Positions 1-64,000 of a DNA stretch of 64,000 nt are shown here, piece after piece. How positions within the stretch are numbered: the first letter of the stretch is position 1; each line of letters opens with the position of its first letter. The stretch spans positions 248,001 to 312,000 of the forward strand of contig NZ_LT984805.1 in NCBI RefSeq assembly GCF_900250115.1. The letters run 5' to 3'. The translations under genes and the position numbers were made by a program. The notes under the pieces were generated by a model. The model did no database searches, was not told the DNA's origin, and worked only from the letters and a program-made list of their open reading frames with translations. This DNA is from Cupriavidus taiwanensis (lineage in GTDB: Bacteria > Pseudomonadota > Gammaproteobacteria > Burkholderiales > Burkholderiaceae).

Positions 1-1
1 C

Positions 2-130
2 GCGATGGATGAAATCGTCGACTGGCTCGGCTTCTACAATGCTCGCCGGCTGCATTCGACATTGAACTACGTCAGCCCTATGACGTTCGAGAAGAATTGG
101 GCCGCTGCCCAGCCAGGGCAAGCGGCCTGA
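2..130 (+). pseudogene. IS3-family transposase, C-terminal fragment
   Basis: The window opens inside a reading frame of about 42 residues ending at TGA. It contains YNARRLHSTLNYVSP, the typical end of the rve (DDE integrase) domain of IS3-family OrfB proteins, where the final helix follows the catalytic glutamate. The upstream part is outside the window, so whether the element is intact cannot be judged. About 260 bases of unassigned DNA separate it from the next IS3 element, which is on the opposite strand and differs in sequence. Confidence 0.75.
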
Positions 131-419
131 TGGCCTCGGCTATGGGATTCGTGAAACAGGGGCAAGCTCAGTCCTAGCAACTGCGGCCCGCCCATGTTCA
201 TCCCAGCGCGCCGGCACAAGCATATGTGTTGAACGCCAAACATCATTCATGAGCGGGATTCACGTCGAGCTTGTGCATGGAGGTTGACTGCCGAGGGCGA
301 TCTGGGACGCTTCGATGGCGTTCAAGAAGACCCTGATCGAACGTGCCCTGGGCGCTGGAGAGGTGGCGCCGTTTGTTCGGATAGAGATCCGGAGTTTTTA
401 AGTGGAAGCGCTGTGGCAG

Positions 420-1250
420 TCAGGCTGCCGATTTGATCGCTGGCAGCGTGGCGAAGTATGCCTCATCCGGGGTCTGGTCCGCCAGACTGGAATGGGGCCG
501 TCGTTGGTTGTACCAAGTTAGGTAGTTAGCGATAGAGCGGCGCGCATGGCTGACCGAGTCGTAGGCTTTCAGGTAGACCTCCTCGTATTTGACGCTGCGC
601 CAAAGGCGTTCGACGAACACGTTGTCGCGCCAACTGCCCTTGCCGTCCATCGACAGTCGGATGCCGCGGTCGAGCACAGCGTCTGTGAACCCCGTCGCGG
701 TGAACTGGCTGCCCTGGTCGGTGTTGACGATCTCCGGCGTGCCGTATTTCGCAAAGGCCTCCTCCAGCGCCTCGACAGCATGGCAGCTCTCCAGAGTGAT
801 CGCCACCCGGTGGGCCAGTACTTTGCGGCTCGCCCAGTCCACCACCGCCATCAGATACACGAAGCCCCGCGCCATCGGAATGTAGCTCGTGTCCAGCGCC
901 CACACCTGGTTGGCGCGATCGATCGTCCGGTCGCGCAGTAGGTATGGCCAGATCTTGTGCGCCGCATGCTTGCGGCTCGTGTTGGGGCGACGGTACAGCG
1001 CCTCGATGCCCATGCGCTTCATCAGCGTGCGCACGTGCCGGCGGCCGACCGGGATGCTCTCCCGTCGCAACAGGCGGGCCAGCATGCGTGCGCCCGCGAA
1101 GGGATGCTCCAGATGCAGTTCGTCGATCCGGCGCATCAGCCTCAGATCCGCGTCGCTGATTGGACGCGGCTGGTAGTAGACGCTCGATCGGGAAATGTCG
1201 ACCAGCTTGACCTGGCGGCTCACCGGCAGCGGGTGATCGCGGTCAATCAT
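420..1250 (-). CDS. IS3-family transposase OrfB (DDE integrase domain)
   Basis: 276 residues from the ATG at 1250; the open frame extends further upstream because the OrfAB fusion enters it by -1 frameshift. An HTH_21 region (SVYYQPRP...) precedes an rve core with the DDE residues visible as D in WALDTSYIP, D in VNTDQGSQF and E in DNVFVERLW. The terminal YNQRRPHSSLADQTP motif is present, so the protein looks complete. It catalyses excision and integration of the IS. Confidence 0.88.
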   Translation of the reverse strand: MIDRDHPLPVSRQVKLVDISRSSVYYQPRPISDADLRLMRRIDELHLEHPFAGARMLARLLRRESIPVGRRHVRTLMKRMGIEALYRRPNTSRKHAAHKIWPYLLRDRTIDRANQVWALDTSYIPMARGFVYLMAVVDWASRKVLAHRVAITLESCHAVEALEEAFAKYGTPEIVNTDQGSQFTATGFTDAVLDRGIRLSMDGKGSWRDNVFVERLWRSVKYEEVYLKAYDSVSHARRSIANYLTWYNQRRPHSSLADQTPDEAYFATLPAIKSAA

Positions 1251-1558
1251 CGCTTTCCGCTCAGCAATCCCGCCTTGCCGAGCGCGTGCTCTAAAAAATC
1301 GTTCTCCAGTGTCAATTGGCCTATCTTTGCATGCAGCGCCTTCACGTCCACCGGCGGCTCGGCCGCAGTCTTGGTTTTGCCGCCGCCGAACACGTCCGCG
1401 GCGTGCTCCGCCAACTGTTGCTTCCACTCCGTGATCTGGCTCGGGTGCACGTCATACTGCTGGGCCAATTCCGCCAGCGTCTTGTCGCCCTTGAGCGCGG
1501 CCATGGCCACCTTGGCCTTGAAGGTTGCCGAGTGGGTCCGTCTGCTTCGTTTCGTCAT
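1247..1558 (-). CDS. IS3-family transposase OrfA
   Basis: 103-residue protein with an N-terminal helix-turn-helix (HTS_21/IS3_IS911 type: SATFKAKVAMAALKG...LAELAQQYDVHPSQITEWK) followed by a leucine-rich stretch, matching OrfA of IS3-group elements that binds the IS ends. Its stop overlaps the ATG of orfB as ATGA. Normally OrfA is fused to OrfB by -1 frameshifting to give the active OrfAB transposase; the slippery site is at 1292-1298. Confidence 0.85.
   Translation of the reverse strand: MTKRSRRTHSATFKAKVAMAALKGDKTLAELAQQYDVHPSQITEWKQQLAEHAADVFGGGKTKTAAEPPVDVKALHAKIGQLTLENDFLEHALGKAGLLSGKR
1292..1298 (-). promoter_or_regulatory. Programmed -1 frameshift heptamer TTTTTTA
   Basis: Read on the minus strand, orfA codons GAT TTT TTA GAG contain T-TTT-TTA, the X-XXY-YYZ form used for -1 slippage in IS3-family elements. 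Slippage moves the ribosome into the orfB frame, which is open upstream of its own ATG. Seen directly; frameshifting itself is inferred from the family. Confidence 0.7.
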
Positions 1559-1617
1559 CTTCTGGATCCTTTATGCCCGCCATTATGGCCGGCTCAGGCC
1601 CCAGCTCTTCCACTTAA

Positions 1618-1896
1618 CCGACTGTCCGAATTTCCGCCGCCACCTCTGCGCGAGGGCCAGTACCTCGTTGAAGAATTCGATCACCGCATCGTGCTGGATC
1701 AGGCGCGCACGGTTCTTGGTGAATACCGTGGGCACCCAGACTGCATCGTCCATCGACAGCCCAATGAACCAGCGAAACAGCAGGTTGTACTGCGTCCGCT
1801 CCATCAGTTGACGCTCGGACCGGATGCTGTAGAGCACCTGCAGCAGCATCGCCCGCAACAGCTTCTCCGGTGGAATGCTCGGGCGACCGCCTTTGA
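1618..1896 (-). pseudogene. Relic of an IS-A-like (IS5-family) transposase
   Basis: An open stretch reads GGRPSIPPEKLLRAMLLQVLY, then SIRSERQLME and FFNEVLALAQ, closely matching the N-terminal third of the IS-A transposase found at 9663-10790 but clearly diverged from it. The catalytic domain is missing: the IS3 element cuts one side and IS-C copy 1 the other. The 9-bp repeat GCCTTTGAC of IS-C copy 1 lies in this relic. Confidence 0.8.
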
Positions 1897-1897
1897 C

Positions 1898-3371
1898 CCA
1901 TTTCCTTATACGGAAGTCATGACTCTTCCCTCAGTGTTTGAATAGTGAGCGCGGCGTCCATGGTTCGCTGCATGCCGATCCAGATCGTCTTGGCGCCGGG
2001 CTCGCCATCGTTCTTCCGCCCAAGGAACCCGCCCAGGGAAGCAACCAACCGAATCATGTGATTGAGTGTGACCGGTGTCTTCGGGCGAGCTTTCTTGGAG
2101 AGCACGTATGCCCCCCGAATCTCGTCGGCATCGAAGAACAGCGACGCATCCAGATCCGGACAGGTTCTGCCCAACCGCATCAGGCGGGCAATGCGCCATG
2201 CCACCACCATATACAACGCCAAGGCCCGCTCCACACGATCCATGTGCGATAGCTGTAGCGCCTCGACCTTGCAGCCGGTCTTCAGGACATGGAAGAACAT
2301 CTCGATCTCCCACCTTGCCCGATACCATTCAACAAGTTTGTTGACCGCATCAGCGTCCTGCGCTTCTCGGTTCGTCACCAATCGCCAAACCACTGGCTTG
2401 ACGCCTGCGGGCGCTTCGATCTCCCTTGCCGCCACACAGGTGAACTCCGCTCCGACCAGACCCGGCAGCTTCATACGCTGGGCGCGTAGTTCCTGTTTGA
2501 CCTCGCGCGCCTTCTGGCCTGCTCGCCCTGGCAAGATAAAGGTGATTTCCCCGAGTACCGGGCTGGCGTCGACGCTATCCCACAACTTGCCGCCCTCGGC
2601 CAGGTTGCGGTTGTGTTGGCTGCGGATCAACCAGTCGGCCGGTTGGCCAAGTTCCTGGGCGCGCGCCATCAACTCGGCAATATCACCCTCGCGGTCTGTC
2701 ATATACACCAGCCGTGTCTGCGGCAATAGCGCGGCTTGCTCCGCAACCCGTTCATATCCTTCAATCCAGCGTACGCTTTCCTTGATCCCGCCCCGGTTGC
2801 CATCGGCGTCCTTGGGCTCCCGAGCCCACATCCAGGCATCGATCACCCCCAGCGGCTCGCGGTCAGGCGTCACCGCGTAGGTCGGATGCAAAAACATGCC
2901 CCGCTGGGCTTCATAGGTCAACGGACCCAGCCCGTCGATCTCCTGGCCATTAAAGTTCAATTCGGTTGTATCAGCGATGCACAGCACCACCGGAAACTGC
3001 GCGGCCCTCGCTGCAGTGCGCTCCCAATGCGGCTGCATTACGTCCCGCCAATCGATCTGCTCATTGCCGAGAAACCGATATGCCGCGATGGTTTGCGACC
3101 AGTCATCGCATGCGCCGGGGATGCTCGCCGTCGGCAGAGCCGCAAACCGCTTGAGCAGCTCCTTGGCGCGCCGATCCCGCCGCGGATCACCAAGATCCAG
3201 ACTCTCGAATTCCTCGTCCACCCATGCCCCCGACTCGTTGCTCATTGCTGCGCGAAAATCCGAGAGTAAACGCGAGTCTGGCGAAGTTAACAACCCCCTT
3301 ACCTCGAAATTCCCGGGACTTCAAGCTCCAAGCCTCGCCGCGGAGACGGTCCTACTTCCGTATAAGGGGAT
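1898..3371 (-). mobile_element. IS-C copy 1 (IS4 family, IS50-like)
   Basis: About 1474 bp, bounded by the inverted ends CCTTATACGGAAGT. The 9-bp repeat GCCTTTGAC is present on both sides (1889-1897 and 3372-3380), the target-duplication length of IS50-like elements. The same element recurs at 12196-13667 and 15728-17201. This is the only one of the three with a recognisable target duplication. Confidence 0.85.
1917..3245 (-). CDS. IS4-family transposase (IS-C copy 1)
   Basis: 442 residues from the ATG (MSNESGAWVDEEFESLDLG); an in-frame TTG 48 bases upstream is a possible alternative start. The N-terminal Tn5-type DNA-binding region (LGDPRRDRRAKELL) is followed by the DDE residues: D in IADTTELNF, D in MTDREGDIAE, and E in the YREK signature YRARWEIEMFFHVLKTG. 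Length and motifs fit an intact transposase. Confidence 0.9.
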   Translation of the reverse strand: MSNESGAWVDEEFESLDLGDPRRDRRAKELLKRFAALPTASIPGACDDWSQTIAAYRFLGNEQIDWRDVMQPHWERTAARAAQFPVVLCIADTTELNFNGQEIDGLGPLTYEAQRGMFLHPTYAVTPDREPLGVIDAWMWAREPKDADGNRGGIKESVRWIEGYERVAEQAALLPQTRLVYMTDREGDIAELMARAQELGQPADWLIRSQHNRNLAEGGKLWDSVDASPVLGEITFILPGRAGQKAREVKQELRAQRMKLPGLVGAEFTCVAAREIEAPAGVKPVVWRLVTNREAQDADAVNKLVEWYRARWEIEMFFHVLKTGCKVEALQLSHMDRVERALALYMVVAWRIARLMRLGRTCPDLDASLFFDADEIRGAYVLSKKARPKTPVTLNHMIRLVASLGGFLGRKNDGEPGAKTIWIGMQRTMDAALTIQTLREES

Positions 3372-3638
3372 GCCTTTGACGTTACTGAAAAAGGTGGATC
3401 AAATTTAACTCGCTTTGAGGCGATCAAGTTGAAGGAACAGAAACCTAGAGTGAGTTCGCGCAAACGTCTGGCACACTCCTTGCGCCAGCATTTGTTATGC
3501 GCAATATTGCGAGCGGCGATGGGTGGTCACCCGTTGCCAACCCCGAGTCCAGAAACAATGGCCTGAAGGACGGACTCCTGGACATTGGGGTCGGCGCAGA
3601 GGTTCTTTCTGATGGCACTAACTCAAAGCGATAAATCT

Positions 3639-4156
3639 ATGGCCCTACGAATCTCCAAGACACTGATGGTCGTTGCCATCGCGCTCTTTGCCTCTTTGGT
3701 CGCGTTTAACAATATAACCGATTACTTTACAAATTTCGTCTTTATCCGTCATGTCCTTCTAATGGACACGACCTTTCCAAGTAGCAGAAACATGTATCGA
3801 ACTATCACTTCGCCAATTCTGCATCATGTTGCCTATGTGTGCATTATCACACCTAGAGACTGTAACGGCGGTTTTTTGCTGGATGGGTAGCAATCGCTTG
3901 TGGTGTGCCCGGCATGATTCCCACATGGCCTTTCAGCGCGCGAAAGGCTTTGCCAACGCCGGGCTGACGCTAGGTTTTTTGAACATTGCAGGTTGCGTTC
4001 ATGTCGATTGGAGGGGAATGGTTCGGTATGTGGATGTCGAAACAGTGGAATGGGATACCAGATGCGTTCCGATTTTTTATCACGATCCTGTCAGTGCTGA
4101 TCTTTGTGAGCCAGGAGAATGATGCTTTAAAAAACCACGACAGAACCGGCCTATAG
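3639..4156 (+). pseudogene. DUF2165-like small membrane protein, frameshifted
   Basis: Joining three frames restores a DUF2165-like integral membrane protein of about 170 residues: MALRISKTLMVVAIALFASL, then FNNITDYFTNFVFIRHVLLM, then LETVTAVFCWMG..., and finally GEWFGMWMSKQWNG and FRFFITILSVLIFVSQENDA. One frame change lies near 3850 and another near 4000, so no single frame covers it. Its function is unknown even in intact form. It stands alone between IS elements and is probably a dead gene. The family call is from memory of the motif pattern. Confidence 0.6.
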
Positions 4157-4395
4157 GCAGAAGCTCATTGACATGGGCTGCACCCATGACTGCAGCAACA
4201 CTATTTGACGCCCTTAAAATCTGTGGCGAAATTAAATTAATGGCGGGCCTTAGAACGGTTATCCACGGGCTTGCAAACCGCTTGGTTGCGGCAGGTTTGG
4301 GTTCCCACGCTCCCACCTGATTCGCCGTTTCTGTTTCTTCGCTGTGCAGCCTTGCAGGGTGCCTTAACAGGCTGCTGAAGTACTCATCGCGCTAG

Positions 4396-5586
4396 GGATA
4401 CTCTGCACAAACGCGAATCGAGTGTGCTTGGCCGTTTAACAGGAAGCTGAATGCGCCACGACGCCAACCTATCAGCTCGGAGCGAAGCTATCTCGCACGC
4501 GCGAAGCAGCATTCGCGGGCTGCGCGCGAGGCATCGGCGTGAGCCAGAAACGCGCTCATGCCCCGGCAGCCAGCAGTTTGCCGCGCGCCATCCACAAGTT
4601 GGACAGTGCGAACAAGGTCATGAGTTGCGCGGTGTTCTTCCTCAGCCCTCGATAGCGGACCTTGGTGTAGCCGAACTGCCGCTTGATGACCCGGAACGGA
4701 TGCTCGACCTTGGCCCGGATGCCCGCCTTGATTCGCTCGACCTGATCGACGAGCGCGCCAAGTGGTTTGCTTTGGTCCAGGACGCGACGTTTGCCTGGCT
4801 TCATCGCTACGTGCCAGTTCACGCCCGCCCGCGCGTCCGGACGCTTCTCCACGCCCTGATAGCCCGCATCGCCGAACGCGTCGGTTTCCTCGCCATGCAG
4901 CAGGCTGTTGCCCTCAACCACGTCGTTGACCTTGCCCGCCGTGCCCCGCACCGTGTGCACCAGCCCGCTTTCGGCGTCCACGCCAATGTGCGCTTTCATG
5001 CCGAAATACCACTGGTTTCCTTTCTTGCTCTGGTGCATCTCTGGGTCGCGTTCGCCCGACCCATTCTTGGTCGAACTCGGTGCGCTGATCAGTGTCGCGT
5101 CCACCACCGTGCCCGCGCGCAGCATCAATCCCTTGTCGCGAAGGATGTCGTTGACCAGCGCGAGGATCTGAGCGGCCAGCTTGTGCTTCTCCAGCAGGTG
5201 ACGGAACCGCAGGATGGTGCTCTCGTCGGGCAGCCTCACCGTCCAGTTGTCCAGCCCGGCGAACTCCCGATACAGCGGCACGTCGTGCAGCGCTTCTTCC
5301 ATCGCCGGGTCCGACAGGCCGAACCATTGCTGAAGGAAGTGGATGCGCAGCATTGCCTCGACCGCGAACGGGGGACGGCCGCGCTTGCCTTCCGGGGCGT
5401 ACGGAGCGATCAGCATCACCAGATCGGCCCATGGCACCACACGGTTCATCTCGTCCAGGAATTCGCGCTTGCGGGTGCGCTTGGTCGACAAGTTCAGTCC
5501 AAGGTCAGTTTGTTTCATGCGCCACATGCTCGCTGGCTCGACGATTCATTGCAAGCACATCCGCCGGCTAATTGTGCAGAGCATCC
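4396..5586 (-). mobile_element. IS-B copy 1 (IS5 family, IS5 subgroup)
   Basis: 1191 bp with ends GGATACTCTGCACAA and TTGTGCAGAGCATCC. It carries one transposase gene and sits in the CTAG centre of the IS-A-end palindrome. The left flank is CTAG and the right flank CTAC, so the 4-bp duplication is imperfect. It is almost identical to the copies at 10852-12042 and 25125-26315. Confidence 0.88.
4556..5527 (-). CDS. IS5-family transposase (IS-B copy 1)
   Basis: 323 residues. The N-terminal DUF772 region (EAMLRIHFLQQWFGLSDPAM) is followed by the DDE catalytic core: D in VDATLISAPSSTKN, D in FGDAGYQGVE and E in RAKVEHPFRVIKRQFGY. It aligns along its length with the transposase of IS5 itself as I remember it. 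A long open frame on the opposite strand (4451-5785) is its shadow. Confidence 0.92.
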   Translation of the reverse strand: MWRMKQTDLGLNLSTKRTRKREFLDEMNRVVPWADLVMLIAPYAPEGKRGRPPFAVEAMLRIHFLQQWFGLSDPAMEEALHDVPLYREFAGLDNWTVRLPDESTILRFRHLLEKHKLAAQILALVNDILRDKGLMLRAGTVVDATLISAPSSTKNGSGERDPEMHQSKKGNQWYFGMKAHIGVDAESGLVHTVRGTAGKVNDVVEGNSLLHGEETDAFGDAGYQGVEKRPDARAGVNWHVAMKPGKRRVLDQSKPLGALVDQVERIKAGIRAKVEHPFRVIKRQFGYTKVRYRGLRKNTAQLMTLFALSNLWMARGKLLAAGA

Positions 5587-5702
5587 CTACCGCGATGAGT
5601 ACTTCAGCAGCCTGCTAAGCTGCCAGACAATTTGCGATGGTGTTGTCCGCATATCCACTCTGCCCTCGATTCGCAATCAGCCCCTGCTTCTGAGCGGAAT
5701 TC

Positions 5703-6719
5703 TTAACCACCTCGGAATAGGAAGCTGTACGCGCTTAGAGCTGGCGCGCCGCCTAGGTGGACGTATAGCACTCTTGAGCCTTTAGGAAATTCACCACCAC
5801 GGACCATATCGATCAATGCGTGCATAGACTTACCCTCATACACTGGATCAGTCATTATGCCTTCATACCTGGCGCACGAACGGATTGCTTCGAGCGTACC
5901 TTCGGATGGTAGCCCGTACTCCGGTCCGCCGTAACGCGTGTCGAGCACGATGTCAGCATCAGTAATCTCGCGACCTAGGTCGACAAGCTGTGCGGTGTGG
6001 CGCGCGATTCGCACAATTTGCTCCCGAGTATGCTCGGGCCTTGCCGAAGCATCAACGCCAATCACGCGATTGGCGCGTCCTTCATCTGCAAAACCGACTG
6101 CCATGCCGGCTTGTGTGCTACCCGTAACAGAGCACAACAGGATATAGTCAAAGCGGAAGCCAAGTTCCGCCTCTTGCTCCCGAACTTCCTCGGCGAATCT
6201 AACAAAACCCAAGCCACCCAGGGGATGTTCAGAGCAACCAGCGGGAATCGGATATGGTTTTCCTCCATCATGAAGCACACTTTCTATTGCCTCTTTCCAG
6301 CTCTTTCGTATTCCGATATCGAAACCGTCGCCAACTAGGCGTACGTCAGCTCCCATAATGCGCGACATCTGGATATTCCCCACCCGGTCATAGACGGCGT
6401 CCGAGTAGTTAACCCAGTTTTCCTGGACCAGAACGCACTTGAGTCCAAGATGTGCTGCTACCGCCGCCACTTGCCTTGTCTGATTAGACTGTATGCCTCC
6501 AATCGACACCAGCGTGTCGGCACCCTGCTCTAGCACATCGGGAATCAAGTATTCAAGTTTTCGGGTTTTGTTTCCTCCAAAAGCTAGCCCACTATTACAG
6601 TCCTCACGCTTTGCGTATAGCCGGACCTGTCCTCCGAGATGCTCGCTCAGTCGCCTTAGAGGATGGATGGGGGATGGGCCAAATGTCAATGGGTAACGGG
6701 GAAAGCATTCGATCTTCAT
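5703..6719 (-). CDS. acdS: 1-aminocyclopropane-1-carboxylate deaminase
   Basis: 338 residues from [17 protein letters not shown], the usual length and start of AcdS; the frame stays open for 65 more codons upstream but those residues have no family counterpart. It is a PLP-dependent cytosolic enzyme that splits ACC, the plant ethylene precursor, into 2-oxobutanoate and ammonia. The PLP lysine lies in [14 protein letters not shown], with [14 protein letters not shown] and [11 protein letters not shown] also characteristic. AcdS is distinguished from D-cysteine desulfhydrase by specific residues; the overall near-identity to AcdS motifs favours AcdS. A divergent Lrp-type regulator starts 243 bases away, the standard acdR-acdS arrangement, which suggests plant association. 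Confidence 0.93.
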
Positions 6720-6962
6720 GGCGGAGCTCCGGCGTGATGGTAAGTTGTACTCGCGAGGGCAATTCGGGGACACTTTCTCTTGGATTATTTCCCAGTTCAC
6801 AAACGAATTGACTCGAAAATGGAACGCGCGAGGCACTCTTGCAAAGCTCGCCAAATTTGAGCACCATAAAAGAATTGACTTCAATTTTTCGCGCATGAAA
6901 ACCATGGGAACCACAACATTTCACACGACCACCCAACGCTAAGGTAAGCGTTGATGCACTAG

Positions 6963-7412
6963 ATGGTATTGACAATCTTGAGAGCCATGCAGCAAGACGC
7001 ATCGATCTCAAACCTGGCGCTGGCAGCGCATCTCAATCTAAGCCCGCCGGCGTGCTCTCGGCGCGTTGAACGACTCGAGAGGACTAGCCTCATCCGTAGC
7101 ATCGTGGCGCTGCTGAATCCGGTGAAGCTAAGAGTTGGCATGCTGGTATTGATTCGCGTGGTCCTGGAACGTGCCACTCCCGAGTCCTTTTCGAAGTTTG
7201 AGGAGGCCGCGAGAAAAGTCACAGGCTGCATGGAATGCCATGTAGTAGCTGGGGAGTTCGACTATTTCATGATGGTCCGGACTCGGGATAGCGAGAGCTT
7301 TAACAGACTGCATTCTGAGCAACTTCTATACCTGCCCGGTGTACGACAACTCCGCTCCTTCATGACGCTCAAGGAAGTCCTATCGAGCACCCAGCTTCCG
7401 ATTTTGATCTGA
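6963..7412 (+). CDS. acdR: Lrp/AsnC-family regulator, probable AcdR (N-terminus damaged)
   Basis: 149 residues: an AsnC-type winged helix (LRAMQQDASISNLALAAHLN and SPPACSRRVERLE) and an RAM/AsnC ligand-binding domain (ECHVVAGEFDYFMMV). It is divergent from acdS, and AcdR proteins of this family activate acdS in response to ACC and leucine. The first residues are odd: family members begin with about ten residues like LDxxDxxIL, and such a stretch (DALDGID) is present just upstream but in another frame. A one-base change near 6970 probably shortens the protein, so activity is uncertain. Confidence 0.8.
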   Translation: MVLTILRAMQQDASISNLALAAHLNLSPPACSRRVERLERTSLIRSIVALLNPVKLRVGMLVLIRVVLERATPESFSKFEEAARKVTGCMECHVVAGEFDYFMMVRTRDSESFNRLHSEQLLYLPGVRQLRSFMTLKEVLSSTQLPILI

Positions 7413-7903
7413 AGCGACTGTCGGTAAGTTTCAGCATCTGTTCAGGTCGGCTTGTAAAAAGCTACGCTGGCCATGTACTGCTTGGTTCCGGAGACAGGGC
7501 GGTGGCGTGCTTAGCCACTAGCAGCGCCTGAGCTCGAGGGCCTACCCGCGTCGCGTAACACTATTGCCGAAACTGAGCGCTTGCCTTTCGTTCTTCGGCC
7601 ACTGCACAGTGGTTGTTGCGCCCCAGTTCAGTCGGTTTCCTCGTCGCGTTTCTCGGCATCAGTGGTTTCTCAATTTTGGCGTGAGCGTGTAGTGCCATGT
7701 ACCTTTTTTCAGTGGCCTTTAAGACAAACATCTGCTCCTTTTGTCGCGAATGACACCTCGCTACTCGTCGAGTAGCCTGCCCGCATACCATCTCAGCATA
7801 TTTTTTGCTGGTACGGAAGTTGCGAAGGTCTTAGCGGTCGCGTCGCTCCATACGCAACGTTTCGGTTAGTGTGGAGTGCCTTTGCTTGAAAGGAGGAATA
7901 TGT
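7413..7903. other. Intergenic stretch, nothing recognised
   Basis: No open frame here resembles a protein family. The last 30 bases carry the strong Shine-Dalgarno AAAGGAGG that serves the next gene. Confidence 0.5.
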
Positions 7904-8512
7904 ATGACCGCTACACCTGTTCGTGATGAACTCGCCGACAACCCGTTCGCACGTCTCCAACACGAAGGGCGTCTTCTCAATGCAGTCTTCAAGGGTCGAA
8001 CGACGAAGCCAAGGCGCGTTGGTTTTCGGGGCGAACTCGCGCTCCGCTTCGCCCCGCGGCTCGCCGACGAGGCACGGCCACCCGAACTGTGTTGCGAGCA
8101 GGTGATGGCTGTAGCCCATGCGGGTGATTCTCAGCTGCCATTCTTTTGCGGCTGGCTCTTGAGTTTCGAGCACTTACGGGACGTCGCCGAAGTGTTGGGT
8201 GACGCCTTGCACGCGCGCGGGAAGTACTTCCTTTTCTGCGACAATATCGATCTGACTAAGCGGTACCAAGTACCGTATAGGGGAGCAATGTTCTATGTAC
8301 TGCCGATCGTTGAGTCCACTGTGTACAACGAGATGCTGGAGCTTCTGTACTTGGAAAAAAATGAGCTAAAAAAGCAAAGTACGGCAGCGAAGTTAGATGC
8401 TATAGCCGACGCCGGTTGCCGATTCGATTTGCCCTTTGACATTATCAGCTATGAAGAAGGAATCGAAGTAATGGGTCCGGTGCGCAATCCACATGAGAAT
8501 CGACCAGTCTGA
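7904..8512 (+). CDS. Protein of unknown function (202 aa)
   Basis: The start is fixed by AAAGGAGG seven bases before ATG; the frame extends 11 codons further upstream without support. The protein (MTATPVRDELADNPFARLQH...) is soluble, mixed alpha/beta in look, with no signal peptide, membrane span or Cys pair pattern. I do not recognise the family. It is followed after 72 bases by an ankyrin-repeat protein and then an FmdB zinc-ribbon protein, all on the plus strand, so the three may be one transcription unit. The codon usage is less GC-biased than in the backbone genes, hinting at separate origin. Confidence 0.7.
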   Translation: MTATPVRDELADNPFARLQHEGRLLNAVFKGRTTKPRRVGFRGELALRFAPRLADEARPPELCCEQVMAVAHAGDSQLPFFCGWLLSFEHLRDVAEVLGDALHARGKYFLFCDNIDLTKRYQVPYRGAMFYVLPIVESTVYNEMLELLYLEKNELKKQSTAAKLDAIADAGCRFDLPFDIISYEEGIEVMGPVRNPHENRPV

Positions 8513-8584
8513 CGTTTTTCATTGTGGCCTCTTGAAGTGTGACAATTCGTCTAACGGGATACAAAGATACAACCGGAGTGCAAG

Positions 8585-9130
8585 ATGTCCCTGGAGAACA
8601 CGATTGCCCCGTACGAGATCATAGGTGCTGAACGCCCCCGAAGTATCGAAGTATCGTGGAAAAGCCGTAGGCATGCGCCCCTTGTGATATGGCTGTCCAA
8701 GCATGGCTTCCACGACGCAGATTCAGTTGGCGTAAATGGCGTCACGCCGCTGATGGAGGCAGCGCTAGAGGGGAATGACCACATTGTCGCGACTTTGCTC
8801 TATGAGGGTGTACCTGTCGGCATGCTAGACGATGAAGAAAATAGTGCGCTCTGGTATGCGTGTTTGAACGGTTCGCCCAAAACCGTCCTCAGGTTAATCG
8901 AGGCCGGCCTCGAAATCGATCACACAAACGGAGATGACCTCACGTGTCTAATGCAGGCCGCTTCAAGTGGCCGGCTTGACGTTATGAGATTTTTGATGTC
9001 GCTAGGAGCAAATGAAAGGCTCGTAGCACCCGACGGGCGAAACGCCCTGGAAATGATGACTGATTGCGTAATGCGGAATGGCATCGACCATCGAACAAAG
9101 GCCATTCCGTTGGATACTAATTTTCTATGA
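8585..9130 (+). CDS. Ankyrin-repeat protein
   Basis: 181 residues, ATG preceded by GGAG. Three to four ankyrin repeats are visible: GVTPLMEAALEGNDHIVATLL, then NSALWYACLNGSPKTVLRLI, then LTCLMQAASSGRLDVMRFLM and a degenerate last one. Ankyrin proteins mediate protein-protein binding, so it may be a partner or regulator of its neighbours. There is no signal peptide. Its stop overlaps the ATG of the next gene (ATGA), indicating translational coupling. Confidence 0.85.
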   Translation: MSLENTIAPYEIIGAERPRSIEVSWKSRRHAPLVIWLSKHGFHDADSVGVNGVTPLMEAALEGNDHIVATLLYEGVPVGMLDDEENSALWYACLNGSPKTVLRLIEAGLEIDHTNGDDLTCLMQAASSGRLDVMRFLMSLGANERLVAPDGRNALEMMTDCVMRNGIDHRTKAIPLDTNFL

Positions 9131-9384
9131 AGAAGAGGCCGATGCCGCTATACGACTATGTCTGCTGCCAATGCGGTCTACGCTACGAAACGCTTGTACG
9201 CGCTAGCCAAAAGCCCGTGTGCCCGCAATGTGGCAGCGTGAGACTGACTAGGCAAGTCTCTGCGCCGTCCCCTCCCCTGAGTAGCAAGTCGCTCATCGCA
9301 GCCGCACGTCGGCAGGCGGCAAAGGAAGGACATTTCAGCAATTACACAGCGGAGGAACAACGGGAACTCCTTCGCCGGAGCTGA
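9127..9384 (+). CDS. FmdB-family zinc-ribbon protein
   Basis: 85 residues. MPLYDYVCCQCGLRYE followed by PVCPQCGSVRLTRQ is the CxxC...CxxC zinc ribbon of the FmdB family. The family is named after a proposed regulator of the formamidase fmdA in Methylophilus. The start at 9127 overlaps the ankyrin gene stop; the family usually begins at MPLYDY (9142), also possible. No amidase gene is present in the window, so the substrate link cannot be tested here. Confidence 0.85.
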   Translation: MKKRPMPLYDYVCCQCGLRYETLVRASQKPVCPQCGSVRLTRQVSAPSPPLSSKSLIAAARRQAAKEGHFSNYTAEEQRELLRRS

Positions 9385-9520
9385 AAGAAAGAGGGGGACG
9401 ACCGACACGTACGCCAGAGAGAGGCCGCTCACTTTCGCGAAGCCTTGCAACGATCCTCACGCCACCGCGCTCTTGGGCCGTCTTCTCCTCATATACGGAT
9501 TTGAATGGCGATTGACCTAG

Positions 9521-10847
9521 CAGGCTGCTGAAGTACTCATCGCGCTAGCGATGAGTTTTTCCCCGCAAGGCGGGGAGCGCTGTTTTTCACAATCCGGAAG
9601 CCGGACGTCACTGCCTCGGCTTTTTCCGCGTTTTGGCGCCCATTCCGGCCTCATTAGCGCGATTACTGCAACTGCGGACGGATTTGTCCCAGCGAGCGCA
9701 TGCGCACGAGGTGGTAGGCGGCCATGCTCAGCACAAACATCTGATCGACTTTCTTCAGACCGCGCACCATCACCTGACGCATGCGCCCCACGGTCTTGAC
9801 CCACCCGAAGCCCTGTTCGATCAGCTTGCGCTTCTGTTGCGAGACGGCATAACCGGCGCTGGAAGCAATGGCATCAGGAACGGCCGAGCGACGACCCGAT
9901 GTGTTCTGCGCCACGTGGGGCGTCACCTTCATTTCCAGGCAGGCCTCAATGAACTCGTGCGCGTCATAGCCCTTGTCCGCGCCCACGGTGACTTCCACAT
10001 TCAGGTCTTCAATCACCTGCCTGGCATCGTTAAGCATGACCTTTGCGGCCTCCCGCTCGGCGTGTCCGTCCGCCTTGGTCACCATGGCGCTAACCACCAG
10101 GCCATGGCGGTTGTCGCTCAGGGTATGACCCATGTAGCGCAGCTCACTGGATGTCTTGCCCTTGCGGTAGAGCTTGGCATCGGGATCGGTCTTGGATTCG
10201 TGTGTCTCGTTGCTGCGCTTGCGACCTTTGAAGCTGCCGCCGGCGTCATCGTCTTGGTCGTCGCCATCCTTGCGCACGAAGCTCTTGTGGCCTGCCCACG
10301 CCTGTATCAGCGTGCCGTCCACGCTGAAGTGCTCACCCGACAGCCAGTTCTTCTTCTGCGCGATGGCCAGCACCTCGTTGAAAAACTGGATCACCGCATC
10401 ATGCTTGATCAGTCGCTCGCGGTTCTTGGTGAAGACCGTGGGCACCCAAACTGAGTCGTCCATCGACAGCCCGATGAACCAGCGAAACAGCAGGTTGTAT
10501 TGCGTCTGCTCCATGAGCTGGCGCTCAGAGCGAATGCTGTAGAGCACCTGCAGCAGCATGGCCCGCAGCAACTTCTCCGGCGCGATACTGGGGCGGCCAC
10601 CCTTGATATCGGCCTCGTACATCTGCGCGAACAGCCGGTCCATCTTCACCAGCGCCTGGTTGGCCATAGTCCGGATCGAGCGCAGCGGATGGGACTGCGG
10701 CACGAAATCCTCCAGCCTCCGCATAGTGAACAAGCTTCCCGTGAAGGTATCTGCGCCGCGCATGAATGTGGGATTGGATGGGATCCTCAAAGCAACGCTT
10801 CAGCCAGTCGTCGCGCTGACGTCCGCTGGAGGTATTTCAGCGGCCTG
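9521..10847 (-). mobile_element. IS-A copy 1 (IS5 family)
   Basis: 1327 bp with unlike but related termini: CAGGCTGCTGAAGTACTCAT at one end and CAGGCCGCTGAAATACCTCC at the other. It has a perfect 4-bp target duplication CTAG (9517-9520 and 10848-10851). A hairpin (CCCCGCAAGGCGGGG) follows the transposase gene near the first end. The second CTAG abuts IS-B copy 2 directly. Confidence 0.9.
9663..10790 (-). CDS. IS5-family transposase (IS-A copy 1)
   Basis: 375 residues. The N-terminal DUF772 segment (GRPSIAPEKLLRAMLLQVLY) is followed by the DDE core: D in SVDGTLIQAWAGHKSF, D in VGADKGYDAHEF and E in LIEQGFGWVKTVGRMRQ. An acidic linker (DGDDQDDDAGG) lies in the middle. The copy differs from those at 17916 and 47331 by a few residues (FTGSLF versus FTESLF). 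It appears intact. Confidence 0.92.
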   Translation of the reverse strand: MRIPSNPTFMRGADTFTGSLFTMRRLEDFVPQSHPLRSIRTMANQALVKMDRLFAQMYEADIKGGRPSIAPEKLLRAMLLQVLYSIRSERQLMEQTQYNLLFRWFIGLSMDDSVWVPTVFTKNRERLIKHDAVIQFFNEVLAIAQKKNWLSGEHFSVDGTLIQAWAGHKSFVRKDGDDQDDDAGGSFKGRKRSNETHESKTDPDAKLYRKGKTSSELRYMGHTLSDNRHGLVVSAMVTKADGHAEREAAKVMLNDARQVIEDLNVEVTVGADKGYDAHEFIEACLEMKVTPHVAQNTSGRRSAVPDAIASSAGYAVSQQKRKLIEQGFGWVKTVGRMRQVMVRGLKKVDQMFVLSMAAYHLVRMRSLGQIRPQLQ

Positions 10848-10851
10848 CTAG

Positions 10852-12042
10852 GGATACTCTGCACAAACGCGAATCGAGTGTGCTTGGCCGTTTAACAGGA
10901 AGCTGAATGCGCCACGACGCCAACCTATCAGCTCGGAGCGAAGCTATCTCGCACGCGCGAAGCAGCATTCGCGGGCTGCGCGCGAGGCATCGGCGTGAGC
11001 CAGAAACGCGCTCATGCCCCGGCAGCCAGCAGTTTGCCGCGCGCCATCCACAAGTTGGACAGTGCGAACAAGGTCATGAGTTGCGCGGTGTTCTTCCTCA
11101 GCCCTCGATAGCGGACCTTGGTGTAGCCGAACTGCCGCTTGATGACCCGGAACGGATGCTCGACCTTGGCCCGGATGCCCGCCTTGATTCGCTCGACCTG
11201 ATCGACGAGCGCGCCAAGTGGTTTGCTTTGGTCCAGGACGCGACGTTTGCCTGGCTTCATCGCTACGTGCCAGTTCACGCCCGCCCGCGCGTCCGGACGC
11301 TTCTCCACGCCCTGATAGCCCGCATCGCCGAACGCGTCGGTTTCCTCTCCATGCAGCAGGCTGTTGCCCTCAACCACGTCGTTGACCTTGCCCGCCGTGC
11401 CCCGCACCGTGTGCACCAGCCCGCTTTCGGCGTCCACGCCAATGTGCGCTTTCATGCCGAAATACCACTGGTTTCCTTTCTTGCTCTGGTGCATCTCTGG
11501 GTCGCGTTCGCCCGACCCATTCTTGGTCGAACTCGGTGCGCTGATCAGTGTCGCGTCCACCACCGTGCCCGCGCGCAGCATCAATCCCTTGTCGCGAAGG
11601 ATGTCGTTGACCAGCGCGAGGATCTGAGCGGCCAGCTTGTGCTTCTCCAGCAGGTGACGGAACCGCAGGATGGTGCTCTCGTCGGGCAGCCTCACCGTCC
11701 AGTTGTCCAGCCCGGCGAACTCCCGATACAGCGGCACGTCGTGCAGCGCTTCTTCCATCGCCGGGTCCGACAGGCCGAACCATTGCTGAAGGAAGTGGAT
11801 GCGCAGCATTGCCTCGACCGCGAACGGGGGACGGCCGCGCTTGCCTTCCGGGGCGTACGGAGCGATCAGCATCACCAGATCGGCCCATGGCACCACACGG
11901 TTCATCTCGTCCAGGAATTCGCGCTTGCGGGTGCGCTTGGTCGACAAGTTCAGTCCAAGGTCAGTTTGTTTCATGCGCCACATGCTCGCTGGCTCGACGA
12001 TTCATTGCAAGCACATCCGCCGGCTAATTGTGCAGAGCATCC
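10852..12042 (-). mobile_element. IS-B copy 2 (IS5 family)
   Basis: 1191 bp, the same ends as copy 1. The left flank is CTAG (shared with IS-A copy 1) and the right flank TTAG, so its target duplication is imperfect. Back-to-back placement with IS-A suggests sequential insertion at adjacent YTAR sites. Confidence 0.88.
11012..11983 (-). CDS. IS5-family transposase (IS-B copy 2)
   Basis: 323 residues, the same protein as at 4556-5527 and 25285-26256, with all DDE motifs present. One nucleotide that separates copy 1 (GCC) from copies 2 and 3 (TCC on the plus strand) is silent in this frame. Confidence 0.92.
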   Translation of the reverse strand: MWRMKQTDLGLNLSTKRTRKREFLDEMNRVVPWADLVMLIAPYAPEGKRGRPPFAVEAMLRIHFLQQWFGLSDPAMEEALHDVPLYREFAGLDNWTVRLPDESTILRFRHLLEKHKLAAQILALVNDILRDKGLMLRAGTVVDATLISAPSSTKNGSGERDPEMHQSKKGNQWYFGMKAHIGVDAESGLVHTVRGTAGKVNDVVEGNSLLHGEETDAFGDAGYQGVEKRPDARAGVNWHVAMKPGKRRVLDQSKPLGALVDQVERIKAGIRAKVEHPFRVIKRQFGYTKVRYRGLRKNTAQLMTLFALSNLWMARGKLLAAGA

Positions 12043-12195
12043 TTAGAGGTCATAATCAGCCGCCTGCGTTATTGATATATTTTTTGCTCTTCGCCGAATT
12101 GCGTGATCGCTTAGAAACAAAAAGGGCCAACCGCCCACCCCTGGCATCTTGGAGTTGCGACACAACAAGAAATCATGAAGGTGGACGTTGTCCCC

Positions 12196-13667
12196 ATCCC
12201 CTTATACGGAAGTAGGACCGTCTCCGCGGCGAGGCTTGGAGCTTGAAGTCCCGGGAATTTCGAGGTAAGGGGGTTGTTAACTTCGCCAGACTCGCGTTTA
12301 CTCTCGGATTTTCGCGCAGCAATGAGCAACGAGTCGGGGCATGGGTGGACGAGGAATTCGAGAGTCTGGATCTTGGTGATCCGCGGCGGGATCGGCGCGC
12401 CAAGGAGCTGCTCAAGCGGTTTGCGGCTCTGCCGACGGCGAGCATCCCCGGCGCATGCGATGACTGGTCGCAAACCATCGCGGCATATCGGTTTCTCGGC
12501 AATGAGCAGATCGATTGGCGGGACGTAATGCAGCCGCATTGGGAGCGCACTGCAGCGAGGGCCGCGCAGTTTCCGGTGGTGCTGTGCATCGCTGATACAA
12601 CCGAATTGAACTTTAATGGCCAGGAGATCGACGGGCTGGGTCCGTTGACCTATGAAGCCCAGCGGGGCATGTTTTTGCATCCGACCTACGCGGTGACGCC
12701 TGACCGCGAGCCGCTGGGGGTGATCGATGCCTGGATGTGGGCTCGGGAGCCCAAGGACGCCGATGGCAACCGGGCGGGATCAAGGAAAGCGTACGCTGGA
12801 TTGAAGGATATGAACGGGTTGCGGAGCAAGCCGCGCTATTGCCGCAGACACGGCTGGTGTATATGACAGACCGCGAGGGTGATATTGCCGAGTTGATGGC
12901 GCGCGCCCAGGAACTTGGCCAACCGGCCGACTGGTTGATCCGCAGCCAACACAACCGCAACCTGGCCGAGGGCGGCAAGTTGTGGGATAGCGTCGACGCC
13001 AGCCCGGTACTCGGGGAAATCACCTTTATCTTGCCAGGGCGAGCAGGCCAGAAGGCGCGCGAGGTCAAACAGGAACTACGCGCCCAGCGTATGAAGCTGC
13101 CGGGTCTGGTCGGAGCGGAGTTCACCTGTGTGGCGGCAAGGGAGATCGAAGCGCCCGCAGGCGTCAAGCCAGTGGTTTGGCGATTGGTGACGAACCGAGA
13201 AGCGCAGGACGCTGATGCGGTCAACAAACTTGTTGAATGGTATCGGGCAAGGTGGGAGATCGAGATGTTCTTCCATGTCCTGAAGACCGGCTGCAAGGTC
13301 GAGGCGCTACAGCTATCGCACATGGATCGTGTGGAGCGGGCCTTGGCGTTGTATATGGTGGTGGCATGGCGCATTGCCCGCCTGATGCGGTTGGGCAGAA
13401 CCTGTCCGGATCTGGATGCGTCGCTGTTCTTCGATGCCGACGAGATTCGGGGGGCATACGTGCTCTCCAAGAAAGCTCGCCCGAAGACACCGGTCACACT
13501 CAATCACATGATTCGGTTGGTTGCTTCCCTGGGCGGGTTCCTTGGGCGGAAGAACGATGGCGAGCCCGGCGCCAAGACGATCTGGATCGGCATGCAGCGA
13601 ACCATGGACGCCGCGCTCACTATTCAAACACTGAGGGAAGAGTCATGACTTCCGTATAAGGAAATGG
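12196..13667 (+). mobile_element. IS-C copy 2 (IS4 family), transposase broken
   Basis: 1472 bp, two bases shorter than copies 1 and 3, with the usual CCTTATACGGAAGT ends. No direct target repeat flanks it. It is in direct orientation with copy 3, and the two bracket the CDF exporter gene. Confidence 0.85.
12322..13648 (+). pseudogene. IS4-family transposase with two single-G deletions (IS-C copy 2)
   Basis: Same gene as at 15854-17182, but a run of five G becomes four near 12338 and a run of four G becomes three near 12774. The two frameshifts split the 442-residue protein. Both lie in homopolymers, so sequencing or assembly error is a real alternative to decay. Apart from these the copy matches closely. 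Confidence 0.85.
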
Positions 13668-13972
13668 GTCTTAACGGCGTCTTTTGTGAGGATTTACTTT
13701 GCTCGTTTGGCACATCGCTTGGATGGTGCACTTCCACGGGAATGGCCATTCAGTCCGAATTTATGGGCCAACTGCGTGAGTGCGATCATTCCCAAATGGC
13801 CTATCAGGAATACGATTTTCTTCTACCATGGCGTACCCAGCTCAGCAACGAGAACACGCGATGTCATATTTCTCTTTTCGATGACCGTTGAACACCCAAG
13901 CTGCCACCGGGTCCGATGACAACGAGACCAAGACACTCTAATTTCTTGGATATCCCAAAAACAGGGCGACAT
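13668..13972. other. Unassigned stretch between IS-C copy 2 and the CDF gene
   Basis: Short open frames only (for example 13686-13919), none recognisable. It is probably the downstream flank of the exporter gene. Confidence 0.4.
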
Positions 13973-14908
13973 CTATTCTGCCTTGAGGGTTTTCGTAAAG
14001 TAAACCGGGTCGACGTGAGTCATAACGTTGAGTACGCGATGGTGCTCCATCGTGCGCCGCCGGGCATCGACGGCAATCGCATGGCCCTGTGCCACTGTCA
14101 GCGTGGCCTCGACTTCAAGATGGACATCAACGAGCACCTGGTCGCCCATCTTGCGGGTGCGCAGGTCGTGCAAGCCGAGCACGCCGGGCGTGCCCAGCAT
14201 GGTGGCGCGAATGTCGGCGACGGTTACTTTGTCGGCGGCGCGGTCCATCAGGTCATTTAGAGCGTCCCAACTGAAGCGCAGTCCCATGCGCGCGACCATC
14301 AGCGCCACTACCATTGCCGCGATCGGGTCGAGGCTGTGATAGCCGAGCAGGTTGCCGGCGATGCCAAGCGCCACCACCAACGATGAAGCCGCATCCGAGT
14401 GCGCATGCCAGGCATTGGCTACCAGCATGCTCGAACGGACCCGCCGCGCCACGGCCAGCATGTAGCTGAACAGCAACTCCTTGGATGCCAGCGCGACCAC
14501 TGCCACCCAAAGTGCCATTGGCTGAACCGGCTGTGGCCCGGCGGGATGCTGCAGCTTGCCCAGTGCTGCCCACAGCATGCCCGCCGCCGCCGTCAGCAGC
14601 AGCACACCCAGGACCAGCGACGCTGCTGTCTCGAACCGCAGGTGTCCATACTGGTGATCGGCATCCGGATCCTTGCTGCTTTGCGCTCCGGCGGCCAGTA
14701 CGACAAAGTCTGAAAGTAGGTCGGACAGCGAATGTGCGGCGTCGGCAATCAGCGCCTGCGAGCCGGAGATGATGCCGGCCGCCCCCTGGGCGATGGTCAG
14801 GCCGATATTGACCGCCACGCTGACAAGCGTGCTGCGCCAACCGGCGCTGTAACGCGCCTGTGCGTCAGTCGGCCTTCTGGCGTCGTTTTCGGGTAGTTCG
14901 GGACGCAT
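13973..14908 (-). CDS. Cation diffusion facilitator family metal exporter
   Basis: 311 residues. Six membrane segments are expected, starting at about residue 25 (TLVSVAVNIGLTIAQGAAGI). Metal-site residues appear in helix 2 (IADAAHSLSDLLSDF) and helix 5 (NAWHAHSDAASSLVV, an HxxxD pair), and a cytoplasmic C-terminal domain (VDVHLEVEATLTVAQGHAIA) is present. CDF proteins exchange Zn, Co, Fe, Ni or Mn for protons at the inner membrane; the exact metal cannot be read from sequence. The gene is alone between two direct copies of IS-C and looks intact. Confidence 0.9.
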   Translation of the reverse strand: MRPELPENDARRPTDAQARYSAGWRSTLVSVAVNIGLTIAQGAAGIISGSQALIADAAHSLSDLLSDFVVLAAGAQSSKDPDADHQYGHLRFETAASLVLGVLLLTAAAGMLWAALGKLQHPAGPQPVQPMALWVAVVALASKELLFSYMLAVARRVRSSMLVANAWHAHSDAASSLVVALGIAGNLLGYHSLDPIAAMVVALMVARMGLRFSWDALNDLMDRAADKVTVADIRATMLGTPGVLGLHDLRTRKMGDQVLVDVHLEVEATLTVAQGHAIAVDARRRTMEHHRVLNVMTHVDPVYFTKTLKAE

Positions 14909-15292
14909 CTGGTGAATTTCGATTTGGTCCTGGAACTATAGCTCAAAGCGACAGGAAGTAGATCATCACGTATTTGTGGTGACGAAAAAAGTCCTGCATT
15001 GGCTGGGCTACACCTCTGCTTTTAAAAGATTGATCCTTGAAGCGATTTCCCAATTCTAGTCTTTTCCCTTTAAGGCTTCTTTGACCACGCGAAAACACCG
15101 AGCAGCACAAGCAAAGAAAATGCGAATCAGTACACCATCCACAAGCGCGAAGGATCTCCTGCCTGGTGCGGGAGGTGGGTCAAAAGCAAGCCGATCAGCC
15201 AGACAAGCCTCCACGCAGACAACAAACCTGTCGCCGTAAGCTGCGTCCGCGGTCGCGATAGATTGTCATACTTCCACTTGATTGGCTTGAAG
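14909..15292. other. Intergenic stretch upstream of the CDF gene
   Basis: It holds the promoter region of the minus-strand exporter gene and a small open frame (15127-15318) that I do not consider real. No terminator or operator stands out. Confidence 0.4.
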
Positions 15293-15595
15293 TCATCCCG
15301 GAATGTGATTGGCGACAACGTTAGTCAAGAACGCAGCGAACTGATCGCTGGTAGGGACTGTCAGAAAATTTCTGTTTAGGGCATAACATGTCGCCAAGTA
15401 GCACTCAATGAGTGCGCAACACCGCAGCGTATCTGTCGCATCCACTGCGTTGTCCGTTCTTGCCAAGGCTCTGACCTGATCAACAATGTTGAAGAAGAGA
15501 GTTAGCTCCTGCAGTTGGAAGCCGACTGTGCATAGAGCGTCATCCGGATACAGGCGAATCGTGAACCTGTAGGGACGATAATGAATCTCTTTCAA
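15293..15595 (-). CDS. Hypothetical protein (100 aa)
   Basis: A TTG-initiated frame encoding KEIHYRPYRFTIRLYPDD... with a protein-like alternation of hydrophobic and polar residues and several Cys. No family is recognised. It has no clear ribosome site and lies in IS-flanked DNA, so it could be a fragment of a larger gene. Confidence 0.35.
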   Translation of the reverse strand: MKEIHYRPYRFTIRLYPDDALCTVGFQLQELTLFFNIVDQVRALARTDNAVDATDTLRCCALIECYLATCYALNRNFLTVPTSDQFAAFLTNVVANHIPG

Positions 15596-15727
15596 GGTGT
15601 TCGGCGGGATTGAAATTGACCTGGGCCAAATCTAATTCAAATTATCGAGTCGGTCCATTTTTTCTGCACTAAAATGATACCAGACGTCAGCGCTTTGCAA
15701 CGCTGGAGGTTACCACCCACTCAAGGC

Positions 15728-17201
15728 ATCCCCTTATACGGAAGTAGGACCGTCTCCGCGGCGAGGCTTGGAGCTTGAAGTCCCGGGAATTTCGAGGTAA
15801 GGGGGTTGTTAACTTCGCCAGACTCGCGTTTACTCTCGGATTTTCGCGCAGCAATGAGCAACGAGTCGGGGGCATGGGTGGACGAGGAATTCGAGAGTCT
15901 GGATCTTGGTGATCCGCGGCGGGATCGGCGCGCCAAGGAGCTGCTCAAGCGGTTTGCGGCTCTGCCGACGGCGAGCATCCCCGGCGCATGCGATGACTGG
16001 TCGCAAACCATCGCGGCATATCGGTTTCTCGGCAATGAGCAGATCGATTGGCGGGACGTAATGCAGCCGCATTGGGAGCGCACTGCAGCGAGGGCCGCGC
16101 AGTTTCCGGTGGTGCTGTGCATCGCTGATACAACCGAATTGAACTTTAATGGCCAGGAGATCGACGGGCTGGGTCCGTTGACCTATGAAGCCCAGCGGGG
16201 CATGTTTTTGCATCCGACCTACGCGGTGACGCCTGACCGCGAGCCGCTGGGGGTGATCGATGCCTGGATGTGGGCTCGGGAGCCCAAGGACGCCGATGGC
16301 AACCGGGGCGGGATCAAGGAAAGCGTACGCTGGATTGAAGGATATGAACGGGTTGCGGAGCAAGCCGCGCTATTGCCGCAGACACGGCTGGTGTATATGA
16401 CAGACCGCGAGGGTGATATTGCCGAGTTGATGGCGCGCGCCCAGGAACTTGGCCAACCGGCCGACTGGTTGATCCGCAGCCAACACAACCGCAACCTGGC
16501 CGAGGGCGGCAAGTTGTGGGATAGCGTCGACGCCAGCCCGGTACTCGGGGAAATCACCTTTATCTTGCCAGGGCGAGCAGGCCAGAAGGCGCGCGAGGTC
16601 AAACAGGAACTACGCGCCCAGCGTATGAAGCTGCCGGGTCTGGTCGGAGCGGAGTTCACCTGTGTGGCGGCAAGGGAGATCGAAGCGCCCGCAGGCGTCA
16701 AGCCAGTGGTTTGGCGATTGGTGACGAACCGAGAAGCGCAGGACGCTGATGCGGTCAACGAACTTGTTGAATGGTATCGGGCAAGGTGGGAGATCGAGAT
16801 GTTCTTCCATGTCCTGAAGACCGGCTGCAAGGTCGAGGCGCTACAGCTATCGCACATGGATCGTGTGGAGCGGGCCTTGGCGTTGTATATGGTGGTGGCA
16901 TGGCGCATTGCCCGCCTGATGCGGTTGGGCAGAACCTGTCCGGATCTGGATGCGTCGCTGTTCTTCGATGCCGACGAGATTCGGGGGGCATACGTGCTCT
17001 CCAAGAAAGCTCGCCCGAAGACACCGGTCACACTCAATCACATGATTCGGTTGGTTGCTTCCCTGGGCGGGTTCCTTGGGCGGAAGAACGATGGCGAGCC
17101 CGGCGCCAAGACGATCTGGATCGGCATGCAGCGAACCATGGACGCCGCGCTCACTATTCAAACACTGAGGGAAGAGTCATGACTTCCGTATAAGGAAATG
17201 C
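15728..17201 (+). mobile_element. IS-C copy 3 (IS4 family)
   Basis: 1474 bp, the same ends as copies 1 and 2. No target duplication is visible. Its right end cuts into an IscA/HesB-like gene remnant. Confidence 0.88.
15854..17182 (+). CDS. IS4-family transposase (IS-C copy 3)
   Basis: 442 residues from the ATG, identical in motifs to the protein at 1917-3245 with one visible difference (AVNELVEW versus AVNKLVEW). All three DDE positions are intact, so this copy and copy 1 could supply transposase for the broken copy 2. Confidence 0.9.
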   Translation: MSNESGAWVDEEFESLDLGDPRRDRRAKELLKRFAALPTASIPGACDDWSQTIAAYRFLGNEQIDWRDVMQPHWERTAARAAQFPVVLCIADTTELNFNGQEIDGLGPLTYEAQRGMFLHPTYAVTPDREPLGVIDAWMWAREPKDADGNRGGIKESVRWIEGYERVAEQAALLPQTRLVYMTDREGDIAELMARAQELGQPADWLIRSQHNRNLAEGGKLWDSVDASPVLGEITFILPGRAGQKAREVKQELRAQRMKLPGLVGAEFTCVAAREIEAPAGVKPVVWRLVTNREAQDADAVNELVEWYRARWEIEMFFHVLKTGCKVEALQLSHMDRVERALALYMVVAWRIARLMRLGRTCPDLDASLFFDADEIRGAYVLSKKARPKTPVTLNHMIRLVASLGGFLGRKNDGEPGAKTIWIGMQRTMDAALTIQTLREES

Positions 17202-17202
17202 G

Positions 17203-17540
17203 TTCAACATCCCGGGCGTCAAGGGCTTGGCAGTGATGCTCGGCCGCACAGCAGTCTTTGCGAAAGTTAGACCAGTCCGAGTCGGCGAGTCGACGAAATC
17301 TAATGTCACGCCATCCAATAGAAGACGGCTTTCGGCCGGCAAGAAAAGGCGAACACCTTTGATATCCATCTCTTCGTCGCCTACGTGTGGCTCGGCCTCA
17401 GCGCTGAATTCTGCATCATGTTCAGAGCACGCGCCAACGCTAACGCACAGCCGAAAGCCAGCACCAAGTGGCACGCCGGAAAAACGCACCACACAACGCA
17501 TGAATTCAGCCGCGGTAGCCGTAACAGTTAGGTTAGGTTA
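17203..17540 (-). pseudogene. IscA/HesB-like iron-sulfur protein remnant
   Basis: Minus-strand residues TVTATAAEFMRCVVRFSG, then GAGFRLCVSVGACSEHDAEF, then EMDIKGVRLFLPAESRLLLD followed by GVTLDFVDS match the A-type iron-sulfur carrier fold (HesB/IscA). There is no clear start codon; a stop lies just upstream, next to a CCTAA triplet repeat (17531-17545). The C-terminus, where the CxC motif should be, is out of frame or removed by IS-C copy 3. A-type proteins occur in nif and isc operons, but no other such gene is here. Confidence 0.6.
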
Positions 17541-17636
17541 GGTAGCATGGTATTGATTCCCACAATATGATATTTGCCGACATTGCGCTGCCCAAAGTTG
17601 GCCGCAAGATCTTGCATACAAGCCAATACACCCTGC

Positions 17637-17769
17637 TTATGCTTTAGGCTCAAGCTGCATCTGTTTGACCTCGGACATGATGTTCTTTATGGCCTCAGCC
17701 TAGTGAAGGCCCTCAAATGCGAAATCCATGCCACCGCTTAAAATGGGTTCTTCGAAGAATTCCGTGGGC
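17637..17769 (-). pseudogene. C-terminal remnant of an unidentified protein with in-frame TAG
   Basis: On the minus strand the frame reads PTEFFEEPILSGGMDFAFEG, then LH, a TAG, and then AEAIKNIMSEVKQMQLEPKA and a TAA stop. The text is protein-like on both sides of the TAG. IS-A copy 2 truncates the upstream part. It precedes the IscA-like remnant on the same strand, so the two may once have been one operon. The family is not recognised. Confidence 0.4.
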
Positions 17770-17773
17770 CTAA

Positions 17774-19100
17774 CAGGCTGCTGAAGTACTCATCGCGCTA
17801 GCGATGAGTTTTTCCCCGCAAGGCGGGGAGCGCTGTTTTTCACAATCCGGAAGCCGGACGTCACTGCCTCGGCTTTTTCCGCGTTTTGGCGCCCATTCCG
17901 GCCTCATTAGCGCGATTACTGCAACTGCGGACGGATTTGTCCCAGCGAGCGCATGCGCACGAGGTGGTAGGCGGCCATGCTCAGCACAAACATCTGATCG
18001 ACTTTCTTCAGACCGCGCACCATCACCTGACGCATGCGCCCCACGGTCTTGACCCACCCGAAGCCCTGTTCGATCAGCTTGCGCTTTTGTTGCGAGACGG
18101 CATAACCGGCGCTGGAAGCAATGGCATCAGCAACGGCCGAGCGACGACCCGATGTGTTCTGCGCCACGTGGGGCGTCACCTTCATTTCCAGGCAGGCCTC
18201 AATGAACTCGTGCGCGTCATAGCCCTTGTCCGCGCCCACGGTGACTTCCACATTCAGGTCTTCAATCACCTGCCTGGCATCGTTAAGCATGACCTTTGCG
18301 GCCTCCCGCTCGGCGTGTCCGTCCGCCTTGGTCACCATGGCGCTAACCACCAGGCCATGGCGGTTGTCGCTCAGGGTATGACCCATGTAGCGCAGCTCAC
18401 TGGATGTCTTGCCCTTGCGGTAGAGCTTGGCATCGGGATCGGTCTTGGATTCGTGTGTCTCGTTGCTGCGCTTGCGACCTTTGAAGTTGCCGCCGGCGTC
18501 ATCGTCTTGGTCGTCGCCATCCTTGCGCACGAAGCTCTTGTGGCCTGCCCACGCCTGTATCAGCGTGCCGTCCACGCTGAAGTGCTCACCCGACAGCCAG
18601 TTCTTCTTCTGCGCGATGGCCAGCACCTCGTTGAAAAACTGGATCACCGCATCATGCTTGATCAGTCGCTCGCGGTTCTTGGTGAAGACCGTGGGCACCC
18701 AAACTGAGTCGTCCATCGACAGCCCGATGAACCAGCGAAACAGCAGGTTGTATTGCGTCTGCTCCATGAGCTGGCGCTCAGAGCGAATGCTGTAGAGCAC
18801 CTGCAGCAGCATGGCCCGCAGCAACTTCTCCGGCGCGATACTGGGGCGGCCACCCTTGATATCGGCCTCGTACATCTGCGCGAACAGCCGGTCCATCTTC
18901 ACCAGCGCCTGGTTGGCCATAGTCCGGATCGAGCGCAGCGGATGGGACTGCGGCACGAAATCCTCCAGCCTCCGCATAGTGAACAAGCTTTCCGTGAAGG
19001 TATCTGCGCCGCGCATGAATGTGGGATTGGATGGGATCCTCAAAGCAACGCTTCAGCCAGTCGTCGCGCTGACGTCCGCTGGAGGTATTTCAGCGGCCTG
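17774..19100 (-). mobile_element. IS-A copy 2 (IS5 family)
   Basis: 1327 bp with a perfect 4-bp target duplication CTAA on both sides (17770-17773, 19101-19104), confirming both boundaries. Confidence 0.92.
17916..19043 (-). CDS. IS5-family transposase (IS-A copy 2)
   Basis: 375 residues, the same as the protein at 9663-10790 with small changes (GGNFKGRK for GGSFKGRK, AVADAIAS for AVPDAIAS). The DDE residues are retained and it appears intact. Confidence 0.92.
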   Translation of the reverse strand: MRIPSNPTFMRGADTFTESLFTMRRLEDFVPQSHPLRSIRTMANQALVKMDRLFAQMYEADIKGGRPSIAPEKLLRAMLLQVLYSIRSERQLMEQTQYNLLFRWFIGLSMDDSVWVPTVFTKNRERLIKHDAVIQFFNEVLAIAQKKNWLSGEHFSVDGTLIQAWAGHKSFVRKDGDDQDDDAGGNFKGRKRSNETHESKTDPDAKLYRKGKTSSELRYMGHTLSDNRHGLVVSAMVTKADGHAEREAAKVMLNDARQVIEDLNVEVTVGADKGYDAHEFIEACLEMKVTPHVAQNTSGRRSAVADAIASSAGYAVSQQKRKLIEQGFGWVKTVGRMRQVMVRGLKKVDQMFVLSMAAYHLVRMRSLGQIRPQLQ

Positions 19101-19165
19101 CTAAGTTGCCACATTCGGTAAGCTACTGCCTCCTTCGTTGGCACAGGGCTCAAAATTGCTGTGTT

Positions 19166-19311
19166 ACTTGGTCCCACAGCTTGCCGCCGCCAGGCAAGGT
19201 GTTGTGATTGTGCTGCGAGCGCAATAGCCAATCCGCCGGGTGGCCCAACTCCCTTGCTTTGACCATCAGCGCCCATGATGTCCGATTCCAGTGAGCTACA
19301 TAGATGTCAAC
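19166..19311 (-). pseudogene. IS4-family transposase relic, middle part
   Basis: The minus strand reads ALMVKARELGHPADWLLRSQ followed by HNHNTLPGGGKLWDQV, homologous to residues around MARAQELGQPADWLIRSQH of the IS-C transposase but diverged. It is the continuation of the relic at 21247-21745, split by an IS21 element. Confidence 0.75.
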
Positions 19312-19376
19312 GCCGATTTAAATTTGACCCACTTTGGCAAGAATCGCCGAAGTAAAACTGACCCACCTGGCTCCCG

Positions 19377-20161
<785 letters not shown>

Positions 20162-20165
<4 letters not shown>

Positions 20166-21191
20166 GCCGCCACCTCCAGCAGGCTGTCATACACGGCCAG
20201 CGGATGCTGCAGGCTCTCGCGCGGGATGGGGCGCATGGGCCTGCGTACAGGCAGCGGTCTGCCCGCCTGCGGTAGCGGCAGCAAGGCCTCTTGCTCGACG
20301 GCAAGGCGCACCACGGGGCGCTCGCCAGTGGTGGCATGAACCCGTATGTTGGCCACCTCCGTCAGCCAGCGGCCAATGTACTGGTTGGCGGCCTCGACAT
20401 CCAGCTTCAGCCCGGCTTGTTTGAGCGTGGCGGCCAGCGGCACGACAAAGCTCTCCTTGAGATAGCGATTGAAGCGCTCGACCTTGCCCTTGGTCTTGGC
20501 GCGATAGGGACGGCATACCTTCAGTTCGAAGCCATACCGCTCGGCCTGCGCCAACAGTTCCCGGTCCCAGCGATGGCGGCCATCGCCGTGCGCGTCGCGC
20601 TCGACGACCACCGACTTGGCGTTGTCGAACAGGATGTGCTCGGGCACGCCGCCGAAGAAAGCCAGCGCCTCTTCCAGACAGGTGCATAGCGTGGCGGTGT
20701 CCTCGCCGGCCGTGAAACGCACGAAGCTCGCGCGGCTGTAGCCCAGCGTCGCCACCAGTGCCAGCAGTGGCTCGCGCCCGCGCCGAATGACTGTGAAGTC
20801 GGCCTGCATTTGCTTGCCAGGGGCCGTCTCGAAGCGCACCAGCGGCTCGGGCTCGGCGCTCTTATGCGGCGCCAGAAACACCTCGAGCTGGCTGACGCCA
20901 CCGTCGTAGCCGCGTTCGCGCAACTCGCGTAGCAGCACGGTCGCCGGAATCCAGCGCGGGCGTGCCGCTTCGATGCGCTCCAGCAAATAGCCGTGGTGCG
21001 GCGCAAGCTTCGTTGCCCTGAGCTCACGCGGCCTGTACCGACCCGCGTGTTCGTGGCCCAAATAGCGCCGCACCGTGTTGCGCGACAGACCCGTCTGCCG
21101 GTGCTATCTCCCTCACCCCCGCACCTCGTTTCGCCAATACCCTGATTTCCACTGCTTGCTCCTGTGTCAGCATCGGCGGCAAATCCGCCAT
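20162..21191 (-). pseudogene. istA: IstA transposase, frameshifted near the N-terminus
   Basis: From ATG at 21191 (MADLPPMLTQEQ) the frame runs to REIA, where an extra C near 21106 shifts it; the other frame continues RQTGLSRNTVRRYLG, the HTH recognition helix. The rest carries the DDE core with D in QADFTVIRRG, D in ILFDNAKSVV and E in KGKVERFNRYLK. Without correction the DNA-binding domain is separated from the catalytic domain. Confidence 0.8.
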
Positions 21192-21246
21192 CCTCCACCA
21201 GGTGGGTCAGTTTTACTTCGGCGGGGTGGGTCAGTTTTACATCGGC

Positions 21247-21745
21247 GCTAACACATAGACAAGTCGTGTGGCTGGCAGTGCGGCCGCCTGTTCCGCGACC
21301 CGCTCATATCCTTCGATCCAGCGGGTACTTTCCTTGATGCTGGGGCGCACTCCATCCGCACTCTTCGGCTCGCGTGCCCACATGTAAGCATAGAGCACGC
21401 CAGGCGGTTCGCGCGATGGCGATACAGCGTAAGTCGGCCAAGACAGTGATAGTCTGACCGTTAAAGTCCAGTTCCGTAGTGTCTTGGATCCAGAGCACCA
21501 CTTCGCATGCCCGCATCCGCTCGGCCTAACTCTGGCAGTGGGGCGCCAGAATATCGCGCCAGTCCAGTTCATCCTGCGCCAGGAAGCGGTACGCCGCAGC
21601 CGTTTCCGCCCAGCCGCCGCATGCGCTGGGTATGCTTGCCGTCGGTTTCTCTGCGATGCTATCGCTAGCTAGCAGCACCGCCCGCTTGTTCAGGCGCTAG
21701 TCGCCCAAGTCAATGTCCTTGAATTCTGCCGCCGCCCAACTCGTT
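21247..21745 (-). pseudogene. IS4-family transposase relic, N-terminal part
   Basis: Minus-strand text SWAAAEFKDIDLGD, then KPTASIPSACGGWAETAAAY, then VVLWIQDTTELDFNGQTI and IKESTRWIEGYERVAEQA follows the IS-C transposase pattern with several stops and frame changes. It is an older, diverged IS50-like copy, interrupted by IS21 element 1 at its ...TRLVYV position and resuming at 19311. Confidence 0.75.
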
Positions 21746-22153
21746 GCCTCTCCCTGCATGTGCCGGTCCATTTGGGGGTTGGGCCCCCAAGCGTTACGCA
21801 TGTGGTTTTCTCCGCCTTACGATCGTTCACCTGGTCATAGAATGCATGATGCGGTAGACGAACCTTTTGTCGAAGTGCAGGATATGCCACTGAAATGAAA
21901 ATCCCGCATAATTCTCAAGCTGCAATTATCATCAACATGTAGAGTGCCTCTTAGGGCTTAAGACCTACTGAAGCTGTCGCCCTACTCGTACGATTTTTTT
22001 GGCTGCTGCCAATACCATCGCTACTATTCTGACGTGCGCTCTCTATAGAAATGAAATCCGACGGGTAATACAATCTACCGGCCGCTTCAGAGCACGTTTC
22101 GAGCTGCCGCCCCCATAGCGCTTAGATGGTTTGATAGAACCTAAATTTCGAAA
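21746..22153. other. Upstream region of the sensory operon
   Basis: No gene seen. It is notably AT-richer than its surroundings and is the likely promoter region for the binding protein at 22154. Confidence 0.45.
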
Positions 22154-23263
22154 ATGAATCGCAGAGAGATGCTCCGCGCCGGAGCGTATGCCGGGCTTGT
22201 AAACATGATACATTCGACACATGCATTCGAACGGCGGCCCCACGTTGTGTTTCTCAACCCCGGCGAATCCGCTGAACGTGGCACCGGTCAACATTGGCAA
22301 TTGGTGTCCAGTTTTATGGGCATGGCCGCAACGACGTTTAATATGCAACTGGAGGTGTTGTACGCAGAGCGTGATCATTTACTCATGCAGCGCCAGGCGG
22401 AGGAAGTTGCCCGACGTAGTTTTCCCCCAGACTACGTAATCATTGTCAACGAGAAGATGGCCGCACAACAAATGCTTAAAGTGTTGGCTCACTCACCGTC
22501 CAAAATATTAGTTATTCACAACGATCTGACGTCCGAACAGCGCCAGTACGTCGGCAATGAACGGGAAAAAATTTCGAACTGGATCGGCACATTAACGGCG
22601 AACGCCGAGTTGGGCGGATTTCGCCTGATGGAGTTTTTATATCAACGACTCGGCCGACGAGAGGTTAATGTTATTGGAATAACTGGGGATCCTAATACAC
22701 CAGTCTCGCTGGAAAGGGCTGCCGGGGTCGCCACCTTCCTGAATCAAACGGCAAATGGGCGCATCTGTCAGTTGGTTTTTAGTGACTGGAGTCGAGCCGA
22801 TAGCCACCAAAAGGCTCGCGTACTGCTGGCACGGTACCCCGAAGCCAATGTCATGTGGGCCGCCAATGACACTATGGCACTGGGTGCACTTGATGCCGTC
22901 AAGCTTAACAACGCCCATGTTCTGGTAGGCGGCATGGGAGCTTTGAAAGAAGCGCTTGAAAGCGTGATTCATGGCGGCCTTGCGGGCATCGTAGCAGGCG
23001 ATTATTTTGTCGGTGCTTGGGCAATGGTACTGCTATACGATTATCACTGGGGCAAGGATTTTGCGAAACATGGGGGGCCGCGTCTAAAACTCGACTATCT
23101 TGGCATTATCGAGCGCACGAACGCCAGACGTTTTTCCGATGTCGTTTTTAGACGAATCGAAGCCTTTGACGTTAGACCCTATTCAAAGCATTTAAATCAA
23201 CGGGAAGGCTCCTATGATTTCGATCTTAAGCATCTTTTAAAAACTACGACCAGAAGCCTCTGA
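22154..23263 (+). CDS. Periplasmic sugar-type binding protein (sensor partner)
   Basis: 369 residues. An N-terminal segment MNRREMLRAGAYAGLV with a twin-arginine look suggests export. The rest follows the Peripla_BP_4 / LacI-type fold: VVFLNPGESAERGTGQHWQL, NVIGITGDPNTPVSLERAAG, MWAANDTMALGALDAVK and GGMGALKEALESVIHGGLAG. No ABC permease or ATPase gene follows; instead its TGA overlaps the ATG of a histidine kinase by one base. It therefore probably presents a ligand to that kinase, in the manner of LuxP with LuxQ. The ligand is unknown. Confidence 0.85.
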   Translation: MNRREMLRAGAYAGLVNMIHSTHAFERRPHVVFLNPGESAERGTGQHWQLVSSFMGMAATTFNMQLEVLYAERDHLLMQRQAEEVARRSFPPDYVIIVNEKMAAQQMLKVLAHSPSKILVIHNDLTSEQRQYVGNEREKISNWIGTLTANAELGGFRLMEFLYQRLGRREVNVIGITGDPNTPVSLERAAGVATFLNQTANGRICQLVFSDWSRADSHQKARVLLARYPEANVMWAANDTMALGALDAVKLNNAHVLVGGMGALKEALESVIHGGLAGIVAGDYFVGAWAMVLLYDYHWGKDFAKHGGPRLKLDYLGIIERTNARRFSDVVFRRIEAFDVRPYSKHLNQREGSYDFDLKHLLKTTTRSL

Positions 23264-25089
23264 TGCGTGTGCGTGCCAAATTTTCGCTGAGGTCCCTAAA
23301 TCTTCATACCAAGTTGATGCTTTCGCTTGTCGTGCTTGTCGCAGCTGTCGCCGGAACTTCAGCTTCTATGTTAGTAGAACACGAGCGCAACAGCCGACTT
23401 CTCGCACTAGGGGACCGGGCCACAAGAATTGCTGACCTTTTCAGCCAATCGCTTGTTCTGCCTTTATGGAACGTTGATCTTCGCGCAATCGAAAACCAAC
23501 TCGCCGCGCTTGCACCCAACCCTGAAGTTGCCGAGTTTACGGTTACCGCGGCAGGCTACGGAACGGTAGCTACTGTAAAAGGTTCCCGTCACTTAAACGA
23601 CGGCGAAAGCGTTGTACGTGTACGAGCAATTGAATATGATCCGCCCGGAAACGCACCGAAAGAGAAAATCGGGGAAATTCGAGTCGTACTAACCAAGGCT
23701 GTCGCTCAGGAGGCAATCAACCGCGCCCGGCAGGCCATCTTTGCGATTATGGCAGCGCTCCTAGCAGTGCTTTACGCTGCTAGCTTCCTCCTCCTGAAGC
23801 GCATGGTCCGCAGCCCCGTCAATGGCCTCGAAAAGATGGTCGATAAGATTTCTGGTGGAGATCTTGATGCGAGATGCGAGGTGAAATCTGGCGACGAGCT
23901 CGGGCGTCTCGCCGTGCGAATCAATTACATGGCCGATCAGCTTCGTACATCGACACTGCTTCTTCAAAAAAGCGAGAGAAAGTACCGTAGCATCGTGGAG
24001 AATGCTGTCGAGGGTATATTCCTCCTCGATCAAGCTGGAAATCTTGCCGAAGCCAATCCCGCGATGGCTCAACTGCTTGGCTATGACAACGCGTGTGATT
24101 TGACTGTGTCTGCAGAAAGCGATGGTCGACCAAAAAGCCCCTTTTCTCTCAGCCTAACTGCGACTTTGTTCAAGACCCTGAACGTCGATGGCGAAATTCG
24201 CGGCCTCGAACTTCAGTTGAGTCGGCTTGATGGAACACCTATATGGGTCCAATTGAATGCACGCGGCCTAATGGGAAGCGAAGGTAGCCTTCGTTATCTC
24301 GAAGGATTGCTCACCGATGTGACCGCCCGCAAGCATGCCTTGGAAGATTTGCAATTGCAGCGCGATAGGCTAGAGCTAGAGGTGAGCGAGCGGAAATGGA
24401 CCGAACTCGAATTGCTAGCATCCCGGGAGCGTCTCCAACAATTACATGCGCATCAGGAAGCGATTCGGGAGGAGGAAAGGAAGTGCATAGCCATGGAAAT
24501 CCACGATGAACTAGGGCAGCTTTTAACAGCCCTAAAAATGGACCTCTCCTTATTAAGCATGCAATTGCCGACGGGATCTGGTGTGATTCAGAAGGCTGAA
24601 GAGATGCGCGAATTGATTGAACAAACCATTCGCATTGTGCGAAATGTAGTGAGTCACCTGCGACCCACAGCATTGAACTATGGTCTCGCGTCCGCATTGG
24701 AATGGCTCGCTGCAGACTTTAGCCGCCACACCAAGATTCCGTGTCGATTCCAATCCACTCACCCCGAACCAAATCTTCCTGACCCTCGTGCGACGGCAAT
24801 TTTTCGTATCGTTCAAGAATCACTTACCAATGTTGCCCGCCACGCCAAAGCTTCCCAAGTCGATGTCACACTTGCCAATACAGACGCCGGTATCGAAGTG
24901 ATCATCAGGGACAACGGGCAGGGATTCAACGTTGTTTCTGCGCGCGCCGGATATTCATATGGATTACACGGTATGGCGGAACGCGCTCGCCTAATTGGCG
25001 CGCAGCTAGAAGTTCACAGCAAGCCAGATCGCGGTACCCTAATAAGACTGCGACTTCTGGAAACCTTTGAAAAACCTCAATCCCATTAA
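23263..25089 (+). CDS. Membrane sensor histidine kinase (HAMP, PAS, HisKA_3, HATPase_c)
   Basis: 608 residues. TM1 is at about 17-38, then a periplasmic domain of about 120 residues, TM2 at 158-178 (AIFAIMAALLAVLYAASFLL), HAMP at about 180-232, PAS at about 240-355, coiled coil at 357-400, and the phosphoacceptor H414 in EERKCIAMEIHDELGQLL, the NarL-partner HisKA_3 type. The ATPase motifs are NVARHAKASQVDV, DNGQGF and YGLHGMAERA. Translational coupling to the binding protein suggests a joint sensor. Its cognate regulator is most likely the LuxR/NarL-type protein at 26325-26957, convergent and now separated by IS-B copy 3. Confidence 0.92.
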   Translation: MRVRAKFSLRSLNLHTKLMLSLVVLVAAVAGTSASMLVEHERNSRLLALGDRATRIADLFSQSLVLPLWNVDLRAIENQLAALAPNPEVAEFTVTAAGYGTVATVKGSRHLNDGESVVRVRAIEYDPPGNAPKEKIGEIRVVLTKAVAQEAINRARQAIFAIMAALLAVLYAASFLLLKRMVRSPVNGLEKMVDKISGGDLDARCEVKSGDELGRLAVRINYMADQLRTSTLLLQKSERKYRSIVENAVEGIFLLDQAGNLAEANPAMAQLLGYDNACDLTVSAESDGRPKSPFSLSLTATLFKTLNVDGEIRGLELQLSRLDGTPIWVQLNARGLMGSEGSLRYLEGLLTDVTARKHALEDLQLQRDRLELEVSERKWTELELLASRERLQQLHAHQEAIREEERKCIAMEIHDELGQLLTALKMDLSLLSMQLPTGSGVIQKAEEMRELIEQTIRIVRNVVSHLRPTALNYGLASALEWLAADFSRHTKIPCRFQSTHPEPNLPDPRATAIFRIVQESLTNVARHAKASQVDVTLANTDAGIEVIIRDNGQGFNVVSARAGYSYGLHGMAERARLIGAQLEVHSKPDRGTLIRLRLLETFEKPQSH

Positions 25090-25124
25090 TCGAGAATCCG
25101 AGATGATTCGCCTGGAAGTCTTAG

Positions 25125-26315
25125 GGATACTCTGCACAAACGCGAATCGAGTGTGCTTGGCCGTTTAACAGGAAGCTGAATGCGCCACGACGCCAACCTA
25201 TCAGCTCGGAGCGAAGCTATCTCGCACGCGCGAAGCAGCATTCGCGGGCTGCGCGCGAGGCATCGGCGTGAGCCAGAAACGCGCTCATGCCCCGGCAGCC
25301 AGCAGTTTGCCGCGCGCCATCCACAAGTTGGACAGTGCGAACAAGGTCATGAGTTGCGCGGTGTTCTTCCTCAGCCCTCGATAGCGGACCTTGGTGTAGC
25401 CGAACTGCCGCTTGATGACCCGGAACGGATGCTCGACCTTGGCCCGGATGCCCGCCTTGATTCGCTCGACCTGATCGACGAGCGCGCCAAGTGGTTTGCT
25501 TTGGTCCAGGACGCGACGTTTGCCTGGCTTCATCGCTACGTGCCAGTTCACGCCCGCCCGCGCGTCCGGACGCTTCTCCACGCCCTGATAGCCCGCATCG
25601 CCGAACGCGTCGGTTTCCTCTCCATGCAGCAGGCTGTTGCCCTCAACCACGTCGTTGACCTTGCCCGCCGTGCCCCGCACCGTGTGCACCAGCCCGCTTT
25701 CGGCGTCCACGCCAATGTGCGCTTTCATGCCGAAATACCACTGGTTTCCTTTCTTGCTCTGGTGCATCTCTGGGTCGCGTTCGCCCGACCCATTCTTGGT
25801 CGAACTCGGTGCGCTGATCAGTGTCGCGTCCACCACCGTGCCCGCGCGCAGCATCAATCCCTTGTCGCGAAGGATGTCGTTGACCAGCGCGAGGATCTGA
25901 GCGGCCAGCTTGTGCTTCTCCAGCAGGTGACGGAACCGCAGGATGGTGCTCTCGTCGGGCAGCCTCACCGTCCAGTTGTCCAGCCCGGCGAACTCCCGAT
26001 ACAGCGGCACGTCGTGCAGCGCTTCTTCCATCGCCGGGTCCGACAGGCCGAACCATTGCTGAAGGAAGTGGATGCGCAGCATTGCCTCGACCGCGAACGG
26101 GGGACGGCCGCGCTTGCCTTCCGGGGCGTACGGAGCGATCAGCATCACCAGATCGGCCCATGGCACCACACGGTTCATCTCGTCCAGGAATTCGCGCTTG
26201 CGGGTGCGCTTGGTCGACAAGTTCAGTCCAAGGTCAGTTTGTTTCATGCGCCACATGCTCGCTGGCTCGACGATTCATTGCAAGCACATCCGCCGGCTAA
26301 TTGTGCAGAGCATCC
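25125..26315 (-). mobile_element. IS-B copy 3 (IS5 family)
   Basis: 1191 bp with a perfect TTAG target duplication (25121-25124 and 26316-26319), which fixes the element ends. It lies in the short gap between the convergent kinase and regulator genes and damages neither. Confidence 0.93.
25285..26256 (-). CDS. IS5-family transposase (IS-B copy 3)
   Basis: 323 residues, the same as the transposases at 4556-5527 and 11012-11983, with intact DDE motifs. It reads toward the kinase gene's 3' end. Confidence 0.92.
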   Translation of the reverse strand: MWRMKQTDLGLNLSTKRTRKREFLDEMNRVVPWADLVMLIAPYAPEGKRGRPPFAVEAMLRIHFLQQWFGLSDPAMEEALHDVPLYREFAGLDNWTVRLPDESTILRFRHLLEKHKLAAQILALVNDILRDKGLMLRAGTVVDATLISAPSSTKNGSGERDPEMHQSKKGNQWYFGMKAHIGVDAESGLVHTVRGTAGKVNDVVEGNSLLHGEETDAFGDAGYQGVEKRPDARAGVNWHVAMKPGKRRVLDQSKPLGALVDQVERIKAGIRAKVEHPFRVIKRQFGYTKVRYRGLRKNTAQLMTLFALSNLWMARGKLLAAGA

Positions 26316-26324
26316 TTAGAGACC

Positions 26325-26957
26325 TCATTCCTGCGTGAATCCATGTCGAATTGCATAGCGAATAAGCTCGGCGTTGTTCTGAAGCCCCAGCTTTTGCATC
26401 AGCCGCATCTTGTGGGTGCTGATCGTCTTAGCGCTTAGCGATAGTGACTCGGCGATCTCGTTGACGGTTTGCCCTGTAGCAAGCCGCTGCAGCACTTGGA
26501 ATTCCCGATCAGACAGCACTTCATGTGCTGGCGCGTCAGTGCCCCTCTGGTGAAACACCATGGCATCGACCAACGCCGGATCGATGAACTTGCCCCCTGC
26601 GGCAAGCTTTCGTATTGCCCCAAGGAGGATCTCCGGGTCACTATCCTTTGTCACATATCCAGATGCCCCGGCACGTAAGGCCCTTGAAGCGACCTGTGCT
26701 TCGTTATGCATGCTGAGAACCAGGATGACGAGACTCGGCCATTCGAGACGAACCCTCCGAATCAAGTCGATGCCACTGATACCGGGCATAGTCATGTCCA
26801 AGAGGAGAAGGTTGAACTCTCCGGTGCGCAATTGCTCCAACGCAGCGGCGCCATCCGCGGCCTCGCCTGAGACGACGATATCTGTCGTGGTCGCCACAAT
26901 TTGCTTTAGACCACTGCGGACGATCGCGTGGTCTTCAGCAATAAGAACTCGAATCAT
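26325..26957 (-). CDS. NarL/FixJ-family response regulator
   Basis: 210 residues. The receiver domain has the acidic pocket (IAEDHAIV), phosphoacceptor D in LLLLDMTMPGISG and K in YVTKDSD. The C-terminal LuxR-type HTH (LSDREFQVLQRLATGQTVNE and LSLSAKTISTHKMRLMQKLG) binds DNA. HisKA_3 kinases pair with this regulator class, so the kinase at 23263 is the obvious partner. Target genes are not evident. Confidence 0.93.
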   Translation of the reverse strand: MIRVLIAEDHAIVRSGLKQIVATTTDIVVSGEAADGAAALEQLRTGEFNLLLLDMTMPGISGIDLIRRVRLEWPSLVILVLSMHNEAQVASRALRAGASGYVTKDSDPEILLGAIRKLAAGGKFIDPALVDAMVFHQRGTDAPAHEVLSDREFQVLQRLATGQTVNEIAESLSLSAKTISTHKMRLMQKLGLQNNAELIRYAIRHGFTQE

Positions 26958-28300
26958 GCTTGACAGGGATTGGTGGCTATAAATTGACGCGCCCGCAACA
27001 GCACTGCGATCGTGTCGATACTTGGTCTTTCAAAACCCTATTATCAACACCGACATCCGTTGCTGGGGGAGGAAGGAACATGGTACGCCATATCCCTGGT
27101 GTTCGGATATGGGATACATCGATAGATCGACAGAGGCCATCCCCTTGCCACGCCGGATGTGAACTCTAGCGGCGCGTATTCGTGCCTTGCGTTAGGGCGC
27201 CGTCTTGTAGAAAGCGCCGATGGAAGGTTTGATCACCAGTAGGTGCGCGCAAGTCTAACGGCAGCTTCGCTGTACTCCCGGGGCGAAAGGAGCTTCCCGT
27301 CTACATGACCGGCGCGGCTCCTTCCGCAGGGACGTCGTCTTTGAATGCACAGTAAGTGACTTAAAAATTTGGTTATGTGTCGCAAGCGGGGAAACTGAAT
27401 GTGAATAAACGGCGCGCGCATGGAGCACTTTGGCGGTCGTGCACCGCCGGTATGACGATCGATAACCAATGCGTTGCCAGGCTCTTCCTACTTTTAGCGA
27501 GCGGCAGACCGCGCGAGTTAAGCAATAGCCATGCCGACAATGAGTTCTCGCCCCTTGAATGCGTCACTCCGGCTCTCACTGGAGACGCGCTGTCGTGCTC
27601 AAAGTTCTTTTAATCACGCTCCACGGTTTTACATGGGTGACCCAGCTTTGTGAGCGGCGTGCCGAAGATCGCCGGCAGTGCTATAGGCGCGCTCAAGCAG
27701 GGACAGAGCACTGATAGGTGAGCGCTGAAAAATTCTCAGATACCCGCTGCAGAATGCTCGAGAAGCAGCGGACTTTTTCGTACCGCCGAGACGGCACGAT
27801 TCGTCGGATGCGGTGATGGCATATAAGCGCCGCACCGCTGGTGATGCAGTTCCGGCGCGGCCCGCGTGGCCCTTGCCCTCTGGCGGACTGCCGCCGCAGC
27901 GCGCTGTGGTGCCCATTAGCAGCCCGCCCACCTCCGGAAGCACCAGCTCGCGCTATCCGTGGCTAAGGGATGAATTGCACCGCATGATGGAAGACTGTGT
28001 CAGAAGTGCGCGAAGCATGATTTTCGATCTGGACTACTTGAGCCCGGCAATCATACGTGCCCTGAGTGTTTTGCTGGATGACGCTGTGCTATGTTCAACG
28101 AGATCGCTCCAGCGCCCCGCTTGCTGAGCACGCTGTCGGACCTGAAGGAGTGGTGCCTGATCGCTGTGGGCTATGCGCCGCAGGGCATCGCCAGCCACGT
28201 TGCGCGCTTCCTCAAGGCATGTGCGGGCTCAATCAGCATGGGGGCAGTGTGCCGGCGACATCTGCCTTATCATGGGGCCTTCGCACCCATCACCACAACC
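26958..28300. other. Non-coding or decayed region
   Basis: 1.3 kb with only short unconvincing frames. Two stretches look protein-like without family match: minus strand near 27233-27310 (KLLSPREYSEAAVRLARTYW) and plus strand 27955-28085 (MMEDCVRSARSMIFDLDYLS, then PAIIRALSVLLDDA). They may be remnants of lost genes. The first 150 bases should include the regulator's promoter. Confidence 0.4.
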
Positions 28301-29251
28301 ATGCATCTGCCAACCGAAGACTTCCAGGGTCACCCGCTGGTGTGGATTGGCCACGCCGACTCCTATCTGCTGCTGGCACCTCAACATGGTGGGCGCCTGG
28401 TCCGCTGGGTACACCGAGGGCAAGATATCCTTTACTGGCCCGACGCCGCTGACTGGAGCTGCCCCGCCAAGGTCCGCGGCGGCAATCCACTGCTGTTTCC
28501 GTTTGCCGGCCGGCATTTTGTCAAGGGCAACCCGGGGCAGTGGCGTGATTCGCAAGGGAAAGTGCATTCGCTCGCGCTGCACGGTTTTGCGCGCGACCTT
28601 CCGTTTGAGGTTAGCGCCATCAACGGTCGCGCGTCCATCAGAATGACGCTGCGCGACAGTGGGGCAACGCGCGCAGGTTATCCATTCGCCTTCGTTTTTG
28701 AAGCCATCTACGCGTTGCTGCCCGATGGCCTGGAAGTCACGCTGCGCACCATCAATACCGGCACGCAGTGCCTGCCCTGCTATCCCGGTCACCACTTCTA
28801 TTTCGCCTTGCCCCACTCACAGCGCGCCGCAGCATCGCTCGCACTGCCGCGCACCGAGCGCTTGCGCCAGCGGTCGGATGGCAGCCCGATGTGCGCGGAG
28901 CCGGGCGAGCCAACATACCGGCTCGACGACCCACGGTTGCAGGACGCCCTCCACGCCTTCCGCGCTAACCCGTCTGCCACGCTGGCCATACCTGGGCGCA
29001 AAATCCGCTTCGAACTGAACCAGCCCGGCAGCGCGCCATGGCATGCCGTGACCACATGGTCCGAGACTGAGACCGCCGACTTCTATTGCGTGGAGCCGTG
29101 GGTGGGCCTGCCCGATGCGATCCACCACGGCCTCGGCCTGCGCTGGATCGAGCCCGGCCAGAAGGAAAGCGCGGTGTGCCGGTTGCGCGTCACGTCAGAT
29201 CTCCTCGCGTTGGCCAAAGTTCGCTCAGACGATGAAGTGGCACCGACGTGA
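28301..29251 (+). CDS. Aldose 1-epimerase-like protein
   Basis: 316 residues from MHLPTEDFQGHPLVWIGHAD; an upstream in-frame ATG at 28091 would add 70 residues without family support. It has the galactose-mutarotase beta-sandwich pattern: GNPLLFPFAGRHF, the catalytic-type histidines in LALHGFARDLPF and CYPGHHFYFALP, and the catalytic-type glutamate in CVEPWVGLPDAIHHG. Such enzymes interconvert alpha and beta anomers of hexoses or hexose phosphates. There are no sugar genes nearby, so the substrate is open. Confidence 0.82.
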   Translation: MHLPTEDFQGHPLVWIGHADSYLLLAPQHGGRLVRWVHRGQDILYWPDAADWSCPAKVRGGNPLLFPFAGRHFVKGNPGQWRDSQGKVHSLALHGFARDLPFEVSAINGRASIRMTLRDSGATRAGYPFAFVFEAIYALLPDGLEVTLRTINTGTQCLPCYPGHHFYFALPHSQRAAASLALPRTERLRQRSDGSPMCAEPGEPTYRLDDPRLQDALHAFRANPSATLAIPGRKIRFELNQPGSAPWHAVTTWSETETADFYCVEPWVGLPDAIHHGLGLRWIEPGQKESAVCRLRVTSDLLALAKVRSDDEVAPT

Positions 29252-29802
29252 TAAACGTACTTCAAGTCGCCTTGCCGGAAATTGCTCCTTGTGCGTTCGT
29301 GTTCAATCATTCTGTTGCTTTCCTAGCGCATCAGTCTGTCGCTAGGTTGAAAACTCCGACACCGCTCCTTTCGATCATGGGAATCGTGCCGTTGACTTTC
29401 AACGTCGTCCATCACCCCCGGATTTCGCGCGGTGGTCTGATACTACTTAAGCTTAAGACTCCAAGTTAGTAACCACATGGGGACACAACTAAGTGCCCAT
29501 GGTCCAGCCGGAAGTCTCGGGGACACGGCGAATCTGCCCAGTGCAGGGCTGCTTACCGCAATAGGCGGTTTTTTCATGGGCCTATGCTTGGAAGAACCCG
29601 GGGTGAATGGCGTTCGCATTGACCTGTAAGTAGGTTCACGATGTGCTGCGAATACGGTCGGCTCGTCGTTTCCGGATCCCAGGACCTCGTTCGCGAGGCG
29701 GCGATCCTTCCTTATCGCTCTTTGCGGGCTTGGCCCGTCAGTGATTCTATTACCTTCGGCCGTGCTGTACCGCCGCAACGGCGAGCGCATAATTTCAGCT
29801 TG

Positions 29803-29862
29803 GGGGCGCTGGCGGAGCGGCCCGTCCGAGACGCGCTTGAAGGCGGCCGCTTGCATGCGCCG
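29803..29862 (+). repeat. Degenerate coding-like repeat, copy 1
   Basis: It translates as ALAERPVRDALEGGRLHAP followed by a stop. A second copy at 30959-31018 translates as ALAERRVRDTLADGGLHAPT. The two are about 80 percent alike at the DNA level by eye, so they are probably fragments of paralogous genes or of a duplicated segment. Confidence 0.5.
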
Positions 29863-30132
29863 TGAAGATTCAACACATTGTATCCGTGGTTCATCCACTG
29901 AGTCTGGAAAACGCGGCACCACACGTTGCTGGAAGGCTGGATCGAGTCGGCCAGCCACGATGGCGGGCGCTTTGTGATCCGCGTCATCGACGGAGTCCAC
30001 AGGATGTCGCAGCGAGAATGGTTGTGGCTCGGCAGCGAGTGGCCGACGGGCTTTGGCCTGTCGTTCACGGCAAGCCATCCGCCGGTGCGTTGTGCACAGG
30101 GATTCCGGTTTGCGACAGGGCGACCGCGCTGA
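29862..30132 (+). pseudogene. Probable remnant of a small unknown protein
   Basis: A GTG-initiated frame MKIQHIVSVVHPLSLE shifts near 29907 into WKTRHHTLLEGWIESASHDG, then GRFVIRVIDGVHRMSQREWL and a stop at 30132. The second part has strongly protein-like composition with many aromatic residues. No family is recognised. Joining the frames would give about 90 residues. Confidence 0.35.
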
Positions 30133-30958
30133 TGCATGCCATGACCGATTGCCTGCCGGTGGGTTATTGCCTGGCCAGTCAATTTTCCGATAAAGACGGT
30201 GCGCCATGTCTGCCGCCACGTACTGCTACGCTTGGCCGCGGCGCGGGCGTTGAGGAAGCGACATCACTGAATGCGTGGCGGCAGTTGGTCAAGGCATGCC
30301 GGTCATCGCATCTTGATGGCGATAGTGTCGGCCACTGCGGCACGACAGCACAATGAACGCAGCGCGATGCAGATGTGATGGAACCCCGTGTTTAACCTGG
30401 CGTCGCGACAGCATCCTGCCCTATGTGTCCTAGATGAGCCACACCCTGCACGGGGTCAGCGCACTCAATGGGCTTTGGGCATGCCAGCTTACGCTCATGC
30501 GGCGGACTGGGATCACCACGGCCGGCACCGGCCCGCCTTGATCGGGAGCGACTCGCGGCGTTAGTGGGCATTCCAATGGTCAACGCTCGAAGAAGCGAGG
30601 GCTGGCCTGCGGCCCGCCCTCTTCGGCGCCGTAGCCAGAGTCTGTCCCCTCTGGCTGGCTGCAGACTTATTTGCGCTGCGCTGGCTGCAGCACTGTCCGA
30701 TCCACGCGGAGCCCAGCGTGCGGAGTGTCGCTGCGGCCGGGCATTTCCGATGACGTTGTCGGGTCCTGACGGCCGGCTGGCAGCTGCGGCTTGCGATCGG
30801 CTGCGCTTTTTGCCCCCGAGTTGTGCCACCGCCCTCGCATGGTGCCGGCGGACATAGTGCGATGAATCCGTTAGTGGTGTGGCTCGATGCCCTCACGTAC
30901 CTCTCGTATTCGGAGGCGGTCGCAGGCCGACGCTATTGGACCCCACGCCTGGCTTTGA

Positions 30959-31018
30959 GCGCTGGCGGAGCGCCGCGTCCGCGATACGCTTGCGGACGGC
31001 GGCTTGCATGCGCCGACG
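30959..31018 (+). repeat. Degenerate coding-like repeat, copy 2
   Basis: Partner of the copy at 29803-29862; see there. It lies about 115 bases before the IS21 element. Confidence 0.5.
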
Positions 31019-31290
31019 CTAGCGAGTTCGCGACCGGCCCGCTCTGTGGCCGTTGGGGTACCAGGCGCCGTCACGCTGCCTGCGTCGTTGAGCCGGTTAT
31101 TGGAGCCAATGCCCGGCCTGCGGTTATCGCGCTAGACGGCGACAATTATCTTGGCCGGTTTGATGACGATTATCTTTGCCGGTGGGGCAGTGGCGGAGGC
31201 GGCGTAGCCGCCGGAGACACTGCCCACCGGCGGCGCCGGGCGGAGGGGGTTTTAGGATGGCTGATTGCCTTCAAGAAGAAGCGAACAGCC

Positions 31291-32787
31291 ATGTCCGGGA
31301 TCCACATTACGGACCAGCAGGTCCGCCTCTTCATGAACAAGCGCAAACATCACACCCAGGAAGTTGCAGCGGCAATGGCCGGCATGAGCGTCCGCACAGC
31401 GCGGCGAATCGAGCACCGCGACCATCTGCCGTCGCAGAAGACGCCACGCACGTGGCGCACTCGTTCCGATCCGTTTGCTGATGGGGACAGCGAGATCGTG
31501 CCGCTGCTGCGCCTCTCGCCCCGGCTCAAGGCAGTCACGTTGCTGGCCAAGCTGCAGGAGGCTCATCCCGATCGGTTCCCCGACAGCATGCGACGCATGC
31601 TGGAACGGCGCGTTAGCCAGTGGCGCGCGATCGAGGGCCCCAGCAAGGAGATCTTCTTCCCGCAGGAACACCTGCCCGGCGTGCAGGGCCTGTCGGACTT
31701 CACCGACATGCGCGATCTGCACGTGACCGTCGCCGGCGCGCCGTTCGGGCACAGGCTGTATCACTTCGTGCTTGCGTTCTCGCACTGGGAATACGCTGGC
31801 GTCGTCGAAGGCGGCGAGAGCTTCGAAGCCTTGTCTAACGGCTTGCAGAATGCGCTCTGGCAGGCCGGCGGCTGCCCGCGCGAACATCGCACTGACAGCC
31901 TGTCGGCTGCGTTCAAGAACCTGCAGCAACAAGAGGACTTCACGGCCCGCTACGCCGCGCTGCTCGAGCATTACGGCATGACGGGCACACGCAACAACGT
32001 CGGCGTGGCTCACGAGAACGGCAGCGTTGAGTCGTCTCATCGCCATCTGAAGGAAGCCGTCGACCAGGCTCTCATGCTGCGCGGCCATCGCGACTTCGCA
32101 GATCGCACCGCTTACGAGGACTTCGTGCGCGAGGTCGTGATGCGGCGCAACCGCCGCAACGCCGCCGCGTTCAACGTCGAGCGTGAACATTTGCAGGATC
32201 TGCCGCTGCGGCGCACTACCGACTTCGTCGAGGAGGAGGCACGCGTGACGCGCTGCGGCACCTTCACGGTGCGCGGCATCCTCTACAGCGCGCCGTCGCG
32301 CCTGATCGGCCACAGGCTGAAGGTGCGGATCTACCCCGATCGGATCGACTGCTATCTGTCGGGGGCCTTGGTGCACAGCACCGCGCGTGGGTCTCATGCC
32401 GCTAACAGCCGTCGTCGCGCGCTTGACTACCGGCACTTCGTGGACGAGCTCAAGCGCAAGCCCCAGGCGTTCAAGGGGTTGGCGTTCCGCGACGACCTGT
32501 TCCCACGCGAAGCGTACCGCCGGGCCTGGGAACAGCTCGAAGCCCGGATGACGCAGCGCGATGCCTGCAAGACCATGGTCGGTTTGCTCGATCTCGCCGC
32601 GAACCACGGCGTCGAGGTCGTCCTTGCCGCCCGGCTCGAGGCCTTGCTGACTGCGGGCGAATTACCGGACCTCGAACAACTGCGCAGCGAGTTCGCACCG
32701 CGGCAAGCGCAGTGTCCGGAGGTAGTCGTCGAGACGCCAGCGGCGTCGCTCTATGACACGTTGCTCGACGCGGAGGTGACAGCATGA
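31291..32787 (+). CDS. istA: IS21-family transposase IstA
   Basis: 498 residues from MSGIHITDQQVRLFMNKRKH; the open frame extends upstream by chance. An N-terminal HTH (TQEVAAAMAGMSVRTARRIE) precedes the rve catalytic domain with D in GLSDFTDMRDLHVT, D in HRTDSLSAAFKN and E in AHENGSVESSHRHLKEAV, and a C-terminal Mu-type beta-barrel (IYPDRIDCYLSGALV). The stop overlaps the istB ATG, indicating coupled translation. Confidence 0.92.
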   Translation: MSGIHITDQQVRLFMNKRKHHTQEVAAAMAGMSVRTARRIEHRDHLPSQKTPRTWRTRSDPFADGDSEIVPLLRLSPRLKAVTLLAKLQEAHPDRFPDSMRRMLERRVSQWRAIEGPSKEIFFPQEHLPGVQGLSDFTDMRDLHVTVAGAPFGHRLYHFVLAFSHWEYAGVVEGGESFEALSNGLQNALWQAGGCPREHRTDSLSAAFKNLQQQEDFTARYAALLEHYGMTGTRNNVGVAHENGSVESSHRHLKEAVDQALMLRGHRDFADRTAYEDFVREVVMRRNRRNAAAFNVEREHLQDLPLRRTTDFVEEEARVTRCGTFTVRGILYSAPSRLIGHRLKVRIYPDRIDCYLSGALVHSTARGSHAANSRRRALDYRHFVDELKRKPQAFKGLAFRDDLFPREAYRRAWEQLEARMTQRDACKTMVGLLDLAANHGVEVVLAARLEALLTAGELPDLEQLRSEFAPRQAQCPEVVVETPAASLYDTLLDAEVTA

Positions 32788-33605
32788 ACATGCCTGCAAC
32801 CTACGATGCCGCGCGCCTGGGCCTGATGCTCAACGAACTGCGGTTGCCGACGATCGGCCGACTATGGCCCGAGTTTGCACAGCGCTCTGACAAAGAGGGC
32901 TGGCAGGCCGCGCGGTTGCTTGGCGCACTGCTCGAGCACGAACTCGCCGAGCGGGTCAAACGGCGCATCGAACGACATCGCATCGAATCGCACCTTGATC
33001 CGACCAAGACGCTCGACAGCTTCGACTTCGGCATGGTGCCGATGGTCTCGAAGGCCCACGTGATGGCGCTCGCGACCGGCGACTCATGGCTAGAGAAAGG
33101 CGCCACGATCCTGCTGTTCGGGCCGCCGGGCGGCGGCAAGACGCATCTCGGCTCCGGCATCGGTCACGCCCTGATTGATGCCGGCTACCGCGTGCTGTTC
33201 ACGCGCACCAGCGAGATCGTGCAGAAGCTGCAGGTGGCCCGCCAAAGCCTGCAGTTGCCGTCGATGCTCGGCAAGCTGGACCGCTTCGACCTGATCATCC
33301 TCGATGACCTGTCGTACGTGCGCAAGGACCAGGCGGAGACGAGCGTGCTGTTCGAGCTGATCGCAGAGAGATACGAGCGGCGAAGTCTTCTGATCACGGC
33401 CAATCAGCCGTTCTCGGGCTGGAACGATGTGTTCCCCGATCCGTCGATGACGGTGGCCGCCATCGACCGCCTGGTCCATCACTCGACGATCTTCGAGCTG
33501 AACGTCGAAAGCTACCGGCGCCGCAACGCCAGCGACAACAAGCGTGCGCGGCGGCGTCAATTACCCGAAACCGAACCGGAAGGAGCGACAACAATGACGA
33601 CCTGA
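32784..33605 (+). CDS. istB: IS21-family helper ATPase IstB
   Basis: 273 residues, AAA+ fold of the DnaC/IstB group: Walker A LLFGPPGGGKTHLG, Walker B LIILDDLSYVRKDQAE, arginine-finger region RSLLITANQPFSGWNDVFPD. It loads or activates IstA at target DNA. The start ATG overlaps the istA stop (ATGA). Confidence 0.92.
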   Translation: MNMPATYDAARLGLMLNELRLPTIGRLWPEFAQRSDKEGWQAARLLGALLEHELAERVKRRIERHRIESHLDPTKTLDSFDFGMVPMVSKAHVMALATGDSWLEKGATILLFGPPGGGKTHLGSGIGHALIDAGYRVLFTRTSEIVQKLQVARQSLQLPSMLGKLDRFDLIILDDLSYVRKDQAETSVLFELIAERYERRSLLITANQPFSGWNDVFPDPSMTVAAIDRLVHHSTIFELNVESYRRRNASDNKRARRRQLPETEPEGATTMTT

Positions 33606-33684
33606 CGAGCGACAATTACCCCAGCCGACAGGCCAAGATAATTGTCGTTTGACCGGCCAAAGTAGTTGACGCTCTACATCGCGC

Positions 33685-34827
33685 CATGCGGCACCGTCAA
33701 CGCCGCGTGGCATTGTCTCGCAATGGCACGCTCAAGGCTGGACGGGCGCTGCCGCCCTCGCCCCGCCCGGCGCCCTCCACAGGCGGTGACTGCTCGGCGG
33801 GCTAGAGCGCGGCACCAGGTTCTGGGTTTACCGAGAAGCTGTCGGCGCCTTTGTCGCGCGTTTGCACGACGGACGAATTCAGGCAGTTGGCGAAACGTCC
33901 CGAGCCGCTATCTAGGATTACGGTCCGCGTGCTTCGCTCTCCCCCCGGTTTGCAGTCGTCTGCACGAACGCCGTCGCCGCGAGCGGCGACAACACAGATA
34001 TGGGAACGAGACCGCCGGGCGCCGTTTCCGCATACCGAATCAGCGCCTCGACGTCGCCGTGACTTGCCAGATGCTGGACCGCTGCACTGCGGCGCGCCGT
34101 TTCAGGCAACGGCATGCGGAGCGGCTGACCGGCCAATCGATGGCTAACGCCAGCTCGCGATCACGCGCCACCGCCACTTGGCAACCCGAGCGAGGGAAGC
34201 CGTCGTATTGGCCGTCGCTGCCGACCACGACGGTGGGGCGCTCGCCCGCCACGTGCGCCGCCATCTGGCTCCCGACGGCGCGAGGTGGGTGGCCCGGTTC
34301 CGGTTCATCGACGCGTGCGATCCGTTGGCGATCAGCGCGTGGATCGGCAGCAGTCGCCGCGCGCGGTAGGCATTCATCGAGCTGCTGTGGGGACGTGCGG
34401 CCGAACCGGGCATTGAACAACGGCGTTGGCCCGATCGCTCGCCGCCGGCCGGGACCGTGGGACAGCTTACTGAACCCGTGCAAGCCGATTGTCGGCTGTG
34501 CGGCGCGGACCATGCCGATCCCGCGACGCGACACTGGCTTGCCTGCCATGCGGCGCCCAACACATCGTGGCGTGACAGCGGCTGGCTGGCGCGCCTCATG
34601 CCCAGCGGCTGGCTCGACTTCGCGGCGGCGATGCCGGCGAATGGACGGCGGCCCCGCATGCTGACAAAGCAATGCGGCAGGCGCGGCTTGCACACCTATA
34701 TGTTGTAACCCTCCCCTATCCCACTTGGCAGGAAATCCCCCGAATCAGTGCGTTGCGCGACACTCTACCTGAGCGCGTCTGTGCCCTTCCGCACCGAAAG
34801 TTGTAATCGCTGCCGCCGTTTCACCTA
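33685..34827. other. Decayed or non-coding region
   Basis: 1.1 kb with long GC-driven frames on both strands but no recognisable gene. A plus-strand frame at 34457-34708 (DCRLCGADHADPATRHWLAC, a possible CxxC...HxxxC metal-binding pattern) and the one at 34178-34369 could be pieces of one broken gene. Confidence 0.4.
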
Positions 34828-35277
34828 ATGTTGTGTCTTGTTGGAGCGGGATGGGAGGGCCGTAGGGTGCGCGCCAGAATACATCTACGGGCCCGAAGTA
34901 CTGCGGCAGAGTCGGAAGTGGAGATCAATCTGGCCACGTGGCCCACGGTCGATGAGCAAGCCCTGCCAGAGCCTCAGCGCGTGACCTTTCTTGCCCGCGT
35001 CAGCGCGGTTCGGCTCTATTTGAATGGTGCCGATGGCAAGCATATTCGCGAGAAGGCGGGCATCAGCCGTGGCCAGGTGTACCGCCTGCTGACCGAACGT
35101 TGCCTGGCGCCGCATCCGGACGGTCGTATCTATGGCTGGCCGCGAGCGAATCGCCCCGAGCAGCTATCATGGGATTATGGTTCGCCCTTCTCCGCTATCG
35201 CCCGGTCCGCGCGAATGCATCATGGCCGTCCGCAGCTACAACTTCAGGTGCAAGCGGAGACAACTTCAGGTGTGTGA
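34828..35277 (+). pseudogene. N-terminal fragment of a large Mu/TnsB-like integrase
   Basis: The segment EVEINLATWPTVDEQALPEP, then ADGKHIREKAGISRGQVYRL and LTERCLAPHPDGRIYGW reads like the leading HTH part of long plasmid-borne integrase/transposase proteins (DDE, several hundred residues). After IYGW the text stops resembling a protein, and no catalytic core follows before the stop at 35277. I regard it as truncated. The family call is tentative. Confidence 0.45.
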
Positions 35278-35320
35278 GCGGCGTGCGCTGTGAAAGTGAC
35301 GTAAGAACCGGTGGATGGCC

Positions 35321-35631
35321 TTACCTGATAACCCACATTATCAGGCTTGAATTTTTACGGGATTTACCGGGTTTCTGAGGCGGCACTTGGGAAAACCGGG
35401 GATGGCGGAGGTGCCGGAACCGGCGCCACAAGGCCCGCAGAGCCACAAGGCCCGCAGACACGCGGCGCTGACACCGCTTGAGATCCGCCACGTGTGCGGC
35501 GATTCTCACAGTGTAGCCGAAAATGGCGTCGCTGCCCCGCCTGCGACGCCACCTGAATACCCCTTCCCGACTGTCATTCATCCTCGCGCGCGCCGCGCGG
35601 AAAGCGTCATCCCGCCATTATTATCAGGTAA
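35321..35631. repeat. Perfect 11-bp inverted repeat upstream of the recombinase gene
   Basis: TTACCTGATAA at 35321-35331 is the exact reverse complement of TTATCAGGTAA at 35621-35631. A third TTATCAGG at 35338-35345 makes a local palindrome with the first (CCTGATAA, six-base gap, TTATCAGG). The last copy lies 30 bases before the recombinase ATG. They may be recombinase core or operator sites; the enclosed DNA has no recognisable gene. Confidence 0.5.
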
Positions 35632-35661
35632 GATAGGCTTGCTGCCGTTCTCTTCCCTGCC

Positions 35662-37512
35662 ATGGCCCAACATAACCTCGTCGCTGCCGACACCCCGCGT
35701 TATACCCGCGCCGACTTCACGGCGCTGCGCTTCCGGCTCAACCGCATCCCGACCGAACAGATCCTGGCGCGCGTCTATGACGAAGAGGCGCTGCACGCCG
35801 CCGGCATCGACACCGCGGCGCAACTCGAAGCCCGGCTCGATGCCATGCGCGATCACCTGGTCGAGCGCGTCTGCCTGAGCAACCCGTACCTGTCGGCGAG
35901 CCTGGCGGACGCGCGCCGCTTCAACAGCTGGCCGAAATCGGCCATCGACTATCTGGTGCGTGCCGCCGATCAGGACTTTTCCGCGCCGCAGCCCGACGAC
36001 CCGGTGTCGGCCTGGCTGCGTCCGATCGTGTTCCGGGCGCTGCGGCACGAGCACATCCAGACGCTCGGGCAACTGCACGCCTACATCGCGCTGCGGGGCC
36101 GGCGCTGGTACCTGCCGGTGCCGCGGCTCGGGGCCGGCAAGGCGCGCGCGATCGAGCGCTGGCTGCAGTCCCAGGCGGCGACGCTGGGGCCGCTCGCGGT
36201 CGTCGACGACACGCCGCAGGCAGCGTTGGTCGAGCTGGGCCCGGATCTCGCGCGCAAGCTGGTGCCGCTGGAGCAGATGGGACGGGTCGTGGCGATGTTC
36301 GACGGCAGCGAGGGCCGCAACCGGGCGCCAGGTTCCTGCCTGATTGCCGCGCGAAACGACCTCGAGGCCATCCAGGCCTACCTGTATCGCTTCCGCGACC
36401 GCAACAAGACCGCGCGCGCCTACCAGAAGGAGCTGGAGCGCTTCCTGCTCTGGTGCGTGGGCGTGCGCCGCATCGCGCTGTCGAGCGTGGGCGTCGACGA
36501 TTGCGAGCGCTACAAGGATTTCCTGGCGCAGCCGGATCCGTCCTGGGTCGGCCCCAAGGCGCCCCGCAGCTCGGCCCGCTGGCGCCCCTTCGCCGGCGCC
36601 CTCAAGCCGGAATCCCAGCGCTACGCGGTACTGGTGCTGCGTGGCTTCTTTGCCTGGCTCGTGGGGGTGCGCTACCTGGGCGGCAACCCTTGGCTGCTGG
36701 TCCCGGATCCGTTGACGGCGCGCCGGGAGGTGCCGATCGCGGTCGAGAAGGCCTTGCCGGGGCAGCTATGGACGGCACTGGTGCAGCCTGGTGGCATCCT
36801 CGACCAGCTCTGTGCGAAATGGCCCGCAGTACCGGTGACCGCGCCGCTGACCGCAAAGGATGCCGACGCGCCCGGTGCCCAGTACCGCCTGGCGCGCGCG
36901 GCCGTGCTACTGCTCGGTTGCAGTGGCGCACGCCGCGAAGAGGCGGCCGGCGCGCAGCGCTGCCACCTCCAGCCGGTGCCGGAGCAAGCCGGCATCCCCG
37001 CTGGCCTGTGGGAACTGGCGCTGCTCGGCAAACGCAGCAAATGGCGCACCGTGTTCCTGCCGGCGCGCGCCATCGACGCGTTGCGCGCGCACTGGGCCGA
37101 CCGCGGCCACGATTTCGAGAACGCCGATCAGGCGTTGGCGTTGCTCTCCCCGGTGGTGGTGCCGTCGACACGTACTGCCCAGGCGAAGCATCTCAGCTTG
37201 ACGGACGGCGAATCGGTCCTCACTGGCAAGGGCTTCTCACCGGATGGCCTGTACCAGCTATTGACGGCGACGCTGCAGCGCATCGCCGACGACGCCTCGC
37301 TCCCCATGACCGAGCCAGAGCGGGACCTGTTGCGCCGGGCTGCGCCTCACGCGCTGCGGCATACGTTTGCTACTCATGCGGTGGCCAACGAGATGCCTGC
37401 GGACGTCCTCCAACGGCTATTAGGGCACGCCTCACTGCAAACGACCTCTTTGTATGTCCGAGCGGAACGCGCGCGCGGCCTCGCTGCGGTGTCGAAGCTC
37501 TTCCCCAGTTAG
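35662..37512 (+). CDS. Long tyrosine site-specific recombinase
   Basis: 616 residues, longer than XerC/D or phage integrases. An N-terminal region of about 250 residues (LSASLADARRFNSWPKSAID..., HIQTLGQLHAYIALRGRRWY) precedes a SAM-like core-binding domain (YQKELERFLLWC) and the catalytic domain: first Arg in GCSGARREEAAG, HxLRH as HALRHTFATHA, GH as LLGHASLQTTSLY with the nucleophile Tyr at about residue 598. It may resolve plasmid dimers or move an element; it lies next to the putative centromere, and the inverted repeats at 35321-35631 are candidate sites. Confidence 0.88.
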   Translation: MAQHNLVAADTPRYTRADFTALRFRLNRIPTEQILARVYDEEALHAAGIDTAAQLEARLDAMRDHLVERVCLSNPYLSASLADARRFNSWPKSAIDYLVRAADQDFSAPQPDDPVSAWLRPIVFRALRHEHIQTLGQLHAYIALRGRRWYLPVPRLGAGKARAIERWLQSQAATLGPLAVVDDTPQAALVELGPDLARKLVPLEQMGRVVAMFDGSEGRNRAPGSCLIAARNDLEAIQAYLYRFRDRNKTARAYQKELERFLLWCVGVRRIALSSVGVDDCERYKDFLAQPDPSWVGPKAPRSSARWRPFAGALKPESQRYAVLVLRGFFAWLVGVRYLGGNPWLLVPDPLTARREVPIAVEKALPGQLWTALVQPGGILDQLCAKWPAVPVTAPLTAKDADAPGAQYRLARAAVLLLGCSGARREEAAGAQRCHLQPVPEQAGIPAGLWELALLGKRSKWRTVFLPARAIDALRAHWADRGHDFENADQALALLSPVVVPSTRTAQAKHLSLTDGESVLTGKGFSPDGLYQLLTATLQRIADDASLPMTEPERDLLRRAAPHALRHTFATHAVANEMPADVLQRLLGHASLQTTSLYVRAERARGLAAVSKLFPS

Positions 37513-37830
37513 TGCGCTGCCCCGGGAACGGATGCCCCCCGACTTGGCGCGGACGCCGCAGCTTGTGTGCACCAGCCGTCTTGCACGGCGACCGCTGTTG
37601 GCTGCTGCGTATCCCCTCATTCGTCTGGGTGGTCACGGCGGGCCGTGGCGACTTCTGGGATAGCGGCGCCAAGGTCAGCATTCCACATCGGCGAGCCGGC
37701 CATTTGATCCCATGCCCACGGAAGCATCACCACGTCAAGGCTAACGATTGGCGCGAGCAACGTCATTGCGACCTCAGATTCCAATTGGCTGGTAGGCACG
37801 TCGCGCGGGTAAGCCGATCCGGGGCGCGGC

Positions 37831-39501
37831 TGTCCCGAGTTGGGACAGCCGCCGGGGAGAGTCGCCGCTCTCCGAGTCCGAGCAACGCAAGCACATCATA
37901 GCGACTTGAGAAGGTTGCGTCCTTGATAGGCGCCGCTTACCGAGCGGCCTGCGCCGGCACCATATCGCCATTGTCCCAACTTGGGACAGCCTCTCCAAGG
38001 GTACGGCGGCGGAACGCCCCGTTTTTTTGACGCCGCTGAACAAATGCCCCAAGTCGGGACAGTCTTGGTTGCCGCGCGACATAGGTCTGCCGCCAGCGTC
38101 GGTGTAATGTGCGAAGCCGACCTGTAGGTGGGCAGGGCCATGTCGTCCCGGGGGACGGCCGCGACGCTCGCCCGAAAGAGCGCTGGTCGCGGCTGCGGCA
38201 GTAGCCATCCCGGTGTCCCAAGTCGGGACAGATTCTTGCGCGTTCCCCCGCGTGTCACCTTGCCGCCGGCCAGGTCATTGCCGACGGGACAGAGTCTGGA
38301 TGGATCGCACGGCGCCCAGCCCAGCTTCGGCGCGAGGCGCCGCGCCTGACCGTGGCTCCTTCTGGCAGCCGCCATAGCGACGACTTTGTTGACTCGGGAA
38401 AGCCCGTGCACGGATACAGTGATGGAACAAATCGCTTCGATGATCTCCCCTCAAAAAGTATCCCGAGTTGGGACAGTCTCAGCGGCGGCACGACATAGGG
38501 TCGCCGGCAGCGTCGCTGCGACGTGCGATTCTGACCTGCAGGTTGCAGCGGCCATTGTGCTCCTTGGGACCGCAGCCAGACTCGTCCGAAACAGTGGTGG
38601 CCTCCAGCTGCGGCATCTCCGCGTCCCCAGTCGGGACAGTTTCGCCAACGTTTCACCGTGTCCCACGTTGCCGCCTGCCGGCTTACCTCTCGAGGCCAAG
38701 TCCACTACTCCTCGCCATCATTACCGACGCGCGCGTGAGCGCGAGTTTCCTGGCCGCTACCATCCCCACTTGGGACAAGTGCCGGCGGTATGACCGTGAA
38801 CGTTCAATGCGAGCGCATCACTGCAAAACGGTAGGGATCGCGCTTTGGGTTGGCATCGCTGGCAGAGCCCCTAAGACGTGGTGTCCCTAGTTGGGACAAC
38901 CTCGGCTGCGTTGGAATGCGCAAGAAACTGTCCCGACTTGGGACACCGGGAAGGCTACAGCCGCGGGTGCGACCGCCGGCTTTCGGGCCAGCCTTGCTAC
39001 CCGGAGGGGCGGGGCCATTTCCCGGACGCCCGCGGCTGGCCGCTCGCCGCCGCGTTGGCCATGGGGCCGAGTTGGCCGGATCGCCCAGAGTTTCGCCACT
39101 TCGGCGAACCACAGCGTTGTCCCACATCGCGCCTGACGGCATGAGGCCTTTCGGCCGCGGCCGGTTTGACTGACCGGCTTCGCTCGTCGCGTAGCGACGC
39201 TCGCTCAAATGCCTCAGCGCTTACCGGGGGTGTCCCAACTCAGAACAGTCTCTGCGTCCGACCCTCCGCCCACCGCACTATTGTCGCGGCGAACAAGGCG
39301 CCAATGCCCCGCCGCCGAGGCTCCTGTGCGACTGTCCCAACTTCGGACAGCCGTCGCGATGCAGCGGTCGCACAGCTCCTCGCACATTCATCCAGTCCTC
39401 TGCACTGCAGATTGCAGGTACGCTTCCCGCGTAGCATCCCTCCTGCAATGCGCCGGACCGAGCAGAAACTCCCATGGGCCTGTCAGTCCCAAATCGGGCC
39501 A
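37831..39501. repeat. Twelve-copy array of a 17-bp palindrome, putative centromere (parS)
   Basis: The consensus is TGTCCCRASTYGGGACA. Copies start at 37831, 37972, 38045, 38214, 38459, 38622, 38761, 38882, 38929, 39231, 39333 and 39485; the last two to three are degenerate and a few half sites (TGTCCC or GGGACA) lie between. Each is a near-perfect dyad with one central base. No convincing gene lies in 37513-39600. The array is downstream of parB on the other side of an ISL3 insertion, as sopC lies downstream of sopB in plasmid F. Centromere function is inferred; an incompatibility or silencer array is the alternative. Confidence 0.7.
38045..38880. repeat. Two imperfect tandem units of about 410 bp within the palindrome array
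   Basis: From 38045 and from 38459 the DNA repeats beyond the palindromes: GCGACATAGG... versus ACGACATAGG..., then CGACCTGTAGGT versus TGACCTGCAGGT, CTCGCCCGAAA versus CTCGTCCGAAA, and GCTGCGGCAGTAGCCATCCC versus GCTGCGGCATCTCC. Each unit contains three palindromes. A third, inverted, related segment begins at 38929 (GACACCGGGAAGGCTACAGC, matching the reverse complement near 38195-38225). This suggests growth of the array by duplication. Confidence 0.6.
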
Positions 39502-39606
39502 TCTGTCCAATCGCTGGGAGCCGCCGTTACAGAGCGAGTGAAGGCGACCCTGCCCGATACGGTAGCACCGCGTAGCAGCCGATTAGCCGATCGCGGCCAA
39601 AAAAAA

Positions 39607-40909
39607 GGTTCTTCGCAGAAAACCGTGGCCCGAAAGAGCACATTTTGTATGCTGATGTCTGTTTCTTCAGGTATCAGGGGGATGTGTGCTGGATCGCAAG
39701 ACGCTGCAAGCACTGGGTTGCTGGAAGGGCTACCGGCTGGAGCGCGTGGAATGGCCGGAGGGAGAGAGCCGTACGCTGTCGTTGTACTTGAAGCCGGTCA
39801 GCAAGGTCATGCATTGCGAGGAGTGTGGCGCGCGCTGCCATCAGGTGCATGAGACAGTGGTCAGGCGAGTCCGGGACCTTCCGCTGTTCGAGTATCGGGT
39901 CGTACTGCACGTGCCGCGCCGGCGCGTTTGGTGCGACCGTTGCGGCGGTCCGAGGCTGGAGCGGCTGGAATGGCTTGGGCGCTACCAACGCGTGACGGCC
40001 CGCTTGGCCCAGGCTTGCGGCCACTTGTTGCGCCACTGTACGGTGCAGGCGGTGGCGGCCTTCTACGATCTGGGCTGGCACACAGTTAAATCGATCGATA
40101 AGGCTCGCTTGCGTGAGGCAGTGGCCGAGCCGGACTGGTCCAATATCCGCTACCTGGCCATGGATGAGTTCGCGCTACACAAGGGGCATCGATATGCCAC
40201 GGTGGTAGTCGACCCCATTGGGCGGCAGGTGCTCTGGATCGGACAGGGGCGCTCACGCGAGACCGCCCGAGCCTTCTTTGAGCAGCTCCCCGCCGGCGTT
40301 GCGCAGCGCATCGAGGCCGTCGCCATCGACATGACGACCGCGTATGAGTTGGAGATCCGGGCGCATTGCCCGCAAGCAGAGGTGGTCTTCGACCTGTTCC
40401 ACGTGGTAGCTAAGTACGGGCGTGAGGTCATCGACCGAGTACGGGTGGATCAGGCCAATCAGCTGCGGCACGATCGGCCGGCCAGACGGGTGCTCAAGTC
40501 CACACGCTGGCTACTGCTGCGGAATCGGGAGAACTTGAGCGTCCCCCAGGCGGTTCATCTGGATGAGGTCCTGGAGGCGAACCGGCCATTGCTGACAGTC
40601 TATCTGTTGCGCGACGAGCTAAAGCGGCTATGGTTCTACCGCCGCCCGGCGTGGGCGCAAAAAGCTTGGGAGCAATGGTGCGAGCAGGCTCGGCAGAGCC
40701 GAATACCTGCCCTGGAGTTGTTTGCGAAGCGCCTGCAAGGCTACTGGCATGGCATCTTGGCCCGCTGCCGCCACCCATTGAACACCAGCGTGGTCGAAGG
40801 CATCAACAACACCATCAAGGTCATCAAGCGCCGCGCGTACGGCTATCGCGACGAGGAATACTTCTTCCTCAAAATCCGCGCAGCCTTCCCCGGAATTCCT
40901 CGATGAACC
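39607..40909 (+). mobile_element. IS-D copy 1 (ISL3 family)
   Basis: About 1303 bp with ends GGTTCTTCGCAGAAAACCG and CGGAATTCCTCGATGAACC. It is flanked by runs of eight or more A on both sides, matching the 8-bp duplication of ISL3 elements. The target was the T-tract (on the minus strand) of the terminator after parB. Confidence 0.88.
39686..40906 (+). CDS. ISL3-family transposase (IS-D copy 1)
   Basis: 406 residues from GTG, preceded by AGGGGG. The N-terminal zinc-finger domain has CEECGARC and CDRCG; an HTH follows (HCTVQAVAAFYDLGWHTVKS); the DDE-type core shows D in YLAMDEFALHKGH, D in VVFDLFHVVAKYG and E in SVVEGINNTIKVIKRRAYGY. It is complete and identical in sequence to the copy at 50804-52024. 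Confidence 0.92.
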   Translation: MLDRKTLQALGCWKGYRLERVEWPEGESRTLSLYLKPVSKVMHCEECGARCHQVHETVVRRVRDLPLFEYRVVLHVPRRRVWCDRCGGPRLERLEWLGRYQRVTARLAQACGHLLRHCTVQAVAAFYDLGWHTVKSIDKARLREAVAEPDWSNIRYLAMDEFALHKGHRYATVVVDPIGRQVLWIGQGRSRETARAFFEQLPAGVAQRIEAVAIDMTTAYELEIRAHCPQAEVVFDLFHVVAKYGREVIDRVRVDQANQLRHDRPARRVLKSTRWLLLRNRENLSVPQAVHLDEVLEANRPLLTVYLLRDELKRLWFYRRPAWAQKAWEQWCEQARQSRIPALELFAKRLQGYWHGILARCRHPLNTSVVEGINNTIKVIKRRAYGYRDEEYFFLKIRAAFPGIPR

Positions 40910-40936
40910 AAAAAAAAACCCGCCATTTGGCGGGCC
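40910..40936 (-). terminator. Intrinsic terminator of parAB, T-tract at the IS junction
   Basis: On the minus strand CCCGCCAAATGGCGGG is followed directly by nine T, 22 bases after the parB stop. The T-run is also where IS-D copy 1 inserted, and its duplication keeps enough T residues for the terminator to work. Confidence 0.85.
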
Positions 40937-40957
40937 TTCTTGTCACCTCGGGTCAGA

Positions 40958-41929
40958 TTACTTCGGCTGGTGGTGGAACGTCTCGCTGATCAGCTGGCGG
41001 ATCTGGTTCTCCAGCGCCTCGCTCAGTGCACCGAACTTGATCTTGACGGTGAAGCCGTTGGCGTCCTTGGTAATCGAGCCGGCATGCTCCTTACCGGCAA
41101 AGAACTTGTCGATGCTTCGCTCGCTCGCTGAATTGGCGGCATCAACTCGACGGGTTGCCAGCGCTTTTATCGCATTTGCTGCTTTGCCCTGGTCCATCTT
41201 CCCCGATGCCACCAGTGGCCAGATTTCCTTCGCCGCTGCATCGCCCGCCTCGCCATACTTGCGGATGGTCATAACGATCGCTTCGGCGGCCGTCCCGCCG
41301 AGCAGGGTAGGCTGAAGATCCAGATCCCGGATTACATAGTCGGGGAGTTGGGCAAAGCTGAGGAATCGGTAAAGCCCGCTTCTGGACAGCCCGAGAGCCT
41401 CGGCCAGACGAGCGCGAGACGGGAATTCCTTCTCGGTCTGACGAATGGAAAGCGCAATCTCATAGTCAGAGAGATCATCACGGCTGACGTTCTCCACGAG
41501 AGCCAGCACCGCCATATCGGCGTCAGACGGCTCAGCGACCACCGCTTTGATGGTATCGGCGCCCAGCATCTTGTGGGCCCGCCACCGGCGCTCACCGGCC
41601 ACGATCTGATAACCCATTTCGGCGCGGCGTACCACGATAGGCTGCATCAACCCAACCTCTCGGATGGACTCCGCGAGGTCCGCGAGTTTTGAATCGTTGA
41701 AGACGCGCCGAGGCTGCCAGGGGTTCGGCACGATGTCAGCGACCGCGATTAGGGACGCAACCCCGGCAGCCTCGAGCTCCTGCACGCGCATCTGTGCCAC
41801 GGCCAGTGCACCAGCCAACCCAGGTGCGGTCTGCGTGCGATCGTTACGCTTGATCTCGTCCTTCTGAATTGCCGACGTCTTCCGGATACCAGCCGTCTTC
41901 GCCAATAGCTGTTCTCGCATATTGCTCAT
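40958..41929 (-). CDS. parB: Plasmid partition protein ParB
   Basis: 323 residues from MSNMREQLLAKTAG. The start is set by GGAGGA and an ATGA overlap with the parA stop; an ATG 15 bases upstream is less likely. The ParB/Spo0J N-terminal CTPase domain shows IVPNPWQPRRVF, YQIVAGERRWRAHKML and LALVENVSRDDLSDYEIA; the HTH is in RLAEALGLSRSGLYRFLSFA; a short C-terminal dimer region ends the protein. It binds the centromere and stimulates ParA. The array at 37831-39501 is the natural binding-site candidate. Confidence 0.92.
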   Translation of the reverse strand: MSNMREQLLAKTAGIRKTSAIQKDEIKRNDRTQTAPGLAGALAVAQMRVQELEAAGVASLIAVADIVPNPWQPRRVFNDSKLADLAESIREVGLMQPIVVRRAEMGYQIVAGERRWRAHKMLGADTIKAVVAEPSDADMAVLALVENVSRDDLSDYEIALSIRQTEKEFPSRARLAEALGLSRSGLYRFLSFAQLPDYVIRDLDLQPTLLGGTAAEAIVMTIRKYGEAGDAAAKEIWPLVASGKMDQGKAANAIKALATRRVDAANSASERSIDKFFAGKEHAGSITKDANGFTVKIKFGALSEALENQIRQLISETFHHQPK

Positions 41930-43137
41930 TGCGCGCTCCTCCATTTTTCTGCGTAGATTTCATCCAACCATCGGCAATAGTCGACAATCGGCTGGCGCAC
42001 CCGCTGCAGCGATTTTGCAGCGCTATGGGTACTACTCACGTCGAATACCGTTGAGAAAGCCAGGGCCCCAGTGCTCATCACAGAACTAGCGGGCACTTCA
42101 ATTGAATGCAGCCAGCTCTCATAGGCGCTTTGAGCCCATGCCCGAACAATCGGTGCAGAGGACGTACGCCCATAGTCGACCCTCGACAGCAGCAGCGACA
42201 CGAAGTCGTACTTCTTGTCCGCTTCGTATTTGATGAAGCTCTTGGAGACATCGGAGAACAGGCGCCAGAACGACAGCGAGCTGATGAAATCCAGGTTCTC
42301 TGGCACCATTGGCATGACCATGGCATCTGCCGCCAGCAAGGCGTTCAAGTTCATATAGGAAAGCGAGGGCGACGTGTCCATCAGGATGTAGTCGTAGTGC
42401 TTCCGTAACGGCTCCAGTCCCTCCCTGAGAACAGTCCAGAAACGGAAGCCCGGCTTGACCTTCTGCATGGCAGGCAAATGGAACTCCGCGCCGATCAGTT
42501 CTGTGTGCGCGGGAATGAGATCCAGGCCGTCCCAGTATGTCGATTGCACTTGGGACAGCAAGCCCCCCTCGATCTGCTGATCGTAGATATACGGCAGAAC
42601 GGAGTCTTCTGGCGAGACGTCCTTCTCGGCGTAGAGACCACACAGCTCGGAAAGCGACGCCTGTGGGTCTAGGTCCACCACCAGCACCTTTCTGCCGCGC
42701 AGCGTCAGTCCCTGGGCGAGGCACATCGTTGTCGTAGTCTTGGCCGAACCGCCCTTCAGTTGGGCCGTGATGATGATTTTCCCTTCGGGCTCCCGCGTAC
42801 CGGTGACCAGCGGTGTCTGATAAATGTCCGACACCTTCTGCACCCACGTGCGCGCCTCCTCCAACGTGAAGGTCCGCGTGCGTCCTGTTCCCGCTGCAGT
42901 ACCTGGCGGCAATTCCCCATCGCCCTTGGTGGCAAGGTATTGAACCTGGGAATGTGAGATGTTGCACATCTCGGCGATCTCCCCGGTCTTGAATACCGGG
43001 GCGGTTTTTCTAGGACGCGGCGCAAGGATCGTCTGACGCAGTTCATCCGTGAAAATGGTGACCTTTTCCGCGAACTGGGATATTTGCTCAAGCGGGACAG
43101 TCCGATCGACTGCAGGAAGTTGGCTCGTTTTCACCAT
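41926..43137 (-). CDS. parA: Plasmid partition ATPase ParA
   Basis: 403 residues from MVKTSQLPAVDRTVP; the frame extends 29 codons upstream with a weaker start. An N-terminal MerR-like winged HTH (FKTGEIAEMCNISHSQVQYL) marks type Ia ParA proteins that also repress their own operon. The deviant Walker A is QLKGGSAKTTTTMCLAQ, followed by VLVVDLDPQASLSELCG and YDYILMDTSPSLSYM. It works with ParB to position plasmid copies. It is divergent from repA, across the iteron origin. Confidence 0.93.
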   Translation of the reverse strand: MVKTSQLPAVDRTVPLEQISQFAEKVTIFTDELRQTILAPRPRKTAPVFKTGEIAEMCNISHSQVQYLATKGDGELPPGTAAGTGRTRTFTLEEARTWVQKVSDIYQTPLVTGTREPEGKIIITAQLKGGSAKTTTTMCLAQGLTLRGRKVLVVDLDPQASLSELCGLYAEKDVSPEDSVLPYIYDQQIEGGLLSQVQSTYWDGLDLIPAHTELIGAEFHLPAMQKVKPGFRFWTVLREGLEPLRKHYDYILMDTSPSLSYMNLNALLAADAMVMPMVPENLDFISSLSFWRLFSDVSKSFIKYEADKKYDFVSLLLSRVDYGRTSSAPIVRAWAQSAYESWLHSIEVPASSVMSTGALAFSTVFDVSSTHSAAKSLQRVRQPIVDYCRWLDEIYAEKWRSAQ

Positions 43138-43904
43138 TCTGAGGTTTTTCCGCAAAATTCTGGAAAGCTCAGAATACAAGAAACGCTTGAGCAATGCTTT
43201 ATAAACTGTTGTTTTTGAAACCAACTATCCTAAAAAACCACAGTTTTGCTCAAACTTTAGGCGAATTAGGGCGTCTTGCCCTGCACAACCCCATACAGGC
43301 GGTGTCAAACAAGCGGCCCCCGGGCGTATGCAGGCGCGGCAAACCAGCACAAATGACCTCACCATCCCGGCCAATCCAGTCAATCGTGATGCCAATTGCC
43401 TGGATGCTAGAAGCCTAGTTCTGGGATTATGCACAATTGACCTCACCTTGCCGGTCGAGCCGTGGGCCGCCTAGGCCATTGACACCACCTCGCACGGCGC
43501 TTCGACGGGAACGCTCTGCTTGGATTTTGCCTCGTTCAAATGAGGTCGCGACGGCCGGATTCACCCTGCATCGACAATGGTGAGGTTCATTGTGCGTGCT
43601 TCGTACGCGCCTTATTGAGGTCGCACAATGAACCTCACCCTGCAGGAGAAAAGCCTGCCAACGTCTTGCACAACGGACCTCACCTTTACTGCAGCACAAA
43701 AAACCTCACCATCAAAGACTTGTGTGACGACCGGCATGAAGGATCCCCGGCAGAGGGAGCCTTGGCGCTTCGTGAAGAATTCTGCAGCCGGCCCAGCGTG
43801 ATGTTGGTGCCGTCGGCTGGGCGACCCTCCACGGCAGGACGAGGTCTGCGTTGCCCGCGCATCTGACGAGCCCCAGCACAGTCGGCGATCTTGTGAGCGT
43901 GGAC

Positions 43905-43985
43905 CGTGCCTGTTTGTTTAGTTTTTTGAGAAGTAAACACACCGACAAACAAACGGAAAAAAGCAAAGCCCTTTCTAATCAAACA
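43905..43985. other. AT-rich segment of the origin (probable DNA unwinding element)
   Basis: About 80 bases with T-runs and A-runs (TTTGTTTAGTTTTTTGAG, GAAAAAAGCAAAG) in otherwise GC-rich DNA, located between the two iteron groups, as expected for origin melting. A near-match to a DnaA box, TGTGGATAT (one mismatch to TGTGGATAA), is at 44141-44149. Confidence 0.6.
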
Positions 43986-44285
43986 CTAGATGCCAGCAAG
44001 GTGAGGTGCAATGTGCCAAAGGTGAGGTGTGTTGTGCCACGAACGTGCGGTTTGATGTGCGAGCAAGGTGAGACTCGTTGTTCCGCAAGGTGCTAGTTCT
44101 TGTGCCGAGGCAGTCAAGGTGAGGTACGTTGTGCGGACGCTGTGGATATCCCCGCTGACGCTAGGCTAGATGCCAACTTAGCCACTGCCCGCCTTGCGCA
44201 ACGGTGAGGTCCATTGTGCGTAGGGTGAGGGTCGTTGTGCTGGGACCGCAGGGCAAGGTCAGGGCCGCTGATGCCTGGCTTTTAT

Positions 44286-44315
44286 GGTGAGGTTCATTGT
44301 GTTGAGAACCTCACC
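44286..44315 (+). promoter_or_regulatory. Probable repA operator (inverted iteron halves)
   Basis: A forward iteron GGTGAGGTTCATTGTGT is followed after three bases by the inverted half GAACCTCACC. Iteron plasmids commonly autoregulate rep through Rep dimers binding such inverted half-iterons; the spot just before repA fits that role. Function is inferred. Confidence 0.6.
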
Positions 44316-44363
44316 ATCACGTGCTAGAGTCACCCCAGCCTAAAAAGAGGGGAACCACAAGTT

Positions 44364-45761
44364 ATGGCGGCCGAGAATCCGGTGGAGATCAAAACGAGGA
44401 CCACGCCTCGGCAAATGGCGCTCGCATTGTTCGAAGACATGTTTGACCTCGGCACGTCCATCAACGAGGCGAACCGCGAAATCGGCTATCAGCGCAATAA
44501 CTTCTTCACGGAAATCGTGAACATGGGGCTAGCGGCGCGACGGTTCCTCGATGCCGCCTACTTCATCGTCGCCCAAGAGCCGGAAGTCCCAGATCAGTAC
44601 GACGTTGAGCTGAACTACTTCAAATGGCTGATGCGGTACGACAGCCGCAACCTGAAGCATTTGCGCACCATCGCAGACGAAGCGCAGAACGCGAAGGTCC
44701 GCGTCACCAACACGCCGTCAGACCGTGAGCCGGCGGAAGATGATATTTGGGTGCAGGTGCAACTGATCGGTATGGTGGCCATGCATCGTGGCCGCATCCG
44801 CTTCGACGTGCACCACAGCCTGATCCCCCACATTCGCGACCCACGCAAGTCCCACTGGCTAAGCCTGCGGATTTCGACGGCATTTACGCGCAGCCTGGCG
44901 CGCGCCATCTACGACAAGGTCTTGCCGAGCGTGCCGGCAGGGCGCACCGACTGGATCAAGCTGGACGAGATGCGGACCTGGCCAGGGAAGATGGGCGCGA
45001 ACGCCAGCATCTTCAAATATTTCAAGCGCGACTGGCTTGAGCCAGCGGTCCGGGAAATCAATGAGATCTCGGACATCGAGCTGTCCTACGAAACTCGGAC
45101 GGAATCGACCTCGTCGAAGAAGGTTGACCGCATCCGCTTCCAACTCCAGCGCAAGGACACGGCCGATGCGGTGATGGCGAGCCTATCTGACGCGAGCCAG
45201 ATCTACAAGATCCTGAAGGACGAGTTCAACCTGTCCACGCGCCAGTTCACCGAGATCTCCGAGAACCGGGAAGCATGGAATGACGACCGCATCCTGCAAG
45301 CGATCGAGTACACGCGGTTCAAGCTCAATCGGGGCCAAGTGAAGAAGAGTCCGTCCGGCTATCTGATGAAGGCGTTGCGCGACAACTGGCGCATGTCCGA
45401 AGCTGAGCGGACCATGGTTCAGGTCCAGACGAAGCTGCTCACGGAGGAAACGGAGAAGGAAGCCGTAAAGGCAGCAGTGAAGTCATCCGTTGAGCACAGC
45501 GTGGCGTCGCGTGATGAAGAGACGCGTGCACGCATGAATGAAGAATCAGCCCAAGGTCGCGCGCATTTTACGTCGGCTGATACCAAAACTCGCAGGGAGT
45601 TTATTCGGGCTTGGCTGGCGTCGCGCGAAGGCAAGCTTGTACTGCGGCGGATGAAGCTGGAGCCTGCATCCGTCTCCGAAGACGTCATCCTGACGACGCC
45701 AGATTTGTCCTGGTACTTGGGACAGTTCGTGTTCGGCCGCGTGGCACTCAGTCGCGCATGA
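44364..45761 (+). CDS. repA: Plasmid replication initiator (Rep_3 type)
   Basis: 465 residues, ATG after an AGAGGGG ribosome site. Two winged-helix halves are recognisable: an N-terminal part (FLDAAYFIVAQEPEVPDQYD and FKWLMRYDSRNLKHLRTI) and a C-terminal part (KMGANASIFKYFKRDWLEPA followed by VREINEISDIELSYE), the typical Rep_3 pattern. A charged tail (residues about 350-420, with EETEKEAVKAAVKSS) extends it. It binds the adjacent iterons to open the origin. Its last 14 bases overlap the end of the convergent HTH gene. Confidence 0.88.
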   Translation: MAAENPVEIKTRTTPRQMALALFEDMFDLGTSINEANREIGYQRNNFFTEIVNMGLAARRFLDAAYFIVAQEPEVPDQYDVELNYFKWLMRYDSRNLKHLRTIADEAQNAKVRVTNTPSDREPAEDDIWVQVQLIGMVAMHRGRIRFDVHHSLIPHIRDPRKSHWLSLRISTAFTRSLARAIYDKVLPSVPAGRTDWIKLDEMRTWPGKMGANASIFKYFKRDWLEPAVREINEISDIELSYETRTESTSSKKVDRIRFQLQRKDTADAVMASLSDASQIYKILKDEFNLSTRQFTEISENREAWNDDRILQAIEYTRFKLNRGQVKKSPSGYLMKALRDNWRMSEAERTMVQVQTKLLTEETEKEAVKAAVKSSVEHSVASRDEETRARMNEESAQGRAHFTSADTKTRREFIRAWLASREGKLVLRRMKLEPASVSEDVILTTPDLSWYLGQFVFGRVALSRA

Positions 45762-47076
45762 CACAGCGGATTTCTTCGCGTTGATCGACGCTGTCGCTAT
45801 CGCAGGTTTTTGATTCCTGCGCTGACTTCCGTAGCATGCCATAACCTGTTCGGGGTGTAGCCAGTTCCTTGGATATGCCGAGGCCAAAGCAATCTAACTC
45901 CTGAGATGCGTTCCTGCCGTGCACCAGCCCGCGGATAGTCTCAATAGCCGCTCGCGCCACTACCGACGACGGCTGCCCCGGCTGCGTTAACTGGATGGGG
46001 CCGGAAGAGGACCCACACGCTACTCTGTCCATCTCAAAGAGCCAGGCGCGCGCCTGATCGTGCCCCACCGAACTCCGGCGACCGTTGCGGTCAATAAACA
46101 CGATCGACGCTGAATCGACTTCATAGGTCGACCCATCTGGTGCTGAAACCCGCTTGCCTCGGTATCTCGCCACCAGCTCGGCAATCTGCTGCCGCTCTCG
46201 TGTGGCCCGAGCCTCGGCTGCTCGCCCTGCATCTTCACGGAGCTTCCGCGTCCGGACTATATGTCCGTAGTCAACAGGCATCTCGAGGAGCGACTTGAGG
46301 TACGCGAACAGTTCTCGTCCCCGGAGCGGCCTGAGCGCATTGCCAGCCGCCGAGACGACGTCTGACAAACGGTGGCCCGTGGTTCTCGCAAGCTTCATCA
46401 GTAGGAACAGCGCGGACATCTTTAGGGCTTGGTCGCGTACCAAGGGCGCCAGGTCCATCGGCACCGCGCGACCGTCAATCCGCAAAAAGGATCCCGGCCC
46501 CGGATGTTTCTTCGTAGAAGACTGCATGGTCTTGTTTACGCCATTCACCGGTGCGAGACATGTAGAGGCCCCCGACTCATCAGAGCGGGTCGGAACGTGG
46601 ATAGTGGACTGAACCTGCAGGCTGGTGATTCCAATGCATCGGAGCAACTTTGAGGAGAACCCGATCCGCCCAACGACCTCAAGCTGCGCCCTGGTGCGCC
46701 GCTGCCGTTCACGCTTAATAAGCCCGGCATCTTCAAGCGCACCAAGCGCTCGATAGACCGTGGCCTCACTCATCCCGAGGTGTTGCGCAATCGTTGCCTT
46801 CTTTATGAAGGCGAGCGCAGACGGATCCTTCTGGTTCAAAGCGAAGCGGACGAGCGTGGCCAGTACCTGACGATTCGTGATGTGCAAAGTCCGAAGTCCA
46901 TCGGACTCGTAGACCAGCGCGATTGCTCTAAGAATCCGCTCAGGCAGCCGGCCGGCATCGAGCCTTGCTGCATTGGGTTGCAGGCCTTCGGCGGCGACAG
47001 GTTTAGGAGCATGCGACGCATCGCCGCACTTTGTTGTTCTTCGGGCAATAGGAAGCCCGTCGAAGCTACATGTCAT
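45748..47076 (-). CDS. HTH protein, possible replication accessory factor
   Basis: 442 residues. A winged-helix region at about 80-125 (KKATIAQHLGMSEATVYRAL followed by GALEDAGLIKRERQRRTRAQ) is preceded by a helical segment and followed by a basic central part (RELFAYLKSLLEMPVDYGHI, REDAGRAAEARATRERQQIA). I recall similar proteins beside repA on other Burkholderiales plasmids, but I cannot name a defined function. It is convergent with repA with 14 overlapping bases, so the two genes may affect each other's expression. The ATG at 47076 is assumed; starts further in are possible. Confidence 0.65.
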   Translation of the reverse strand: MTCSFDGLPIARRTTKCGDASHAPKPVAAEGLQPNAARLDAGRLPERILRAIALVYESDGLRTLHITNRQVLATLVRFALNQKDPSALAFIKKATIAQHLGMSEATVYRALGALEDAGLIKRERQRRTRAQLEVVGRIGFSSKLLRCIGITSLQVQSTIHVPTRSDESGASTCLAPVNGVNKTMQSSTKKHPGPGSFLRIDGRAVPMDLAPLVRDQALKMSALFLLMKLARTTGHRLSDVVSAAGNALRPLRGRELFAYLKSLLEMPVDYGHIVRTRKLREDAGRAAEARATRERQQIAELVARYRGKRVSAPDGSTYEVDSASIVFIDRNGRRSSVGHDQARAWLFEMDRVACGSSSGPIQLTQPGQPSSVVARAAIETIRGLVHGRNASQELDCFGLGISKELATPRTGYGMLRKSAQESKTCDSDSVDQREEIRCVMRD

Positions 47077-47273
47077 CTTCGATCAGCGCAAACTTGGAAA
47101 GGAGGCATTGACAGCGAAGGCGCGGGCTTCGTACACTCGATCTGTCTTGTAGGTCGAGTCAAAGGGGTTTCGAAGCTCGTGACCTCTTTTGCCTATGCCG
47201 ATGAAAAACCTGGAGTTGCTGGACTTATACCCTGCAGGTACATAGTTGCAGTGGGGAGCCGCCAGAGACCTAG

Positions 47274-48600
47274 CAGGCCGCTGAAATACCTCCAGCGGAC
47301 GTCAGCGCGACGACTGGCTGAAGCGTTGCTTTGAGGATCCCATCCAATCCCACATTCATGCGCGGCGCAGATACCTTCACGGAAAGCTTGTTCACTATGC
47401 GGAGGCTGGAGGATTTCGTGCCGCAGTCCCATCCGCTGCGCTCGATCCGGACTATGGCCAACCAGGCGCTGGTGAAGATGGACCGGCTGTTCGCGCAGAT
47501 GTACGAGGCCGATATCAAGGGTGGCCGCCCCAGTATCGCGCCGGAGAAGTTGCTGCGGGCCATGCTGCTGCAGGTGCTCTACAGCATTCGCTCTGAGCGC
47601 CAGCTCATGGAGCAGACGCAATACAACCTGCTGTTTCGCTGGTTCATCGGGCTGTCGATGGACGACTCAGTTTGGGTGCCCACGGTCTTCACCAAGAACC
47701 GCGAGCGACTGATCAAGCATGATGCGGTGATCCAGTTTTTCAACGAGGTGCTGGCCATCGCGCAGAAGAAGAACTGGCTGTCGGGTGAGCACTTCAGCGT
47801 GGACGGCACGCTGATACAGGCGTGGGCAGGCCACAAGAGCTTCGTGCGCAAGGATGGCGACGACCAAGACGATGACGCCGGCGGCAACTTCAAAGGTCGC
47901 AAGCGCAGCAACGAGACACACGAATCCAAGACCGATCCCGATGCCAAGCTCTACCGCAAGGGCAAGACATCCAGTGAGCTGCGCTACATGGGTCATACCC
48001 TGAGCGACAACCGCCATGGCCTGGTGGTTAGCGCCATGGTGACCAAGGCGGACGGACACGCCGAGCGGGAGGCCGCAAAGGTCATGCTTAACGATGCCAG
48101 GCAGGTGATTGAAGACCTGAATGTGGAAGTCACCGTGGGCGCGGACAAGGGCTATGACGCGCACGAGTTCATTGAGGCCTGCCTGGAAATGAAGGTGACG
48201 CCCCACGTGGCGCAGAACACATCGGGTCGTCGCTCGGCCGTTCCTGATGCCATTGCTTCCAGCGCCGGTTATGCCGTCTCGCAACAAAAGCGCAAGCTGA
48301 TCGAACAGGGCTTCGGGTGGGTCAAGACCGTGGGGCGCATGCGTCAGGTGATGGTGCGCGGTCTGAAGAAAGTCGATCAGATGTTTGTGCTGAGCATGGC
48401 CGCCTACCACCTCGTGCGCATGCGCTCGCTGGGACAAATCCGTCCGCAGTTGCAGTAATCGCGCTAATGAGGCCGGAATGGGCGCCAAAACGCGGAAAAA
48501 GCCGAGGCAGTGACGTCCGGCTTCCGGATTGTGAAAAACAGCGCTCCCCGCCTTGCGGGGAAAAACTCATCGCTAGCGCGATGAGTACTTCAGCAGCCTG
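47274..48600 (+). mobile_element. IS-A copy 3 (IS5 family)
   Basis: 1327 bp, inverted relative to copies 1 and 2. Flanks are CTAG on the left and TTAG on the right, an imperfect YTAR duplication. It separates the replication module from the metal-associated membrane genes. Confidence 0.9.
47331..48458 (+). CDS. IS5-family transposase (IS-A copy 3)
   Basis: 375 residues, combining the FTESLF form of copy 2 and the AVPDAIAS form of copy 1; all DDE residues are present. Confidence 0.92.
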   Translation: MRIPSNPTFMRGADTFTESLFTMRRLEDFVPQSHPLRSIRTMANQALVKMDRLFAQMYEADIKGGRPSIAPEKLLRAMLLQVLYSIRSERQLMEQTQYNLLFRWFIGLSMDDSVWVPTVFTKNRERLIKHDAVIQFFNEVLAIAQKKNWLSGEHFSVDGTLIQAWAGHKSFVRKDGDDQDDDAGGNFKGRKRSNETHESKTDPDAKLYRKGKTSSELRYMGHTLSDNRHGLVVSAMVTKADGHAEREAAKVMLNDARQVIEDLNVEVTVGADKGYDAHEFIEACLEMKVTPHVAQNTSGRRSAVPDAIASSAGYAVSQQKRKLIEQGFGWVKTVGRMRQVMVRGLKKVDQMFVLSMAAYHLVRMRSLGQIRPQLQ

Positions 48601-48705
48601 TTAGGCTTCGATTTCCTTGATCGACCTCAAGGGCGAGCGTCTTTCGGCACCGATACTGAAGAGAAGCAAGGCTTTGCCTGCGCCGTTGCGCGCAAGGAGG
48701 CTTCT

Positions 48706-48981
48706 ATGTCGGGCAAGCTGGCAACGACAAGCAATGATGAGCGCGTTCAAGCGACGGAGCGGCGGCTATCGAGGTCAAGACTGGTTACGGTCGGATTTCT
48801 GCTTGTCATTGGCTACTTTCTCTGGACAGAGCACCGGGCCCATGTCATCCAGGCCCTGCCTTACCTGCTCCTGGCCGCCTGTCCGTTGATGCATCTTTTC
48901 ATGCACCAGGGGCACGGGCATGGTCATCACCGACAGGGGCGAGCGCGGGACGGTCATGACATCGATGGAGGACGGCGATGA
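48706..48981 (+). CDS. DUF2933-like small membrane protein
   Basis: 91 residues, ATG after AAGGAGG. One or two membrane spans ([19 protein letters not shown] and [20 protein letters not shown]) are followed by a His-rich tail [12 protein letters not shown], the DUF2933 look. DUF2933 genes often sit in copper, silver or cation-efflux operons; the His tail suggests metal contact. It overlaps the next gene by ATGA. Confidence 0.75.
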
Positions 48982-49643
48982 CCGAGCATCCGCAATACGG
49001 CTATGGGCTGTGGTCGCTGGTGATCATCAATTCGGCGGTATTCATCGTCTTCGCCTTCAGCTTCGCCAAGCCCAAGACATCTCGTGACTGGCGGTCCTTT
49101 GGCGCGTTCTCGGCGTTCATTGTTGCTCTCTTCACCGAGATGTACGGGATCCCCTTGACGATCTACCTCATGCTGCCGTGGCTCTCGGCGAGATTCCCTG
49201 GCATCGATTTCCTGTCGCACGACGCGGGCCATCTGCCTGAGATGCTGTTCGGCTGGCAAGGCAATCCGCACCTGGGGCCATTCCATATCGCCAGCAATAT
49301 CCTTATCTTCGGCGGCTTCCTGATGTTGTCATCCGCCTGGCGTGTTCTATACAATGCGCAGCAGGAAGGCCGTCTGGCGACGACGGGCCTCTACGCGCAC
49401 ATCAGGCATCCGCAGTATGTTGCGTTCATTCTCGTCATGGCCGGCTTCCTCCTGCAATGGCCGACGATTCTTATCTTGTTGATGTTCCCGGTTCTCGCCT
49501 GGATGTATGTTCGCTTGGCCAGAGCGGAGGAGCAAGATGTGCTGGAAGCATTCGGCCAGCAGTATGAAGCGTACCGCAGGCGAACGCCTGGGTTCGTTCC
49601 ACGGATTCGATTCAGCCAGTTGTTTCGCGCCAAGCCTCACTGA
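48978..49643 (+). CDS. Isoprenylcysteine-methyltransferase-like membrane protein
   Basis: 221 residues with about five membrane spans. The C-terminal signature [20 protein letters not shown] and [20 protein letters not shown] is that of the ICMT/PEMT-like methyltransferase fold, where the RHPQY stretch and the EEQ...Y segment bind S-adenosylmethionine. The bacterial substrate is unknown. Translational overlap with the DUF2933 gene indicates one operon. Confidence 0.82.
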
Positions 49644-49667
49644 AGCGGCTGAACCAAGGAGGTAGTC

Positions 49668-49934
49668 ATGAAACCCATCAAGACTGGCATCGTGCTTTCC
49701 CTCACGGTTGTGTTGTTCTATATCTTGTGTACTCTGGTTTGGGTAGCACTCCCGGAGCCGTTCATGAACTTCATGAACTCACTTTTTCACGGGCTCGATT
49801 TCAGGCGGCTCCAGACCGGTCAGTCGTTCTCCTGGTGGGATACCGCGTATCCGGCCATTGTGTTCGCGATCTGGTTTTTCGCCGTTGGTGTCTTCTTCGC
49901 CTGGCTTGGCAACAAAGTGGGAAATGAGGATTGA
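49668..49934 (+). CDS. DUF5676-like small membrane protein
   Basis: 88 residues with two predicted membrane helices (IVLSLTVVLFYILCTLVWVA and PAIVFAIWFFAVGVFFAWLG) separated by a loop. ATG after AGGAGG. It is the third gene of the operon with DUF2933 and the methyltransferase-like protein; this trio is familiar from heavy-metal islands, though no metal pump is present here. Confidence 0.7.
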   Translation: MKPIKTGIVLSLTVVLFYILCTLVWVALPEPFMNFMNSLFHGLDFRRLQTGQSFSWWDTAYPAIVFAIWFFAVGVFFAWLGNKVGNED

Positions 49935-50297
49935 AGCCATGGGCATATGCACGCACCGGCGCGTCGGCACCGTTAGGGTGTTGGCCTTGCTGGAGCCACT
50001 ACCGCTGCAACCATGGGCCATGCGCGTAGAGAAGCAGCGTCCACGTGTCAGAGTCGTCGCGTTGACAACGACTCAATGTACGCAGAGCCTGGCGCGAGCA
50101 CGATCATCCGCGAGTCATCTTCGATTGCCCGGTGGTTCTGAGCGCGATTGCCGCGCCCTTGAACTCGTCCAGACGCGCGTCGCAGCGCATTGCCATTACC
50201 CATAATACTTGCGGCCGATCAAATGGAGGCCGGTCTGGCGTCCTACAGTAGCTTGCACCAGGAACTCTCCCAGCTAACGCCCCCCAGGAGTGTCGCA
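49935..50297. other. Intergenic stretch before the FNT gene
   Basis: No recognisable gene. The last bases carry CAGGAG, the ribosome site of the transporter gene. Confidence 0.5.
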
Positions 50298-50800
50298 ATG
50301 ACGCCTGTAGCCGACCATGGCTTTGACGTTTACTCGCCTAAACAAGTCGCGAGCAGGGTCAACGAATTCTGCATTGCCAAGGCTCACATGCCGCTGCTCA
50401 CGCTGGCAATGCTAGGCATGCTCGCGGGGGCGTTCATCGGGCTGGGCGCGCTGATGTTTGCTCTGGTGAGCAGCGATGCATCGCTCGGCTTCGCAGCGAG
50501 TCGCCTGCTAGGGGGGCTTGGATTTTCGCTTGGCCTGATTTTGGTGACGGTGGCCGGTGCTGAACTGTTTACCGGCAATAACCTGCTGGCCATGGCCTGG
50601 GCCAGCGGCTGCGTAAGCACTCGCGACGTGCTGCGCAACTGGGTGGTCGTGTGCATGGCCAATTTCATTGGCGCACTCGGGCTGGCGCTGCTGGTCTGGC
50701 TTTCGGGCCACGCCACGATGAATGGGGGTGCCGTAGCAACCACAGTCGTCGCCATCGCCACCGCCAAGGCCGGACTTTCGGCAACCGACGCCTTTTTTTG
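50298..50800 (+). pseudogene. Formate/nitrite transporter family protein, truncated by IS-D
   Basis: ATG after AGGAG, encoding MTPVADHGFDVYSPKQVASR, then HMPLLTLAMLGMLAGAFIGL, then LGGLGFSLGLILVTVAGAEL followed by FTGNNLLAMAW and NWVVVCMANFIGALGLALLV, the N-terminal four helices of FocA/NirC-type channels. At ATDAFF (a T-run) IS-D copy 2 begins. I find no continuation of the FNT fold on the far side of the element, so the 3' part has been lost. Confidence 0.85.
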
Positions 50801-52103
50801 GGTTCATCGAGGAATTCCGGGGAAGGCTGCGCGGATTTTGAGGAAGAAGTATTCCTCGTCGCGATAGCCGTACGCGCGGCGCTTGATGACCTTGATGGTG
50901 TTGTTGATGCCTTCGACCACGCTGGTGTTCAATGGGTGGCGGCAGCGGGCCAAGATGCCATGCCAGTAGCCTTGCAGGCGCTTCGCAAACAACTCCAGGG
51001 CAGGTATTCGGCTCTGCCGAGCCTGCTCGCACCATTGCTCCCAAGCTTTTTGCGCCCACGCCGGGCGGCGGTAGAACCATAGCCGCTTTAGCTCGTCGCG
51101 CAACAGATAGACTGTCAGCAATGGCCGGTTCGCCTCCAGGACCTCATCCAGATGAACCGCCTGGGGGACGCTCAAGTTCTCCCGATTCCGCAGCAGTAGC
51201 CAGCGTGTGGACTTGAGCACCCGTCTGGCCGGCCGATCGTGCCGCAGCTGATTGGCCTGATCCACCCGTACTCGGTCGATGACCTCACGCCCGTACTTAG
51301 CTACCACGTGGAACAGGTCGAAGACCACCTCTGCTTGCGGGCAATGCGCCCGGATCTCCAACTCATACGCGGTCGTCATGTCGATGGCGACGGCCTCGAT
51401 GCGCTGCGCAACGCCGGCGGGGAGCTGCTCAAAGAAGGCTCGGGCGGTCTCGCGTGAGCGCCCCTGTCCGATCCAGAGCACCTGCCGCCCAATGGGGTCG
51501 ACTACCACCGTGGCATATCGATGCCCCTTGTGTAGCGCGAACTCATCCATGGCCAGGTAGCGGATATTGGACCAGTCCGGCTCGGCCACTGCCTCACGCA
51601 AGCGAGCCTTATCGATCGATTTAACTGTGTGCCAGCCCAGATCGTAGAAGGCCGCCACCGCCTGCACCGTACAGTGGCGCAACAAGTGGCCGCAAGCCTG
51701 GGCCAAGCGGGCCGTCACGCGTTGGTAGCGCCCAAGCCATTCCAGCCGCTCCAGCCTCGGACCGCCGCAACGGTCGCACCAAACGCGCCGGCGCGGCACG
51801 TGCAGTACGACCCGATACTCGAACAGCGGAAGGTCCCGGACTCGCCTGACCACTGTCTCATGCACCTGATGGCAGCGCGCGCCACACTCCTCGCAATGCA
51901 TGACCTTGCTGACCGGCTTCAAGTACAACGACAGCGTACGGCTCTCTCCCTCCGGCCATTCCACGCGCTCCAGCCGGTAGCCCTTCCAGCAACCCAGTGC
52001 TTGCAGCGTCTTGCGATCCAGCACACATCCCCCTGATACCTGAAGAAACAGACATCAGCATACAAAATGTGCTCTTTCGGGCCACGGTTTTCTGCGAAGA
52101 ACC
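50801..52103 (-). mobile_element. IS-D copy 2 (ISL3 family)
   Basis: The same ends as copy 1, in opposite orientation. CTTTTTTT is present on both sides if one extra G is counted into the left end, giving the 8-bp duplication. Like copy 1 it chose an A/T homopolymer. Confidence 0.88.
50804..52024 (-). CDS. ISL3-family transposase (IS-D copy 2)
   Basis: 406 residues, apparently identical to the protein at 39686-40906, with the same zinc-finger and DDE motifs. Confidence 0.92.
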   Translation of the reverse strand: MLDRKTLQALGCWKGYRLERVEWPEGESRTLSLYLKPVSKVMHCEECGARCHQVHETVVRRVRDLPLFEYRVVLHVPRRRVWCDRCGGPRLERLEWLGRYQRVTARLAQACGHLLRHCTVQAVAAFYDLGWHTVKSIDKARLREAVAEPDWSNIRYLAMDEFALHKGHRYATVVVDPIGRQVLWIGQGRSRETARAFFEQLPAGVAQRIEAVAIDMTTAYELEIRAHCPQAEVVFDLFHVVAKYGREVIDRVRVDQANQLRHDRPARRVLKSTRWLLLRNRENLSVPQAVHLDEVLEANRPLLTVYLLRDELKRLWFYRRPAWAQKAWEQWCEQARQSRIPALELFAKRLQGYWHGILARCRHPLNTSVVEGINNTIKVIKRRAYGYRDEEYFFLKIRAAFPGIPR

Positions 52104-52589
52104 CTTTTTTTACCCACCAACGCTTCGCTTGGTGCGGCTGGAGTTCACGTCCGGCGTTTTTCCTGTCCGCGATTCTCGCCCATGGCCGGCGGAGATGTTC
52201 TCTTATTGATCGGCTTGATGTGTCTCTATTGAGCCAGGCAGTTCGAAAATGAATAGCCCGACGGGTAGCTACCCGCGTTATACAGAAATCATGGCAAAGC
52301 GCGGCGCGGCTGACGCGCGACCTTCTGTCGAGGATAAGGCATTCAGCGCAGTGGAATGGATTTCGCGGAATGATTTCCTTGCAGACGTCGAACTAAGAAA
52401 CGGTAGTGTGCCCGTTTGCCTCTTGAGGTCATGCGCTCAGTCCATGGGATGCATCAATGGGTTGGCTCGGAATTTAGCCGTTTGTCACGATGGATCTCAG
52501 TGTACTGCCTAATTCATGCGGGAAATGTCGGTCCGACTATGTCGTCGGGGATATTAGGGGCGTTAATTAAATGTAATCGGGCGAACCCG
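52104..52589. other. Unassigned stretch after IS-D copy 2
   Basis: A frame at 52249-52512 (MNSPTGSYPRYTEIMAKRGA) is open but has no known relatives that I recognise. Nothing else stands out. Confidence 0.35.
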
Positions 52590-52763
52590 ATGCCATTTAT
52601 CGCCCGCAAAGGACGGCGTTGGATCGTGCGCTTCGCCTGTAGTGGCATTACGAAAGCACAGAATGCATTCGATATTGCCATCAACTATCCGTCAATGGAG
52701 GAAGCATGGCAGCAGAGAAGTCGTTACGTTCAATGGTTGAAAAATGGCTTACACCGTCGGTAG
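52590..52763 (+). CDS. Small hypothetical protein (57 aa)
   Basis: MPFIARKGRRWIVRFACSGI followed by NYPSMEEAWQQRSRYVQWLK. It is basic and protein-like. It overlaps the next gene by 58 bases in another frame, so one of the two may not be real. No family is recognised. Confidence 0.35.
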   Translation: MPFIARKGRRWIVRFACSGITKAQNAFDIAINYPSMEEAWQQRSRYVQWLKNGLHRR

Positions 52764-52936
52764 GGAAGCCGCCCCGCGTTATCGGTACGGGCCGCCTGCG
52801 AGACTGCCGCAGCCGCTTTGTTTGTGTGGAGTGCAACCGCGCTACTGGTACGCTGTCGATCATGTTCTTCCGGCACTGCGACGGTGGCTGGTATGTGTTT
52901 CCACCTGTGACAAGCAGAGCTGGAGGGGCTAGATAG
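52706..52936 (+). CDS. Small hypothetical protein (76 aa)
   Basis: ATG preceded by GGAGGA at good spacing. MAAEKSLRSMVEKWLTPSVG, then RFVCVECNRATGTLSIMFFR and HCDGGWYVFPP. I recall similar short proteins of unknown role on Burkholderiales replicons. The ribosome site makes this the better of the two overlapping frames. Confidence 0.55.
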   Translation: MAAEKSLRSMVEKWLTPSVGKPPRVIGTGRLRDCRSRFVCVECNRATGTLSIMFFRHCDGGWYVFPPVTSRAGGAR

Positions 52937-53111
52937 GTTCGCACTCATGTTGTGGGCTTGCGGGCTAGTGCCATATCAGAAAATCCTTGGTGGAAATTCG
53001 AGAAGATCTGATAATACTTTTTGTGGGCTGCGATTAGTATGTTCATCGGGGTGCGCCAGTTAGGTGCACCCAAGTCGGTTGTATGTATCCCCCGACAATG
53101 CGTCCCTTATA

Positions 53112-53140
53112 GCGCCCGACGTTTCGTCGGGCGTTTTTTC
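53112..53140 (+). terminator. Intrinsic terminator
   Basis: CGCCCGACG, a TTT loop, CGTCGGGCG, then six T and C. It is a strong G+C-rich stem and would isolate the monooxygenase cluster from upstream transcription. Confidence 0.85.
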
Positions 53141-53187
53141 TTTAGTTTTCGAAGAATTTGGGGGGCTGAATTGCCACATGCCGGCAT

Positions 53188-53370
53188 TCGTTCCCTAGCC
53201 ATGGACGAATTCGCGCTGCACAAAGGCCATCGCTTTGCCACGGTGGTAGTCGATCCGAGCGGCAGCAAGTGCTCTGGATCTGTCAGGGCTGCTCGCGCGA
53301 GACGGCGCGCCTTCTTCGAGCAACTGCCACCAGACGCGGCCAGGCGGATCGAAGCGGTTGCGCTTGAAGC
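53188..53370 (+). pseudogene. ISL3-family transposase relic
   Basis: RSLAMDEFALHKGHRFATVV, VDPSG and, after a frame change, RRAFFEQLPPDAARRIEAVA match the core of the IS-D transposase (YLAMDEFALHKGHRYATVVV). Only about 60 residues remain. It is a diverged relative, not a piece of IS-D itself. Confidence 0.75.
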
Positions 53371-53448
53371 TAGAACCGAAGGCTGCATAAACTCAGATCC
53401 CATCTAGGGGTTTACCTCCGGCCGAAATGTCTTTTTTCATGCTCGATT

Positions 53449-53464
53449 GTTTACTATAGTAAAC
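53449..53464. promoter_or_regulatory. Perfect 16-bp palindrome, likely operator
   Basis: GTTTACTATAGTAAAC lies 53 bases before the monooxygenase ATG in an AT-rich promoter-like stretch. Perfect dyads of this size are typical of GntR, TetR or MarR-type operators. No regulator gene of such a type is found in the cluster within this window. Confidence 0.6.
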
Positions 53465-53516
53465 GGCATGGGGGGATACCTTCCTTCCAAGTCTCTCTCG
53501 ACAACTAGGAGTAGAA

Positions 53517-54881
53517 ATGAGTCGTGAAATCCACCTGAACGCATTTGAGATGAACTGCGTGGGTCATATCCAGCAGGGACTGTGGACCCATCCCCGTGAT
53601 GAATCGAGCCGGTACAGCGAGGTTCAATACTGGGTGGACTACGCCAAGAAACTTGAGCGTGGGCTGTTCGATGGCATCTTCTTTGCCGATGTCGTTGGGG
53701 TCTATGACGTCTTCGGTGGTAACGCCAACGCGGCTGTTCAAAACGCCGTGCAGGTGCCGGTGAACGACCCAATGTTAGTGATTCCGGCCATGGCCGCGGT
53801 CACACGCAATCTGGGGTTCGGCGTTACGGCCAACCTCACCTACGAGCAGCCGTTCCTGTTTGCCCGCCGCATGTCGACGCTCGACCATCTGACAGGTGGG
53901 CGCATCGGCTGGAACATCGTGACTGGCTATCTGGACAGCGCGGCGCGAGCCATCGGCCTCGACGGGCAGGTTGCGCACGATGACCGTTACGATCTGGCCG
54001 ACGAGTACCTGGAGTTGGTGTACAAGCTCTGGGAAGGAAGCTGGGATGACGACGCGGTCATCAACGACAAGGCCAGAGGCATCTACGCAGACCCGTCGAA
54101 GGTTCGCGTGATCCACCATCGCGGTCGTCAATACAAGGTAAATGCGATGCACCTATGCGCTCCGTCGCCGCAGCGGACACCGGTGCTCTACCAGGCAGGC
54201 TCCTCGACGCGTGGCAGGCAGTTTGCCGCGACGCACGCTGAATGCGTCTTCGTGAATGGCCAGAAGAAGGACGGCGTCAAGACCATCGTCGACGACATCC
54301 GCGCGAAGGCTGTGGCCTTTGGCCGCATCGCGGACGATGTCAAGGCATTCCTGGGAGCGACGCTGATCATTGGTGGCACCGAAAAGGAAGCGCAGGAGAA
54401 GTACGAGGAATACAAGCGATATGTGAGTTCGGAAGGCGCACTCGCACACGCAGCCAGTTCGCTTGGCATCGATTTTTCGCGCTACGACCTCGACGAGCCG
54501 ATCGATGTGAGCAAGAGCCAGGCGATCGTTTCCAACGTGGAAGCCATGACTCGCAGCGCAGGGGCCCAATGGACCTTGCGCAAGCTGCTCGAACAGATGC
54601 CGCTGGGTAGCCGCCAGGCACCGTGGGTCGGCTCTGCCGAACAGATCGCTGACCTGATGATCGAGTGGACCAACGAGACCGGTGTAGCAGGGTTCAACCT
54701 GTCGCGTACGGTGGCTCCGGAATGTCTCGACGACGTCATCGATCTGCTGGTACCGCTCCTGCAGGAGCGCGGCGTGTACAAGACCGCCTATCGCGAAGGT
54801 ACGTATCGCGAAAAGCTGTTCGGTCATGCACGCCTGCCGGTCACCCATGCCGCAGCCAAGGCACGCGCCGCTGTGCGGTAA
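53517..54881 (+). CDS. NtaA/SnaA/DszA-family FMNH2-dependent monooxygenase
   Basis: 454 residues, ATG after TAGGAG. It is the luciferase-like class C flavin monooxygenase group: N-terminal LNAFEMNCVGHIQQGLWTHP, LTGGRIGWNIVTGYLDSAAR, DEYLELVYKLWEGSW, PSPQRTPVLYQAGSSTRGRQ and the C-terminal GVAGFNLSRTVAPECLDD. Members use reduced FMN and oxygen on nitrilotriacetate, EDTA, dibenzothiophene sulfone or related substrates; the substrate here cannot be told. A flavin reductase follows 53 bases downstream and supplies FMNH2. Confidence 0.92.
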   Translation: MSREIHLNAFEMNCVGHIQQGLWTHPRDESSRYSEVQYWVDYAKKLERGLFDGIFFADVVGVYDVFGGNANAAVQNAVQVPVNDPMLVIPAMAAVTRNLGFGVTANLTYEQPFLFARRMSTLDHLTGGRIGWNIVTGYLDSAARAIGLDGQVAHDDRYDLADEYLELVYKLWEGSWDDDAVINDKARGIYADPSKVRVIHHRGRQYKVNAMHLCAPSPQRTPVLYQAGSSTRGRQFAATHAECVFVNGQKKDGVKTIVDDIRAKAVAFGRIADDVKAFLGATLIIGGTEKEAQEKYEEYKRYVSSEGALAHAASSLGIDFSRYDLDEPIDVSKSQAIVSNVEAMTRSAGAQWTLRKLLEQMPLGSRQAPWVGSAEQIADLMIEWTNETGVAGFNLSRTVAPECLDDVIDLLVPLLQERGVYKTAYREGTYREKLFGHARLPVTHAAAKARAAVR

Positions 54882-54934
54882 TCCGCGCAGCACGTCCTTC
54901 ACAAACTATGAGGCCCCAAGCTAAGGGGAGCACT

Positions 54935-55444
54935 ATGGTAGACAAAACATCGTTCCGAGAAGCCATGGCCGGGCTAGGGGCCGCGGTCAACATCATCACT
55001 AGTAACGGCGAAGGTGGACTGGCCGGCTGCACAGTATCGGCAGTGTGCGGCATCACGGACGAGCCGCCAACTCTGCTTGTCTGTATCAATCGTGGCAGCA
55101 AGAACAACGAGGTTGTGCGTGAGAACGGCTGCCTTTGCGTCAATGTTCTCGCAGCGGATCAGCAAGACGCGGCTATCCGGTTCTCGAGCAAGAGCGTCTC
55201 GGTCGAGGAGCGTTTTGCCGATGTGGAATGGGATCGGCTGGTGACCGGTGCCCCCGTGATTGCCGGCACCGTCAGCGCTTTGGACTGCGAAGTCGCATCC
55301 ATGATGGACGTTGGCACGCACACCATGTTTCTCTGTGAGATCAAAGCCGTGCGGACGCGCAATGATCGCGACGCCTTGATCTACTTTGGGCGCAACTTCC
55401 ATAGTGTCGAAGCGCCGGCTGTGAAAGGCGCCGTAGCCGCCTAG
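54935..55444 (+). CDS. Flavin reductase, monooxygenase partner
   Basis: 169 residues, ATG after AAGGGGAG. It has the FMN-binding split-barrel reductase pattern: FREAMAGLGAAVNIITSNGE, GCTVSAVCGITDEPPTLLVC, ENGCLCVNVLAADQQD and DALIYFGRNFHSVE. It reduces FMN with NAD(P)H for the upstream two-component monooxygenase, as HpaC, NtaB or DszD-like proteins do. The adjacent position supports the pairing. Confidence 0.92.
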   Translation: MVDKTSFREAMAGLGAAVNIITSNGEGGLAGCTVSAVCGITDEPPTLLVCINRGSKNNEVVRENGCLCVNVLAADQQDAAIRFSSKSVSVEERFADVEWDRLVTGAPVIAGTVSALDCEVASMMDVGTHTMFLCEIKAVRTRNDRDALIYFGRNFHSVEAPAVKGAVAA

Positions 55445-55613
55445 GTCCAGCTCCAAAACCCCCGAGACGTCAGGTCGCACATGGGCGCTACGCGCCCATG
55501 TCGGACACGCTCGTCCTTCCCGATGCGCCGTGTGCGCGCCAGGTGTCACGGGCGTCCCCATCGCAGGCGACTGAATGGCTTCGATCTCTCCTTATCTCCA
55601 GCAGGCAATGCAC

Positions 55614-57046
55614 ATGACTTCCTATCCGGAAATTCGAATGCTGATCGCCGACAAGTGGCGCAGCGCGCCCGGTCGGCCCGTTATCAACCCATCGGACGAA
55701 ACAACCATCGGCACTGTGCCAATCGCAACGACTGCAGACCTCGACGATGCCTTGTCGGCCGCGGCCGATGGTCTGAAGATCTGGCGTCGCACGTCGCCCG
55801 CACGGCGCGCCGAGATCATGCTGAAGGCGATTGACTTGATTCTCGAACGAGTCGAGGCCATTGCGACCGCCATTGCCCTGGAGCAAGGCAAGACCCTGGC
55901 GCAGGCGCGCGCTGAGGTGCTGCGTGGTTGTGACTTGATGACATGGGATGCGAACGAAGGCAAGCGGTTGTACGGACGTGTGATCCCGGCAGAGCCGCCC
56001 ATGCGGCATACGGTGATCCGCGAACCCATTGGCGTGATTGGCGCATTCACGCCATGGAACTTCCCGATGAGTTCTCCCGCGCGCAAGGTGGGTGGTGCCC
56101 TCGCTGCCGGATGTTCGATCATTCTCAAGGCCGCTGAGGAAACGCCTGCGGGAGCCGTGATGTTGGCCCAGGCCTACCGCGATGCCGGACTTCCTGCTGG
56201 TGTGCTGAACCTGGTATTTGGAGAGCCGGGGATGATCTCGTCGTCCTGGTCGCCAGCCCGGTCGTCCGTGCCGTCACGTTTACTGGCTCCACGCTCGTGG
56301 GGAAGCACCTGGCCGGCCTGACAGCCCAACACATGAAGCCGGCGATTCTGGAGTTGGGCGGTCACGCGCCGGTCATCGTTTGCGATGATGCCGATCCCGA
56401 CGCGGCAGCCCTCGCCTGCGTAAAGGGGAAATTGAACAACGCCGGGCAGATATGCGTTGCCCCTACGCGCTTCTTCGTTCATCGCAAGGTCTACGACAGG
56501 TTTGTCGAAGCATTTGCTCGGTACGGTGCCCGGATCCGGGTGGGGCATGCGCTGGAGCCGAGCAGTGATATCGGACCTGTCGCAAATGAGCGGCGACTTG
56601 CCTGCCTTGACGAGTTGGTGAAAGACGCGATCCATCAAGGAGCTCGCCTGCTTTGCGGTGGGGAGCCATTGCCGGGCGCAGGATACATGTTCCCGTTCAC
56701 CGCACTTGCCGATGTCCCGTCCACCGCCCGCGCGATGCTAGAAGAGCCATTCGGGCCTCTGAGCCTGATTGCCCCTGTCGAATCGCTCGACGAAGCCATC
56801 GAACGTGCCAACAGCCTGCCTTATGGCCTTGCCGGATACGCATTCACTCGCTCTGCAGCGGCCGCCTATCGCCTTGGCGACGAGCTGGAGGTGGGCAACC
56901 TCGCAATCAATCACCTGACTTCCGCCGTGTCGGAAACGCCATTCGGTGGCGTGAAGGAAAGCGGGTACGGACGCGAAGGAGGCATCGAAGGGCTCGAGTG
57001 CTACACGAACGTGAAAAGCATTTCACACGTGATGGCCGACGCCTGA
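55614..57046 (+). pseudogene. NAD(P)-dependent aldehyde dehydrogenase, frameshifted
   Basis: MTSYPEIRMLIADKWRSAPG to VLNLVFGEPGMISS is in one frame; near 56240 a one-base loss moves the gene to the frame LVASPVVRAVTFTGSTLVGK through to the end. Restored, it is a normal ALDH of about 477 residues with the catalytic Glu in LELGGHAPVIV and Cys in NNAGQICVAPTR, closest in look to succinate-semialdehyde dehydrogenases. It probably oxidised the aldehyde released by the monooxygenase. As written it is inactive, unless the deletion is a sequencing error. Confidence 0.85.
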
Positions 57047-57174
57047 AGCGACGAACACCAGGACAACTCCAGAAAGCACAACAACGTTCCGCCCAATCCG
57101 GCCCGTTCACGTTGGTACCTTCGGTCACCAACTTGAGCGGGGTAGGAAGTTTATTGCCACCAAAGGAGATGCAG

Positions 57175-57394
57175 ATGCGCCCCATCCATTTACTAGCCTT
57201 GCTACCCGCCGCAGGCGTGCTGATAGGCCCGTTCTTTCTGAACCGCGTTACCCCCCCAGATTCTCGGTATGCCCTTTCTGCTGGGCTGGCTGTCCCTCAA
57301 TCTCGTACTCACGTCAGTTGTGATGGCGATCATCTTTCACAGCGATAGTAAGGCGCACGACGATCGCGGGACCGCGGCTGAGGAGCACGTATGA
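57175..57394 (+). pseudogene. DUF3311-like small membrane subunit, frameshifted
   Basis: MRPIHLLALLPAAGVLIGPF, then FLNRVTP, a run of seven C where the frame changes, then ILGMPFLLGWLSLNLVLTSV. Together they form the about 70-residue DUF3311 protein that accompanies sodium:solute symporters. RBS AAGGAG. Its stop overlaps the symporter ATG (ATGA). The homopolymer makes an assembly error plausible. Confidence 0.75.
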
Positions 57395-58866
57395 ACAGCG
57401 CCCTGATCTTCATTTTTGGTGCCATTGCCCTGGCACTTGCGCTCGGTTTGCTGGCCAGGCGAGGAAAAAAGATGAGCCTGGAGGAATGGGCGGTGGGCGG
57501 CCGAGGCTTCGGCACGGCAATCGTGTTCCTGTTGATGGCCGGTGAAATCTACACGACGTTCGTCTTCCTTGGCGCGAGTGGATACGCATATGGCCACGGT
57601 GGTCCGGCCTACTACATGCTGGGCTATGGAAGCCTTTGCTTTGTCCTGTCGTACTGGCTGTTACCGCTGATCTGGCGCTATGCCAAAGCGAAGAACCTGA
57701 TCTCTCAATCCGACTTCTTCGCGTCGAAGTATGACAGCCGGCCACTGGGCATCCTGGTCGCCGTTGTCGGCATCGTGGCACTGATGCCATACCTGGTGTT
57801 GCAGCTCAAGGGGCTTGGCATTATCGTGAGCGTTGCATCGTATGGCGCCATCGACTCCAGCCACGGCATGTGGATCGGTGCCATTGTGGTGGCCTTGTAC
57901 GTGGCCATCTCCGGCGTACACGGGTCCGCGTGGACGTCGGTGGTCAAGGACATCCTGGTCATGTTTGTCGCCGTGTTCCTCGGCCTCTATCTGCCGTTCC
58001 ACTACCACGGTGGCGTCGGGCAGATGTTTGCGGACATCGAGGCAGCAAAGCCAGGTTTTCTTGCCCTGCGCGAGTCCGGTGAAAGCCCGGTGTGGCTGGT
58101 TTCGACCGTTCTGCTTTCGGCGCTCGGCTTCTACATGTGGCCACACATGTTCATGGCGACCTACACGGCAAAGACCGACGTGGTGTTGCGCAAGAATGCC
58201 TACGTTCTGCCGATCTACCAGTTGATGCTCTTGTTTATCTTCTTCGTCGGATTTACTGCAGTCCTGCAGATTCCTGGGCTCAAAGGAAGCGACATCGATC
58301 TGGCACTGTTGAAGATTTCGCTGCAAACCTTCGACCCATGGTTTGTTGGTGTCATCGGGGCGGCAGGCGTTCTGACAGCGCTAGTGCCGGGTTCCATGAT
58401 TCTGATGACATCGGCAACCTTGCTGGCCAATAACGTCTATCGTCCGTTGCGCCCGTCTGCCAGCAGCGCCGAGATCGTAAAGCTGAGTAAGTGGATGGCA
58501 CCGTGCATCATGGCAGTCGGGCTCTTCTTCGCGCTCCAGGGCGGGAAGACGATCGTCGCACTTCTGCTGATGGCTTACGCGTTCGTCACCCAGTTGTTCC
58601 CGGTCCTTGTGATGAGTTTGCTGCGGAATAATCCGGTGACGCCGGTCGCGGCAATGACTAGCATTGCCGTGGGAGAGGCGACGGTTGCGTGGGTGTCTTT
58701 GACTAAGCAGTCGGTGGCTTCGCTCTTTCCATTCCTGCCGGATGCTTTGAAGGACGTGAATGTCGGCGTTGTCGCACTGGTACTGAACATCGCGACGTTG
58801 ATCATCGTAACCTTGCTGACGCGGCGAAGCGAGCGCCCGGGTCTGACGGCTCCGGTTTCCCAATAA
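57391..58866 (+). CDS. Sodium:solute symporter family transporter
   Basis: 491 residues with about 13 membrane helices. SSS-family features: GRGFGTAIVFLLMAGEIYTT near the N-terminus, GGPAYYMLGYGSLCFVLSYW, the AISGVHGSAWTSVVKDILVM segment and GFYMWPHMFMATYTAKTDVV. It resembles the monocarboxylate-type (MctP-like) branch. It probably imports the substrate or a carboxylate intermediate of this cluster. It is coupled to the DUF3311 gene by ATGA. Confidence 0.9.
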   Translation: MNSALIFIFGAIALALALGLLARRGKKMSLEEWAVGGRGFGTAIVFLLMAGEIYTTFVFLGASGYAYGHGGPAYYMLGYGSLCFVLSYWLLPLIWRYAKAKNLISQSDFFASKYDSRPLGILVAVVGIVALMPYLVLQLKGLGIIVSVASYGAIDSSHGMWIGAIVVALYVAISGVHGSAWTSVVKDILVMFVAVFLGLYLPFHYHGGVGQMFADIEAAKPGFLALRESGESPVWLVSTVLLSALGFYMWPHMFMATYTAKTDVVLRKNAYVLPIYQLMLLFIFFVGFTAVLQIPGLKGSDIDLALLKISLQTFDPWFVGVIGAAGVLTALVPGSMILMTSATLLANNVYRPLRPSASSAEIVKLSKWMAPCIMAVGLFFALQGGKTIVALLLMAYAFVTQLFPVLVMSLLRNNPVTPVAAMTSIAVGEATVAWVSLTKQSVASLFPFLPDALKDVNVGVVALVLNIATLIIVTLLTRRSERPGLTAPVSQ

Positions 58867-58913
58867 CACCTGGGTGATGTGGGCGGAGGCGATCCCTCCG
58901 CTAGGAGATTGTT

Positions 58914-59453
58914 ATGAAGACAAGCATTTTTTCCCGCGCGGCGCGTGTTGCATTCATTCAGGCGGAGTGGCACAAAGACCTGCTGGAGAACGCGCTTGAG
59001 GGATTCCTGCGCCGCATGGTCCAACTCGGGGTGTCTACCGATGCCGTAGACTTCTTCGAAGTGCCTGGAGCATTCGAAATTCCGCTGTTCGCCAAACGGA
59101 TCGCGACACGCGGAGACTATGCGGCGATTATTGAAAGTGCGCTCGTTGTTGACGGAGGCATCTATCGGCACGAGTTCGTCGCTCAAGCCGTCGTGGAGGG
59201 GTTGATGCGCGTGCAACTCGAAACGGACACACCGGTGTTTTCAATGGTGCTGACGCCGCACAATTTTCGAGCTGAAGAGCACATGCGCGGATTCTTCGCC
59301 AAACTCTTGATAGAGAAGGGCGATGAGGTGGCAGACGCGTGTGTTAGGGCAGTCGGCTGCCTCGAGCGCCCGGGTGGATGCATGTCTGCTGAGGCAGCAC
59401 GGCATCTGGCTCCTGGACGAGTAGGCGAGCGCCTGATTTCGACCACCGCATAG
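58914..59453 (+). CDS. ribH: 6,7-dimethyl-8-ribityllumazine synthase (type II-like)
   Basis: 179 residues, ATG after TAGGAG. Lumazine synthase motifs: VAFIQAEWHKDLLENALEGF, FFEVPGAFEIPLFAKRIA, ESALVVDGGIYRHEFVAQAV with the catalytic-type His, and FSMVLTPHNF. It makes the direct precursor of riboflavin. A dedicated copy within a flavin-dependent monooxygenase cluster would raise FMN supply. The C-terminal tail of about 25 residues is longer than in housekeeping RibH. Confidence 0.9.
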   Translation: MKTSIFSRAARVAFIQAEWHKDLLENALEGFLRRMVQLGVSTDAVDFFEVPGAFEIPLFAKRIATRGDYAAIIESALVVDGGIYRHEFVAQAVVEGLMRVQLETDTPVFSMVLTPHNFRAEEHMRGFFAKLLIEKGDEVADACVRAVGCLERPGGCMSAEAARHLAPGRVGERLISTTA

Positions 59454-59512
59454 GGATCCAATGCCGCCGCCAGCAGGCAGCGCGGAGACCTTTGACCATA
59501 TTGAAGGGGTAC

Positions 59513-60052
59513 ATGATGACCGAAATAACGATTCGCGATGCCACGCCAGAAGACATGGAAGCGGTATGTGCGATCTACAACGATGCTGTGGAGAACACGA
59601 CGGCAATCTGGAATGAGGTCCTTGTCGATGTGGCCAATCGCTTGGACTGGCTTTCCGCACGGCGCAAGGCCGGCTTACCGGTTCTCGTGGCGCTGGACGC
59701 AACGGGCGTTGTGGTCGGCTATGCGTCATTTGGGGATTGGCGCGCGTTTGATGGCTATCGCCATACCGTGGAGCACTCGGTGTACGTGCGAACTGACCAG
59801 CGTGGCAAAGGTATTGCCGGCTCGCTAATGAAAGCTCTTATCGAGCGTGCGGGCGAACTCGGCAAACACATCATAGTCAGCGCGATCGAAGCAGGTAACG
59901 CGAGCTCGATCCGTCTACATGAAAAACTGGGCTTCGAGCAGGTCGGCCTGATGAAGGAGGTTGGCACGAAGTTCGGCAAGTGGCTGGACCTTGTCTTCAT
60001 GCAGCTCAACATCGACCATCGTGCTGACCCGGATGGTGCGCGGAAGCAGTAG
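59513..60052 (+). CDS. GNAT-family N-acetyltransferase (phosphinothricin acetyltransferase-like)
   Basis: 179 residues, start set by AAGGGG before ATGATG. MTEITIRDATPEDMEAVCAI, AIWNEVLVDVANRLDWL, VEHSVYVRTDQRGKGIAGSL with the acetyl-CoA loop (QRGKGIA), and IRLHEKLGFEQVGLMKEVGT are the hallmarks of the Pat/MddA branch, which acetylates phosphinothricin or methionine sulfoximine-type amines. The substrate in this cluster is not known. Confidence 0.88.
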   Translation: MMTEITIRDATPEDMEAVCAIYNDAVENTTAIWNEVLVDVANRLDWLSARRKAGLPVLVALDATGVVVGYASFGDWRAFDGYRHTVEHSVYVRTDQRGKGIAGSLMKALIERAGELGKHIIVSAIEAGNASSIRLHEKLGFEQVGLMKEVGTKFGKWLDLVFMQLNIDHRADPDGARKQ

Positions 60053-60141
60053 CGCATACGTGTGCTCCATCGTTTCCCCTCGCCGATCAAAGGTGCTGCG
60101 CTGGCTGATACCGCGGATTGAAGTCCGCTCCCAGCAACAGA

Positions 60142-61368
60142 ATGCATTCCCAGAGTATGGCTCAATCTTCAAATGCTGCTCTGAAGTCGGGATGGCTTCG
60201 TCTCGACCCTGTATTGACAATAGCCACCGCGCAATTGTTCGGAACCTCGCTTTGGTTCAGCGCCAACAGCGCGGCCGACGATCTTGCCCGGACGTGGGGG
60301 CTGACGGCCGCAAACATTGGCATGCTCACGGCGGCGGTTCAGAGCGGCTTCATACTGGGTACCCTGGTATTCGCCGTATTCGGACTCGCGGACAGGTTCT
60401 CGGCGAGCCGAATTTTTTGCCTTTCGGCACTGCTTGGTGCTGCTTTCAACGCGTGGTTCGCGTGTCTGTCAGGGGATTTCTCCGCAGCAATCGCACTTCG
60501 GTTTGCTGTGGGCGTATGTCTCGCTGGCGTCTATCCGATTGGGATGAAGCTGATTATTAGCTGGGCCCCCGATAGAGCAGGGGCAGCGCTTGCATTGCTG
60601 GTAGGCATGCTGACCTTAGGGAGCGCGCTGCCGCATGGCTTGCGAATTATGGCCGCACAATGGCCGTGGCAGTACGTCATGGCTGGCTCTTCGGTGCTGG
60701 CAGGTATTGCGGCAGTCATGGTCATCTACTTGGGTAACGGACCGCACTTGCCGATGCGCCGCCCGGGCGGCCCGAATCCGGGTAATCCATTGCACGCGTT
60801 TCGCGATCCCCAGTTCAGAGCGATTGCGGTAGGTTATTTCGGGCACATGTGGGAGCTTTATGCCTTCTGGACCATACTACCCATGCTCGTTGCACGCTCG
60901 CCCCTGCCTTCGCTTTTCGAAACACAGGGCATCTCAGCGCTGGCCTTCGCCATCATTGGGGTTGGCGCCATTGGGTGCGTCTTCGGCGGCGTGCTAACCC
61001 GCTGGGTAGATAGTGCCCGCGTCGCGCTCAGCGCTCTCGCGATTTCAGGAGTGTGCTGCTTTCTCTTGCCGTTCGCGGCAGACGCGCTGTCACGGGGTTG
61101 CCTGTTGGTTTTTTTCTTGATTTGGGGAGCGGCAGTTGTCGCAGATTCCCCGCAGTTTTCAGCGTTAGCTGCCAAGACATGCCCTCTGCCCTTGGTCGGC
61201 GGTGCACTCGCCATTCAGAACTCGATTGGATTTGCGCTGACGGTGGCTTCCATTACCCTCGTGTCCACGTTGCTAGGGGACCTGGGCATGAAAACGTCCT
61301 GGGTGCTTCTGCCGGGCCCAGTTTTGGGAATCATAGGCTTCCTGTCGTTGCGCCGCAGTTCCCGCTGA
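60142..61368 (+). CDS. MFS transporter
   Basis: 408 residues from MHSQSMAQSSNAALKSGWLR; a TTG at 60118 or an ATG at 60157 are other possible starts. Twelve membrane helices are expected. Loop motifs typical of MFS: GLADRFSASRIF after helix 2 and GVYPIGMKLIISWAP after helix 5. It ends the cluster on the plus strand and could import substrate or export product. Confidence 0.88.
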   Translation: MHSQSMAQSSNAALKSGWLRLDPVLTIATAQLFGTSLWFSANSAADDLARTWGLTAANIGMLTAAVQSGFILGTLVFAVFGLADRFSASRIFCLSALLGAAFNAWFACLSGDFSAAIALRFAVGVCLAGVYPIGMKLIISWAPDRAGAALALLVGMLTLGSALPHGLRIMAAQWPWQYVMAGSSVLAGIAAVMVIYLGNGPHLPMRRPGGPNPGNPLHAFRDPQFRAIAVGYFGHMWELYAFWTILPMLVARSPLPSLFETQGISALAFAIIGVGAIGCVFGGVLTRWVDSARVALSALAISGVCCFLLPFAADALSRGCLLVFFLIWGAAVVADSPQFSALAAKTCPLPLVGGALAIQNSIGFALTVASITLVSTLLGDLGMKTSWVLLPGPVLGIIGFLSLRRSSR

Positions 61369-62283
61369 CAGCGGCTGCGGCAGCGAACGCTCGGCTCGGA
61401 TATGTGTCGGGAATCGCTCCTTAACGCCCGATCAATATAGTTGAATGCGCGTCTAGCACGCAAGTACGGCCGCTTTCGGCGCCGTCCATGTTGCAGTTCA
61501 CAAGGATGTCGGCTGCAGGGGTGAACTTGCTCGAGGCAACCCCCCCGTTTCCTAAACAGGCCGCATTCAGAAGGATTCACTCATGAGCAAGGTCCGTCGC
61601 GGGAAGGTACGAAAACCGTGACCACGATCTTTACCGTAGGCGCGATACTCCGCGAATACACCGGCGAAGTACTCTACTCTCCACTTCAATGGTGCGCTGG
61701 CAGGCTGGACCGCGTGGTCAGCGATCTGGAGTTCTAGATGCTGGAAGGCATTTCAGCGACCTCGATATCCCTTGATCGGCTCAGCAGAGGAGCGTGCGAC
61801 TTGAGCGGCCGGAACCCCCATGGGGCACTTCACGGGTTCTGGGCGCATTGACCCGAAGCCTCGGAAAGTCTTCTTTACGCCCGTTGGCTGCCAACGCCAT
61901 GTGACACTTCCGCTCATTGCCGACAAGCGTCAGCATTAGGATTTCATATTGGTGTGGTCAGTCCACTGACCACGTCGAGGAACGGCTGTCTTGTTCTCGA
62001 GCGAAGGAGATCGCAGGCGTGCACACACGGCGCTATGCTTGAGCTGCGATGGGGCCGCAGTGGAAGCATGCGCCCTTTCAACCGGCTACTCTAGGGAAGT
62101 GCTTATGTGGACGCCTCCCGGATAGCAAGGTCGATTTGACATGGTGGTCGACAGGTAGAGGCAGCACGCTTATGTCCGGCCCGTTTGTTGCAGGCCTTAA
62201 GGCCTGCTGGCCCATATGGAATTCGCTGACGAGGTCCCCAGCTTGCGTATTTCGGGGCGCTTGATCAGCGATTTCGGGGGAAC
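61369..62283. other. Non-coding stretch before IS21 element 3
   Basis: About 900 bases with no convincing gene. A short frame at 62049-62264 is probably spurious. Confidence 0.45.
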
Positions 62284-62432
62284 GTGATCACCTGTTTCGG
62301 CGGGAAGCTGCTCGCTGGTTTCGGCGGAACGTGATCACTTCGACGACGCTGCCGAAATCGGTGATCACGATCCCGAAACGAGTGATCACGTTGCCGAAAT
62401 AGGTGATCAAGCAGCCGAAACGGGTGATCACG
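62284..62432. repeat. Terminal repeats of IS21 element 3
   Basis: GTGATCAC occurs at 62284, 62331, 62361, 62382 and 62424, with a variant GTGATCAA at 62403. The last four form 21-bp tandem repeats with the core CCGAAA--G-GTGATCAC. IS21 elements carry such repeats at their ends as transposase sites. Confidence 0.7.
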
Positions 62433-62526
62433 CACCGTAATGGGGCCGGGCAAGGGCTGGGGTGGGACTGCGCATGGACTAGAACGCCGGCGATACGCTG
62501 CTTCCTTTTTGCAAGGAAGCAAGCTG

Positions 62527-64000
62527 ATGCCGGCCAACCGGATGACCATGCGCAAGATCAAGGAAGTGCTTCGCCTGAAATGGGCGTGTGGCCTTTCGCA
62601 CCGGCAGATCGCTAGGGCGACGGGTGTGAGTGTTGGTGCCGTTTCGCAGTACGCGCGATGGCGAAGGCAGCGGGGCTGGATTGGGCGCAGGCGGATAGCC
62701 TGAACGAGGATACGCTGGAGCAGCGGCTGTTCGGCGCACAGAAGCCGGCCAACAGCCCGGGCGGACGGGTGACGCCGGACTTCCCCTACCTGCACCGCGA
62801 GCTGCGCCGCAAGGGCGTGACACTGCAGTTGCTGTGGGAGGAATACCTGGACGCGAATCCCGGGGTCCCCATTTACCAATACACGCAGTTCTGCTGCCGT
62901 TACCGGGACTGGGCAGCGACACTCAAGCGGTCCATGCGCCAGCAGCACCGCGCCGGCGAGAAGCTGTTTGCGGACTTCGCAGGTCAGATGGTGCCGATTC
63001 TGGACCCGGAAGGCGGCCTTGCGTTTGAAGCCAGCATCTTCGTCGCTGTGCTTGGCGCGTCGAATTACACATACGCGTGCGCCACCCGGGGGCAGACCAC
63101 CGCCGACTGGATCGGGGGCAATGGTCTGTGCGATGGAATTCGCCGGCGGCGTGCCTGAGCTGCTTGTGCCGGACAACCCGCGCGCGCTGGTGGCTCGCCC
63201 TGACCGATACGAGCCAGTGCTGTCCCGAACTGCAGAAGACTTCGTTCATCACTACGGCACGGCCATGCTGCCGGCACGGCCGCGCAAACCGCAAGACAAG
63301 GCCAAGGTCGAGACCGGCGTGCTGATCGTCGAGCGGTGGATCCTGGCGCGGCTGCGCAACCATCGCTTTTACAGCTTGGGCGAGCTCAACAAGGCCATCA
63401 AGAAGCTCGTCGCCGACCTGAATGACCGACCGTTCAAGAAGCTGCCTGGCACGCGCCGGGAGTGGTTCGAGCGGTTGGACCGGCCAGTGTTGCGACCGCT
63501 GCCGCCGCGGCGCTACGAAGTTGCAACGTTCAAACAATGCCGCGTCAACGTCGACTACCACGTCGAGATCGACGGTCACTACTACAGCGTGCCGCATGCC
63601 CTGGTGCGAAAGGCGGTCGAGGCTCGCGTAACCCGCCACACCATCGAGATCCTGTACGGTGGCAAACGGGTGGCGCTGCACGCGCGCAATACCCGCAAGG
63701 GCAGCCACAGCACGGTCAAGGAACACATGCCGGTGGCCCACCGCGCGCACCTCGAATGGACGCCCGGCCGGCTGCTCAACTGGGCAGCCTCGATTGGGCC
63801 CAACGTCGCCGTCATCGTCGAATACCAGCTCACCCACAAGAGCCATCCCGAGATGGGCTATCGCGCCTGCCTGGGTCTGCTGAGTCTGGCCAAGAAGTAC
63901 AGCAAGGAGCGGCTCGAAGCCGCTTGCGCTCGCGCCGTCGCCATTGGCTCGCTCACGCGTAAGTCTGTGGTCTCCATCCTTGAAAACCATCTGGACCGGC
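62527..64000 (+). pseudogene. istA: IstA transposase with two frameshifts, incomplete
   Basis: MPANRMTMRKIKEVLRLKWA and the HTH GLSHRQIARATGVSVGAVSQ begin it; near 62657 one base is missing and the frame changes to MAKAAGLDWAQADSLNEDTL; near 63115 an extra G moves it to [20 protein letters not shown]. Catalytic-type residues lie in [24 protein letters not shown] and [14 protein letters not shown]. The C-terminal beta-barrel text ([20 protein letters not shown]) is intact up to the window edge. Confidence 0.85.

Follow-up and report, generated by a model that had tools for sequence, protein, structure and literature searches.

The centromere of plasmid F, sopC, lies downstream of the plasmid's parB gene, sopB. 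According to PMC6238139, it consists of twelve 43-bp tandem repeats with ten 16-bp inverted repeats. In the Burkholderiales, secondary chromosomes and plasmids carry the Bsr parS sites, which PMC5450999 describes as 16-bp palindromes with a central CG, and which are found on c3 and pBC of B. cenocepacia, in R. pickettii 12D and 12J and in B. vietnamiensis G4. A third point of reference is the pair formed by ParB and Noc, where the switch of specificity, as PMC7383237 reports, includes an Arg to Gln change by which guanine gives way to adenine. Here we set beside these systems an array of twelve palindromes from a Burkholderiaceae plasmid, and we argue from gene content, from the distribution of the sites and from their joint change with the ParB recognition helix that it is very probably, with a probability of roughly 0.92, the centromere (parS) of that plasmid's type I ParABS system, to whose sites the neighbouring ParB would bind.

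Layout of the locus

The window, by which we mean the whole 64-kb stretch of DNA that was analysed, covers positions 248001-312000 of contig C3 in a three-contig genome of 7.0 Mb. Its ParB and array DNA are 100% identical to those of a 578-kb C. taiwanensis plasmid from Mimosa nodules (NZ_CP016951.1), and its elements run in the order tyrosine recombinase, palindrome array, ISRta1, parB, parA, iteron-like repeats and rep:

35662-37512, plus strand: tyrosine recombinase with DUF3701, bordering the far side of the array; a neighbour, outside the centromere
37831-39501, no strand: candidate parS array, 12 copies of the 17-bp palindrome TGTCCC-RASTY-GGGACA, start-to-start spacing 47-302 bp
39607-40909, plus strand: ISL3-family insertion sequence, ISRta1 by the annotation of the identical plasmid; transposase at 39686-40906
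40910-40936, minus strand: intrinsic-terminator-like hairpin and T run directly after parB, read from sequence
40958-41944, minus strand: parB, a 328-aa ORF (40958-41929 from the start annotated in the identical plasmid); ParB_N domain, GERRxR and ENxxR motifs, and a helix-turn-helix (HTH) with S189, G190 and R193 (328-aa ORF numbering)
41926-43224, minus strand: parA, an ATPase (AAA_31) with an N-terminal extension; 432-aa ORF from TTG, for which the identical plasmid annotates a shorter start
43347-44304, no strand: iteron-like repeats near GGTGAGGTNCATTGTGC, in both orientations, between parA and rep
44364-45761, plus strand: replication initiation protein (Rep3_C), with the same annotation in the identical plasmid

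What defines a type I ParABS system is a Walker-type ParA beside a ParB, and here an AAA_31 ATPase and a ParB_N protein are indeed encoded by adjacent genes, the parA product matching the RepA and SopA models at scores below their curated cut-offs. The GERRxR and ENxxR motifs, invariant in 20 aligned ParBs, and an HTH stretch that aligns to Spo0J/ParB structures suggest the nucleotide-binding motif and DNA-binding fold of the class, and a cluster of palindromes lies near parAB. By gene content and layout, then, the system is of type I, and the array is its candidate parS, considered cognate on the strength of its co-change with the recognition helix. The iteron-like repeats are the probable oriV, and the recombinase may possibly represent a dimer-resolution system that travels with rep-parAB-parS.

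The preliminary description of this DNA placed the array downstream of parB, correctly, and passed over the insertion sequence lying between them. ISRta1 splits parB from the array and is no part of the centromere; its insertion point is the T run of the hairpin behind parB, and its target duplication is an 8-bp A8 (39599-39606 and 40910-40917). The A tract beside the parB terminator, taken together with this duplication, indicates that the element entered between parB and the array. In two draft genomes, G184 and G231, parB and the array are found on separate contigs, as expected if assembly breaks at ISRta1.

Other identities for parts of this locus were tried and rejected. An Rfam scan of the array gave no match at the gathering score and a tRNA search of 35000-46000 found none, which disposes of a known RNA family or tRNA in the array, and a phage origin of the window ParB was set aside after no match at E<=1e-30 was found among 50,697 phage records. 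We also record that an integrase or tyrosine recombinase is annotated beyond the parS region in eight plasmid relatives (L005, L006, L013, L021, L026, L027, L028 and L030), and that a second ParB_N protein is present on the window's contig (C3:158152-158433, in a 606-aa open frame).

The palindrome array

The individual copies, none of which has a strand, are as follows:

37831-37847: parS copy 1, 0 mismatches
37972-37988: parS copy 2, 0 mismatches
38045-38061: parS copy 3, 1 mismatch
38214-38230: parS copy 4, 0 mismatches
38459-38475: parS copy 5, 1 mismatch
38622-38638: parS copy 6, 1 mismatch
38761-38777: parS copy 7, 2 mismatches
38882-38898: parS copy 8, 0 mismatches
38929-38945: parS copy 9, 0 mismatches
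39231-39247: parS copy 10, 2 mismatches
39333-39349: parS copy 11, 1 mismatch
39485-39501: parS copy 12, 2 mismatches

The figure of twelve copies given in the preliminary description is right provided that two mismatches are allowed: the stretch between 37513 and 39606 has 5 exact sites, 9 at up to one mismatch and 12 at up to two, and 200 shuffles of it averaged 0, 0 and 0.12, with no shuffle above one site. In the 64-kb window the exact TGTCCC-N5-GGGACA occurs five times, always inside the array, and tolerance of two mismatches yields 14 places, twelve of them at 37831-39501 and the others at 3752 and 27378, while 100 whole-window shuffles gave a mean of 2.32 and at most 6. Throughout the 7.0-Mb genome the exact motif is confined to the array, and one mismatch adds a single further place, on contig C2.

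The arms of the motif stand as originally proposed, whereas the freely varying five-base spacer does not: in the alignment of the twelve sites the spacer is constrained near R-A-S-T-Y, with its second A and fourth T present in 12 of 12 copies, a T or C at its last base in 12, a G or C in the middle in 11 and an A or G at the first base in 9, and the site is therefore a 17-bp odd-centred palindrome. Core positions C3-C5, A7 and T9 (numbered from 0) are identical in all twelve, and seven of the copies are imperfect. The irregular spacing of 47-302 bp was borne out as a start-to-start measure, as was the embedding of some copies in longer imperfect repeats, direct and inverted (among them one of 66 nt at 74% and an inverted one of 67 nt at 87%); a tandem period was sought in 37000-45000 and none was found.

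With an insertion sequence sitting between parB and the array, a mere 5 of 12 sites perfect and irregularly spaced, and another ParB_N protein on the same contig, it might be argued that the array is a relic, degraded by ISRta1 and by mutation, and that partition now runs via another locus or has been lost. We regard this as very unlikely, given that the five core positions are kept in every copy and that the reading frames of parA and parB are open. Moreover, the related plasmid locus L005, in which no insertion sequence is annotated at this place and the first site lies about 130 nt past parB, shows 6 sites at up to two mismatches in an array about as loose, and one consensus F repeat is enough for partition (Biek and Shi 1994, as cited in a passage of PMC9499535).

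Arrays of the same kind in related replicons

A DNA search with the array returned one record, the identical plasmid, from which it follows that the array evolves too quickly to be traced by its DNA and that relatives have to be reached through the protein. With tblastn, 77 plasmid records were found in which one place covers at least 80% of the window ParB, and the protein was present in 113 of 398 genomes at E<=1e-60. Among 399 genomes of the order, five hold it at E<=1e-50, two of these being in the window's family, and the ParB type is thus largely limited to that family. Our locus set comprised 167 members, namely the window, 26 plasmid loci and 140 stretches from family genomes, some of them mutual copies; 30 short loci (L031-L060) were left out of use.

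We searched these loci without any catalogue of known words, asking for palindromes (6-bp arms, spacer 0 or 1) repeated without mismatch in the 3 kb that follow parB. Such a palindrome was found in 125 of 164 loci (three were too short), compared with 12 of 1640 dinucleotide shuffles. The top palindrome was odd-centred in 92 of the 125 and even-centred in 33; it was off-frame in L115 and L162, the framed word coming second in L115. The window and its two identical copies are missing from the 125 because their arms vary between copies, and were found by a search with mismatches. The number of copies per locus ranges from two to dozens, and two regular arrangements deserve mention: in pBB1 of Cupriavidus necator N-1, 48.5 units of 39 bp stand in tandem beside parB (L007 2352-4235), and in genome G326 there are 59.8, again with a 39-bp period and beside parB (L065 1116-3445).

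At up to one mismatch, 23 plasmid loci hold 197 sites in 66,748 bp downstream of parB and 0 in the 144,091 bp upstream of it or inside it, a count from which L021, L026 and L030, having no assigned type, are omitted; as each type was picked from the downstream side, the upstream zero is the informative number. It bears directly on the proposal that ParB uses the array mainly as an operator or silencer, in the manner of a KorB-like regulator, and that the true centromere lies elsewhere. KorB is, after all, among the ParB relatives with solved structures, and some ParB proteins do regulate genes. Even so, we think this a long shot, since the sites are absent from those 144 kb, the array sits past the terminator of parB in a stretch where no gene is annotated, and the tens of copies in the regular arrays of some relatives suit a centromere better.

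The site travels with the ParB type

Among 60 genomes of the window's genus, 23 carry the ParB at E<=1e-60, in 19 of them at an identity of at least 84%. The 15-bp site GTCCCRASTYGGGAC occurs in 15 of the 60, namely in 14 of the 19 close-ParB carriers and in G351, whose single isolated site is the sole case among the other 41 genomes. Twelve of the 14 have the site near parB on the same contig and two (G184 and G231) on a different contig; the five close-ParB carriers without the exact 15-mer (L018, L066, L067, L068 and L070) keep TCCCAA-N-TTGGGA arrays. The preliminary description named, as the outcome that would count against it, a palindrome spread over many replicons lacking this parB, and 14 of 19 against 1 of 41 is quite another picture. 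Its central proposal, a parS-like centromere for the neighbouring ParB, gains support in that the site, one isolated case apart, is confined to the ParB type and changes together with the recognition helix.

Some genomes house more than one replicon of this kind. We counted 38 coresident pairs in 28 genomes, 37 of which are of different type (with TCCCAA and TCCCGA merged); the one pair sharing a type compares with a mean of 4.9 in shuffles, and 3.1% of 5000 shuffles gave one or fewer. In this sole pair, L118 and L194 of genome G312, the two sequences do not differ over the 3,472 nt running on from parB, and their contigs measure 793,818 and 793,876 bp; a duplicated assembly may be the cause. 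The ParBs of coresident replicons are for the most part far apart in sequence, and a shared type is also rare between distant ParBs from separate genomes. The pattern is modestly beyond chance and confounded by ParB distance, and hence consistent with selection for compatibility rather than an independent proof of it.

Pairing of helix residues with half-site bases

The inner half-site is named here by its consensus, T1-C2-C3-C4-A5-A6, of which base 5 varies in the window. Across the family T1 and A6 are kept and the inner bases change, which generates the words TCCCAA, TCTAGA, TCCATA, TCAGTA, TGCCTA, TGTCGA, TCTCCA, TCCCCA and others. Types were assigned from a catalogue of recurring words, two off-frame words excluded, wherever at least two sites occurred at up to one mismatch. 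This gave a type to 157 of 167 loci and left ten with no assignable site, two of them with less than 300 nt of downstream DNA. There were 147 non-redundant ParBs with sites, 114 odd-centred and 33 even-centred; the even-centred clade (TCCGAATTCGGA and kin, 33 of the 147 tips) has another register and stands outside the rule set out below.

In the odd-centred tips residue 193 and base 4 agree in 114 of 114 cases: R or K goes with C4 (76/76), and Q with A4 (28) or G4 (10), making 38/38; most of the clades with Q193 have A4, the others G4. All 22 tips with G2 have K or R at residue 189 (22 of 22), and the other 92 have a different residue there. The helix alignment had been inspected before these residue-base tests. 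Among the columns variable enough to score, 193 comes out on top for base 4, with a normalised mutual information of 0.68 (0.36 for the next column). For base 2, column 189 (0.38) is not at the top, column 101 reaching 0.48, though column 189 explains 87% of the entropy; for bases 3 and 5 no single reader residue was found in the 114 tips. When mutual information was computed against whole site types, the lead was taken by columns such as 325 and 165, which are probably clade markers, and column 193 emerged only base by base and branch by branch.

The tips are of course related to one another, and the evidential weight accordingly falls on switches along the tree, for which columns 176-200 had been left out. 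Scored as C or another base, base 4 undergoes five switches; residue 193, scored as Q or another residue, also undergoes five, and the branches concerned are the same. One of these switches is a return to C in the window's clade. The branch matching gives a Jaccard index of 0.71 for column 193 and 0.40 for the next best column, and 0 of 20,000 random placements match. G at base 2 and K or R at residue 189 each switch three times, on the same three branches. As for the position of these residues in the fold, in the alignment to 6t1f (Caulobacter ParB) residue 193 falls on chain position 167; matching the G-K-S-R stretch to G170-K171-S172-R173, from the portion of PMC7383237 that gives these residues, makes residue 193 equivalent to N178 and residue 188 to R173, both of which are named there as parS contacts in the crystal structure. 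We note in addition that distant ParBs (55-60% identical; L023, L105, L027, L115 and L171) re-use TCCCAA, the word of the window's clade, with D or E, not G, at residue 190.

The rule was written down before the hold-out loci were fetched. These were 60 places hand-picked from one further genus, outside the loci already used, with look-alikes of used plasmids skipped and some lower places left. The catalogue-free search found an odd-centred recurring palindrome in 36 of the 60, 34 of them with a ParB sequence that had not been seen, and in these 34 the prediction held for base 4 in 33, for base 2 in all 34 and for the frame in 33. The one miss, L234, gave a word out of frame; when one mismatch is allowed, TGCCTA, which lies closer to parB and agrees with the prediction, comes out best. 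The remaining 24 loci showed no recurring palindrome or an off-frame even one, and when they and L234 (25 in all) were searched at up to one mismatch, 10 showed a fitting framed word and 15 none. Downstream of the ParBs with R189 and R193 (L240-L245), a framed recurring palindrome was absent in six of six, even at up to one mismatch. The hold-out mostly resamples known clades, and the one new word that it holds, TCACCA (three loci), fits the rule.

These joint changes also bear on how the tyrosine recombinase is to be seen. Since the parS region has a recombinase next to it in the window and, by annotation, in eight plasmid relatives, and since arrays of binding sites are also known from resolution and replication systems, the palindromes might be thought to serve the recombinase at 35662-37512, or to be replication iterons, rather than to bind ParB. 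The probability that we attach to this is close to nil: the bases of the site switch with the ParB helix, a separate set of iteron-like repeats lies between parA and rep, palindromes are kept in L010, L011, L012 and L025 with no recombinase annotated (plasmid gene tables being incomplete), and L021, L026 and L030 have a recombinase and no assigned palindrome.

In the related plasmids compared, two bases of the site change together with two ParB residues, and site and protein are to that extent readable against each other. A bolder formulation, to which we give an even chance of being right, is that in this ParB family the identity of a replicon is spelled out in a compact code, with a fixed frame T....A-N-T....A whose inner bases are read by a few positions of one recognition helix, 193 for base 4 and 189 for base 2. 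On this formulation base 4 has been re-specified at least five times, once back to C, and base 2 three times, and distant ParBs have taken up the same word again, so that a centromere's type might be predicted and a single residue with a single base pair might suffice to switch incompatibility.

Proposed mechanism

What the sequences provide for a candidate centromere is the array itself, its restriction to the flank of one ParB type and the way in which site and helix change together; binding, CTP loading, spreading, stabilisation and incompatibility are features that we infer from the known class. In the mechanism that we propose, a ParB dimer would sit on each 17-bp palindrome, with one helix-turn-helix per half-site, R193 pairing with C4:G and the uncharged residue 189 with C2. 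CTP-dependent ParB clamps would load at several sites and, by spreading, build the partition complex, which would be the target of ParA at division. More sites should mean more loading, and the irregular spacing would be of little consequence for a clamp mechanism, because a single consensus copy of the repeat supports partition in F (the same work of Biek and Shi, again through the passage of PMC9499535). Replicons of the family would keep the frame and swap the inner bases together with residues 189 and 193, and coresident replicons could in this way be kept distinct.

Significance

In the literature consulted, few pairs have been used to study how ParB and parS exchange partners without loss of function and how replicons sharing a cell remain compatible. 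The 147 non-redundant natural ParBs with assigned sites, together with the hold-out, now furnish a dense series with simple residue-to-base pairings, and this makes the question of partner change directly testable by swapping one residue and one base pair. The array also represents a candidate centromere for a large group of Burkholderiaceae plasmids, including plasmids of root-nodule isolates and megaplasmids of more than 1 Mb, and we anticipate that the tables could aid replicon typing and the design of stable, compatible plasmid tools for Cupriavidus and Paraburkholderia.

Comparison with known systems

Our literature search, which included the core site words, returned no title or abstract dealing with this centromere, and Bsr work of 2012 in J. 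Bacteriol. may mention some of the sites. With the chromosomal parS TGTTTCACGTGAAACA and the Noc NBS, the system shares the ParB fold and a specificity that, as PMC7383237 describes it for those sites, is switched by few HTH residues. It differs in the sequence and centre of the site, and in that the base-tracking residue 193 corresponds to N178, not R173. The genome that carries the window has four TGTTTCACGTGAAACA sites at up to one mismatch, all on contig C1 and none on the plasmid contig, and a site of chromosomal type was rejected on these grounds.

With the Bsr parS, as portrayed in PMC5450999, several features are shared: both are palindromic ParB sites, candidate ones in the window, from the same bacterial order, specific to their replicon and diverging between replicons. 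The sites of the window's family are, however, odd-centred, or AT-centred and even in one clade, with no central CG; the 17-bp site centred on R-A-S-T-Y thus falls outside the CG-centred definition and was not assigned to the Bsr type. In the one Bsr member compared, pBC, the ParB is 29% identical to that of the window over 189 aa.

The comparison with sopC drawn in the preliminary description holds for position and copy number and fails for spacing and sequence. Both systems have about a dozen inverted repeats downstream of parB, bound by ParB in F and predicted to be so here, but the window shows no tandem repeat in 37000-45000, has a spacing of 47-302 bp where sopC has regular 43-bp units, and is built on a 17-bp odd-centred palindrome, so that the array was not classed as sopC-type. 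Some relatives come nearer, with regular arrays of 39 bp: those of pBB1 and G326 are like sopC in layout and several times longer.
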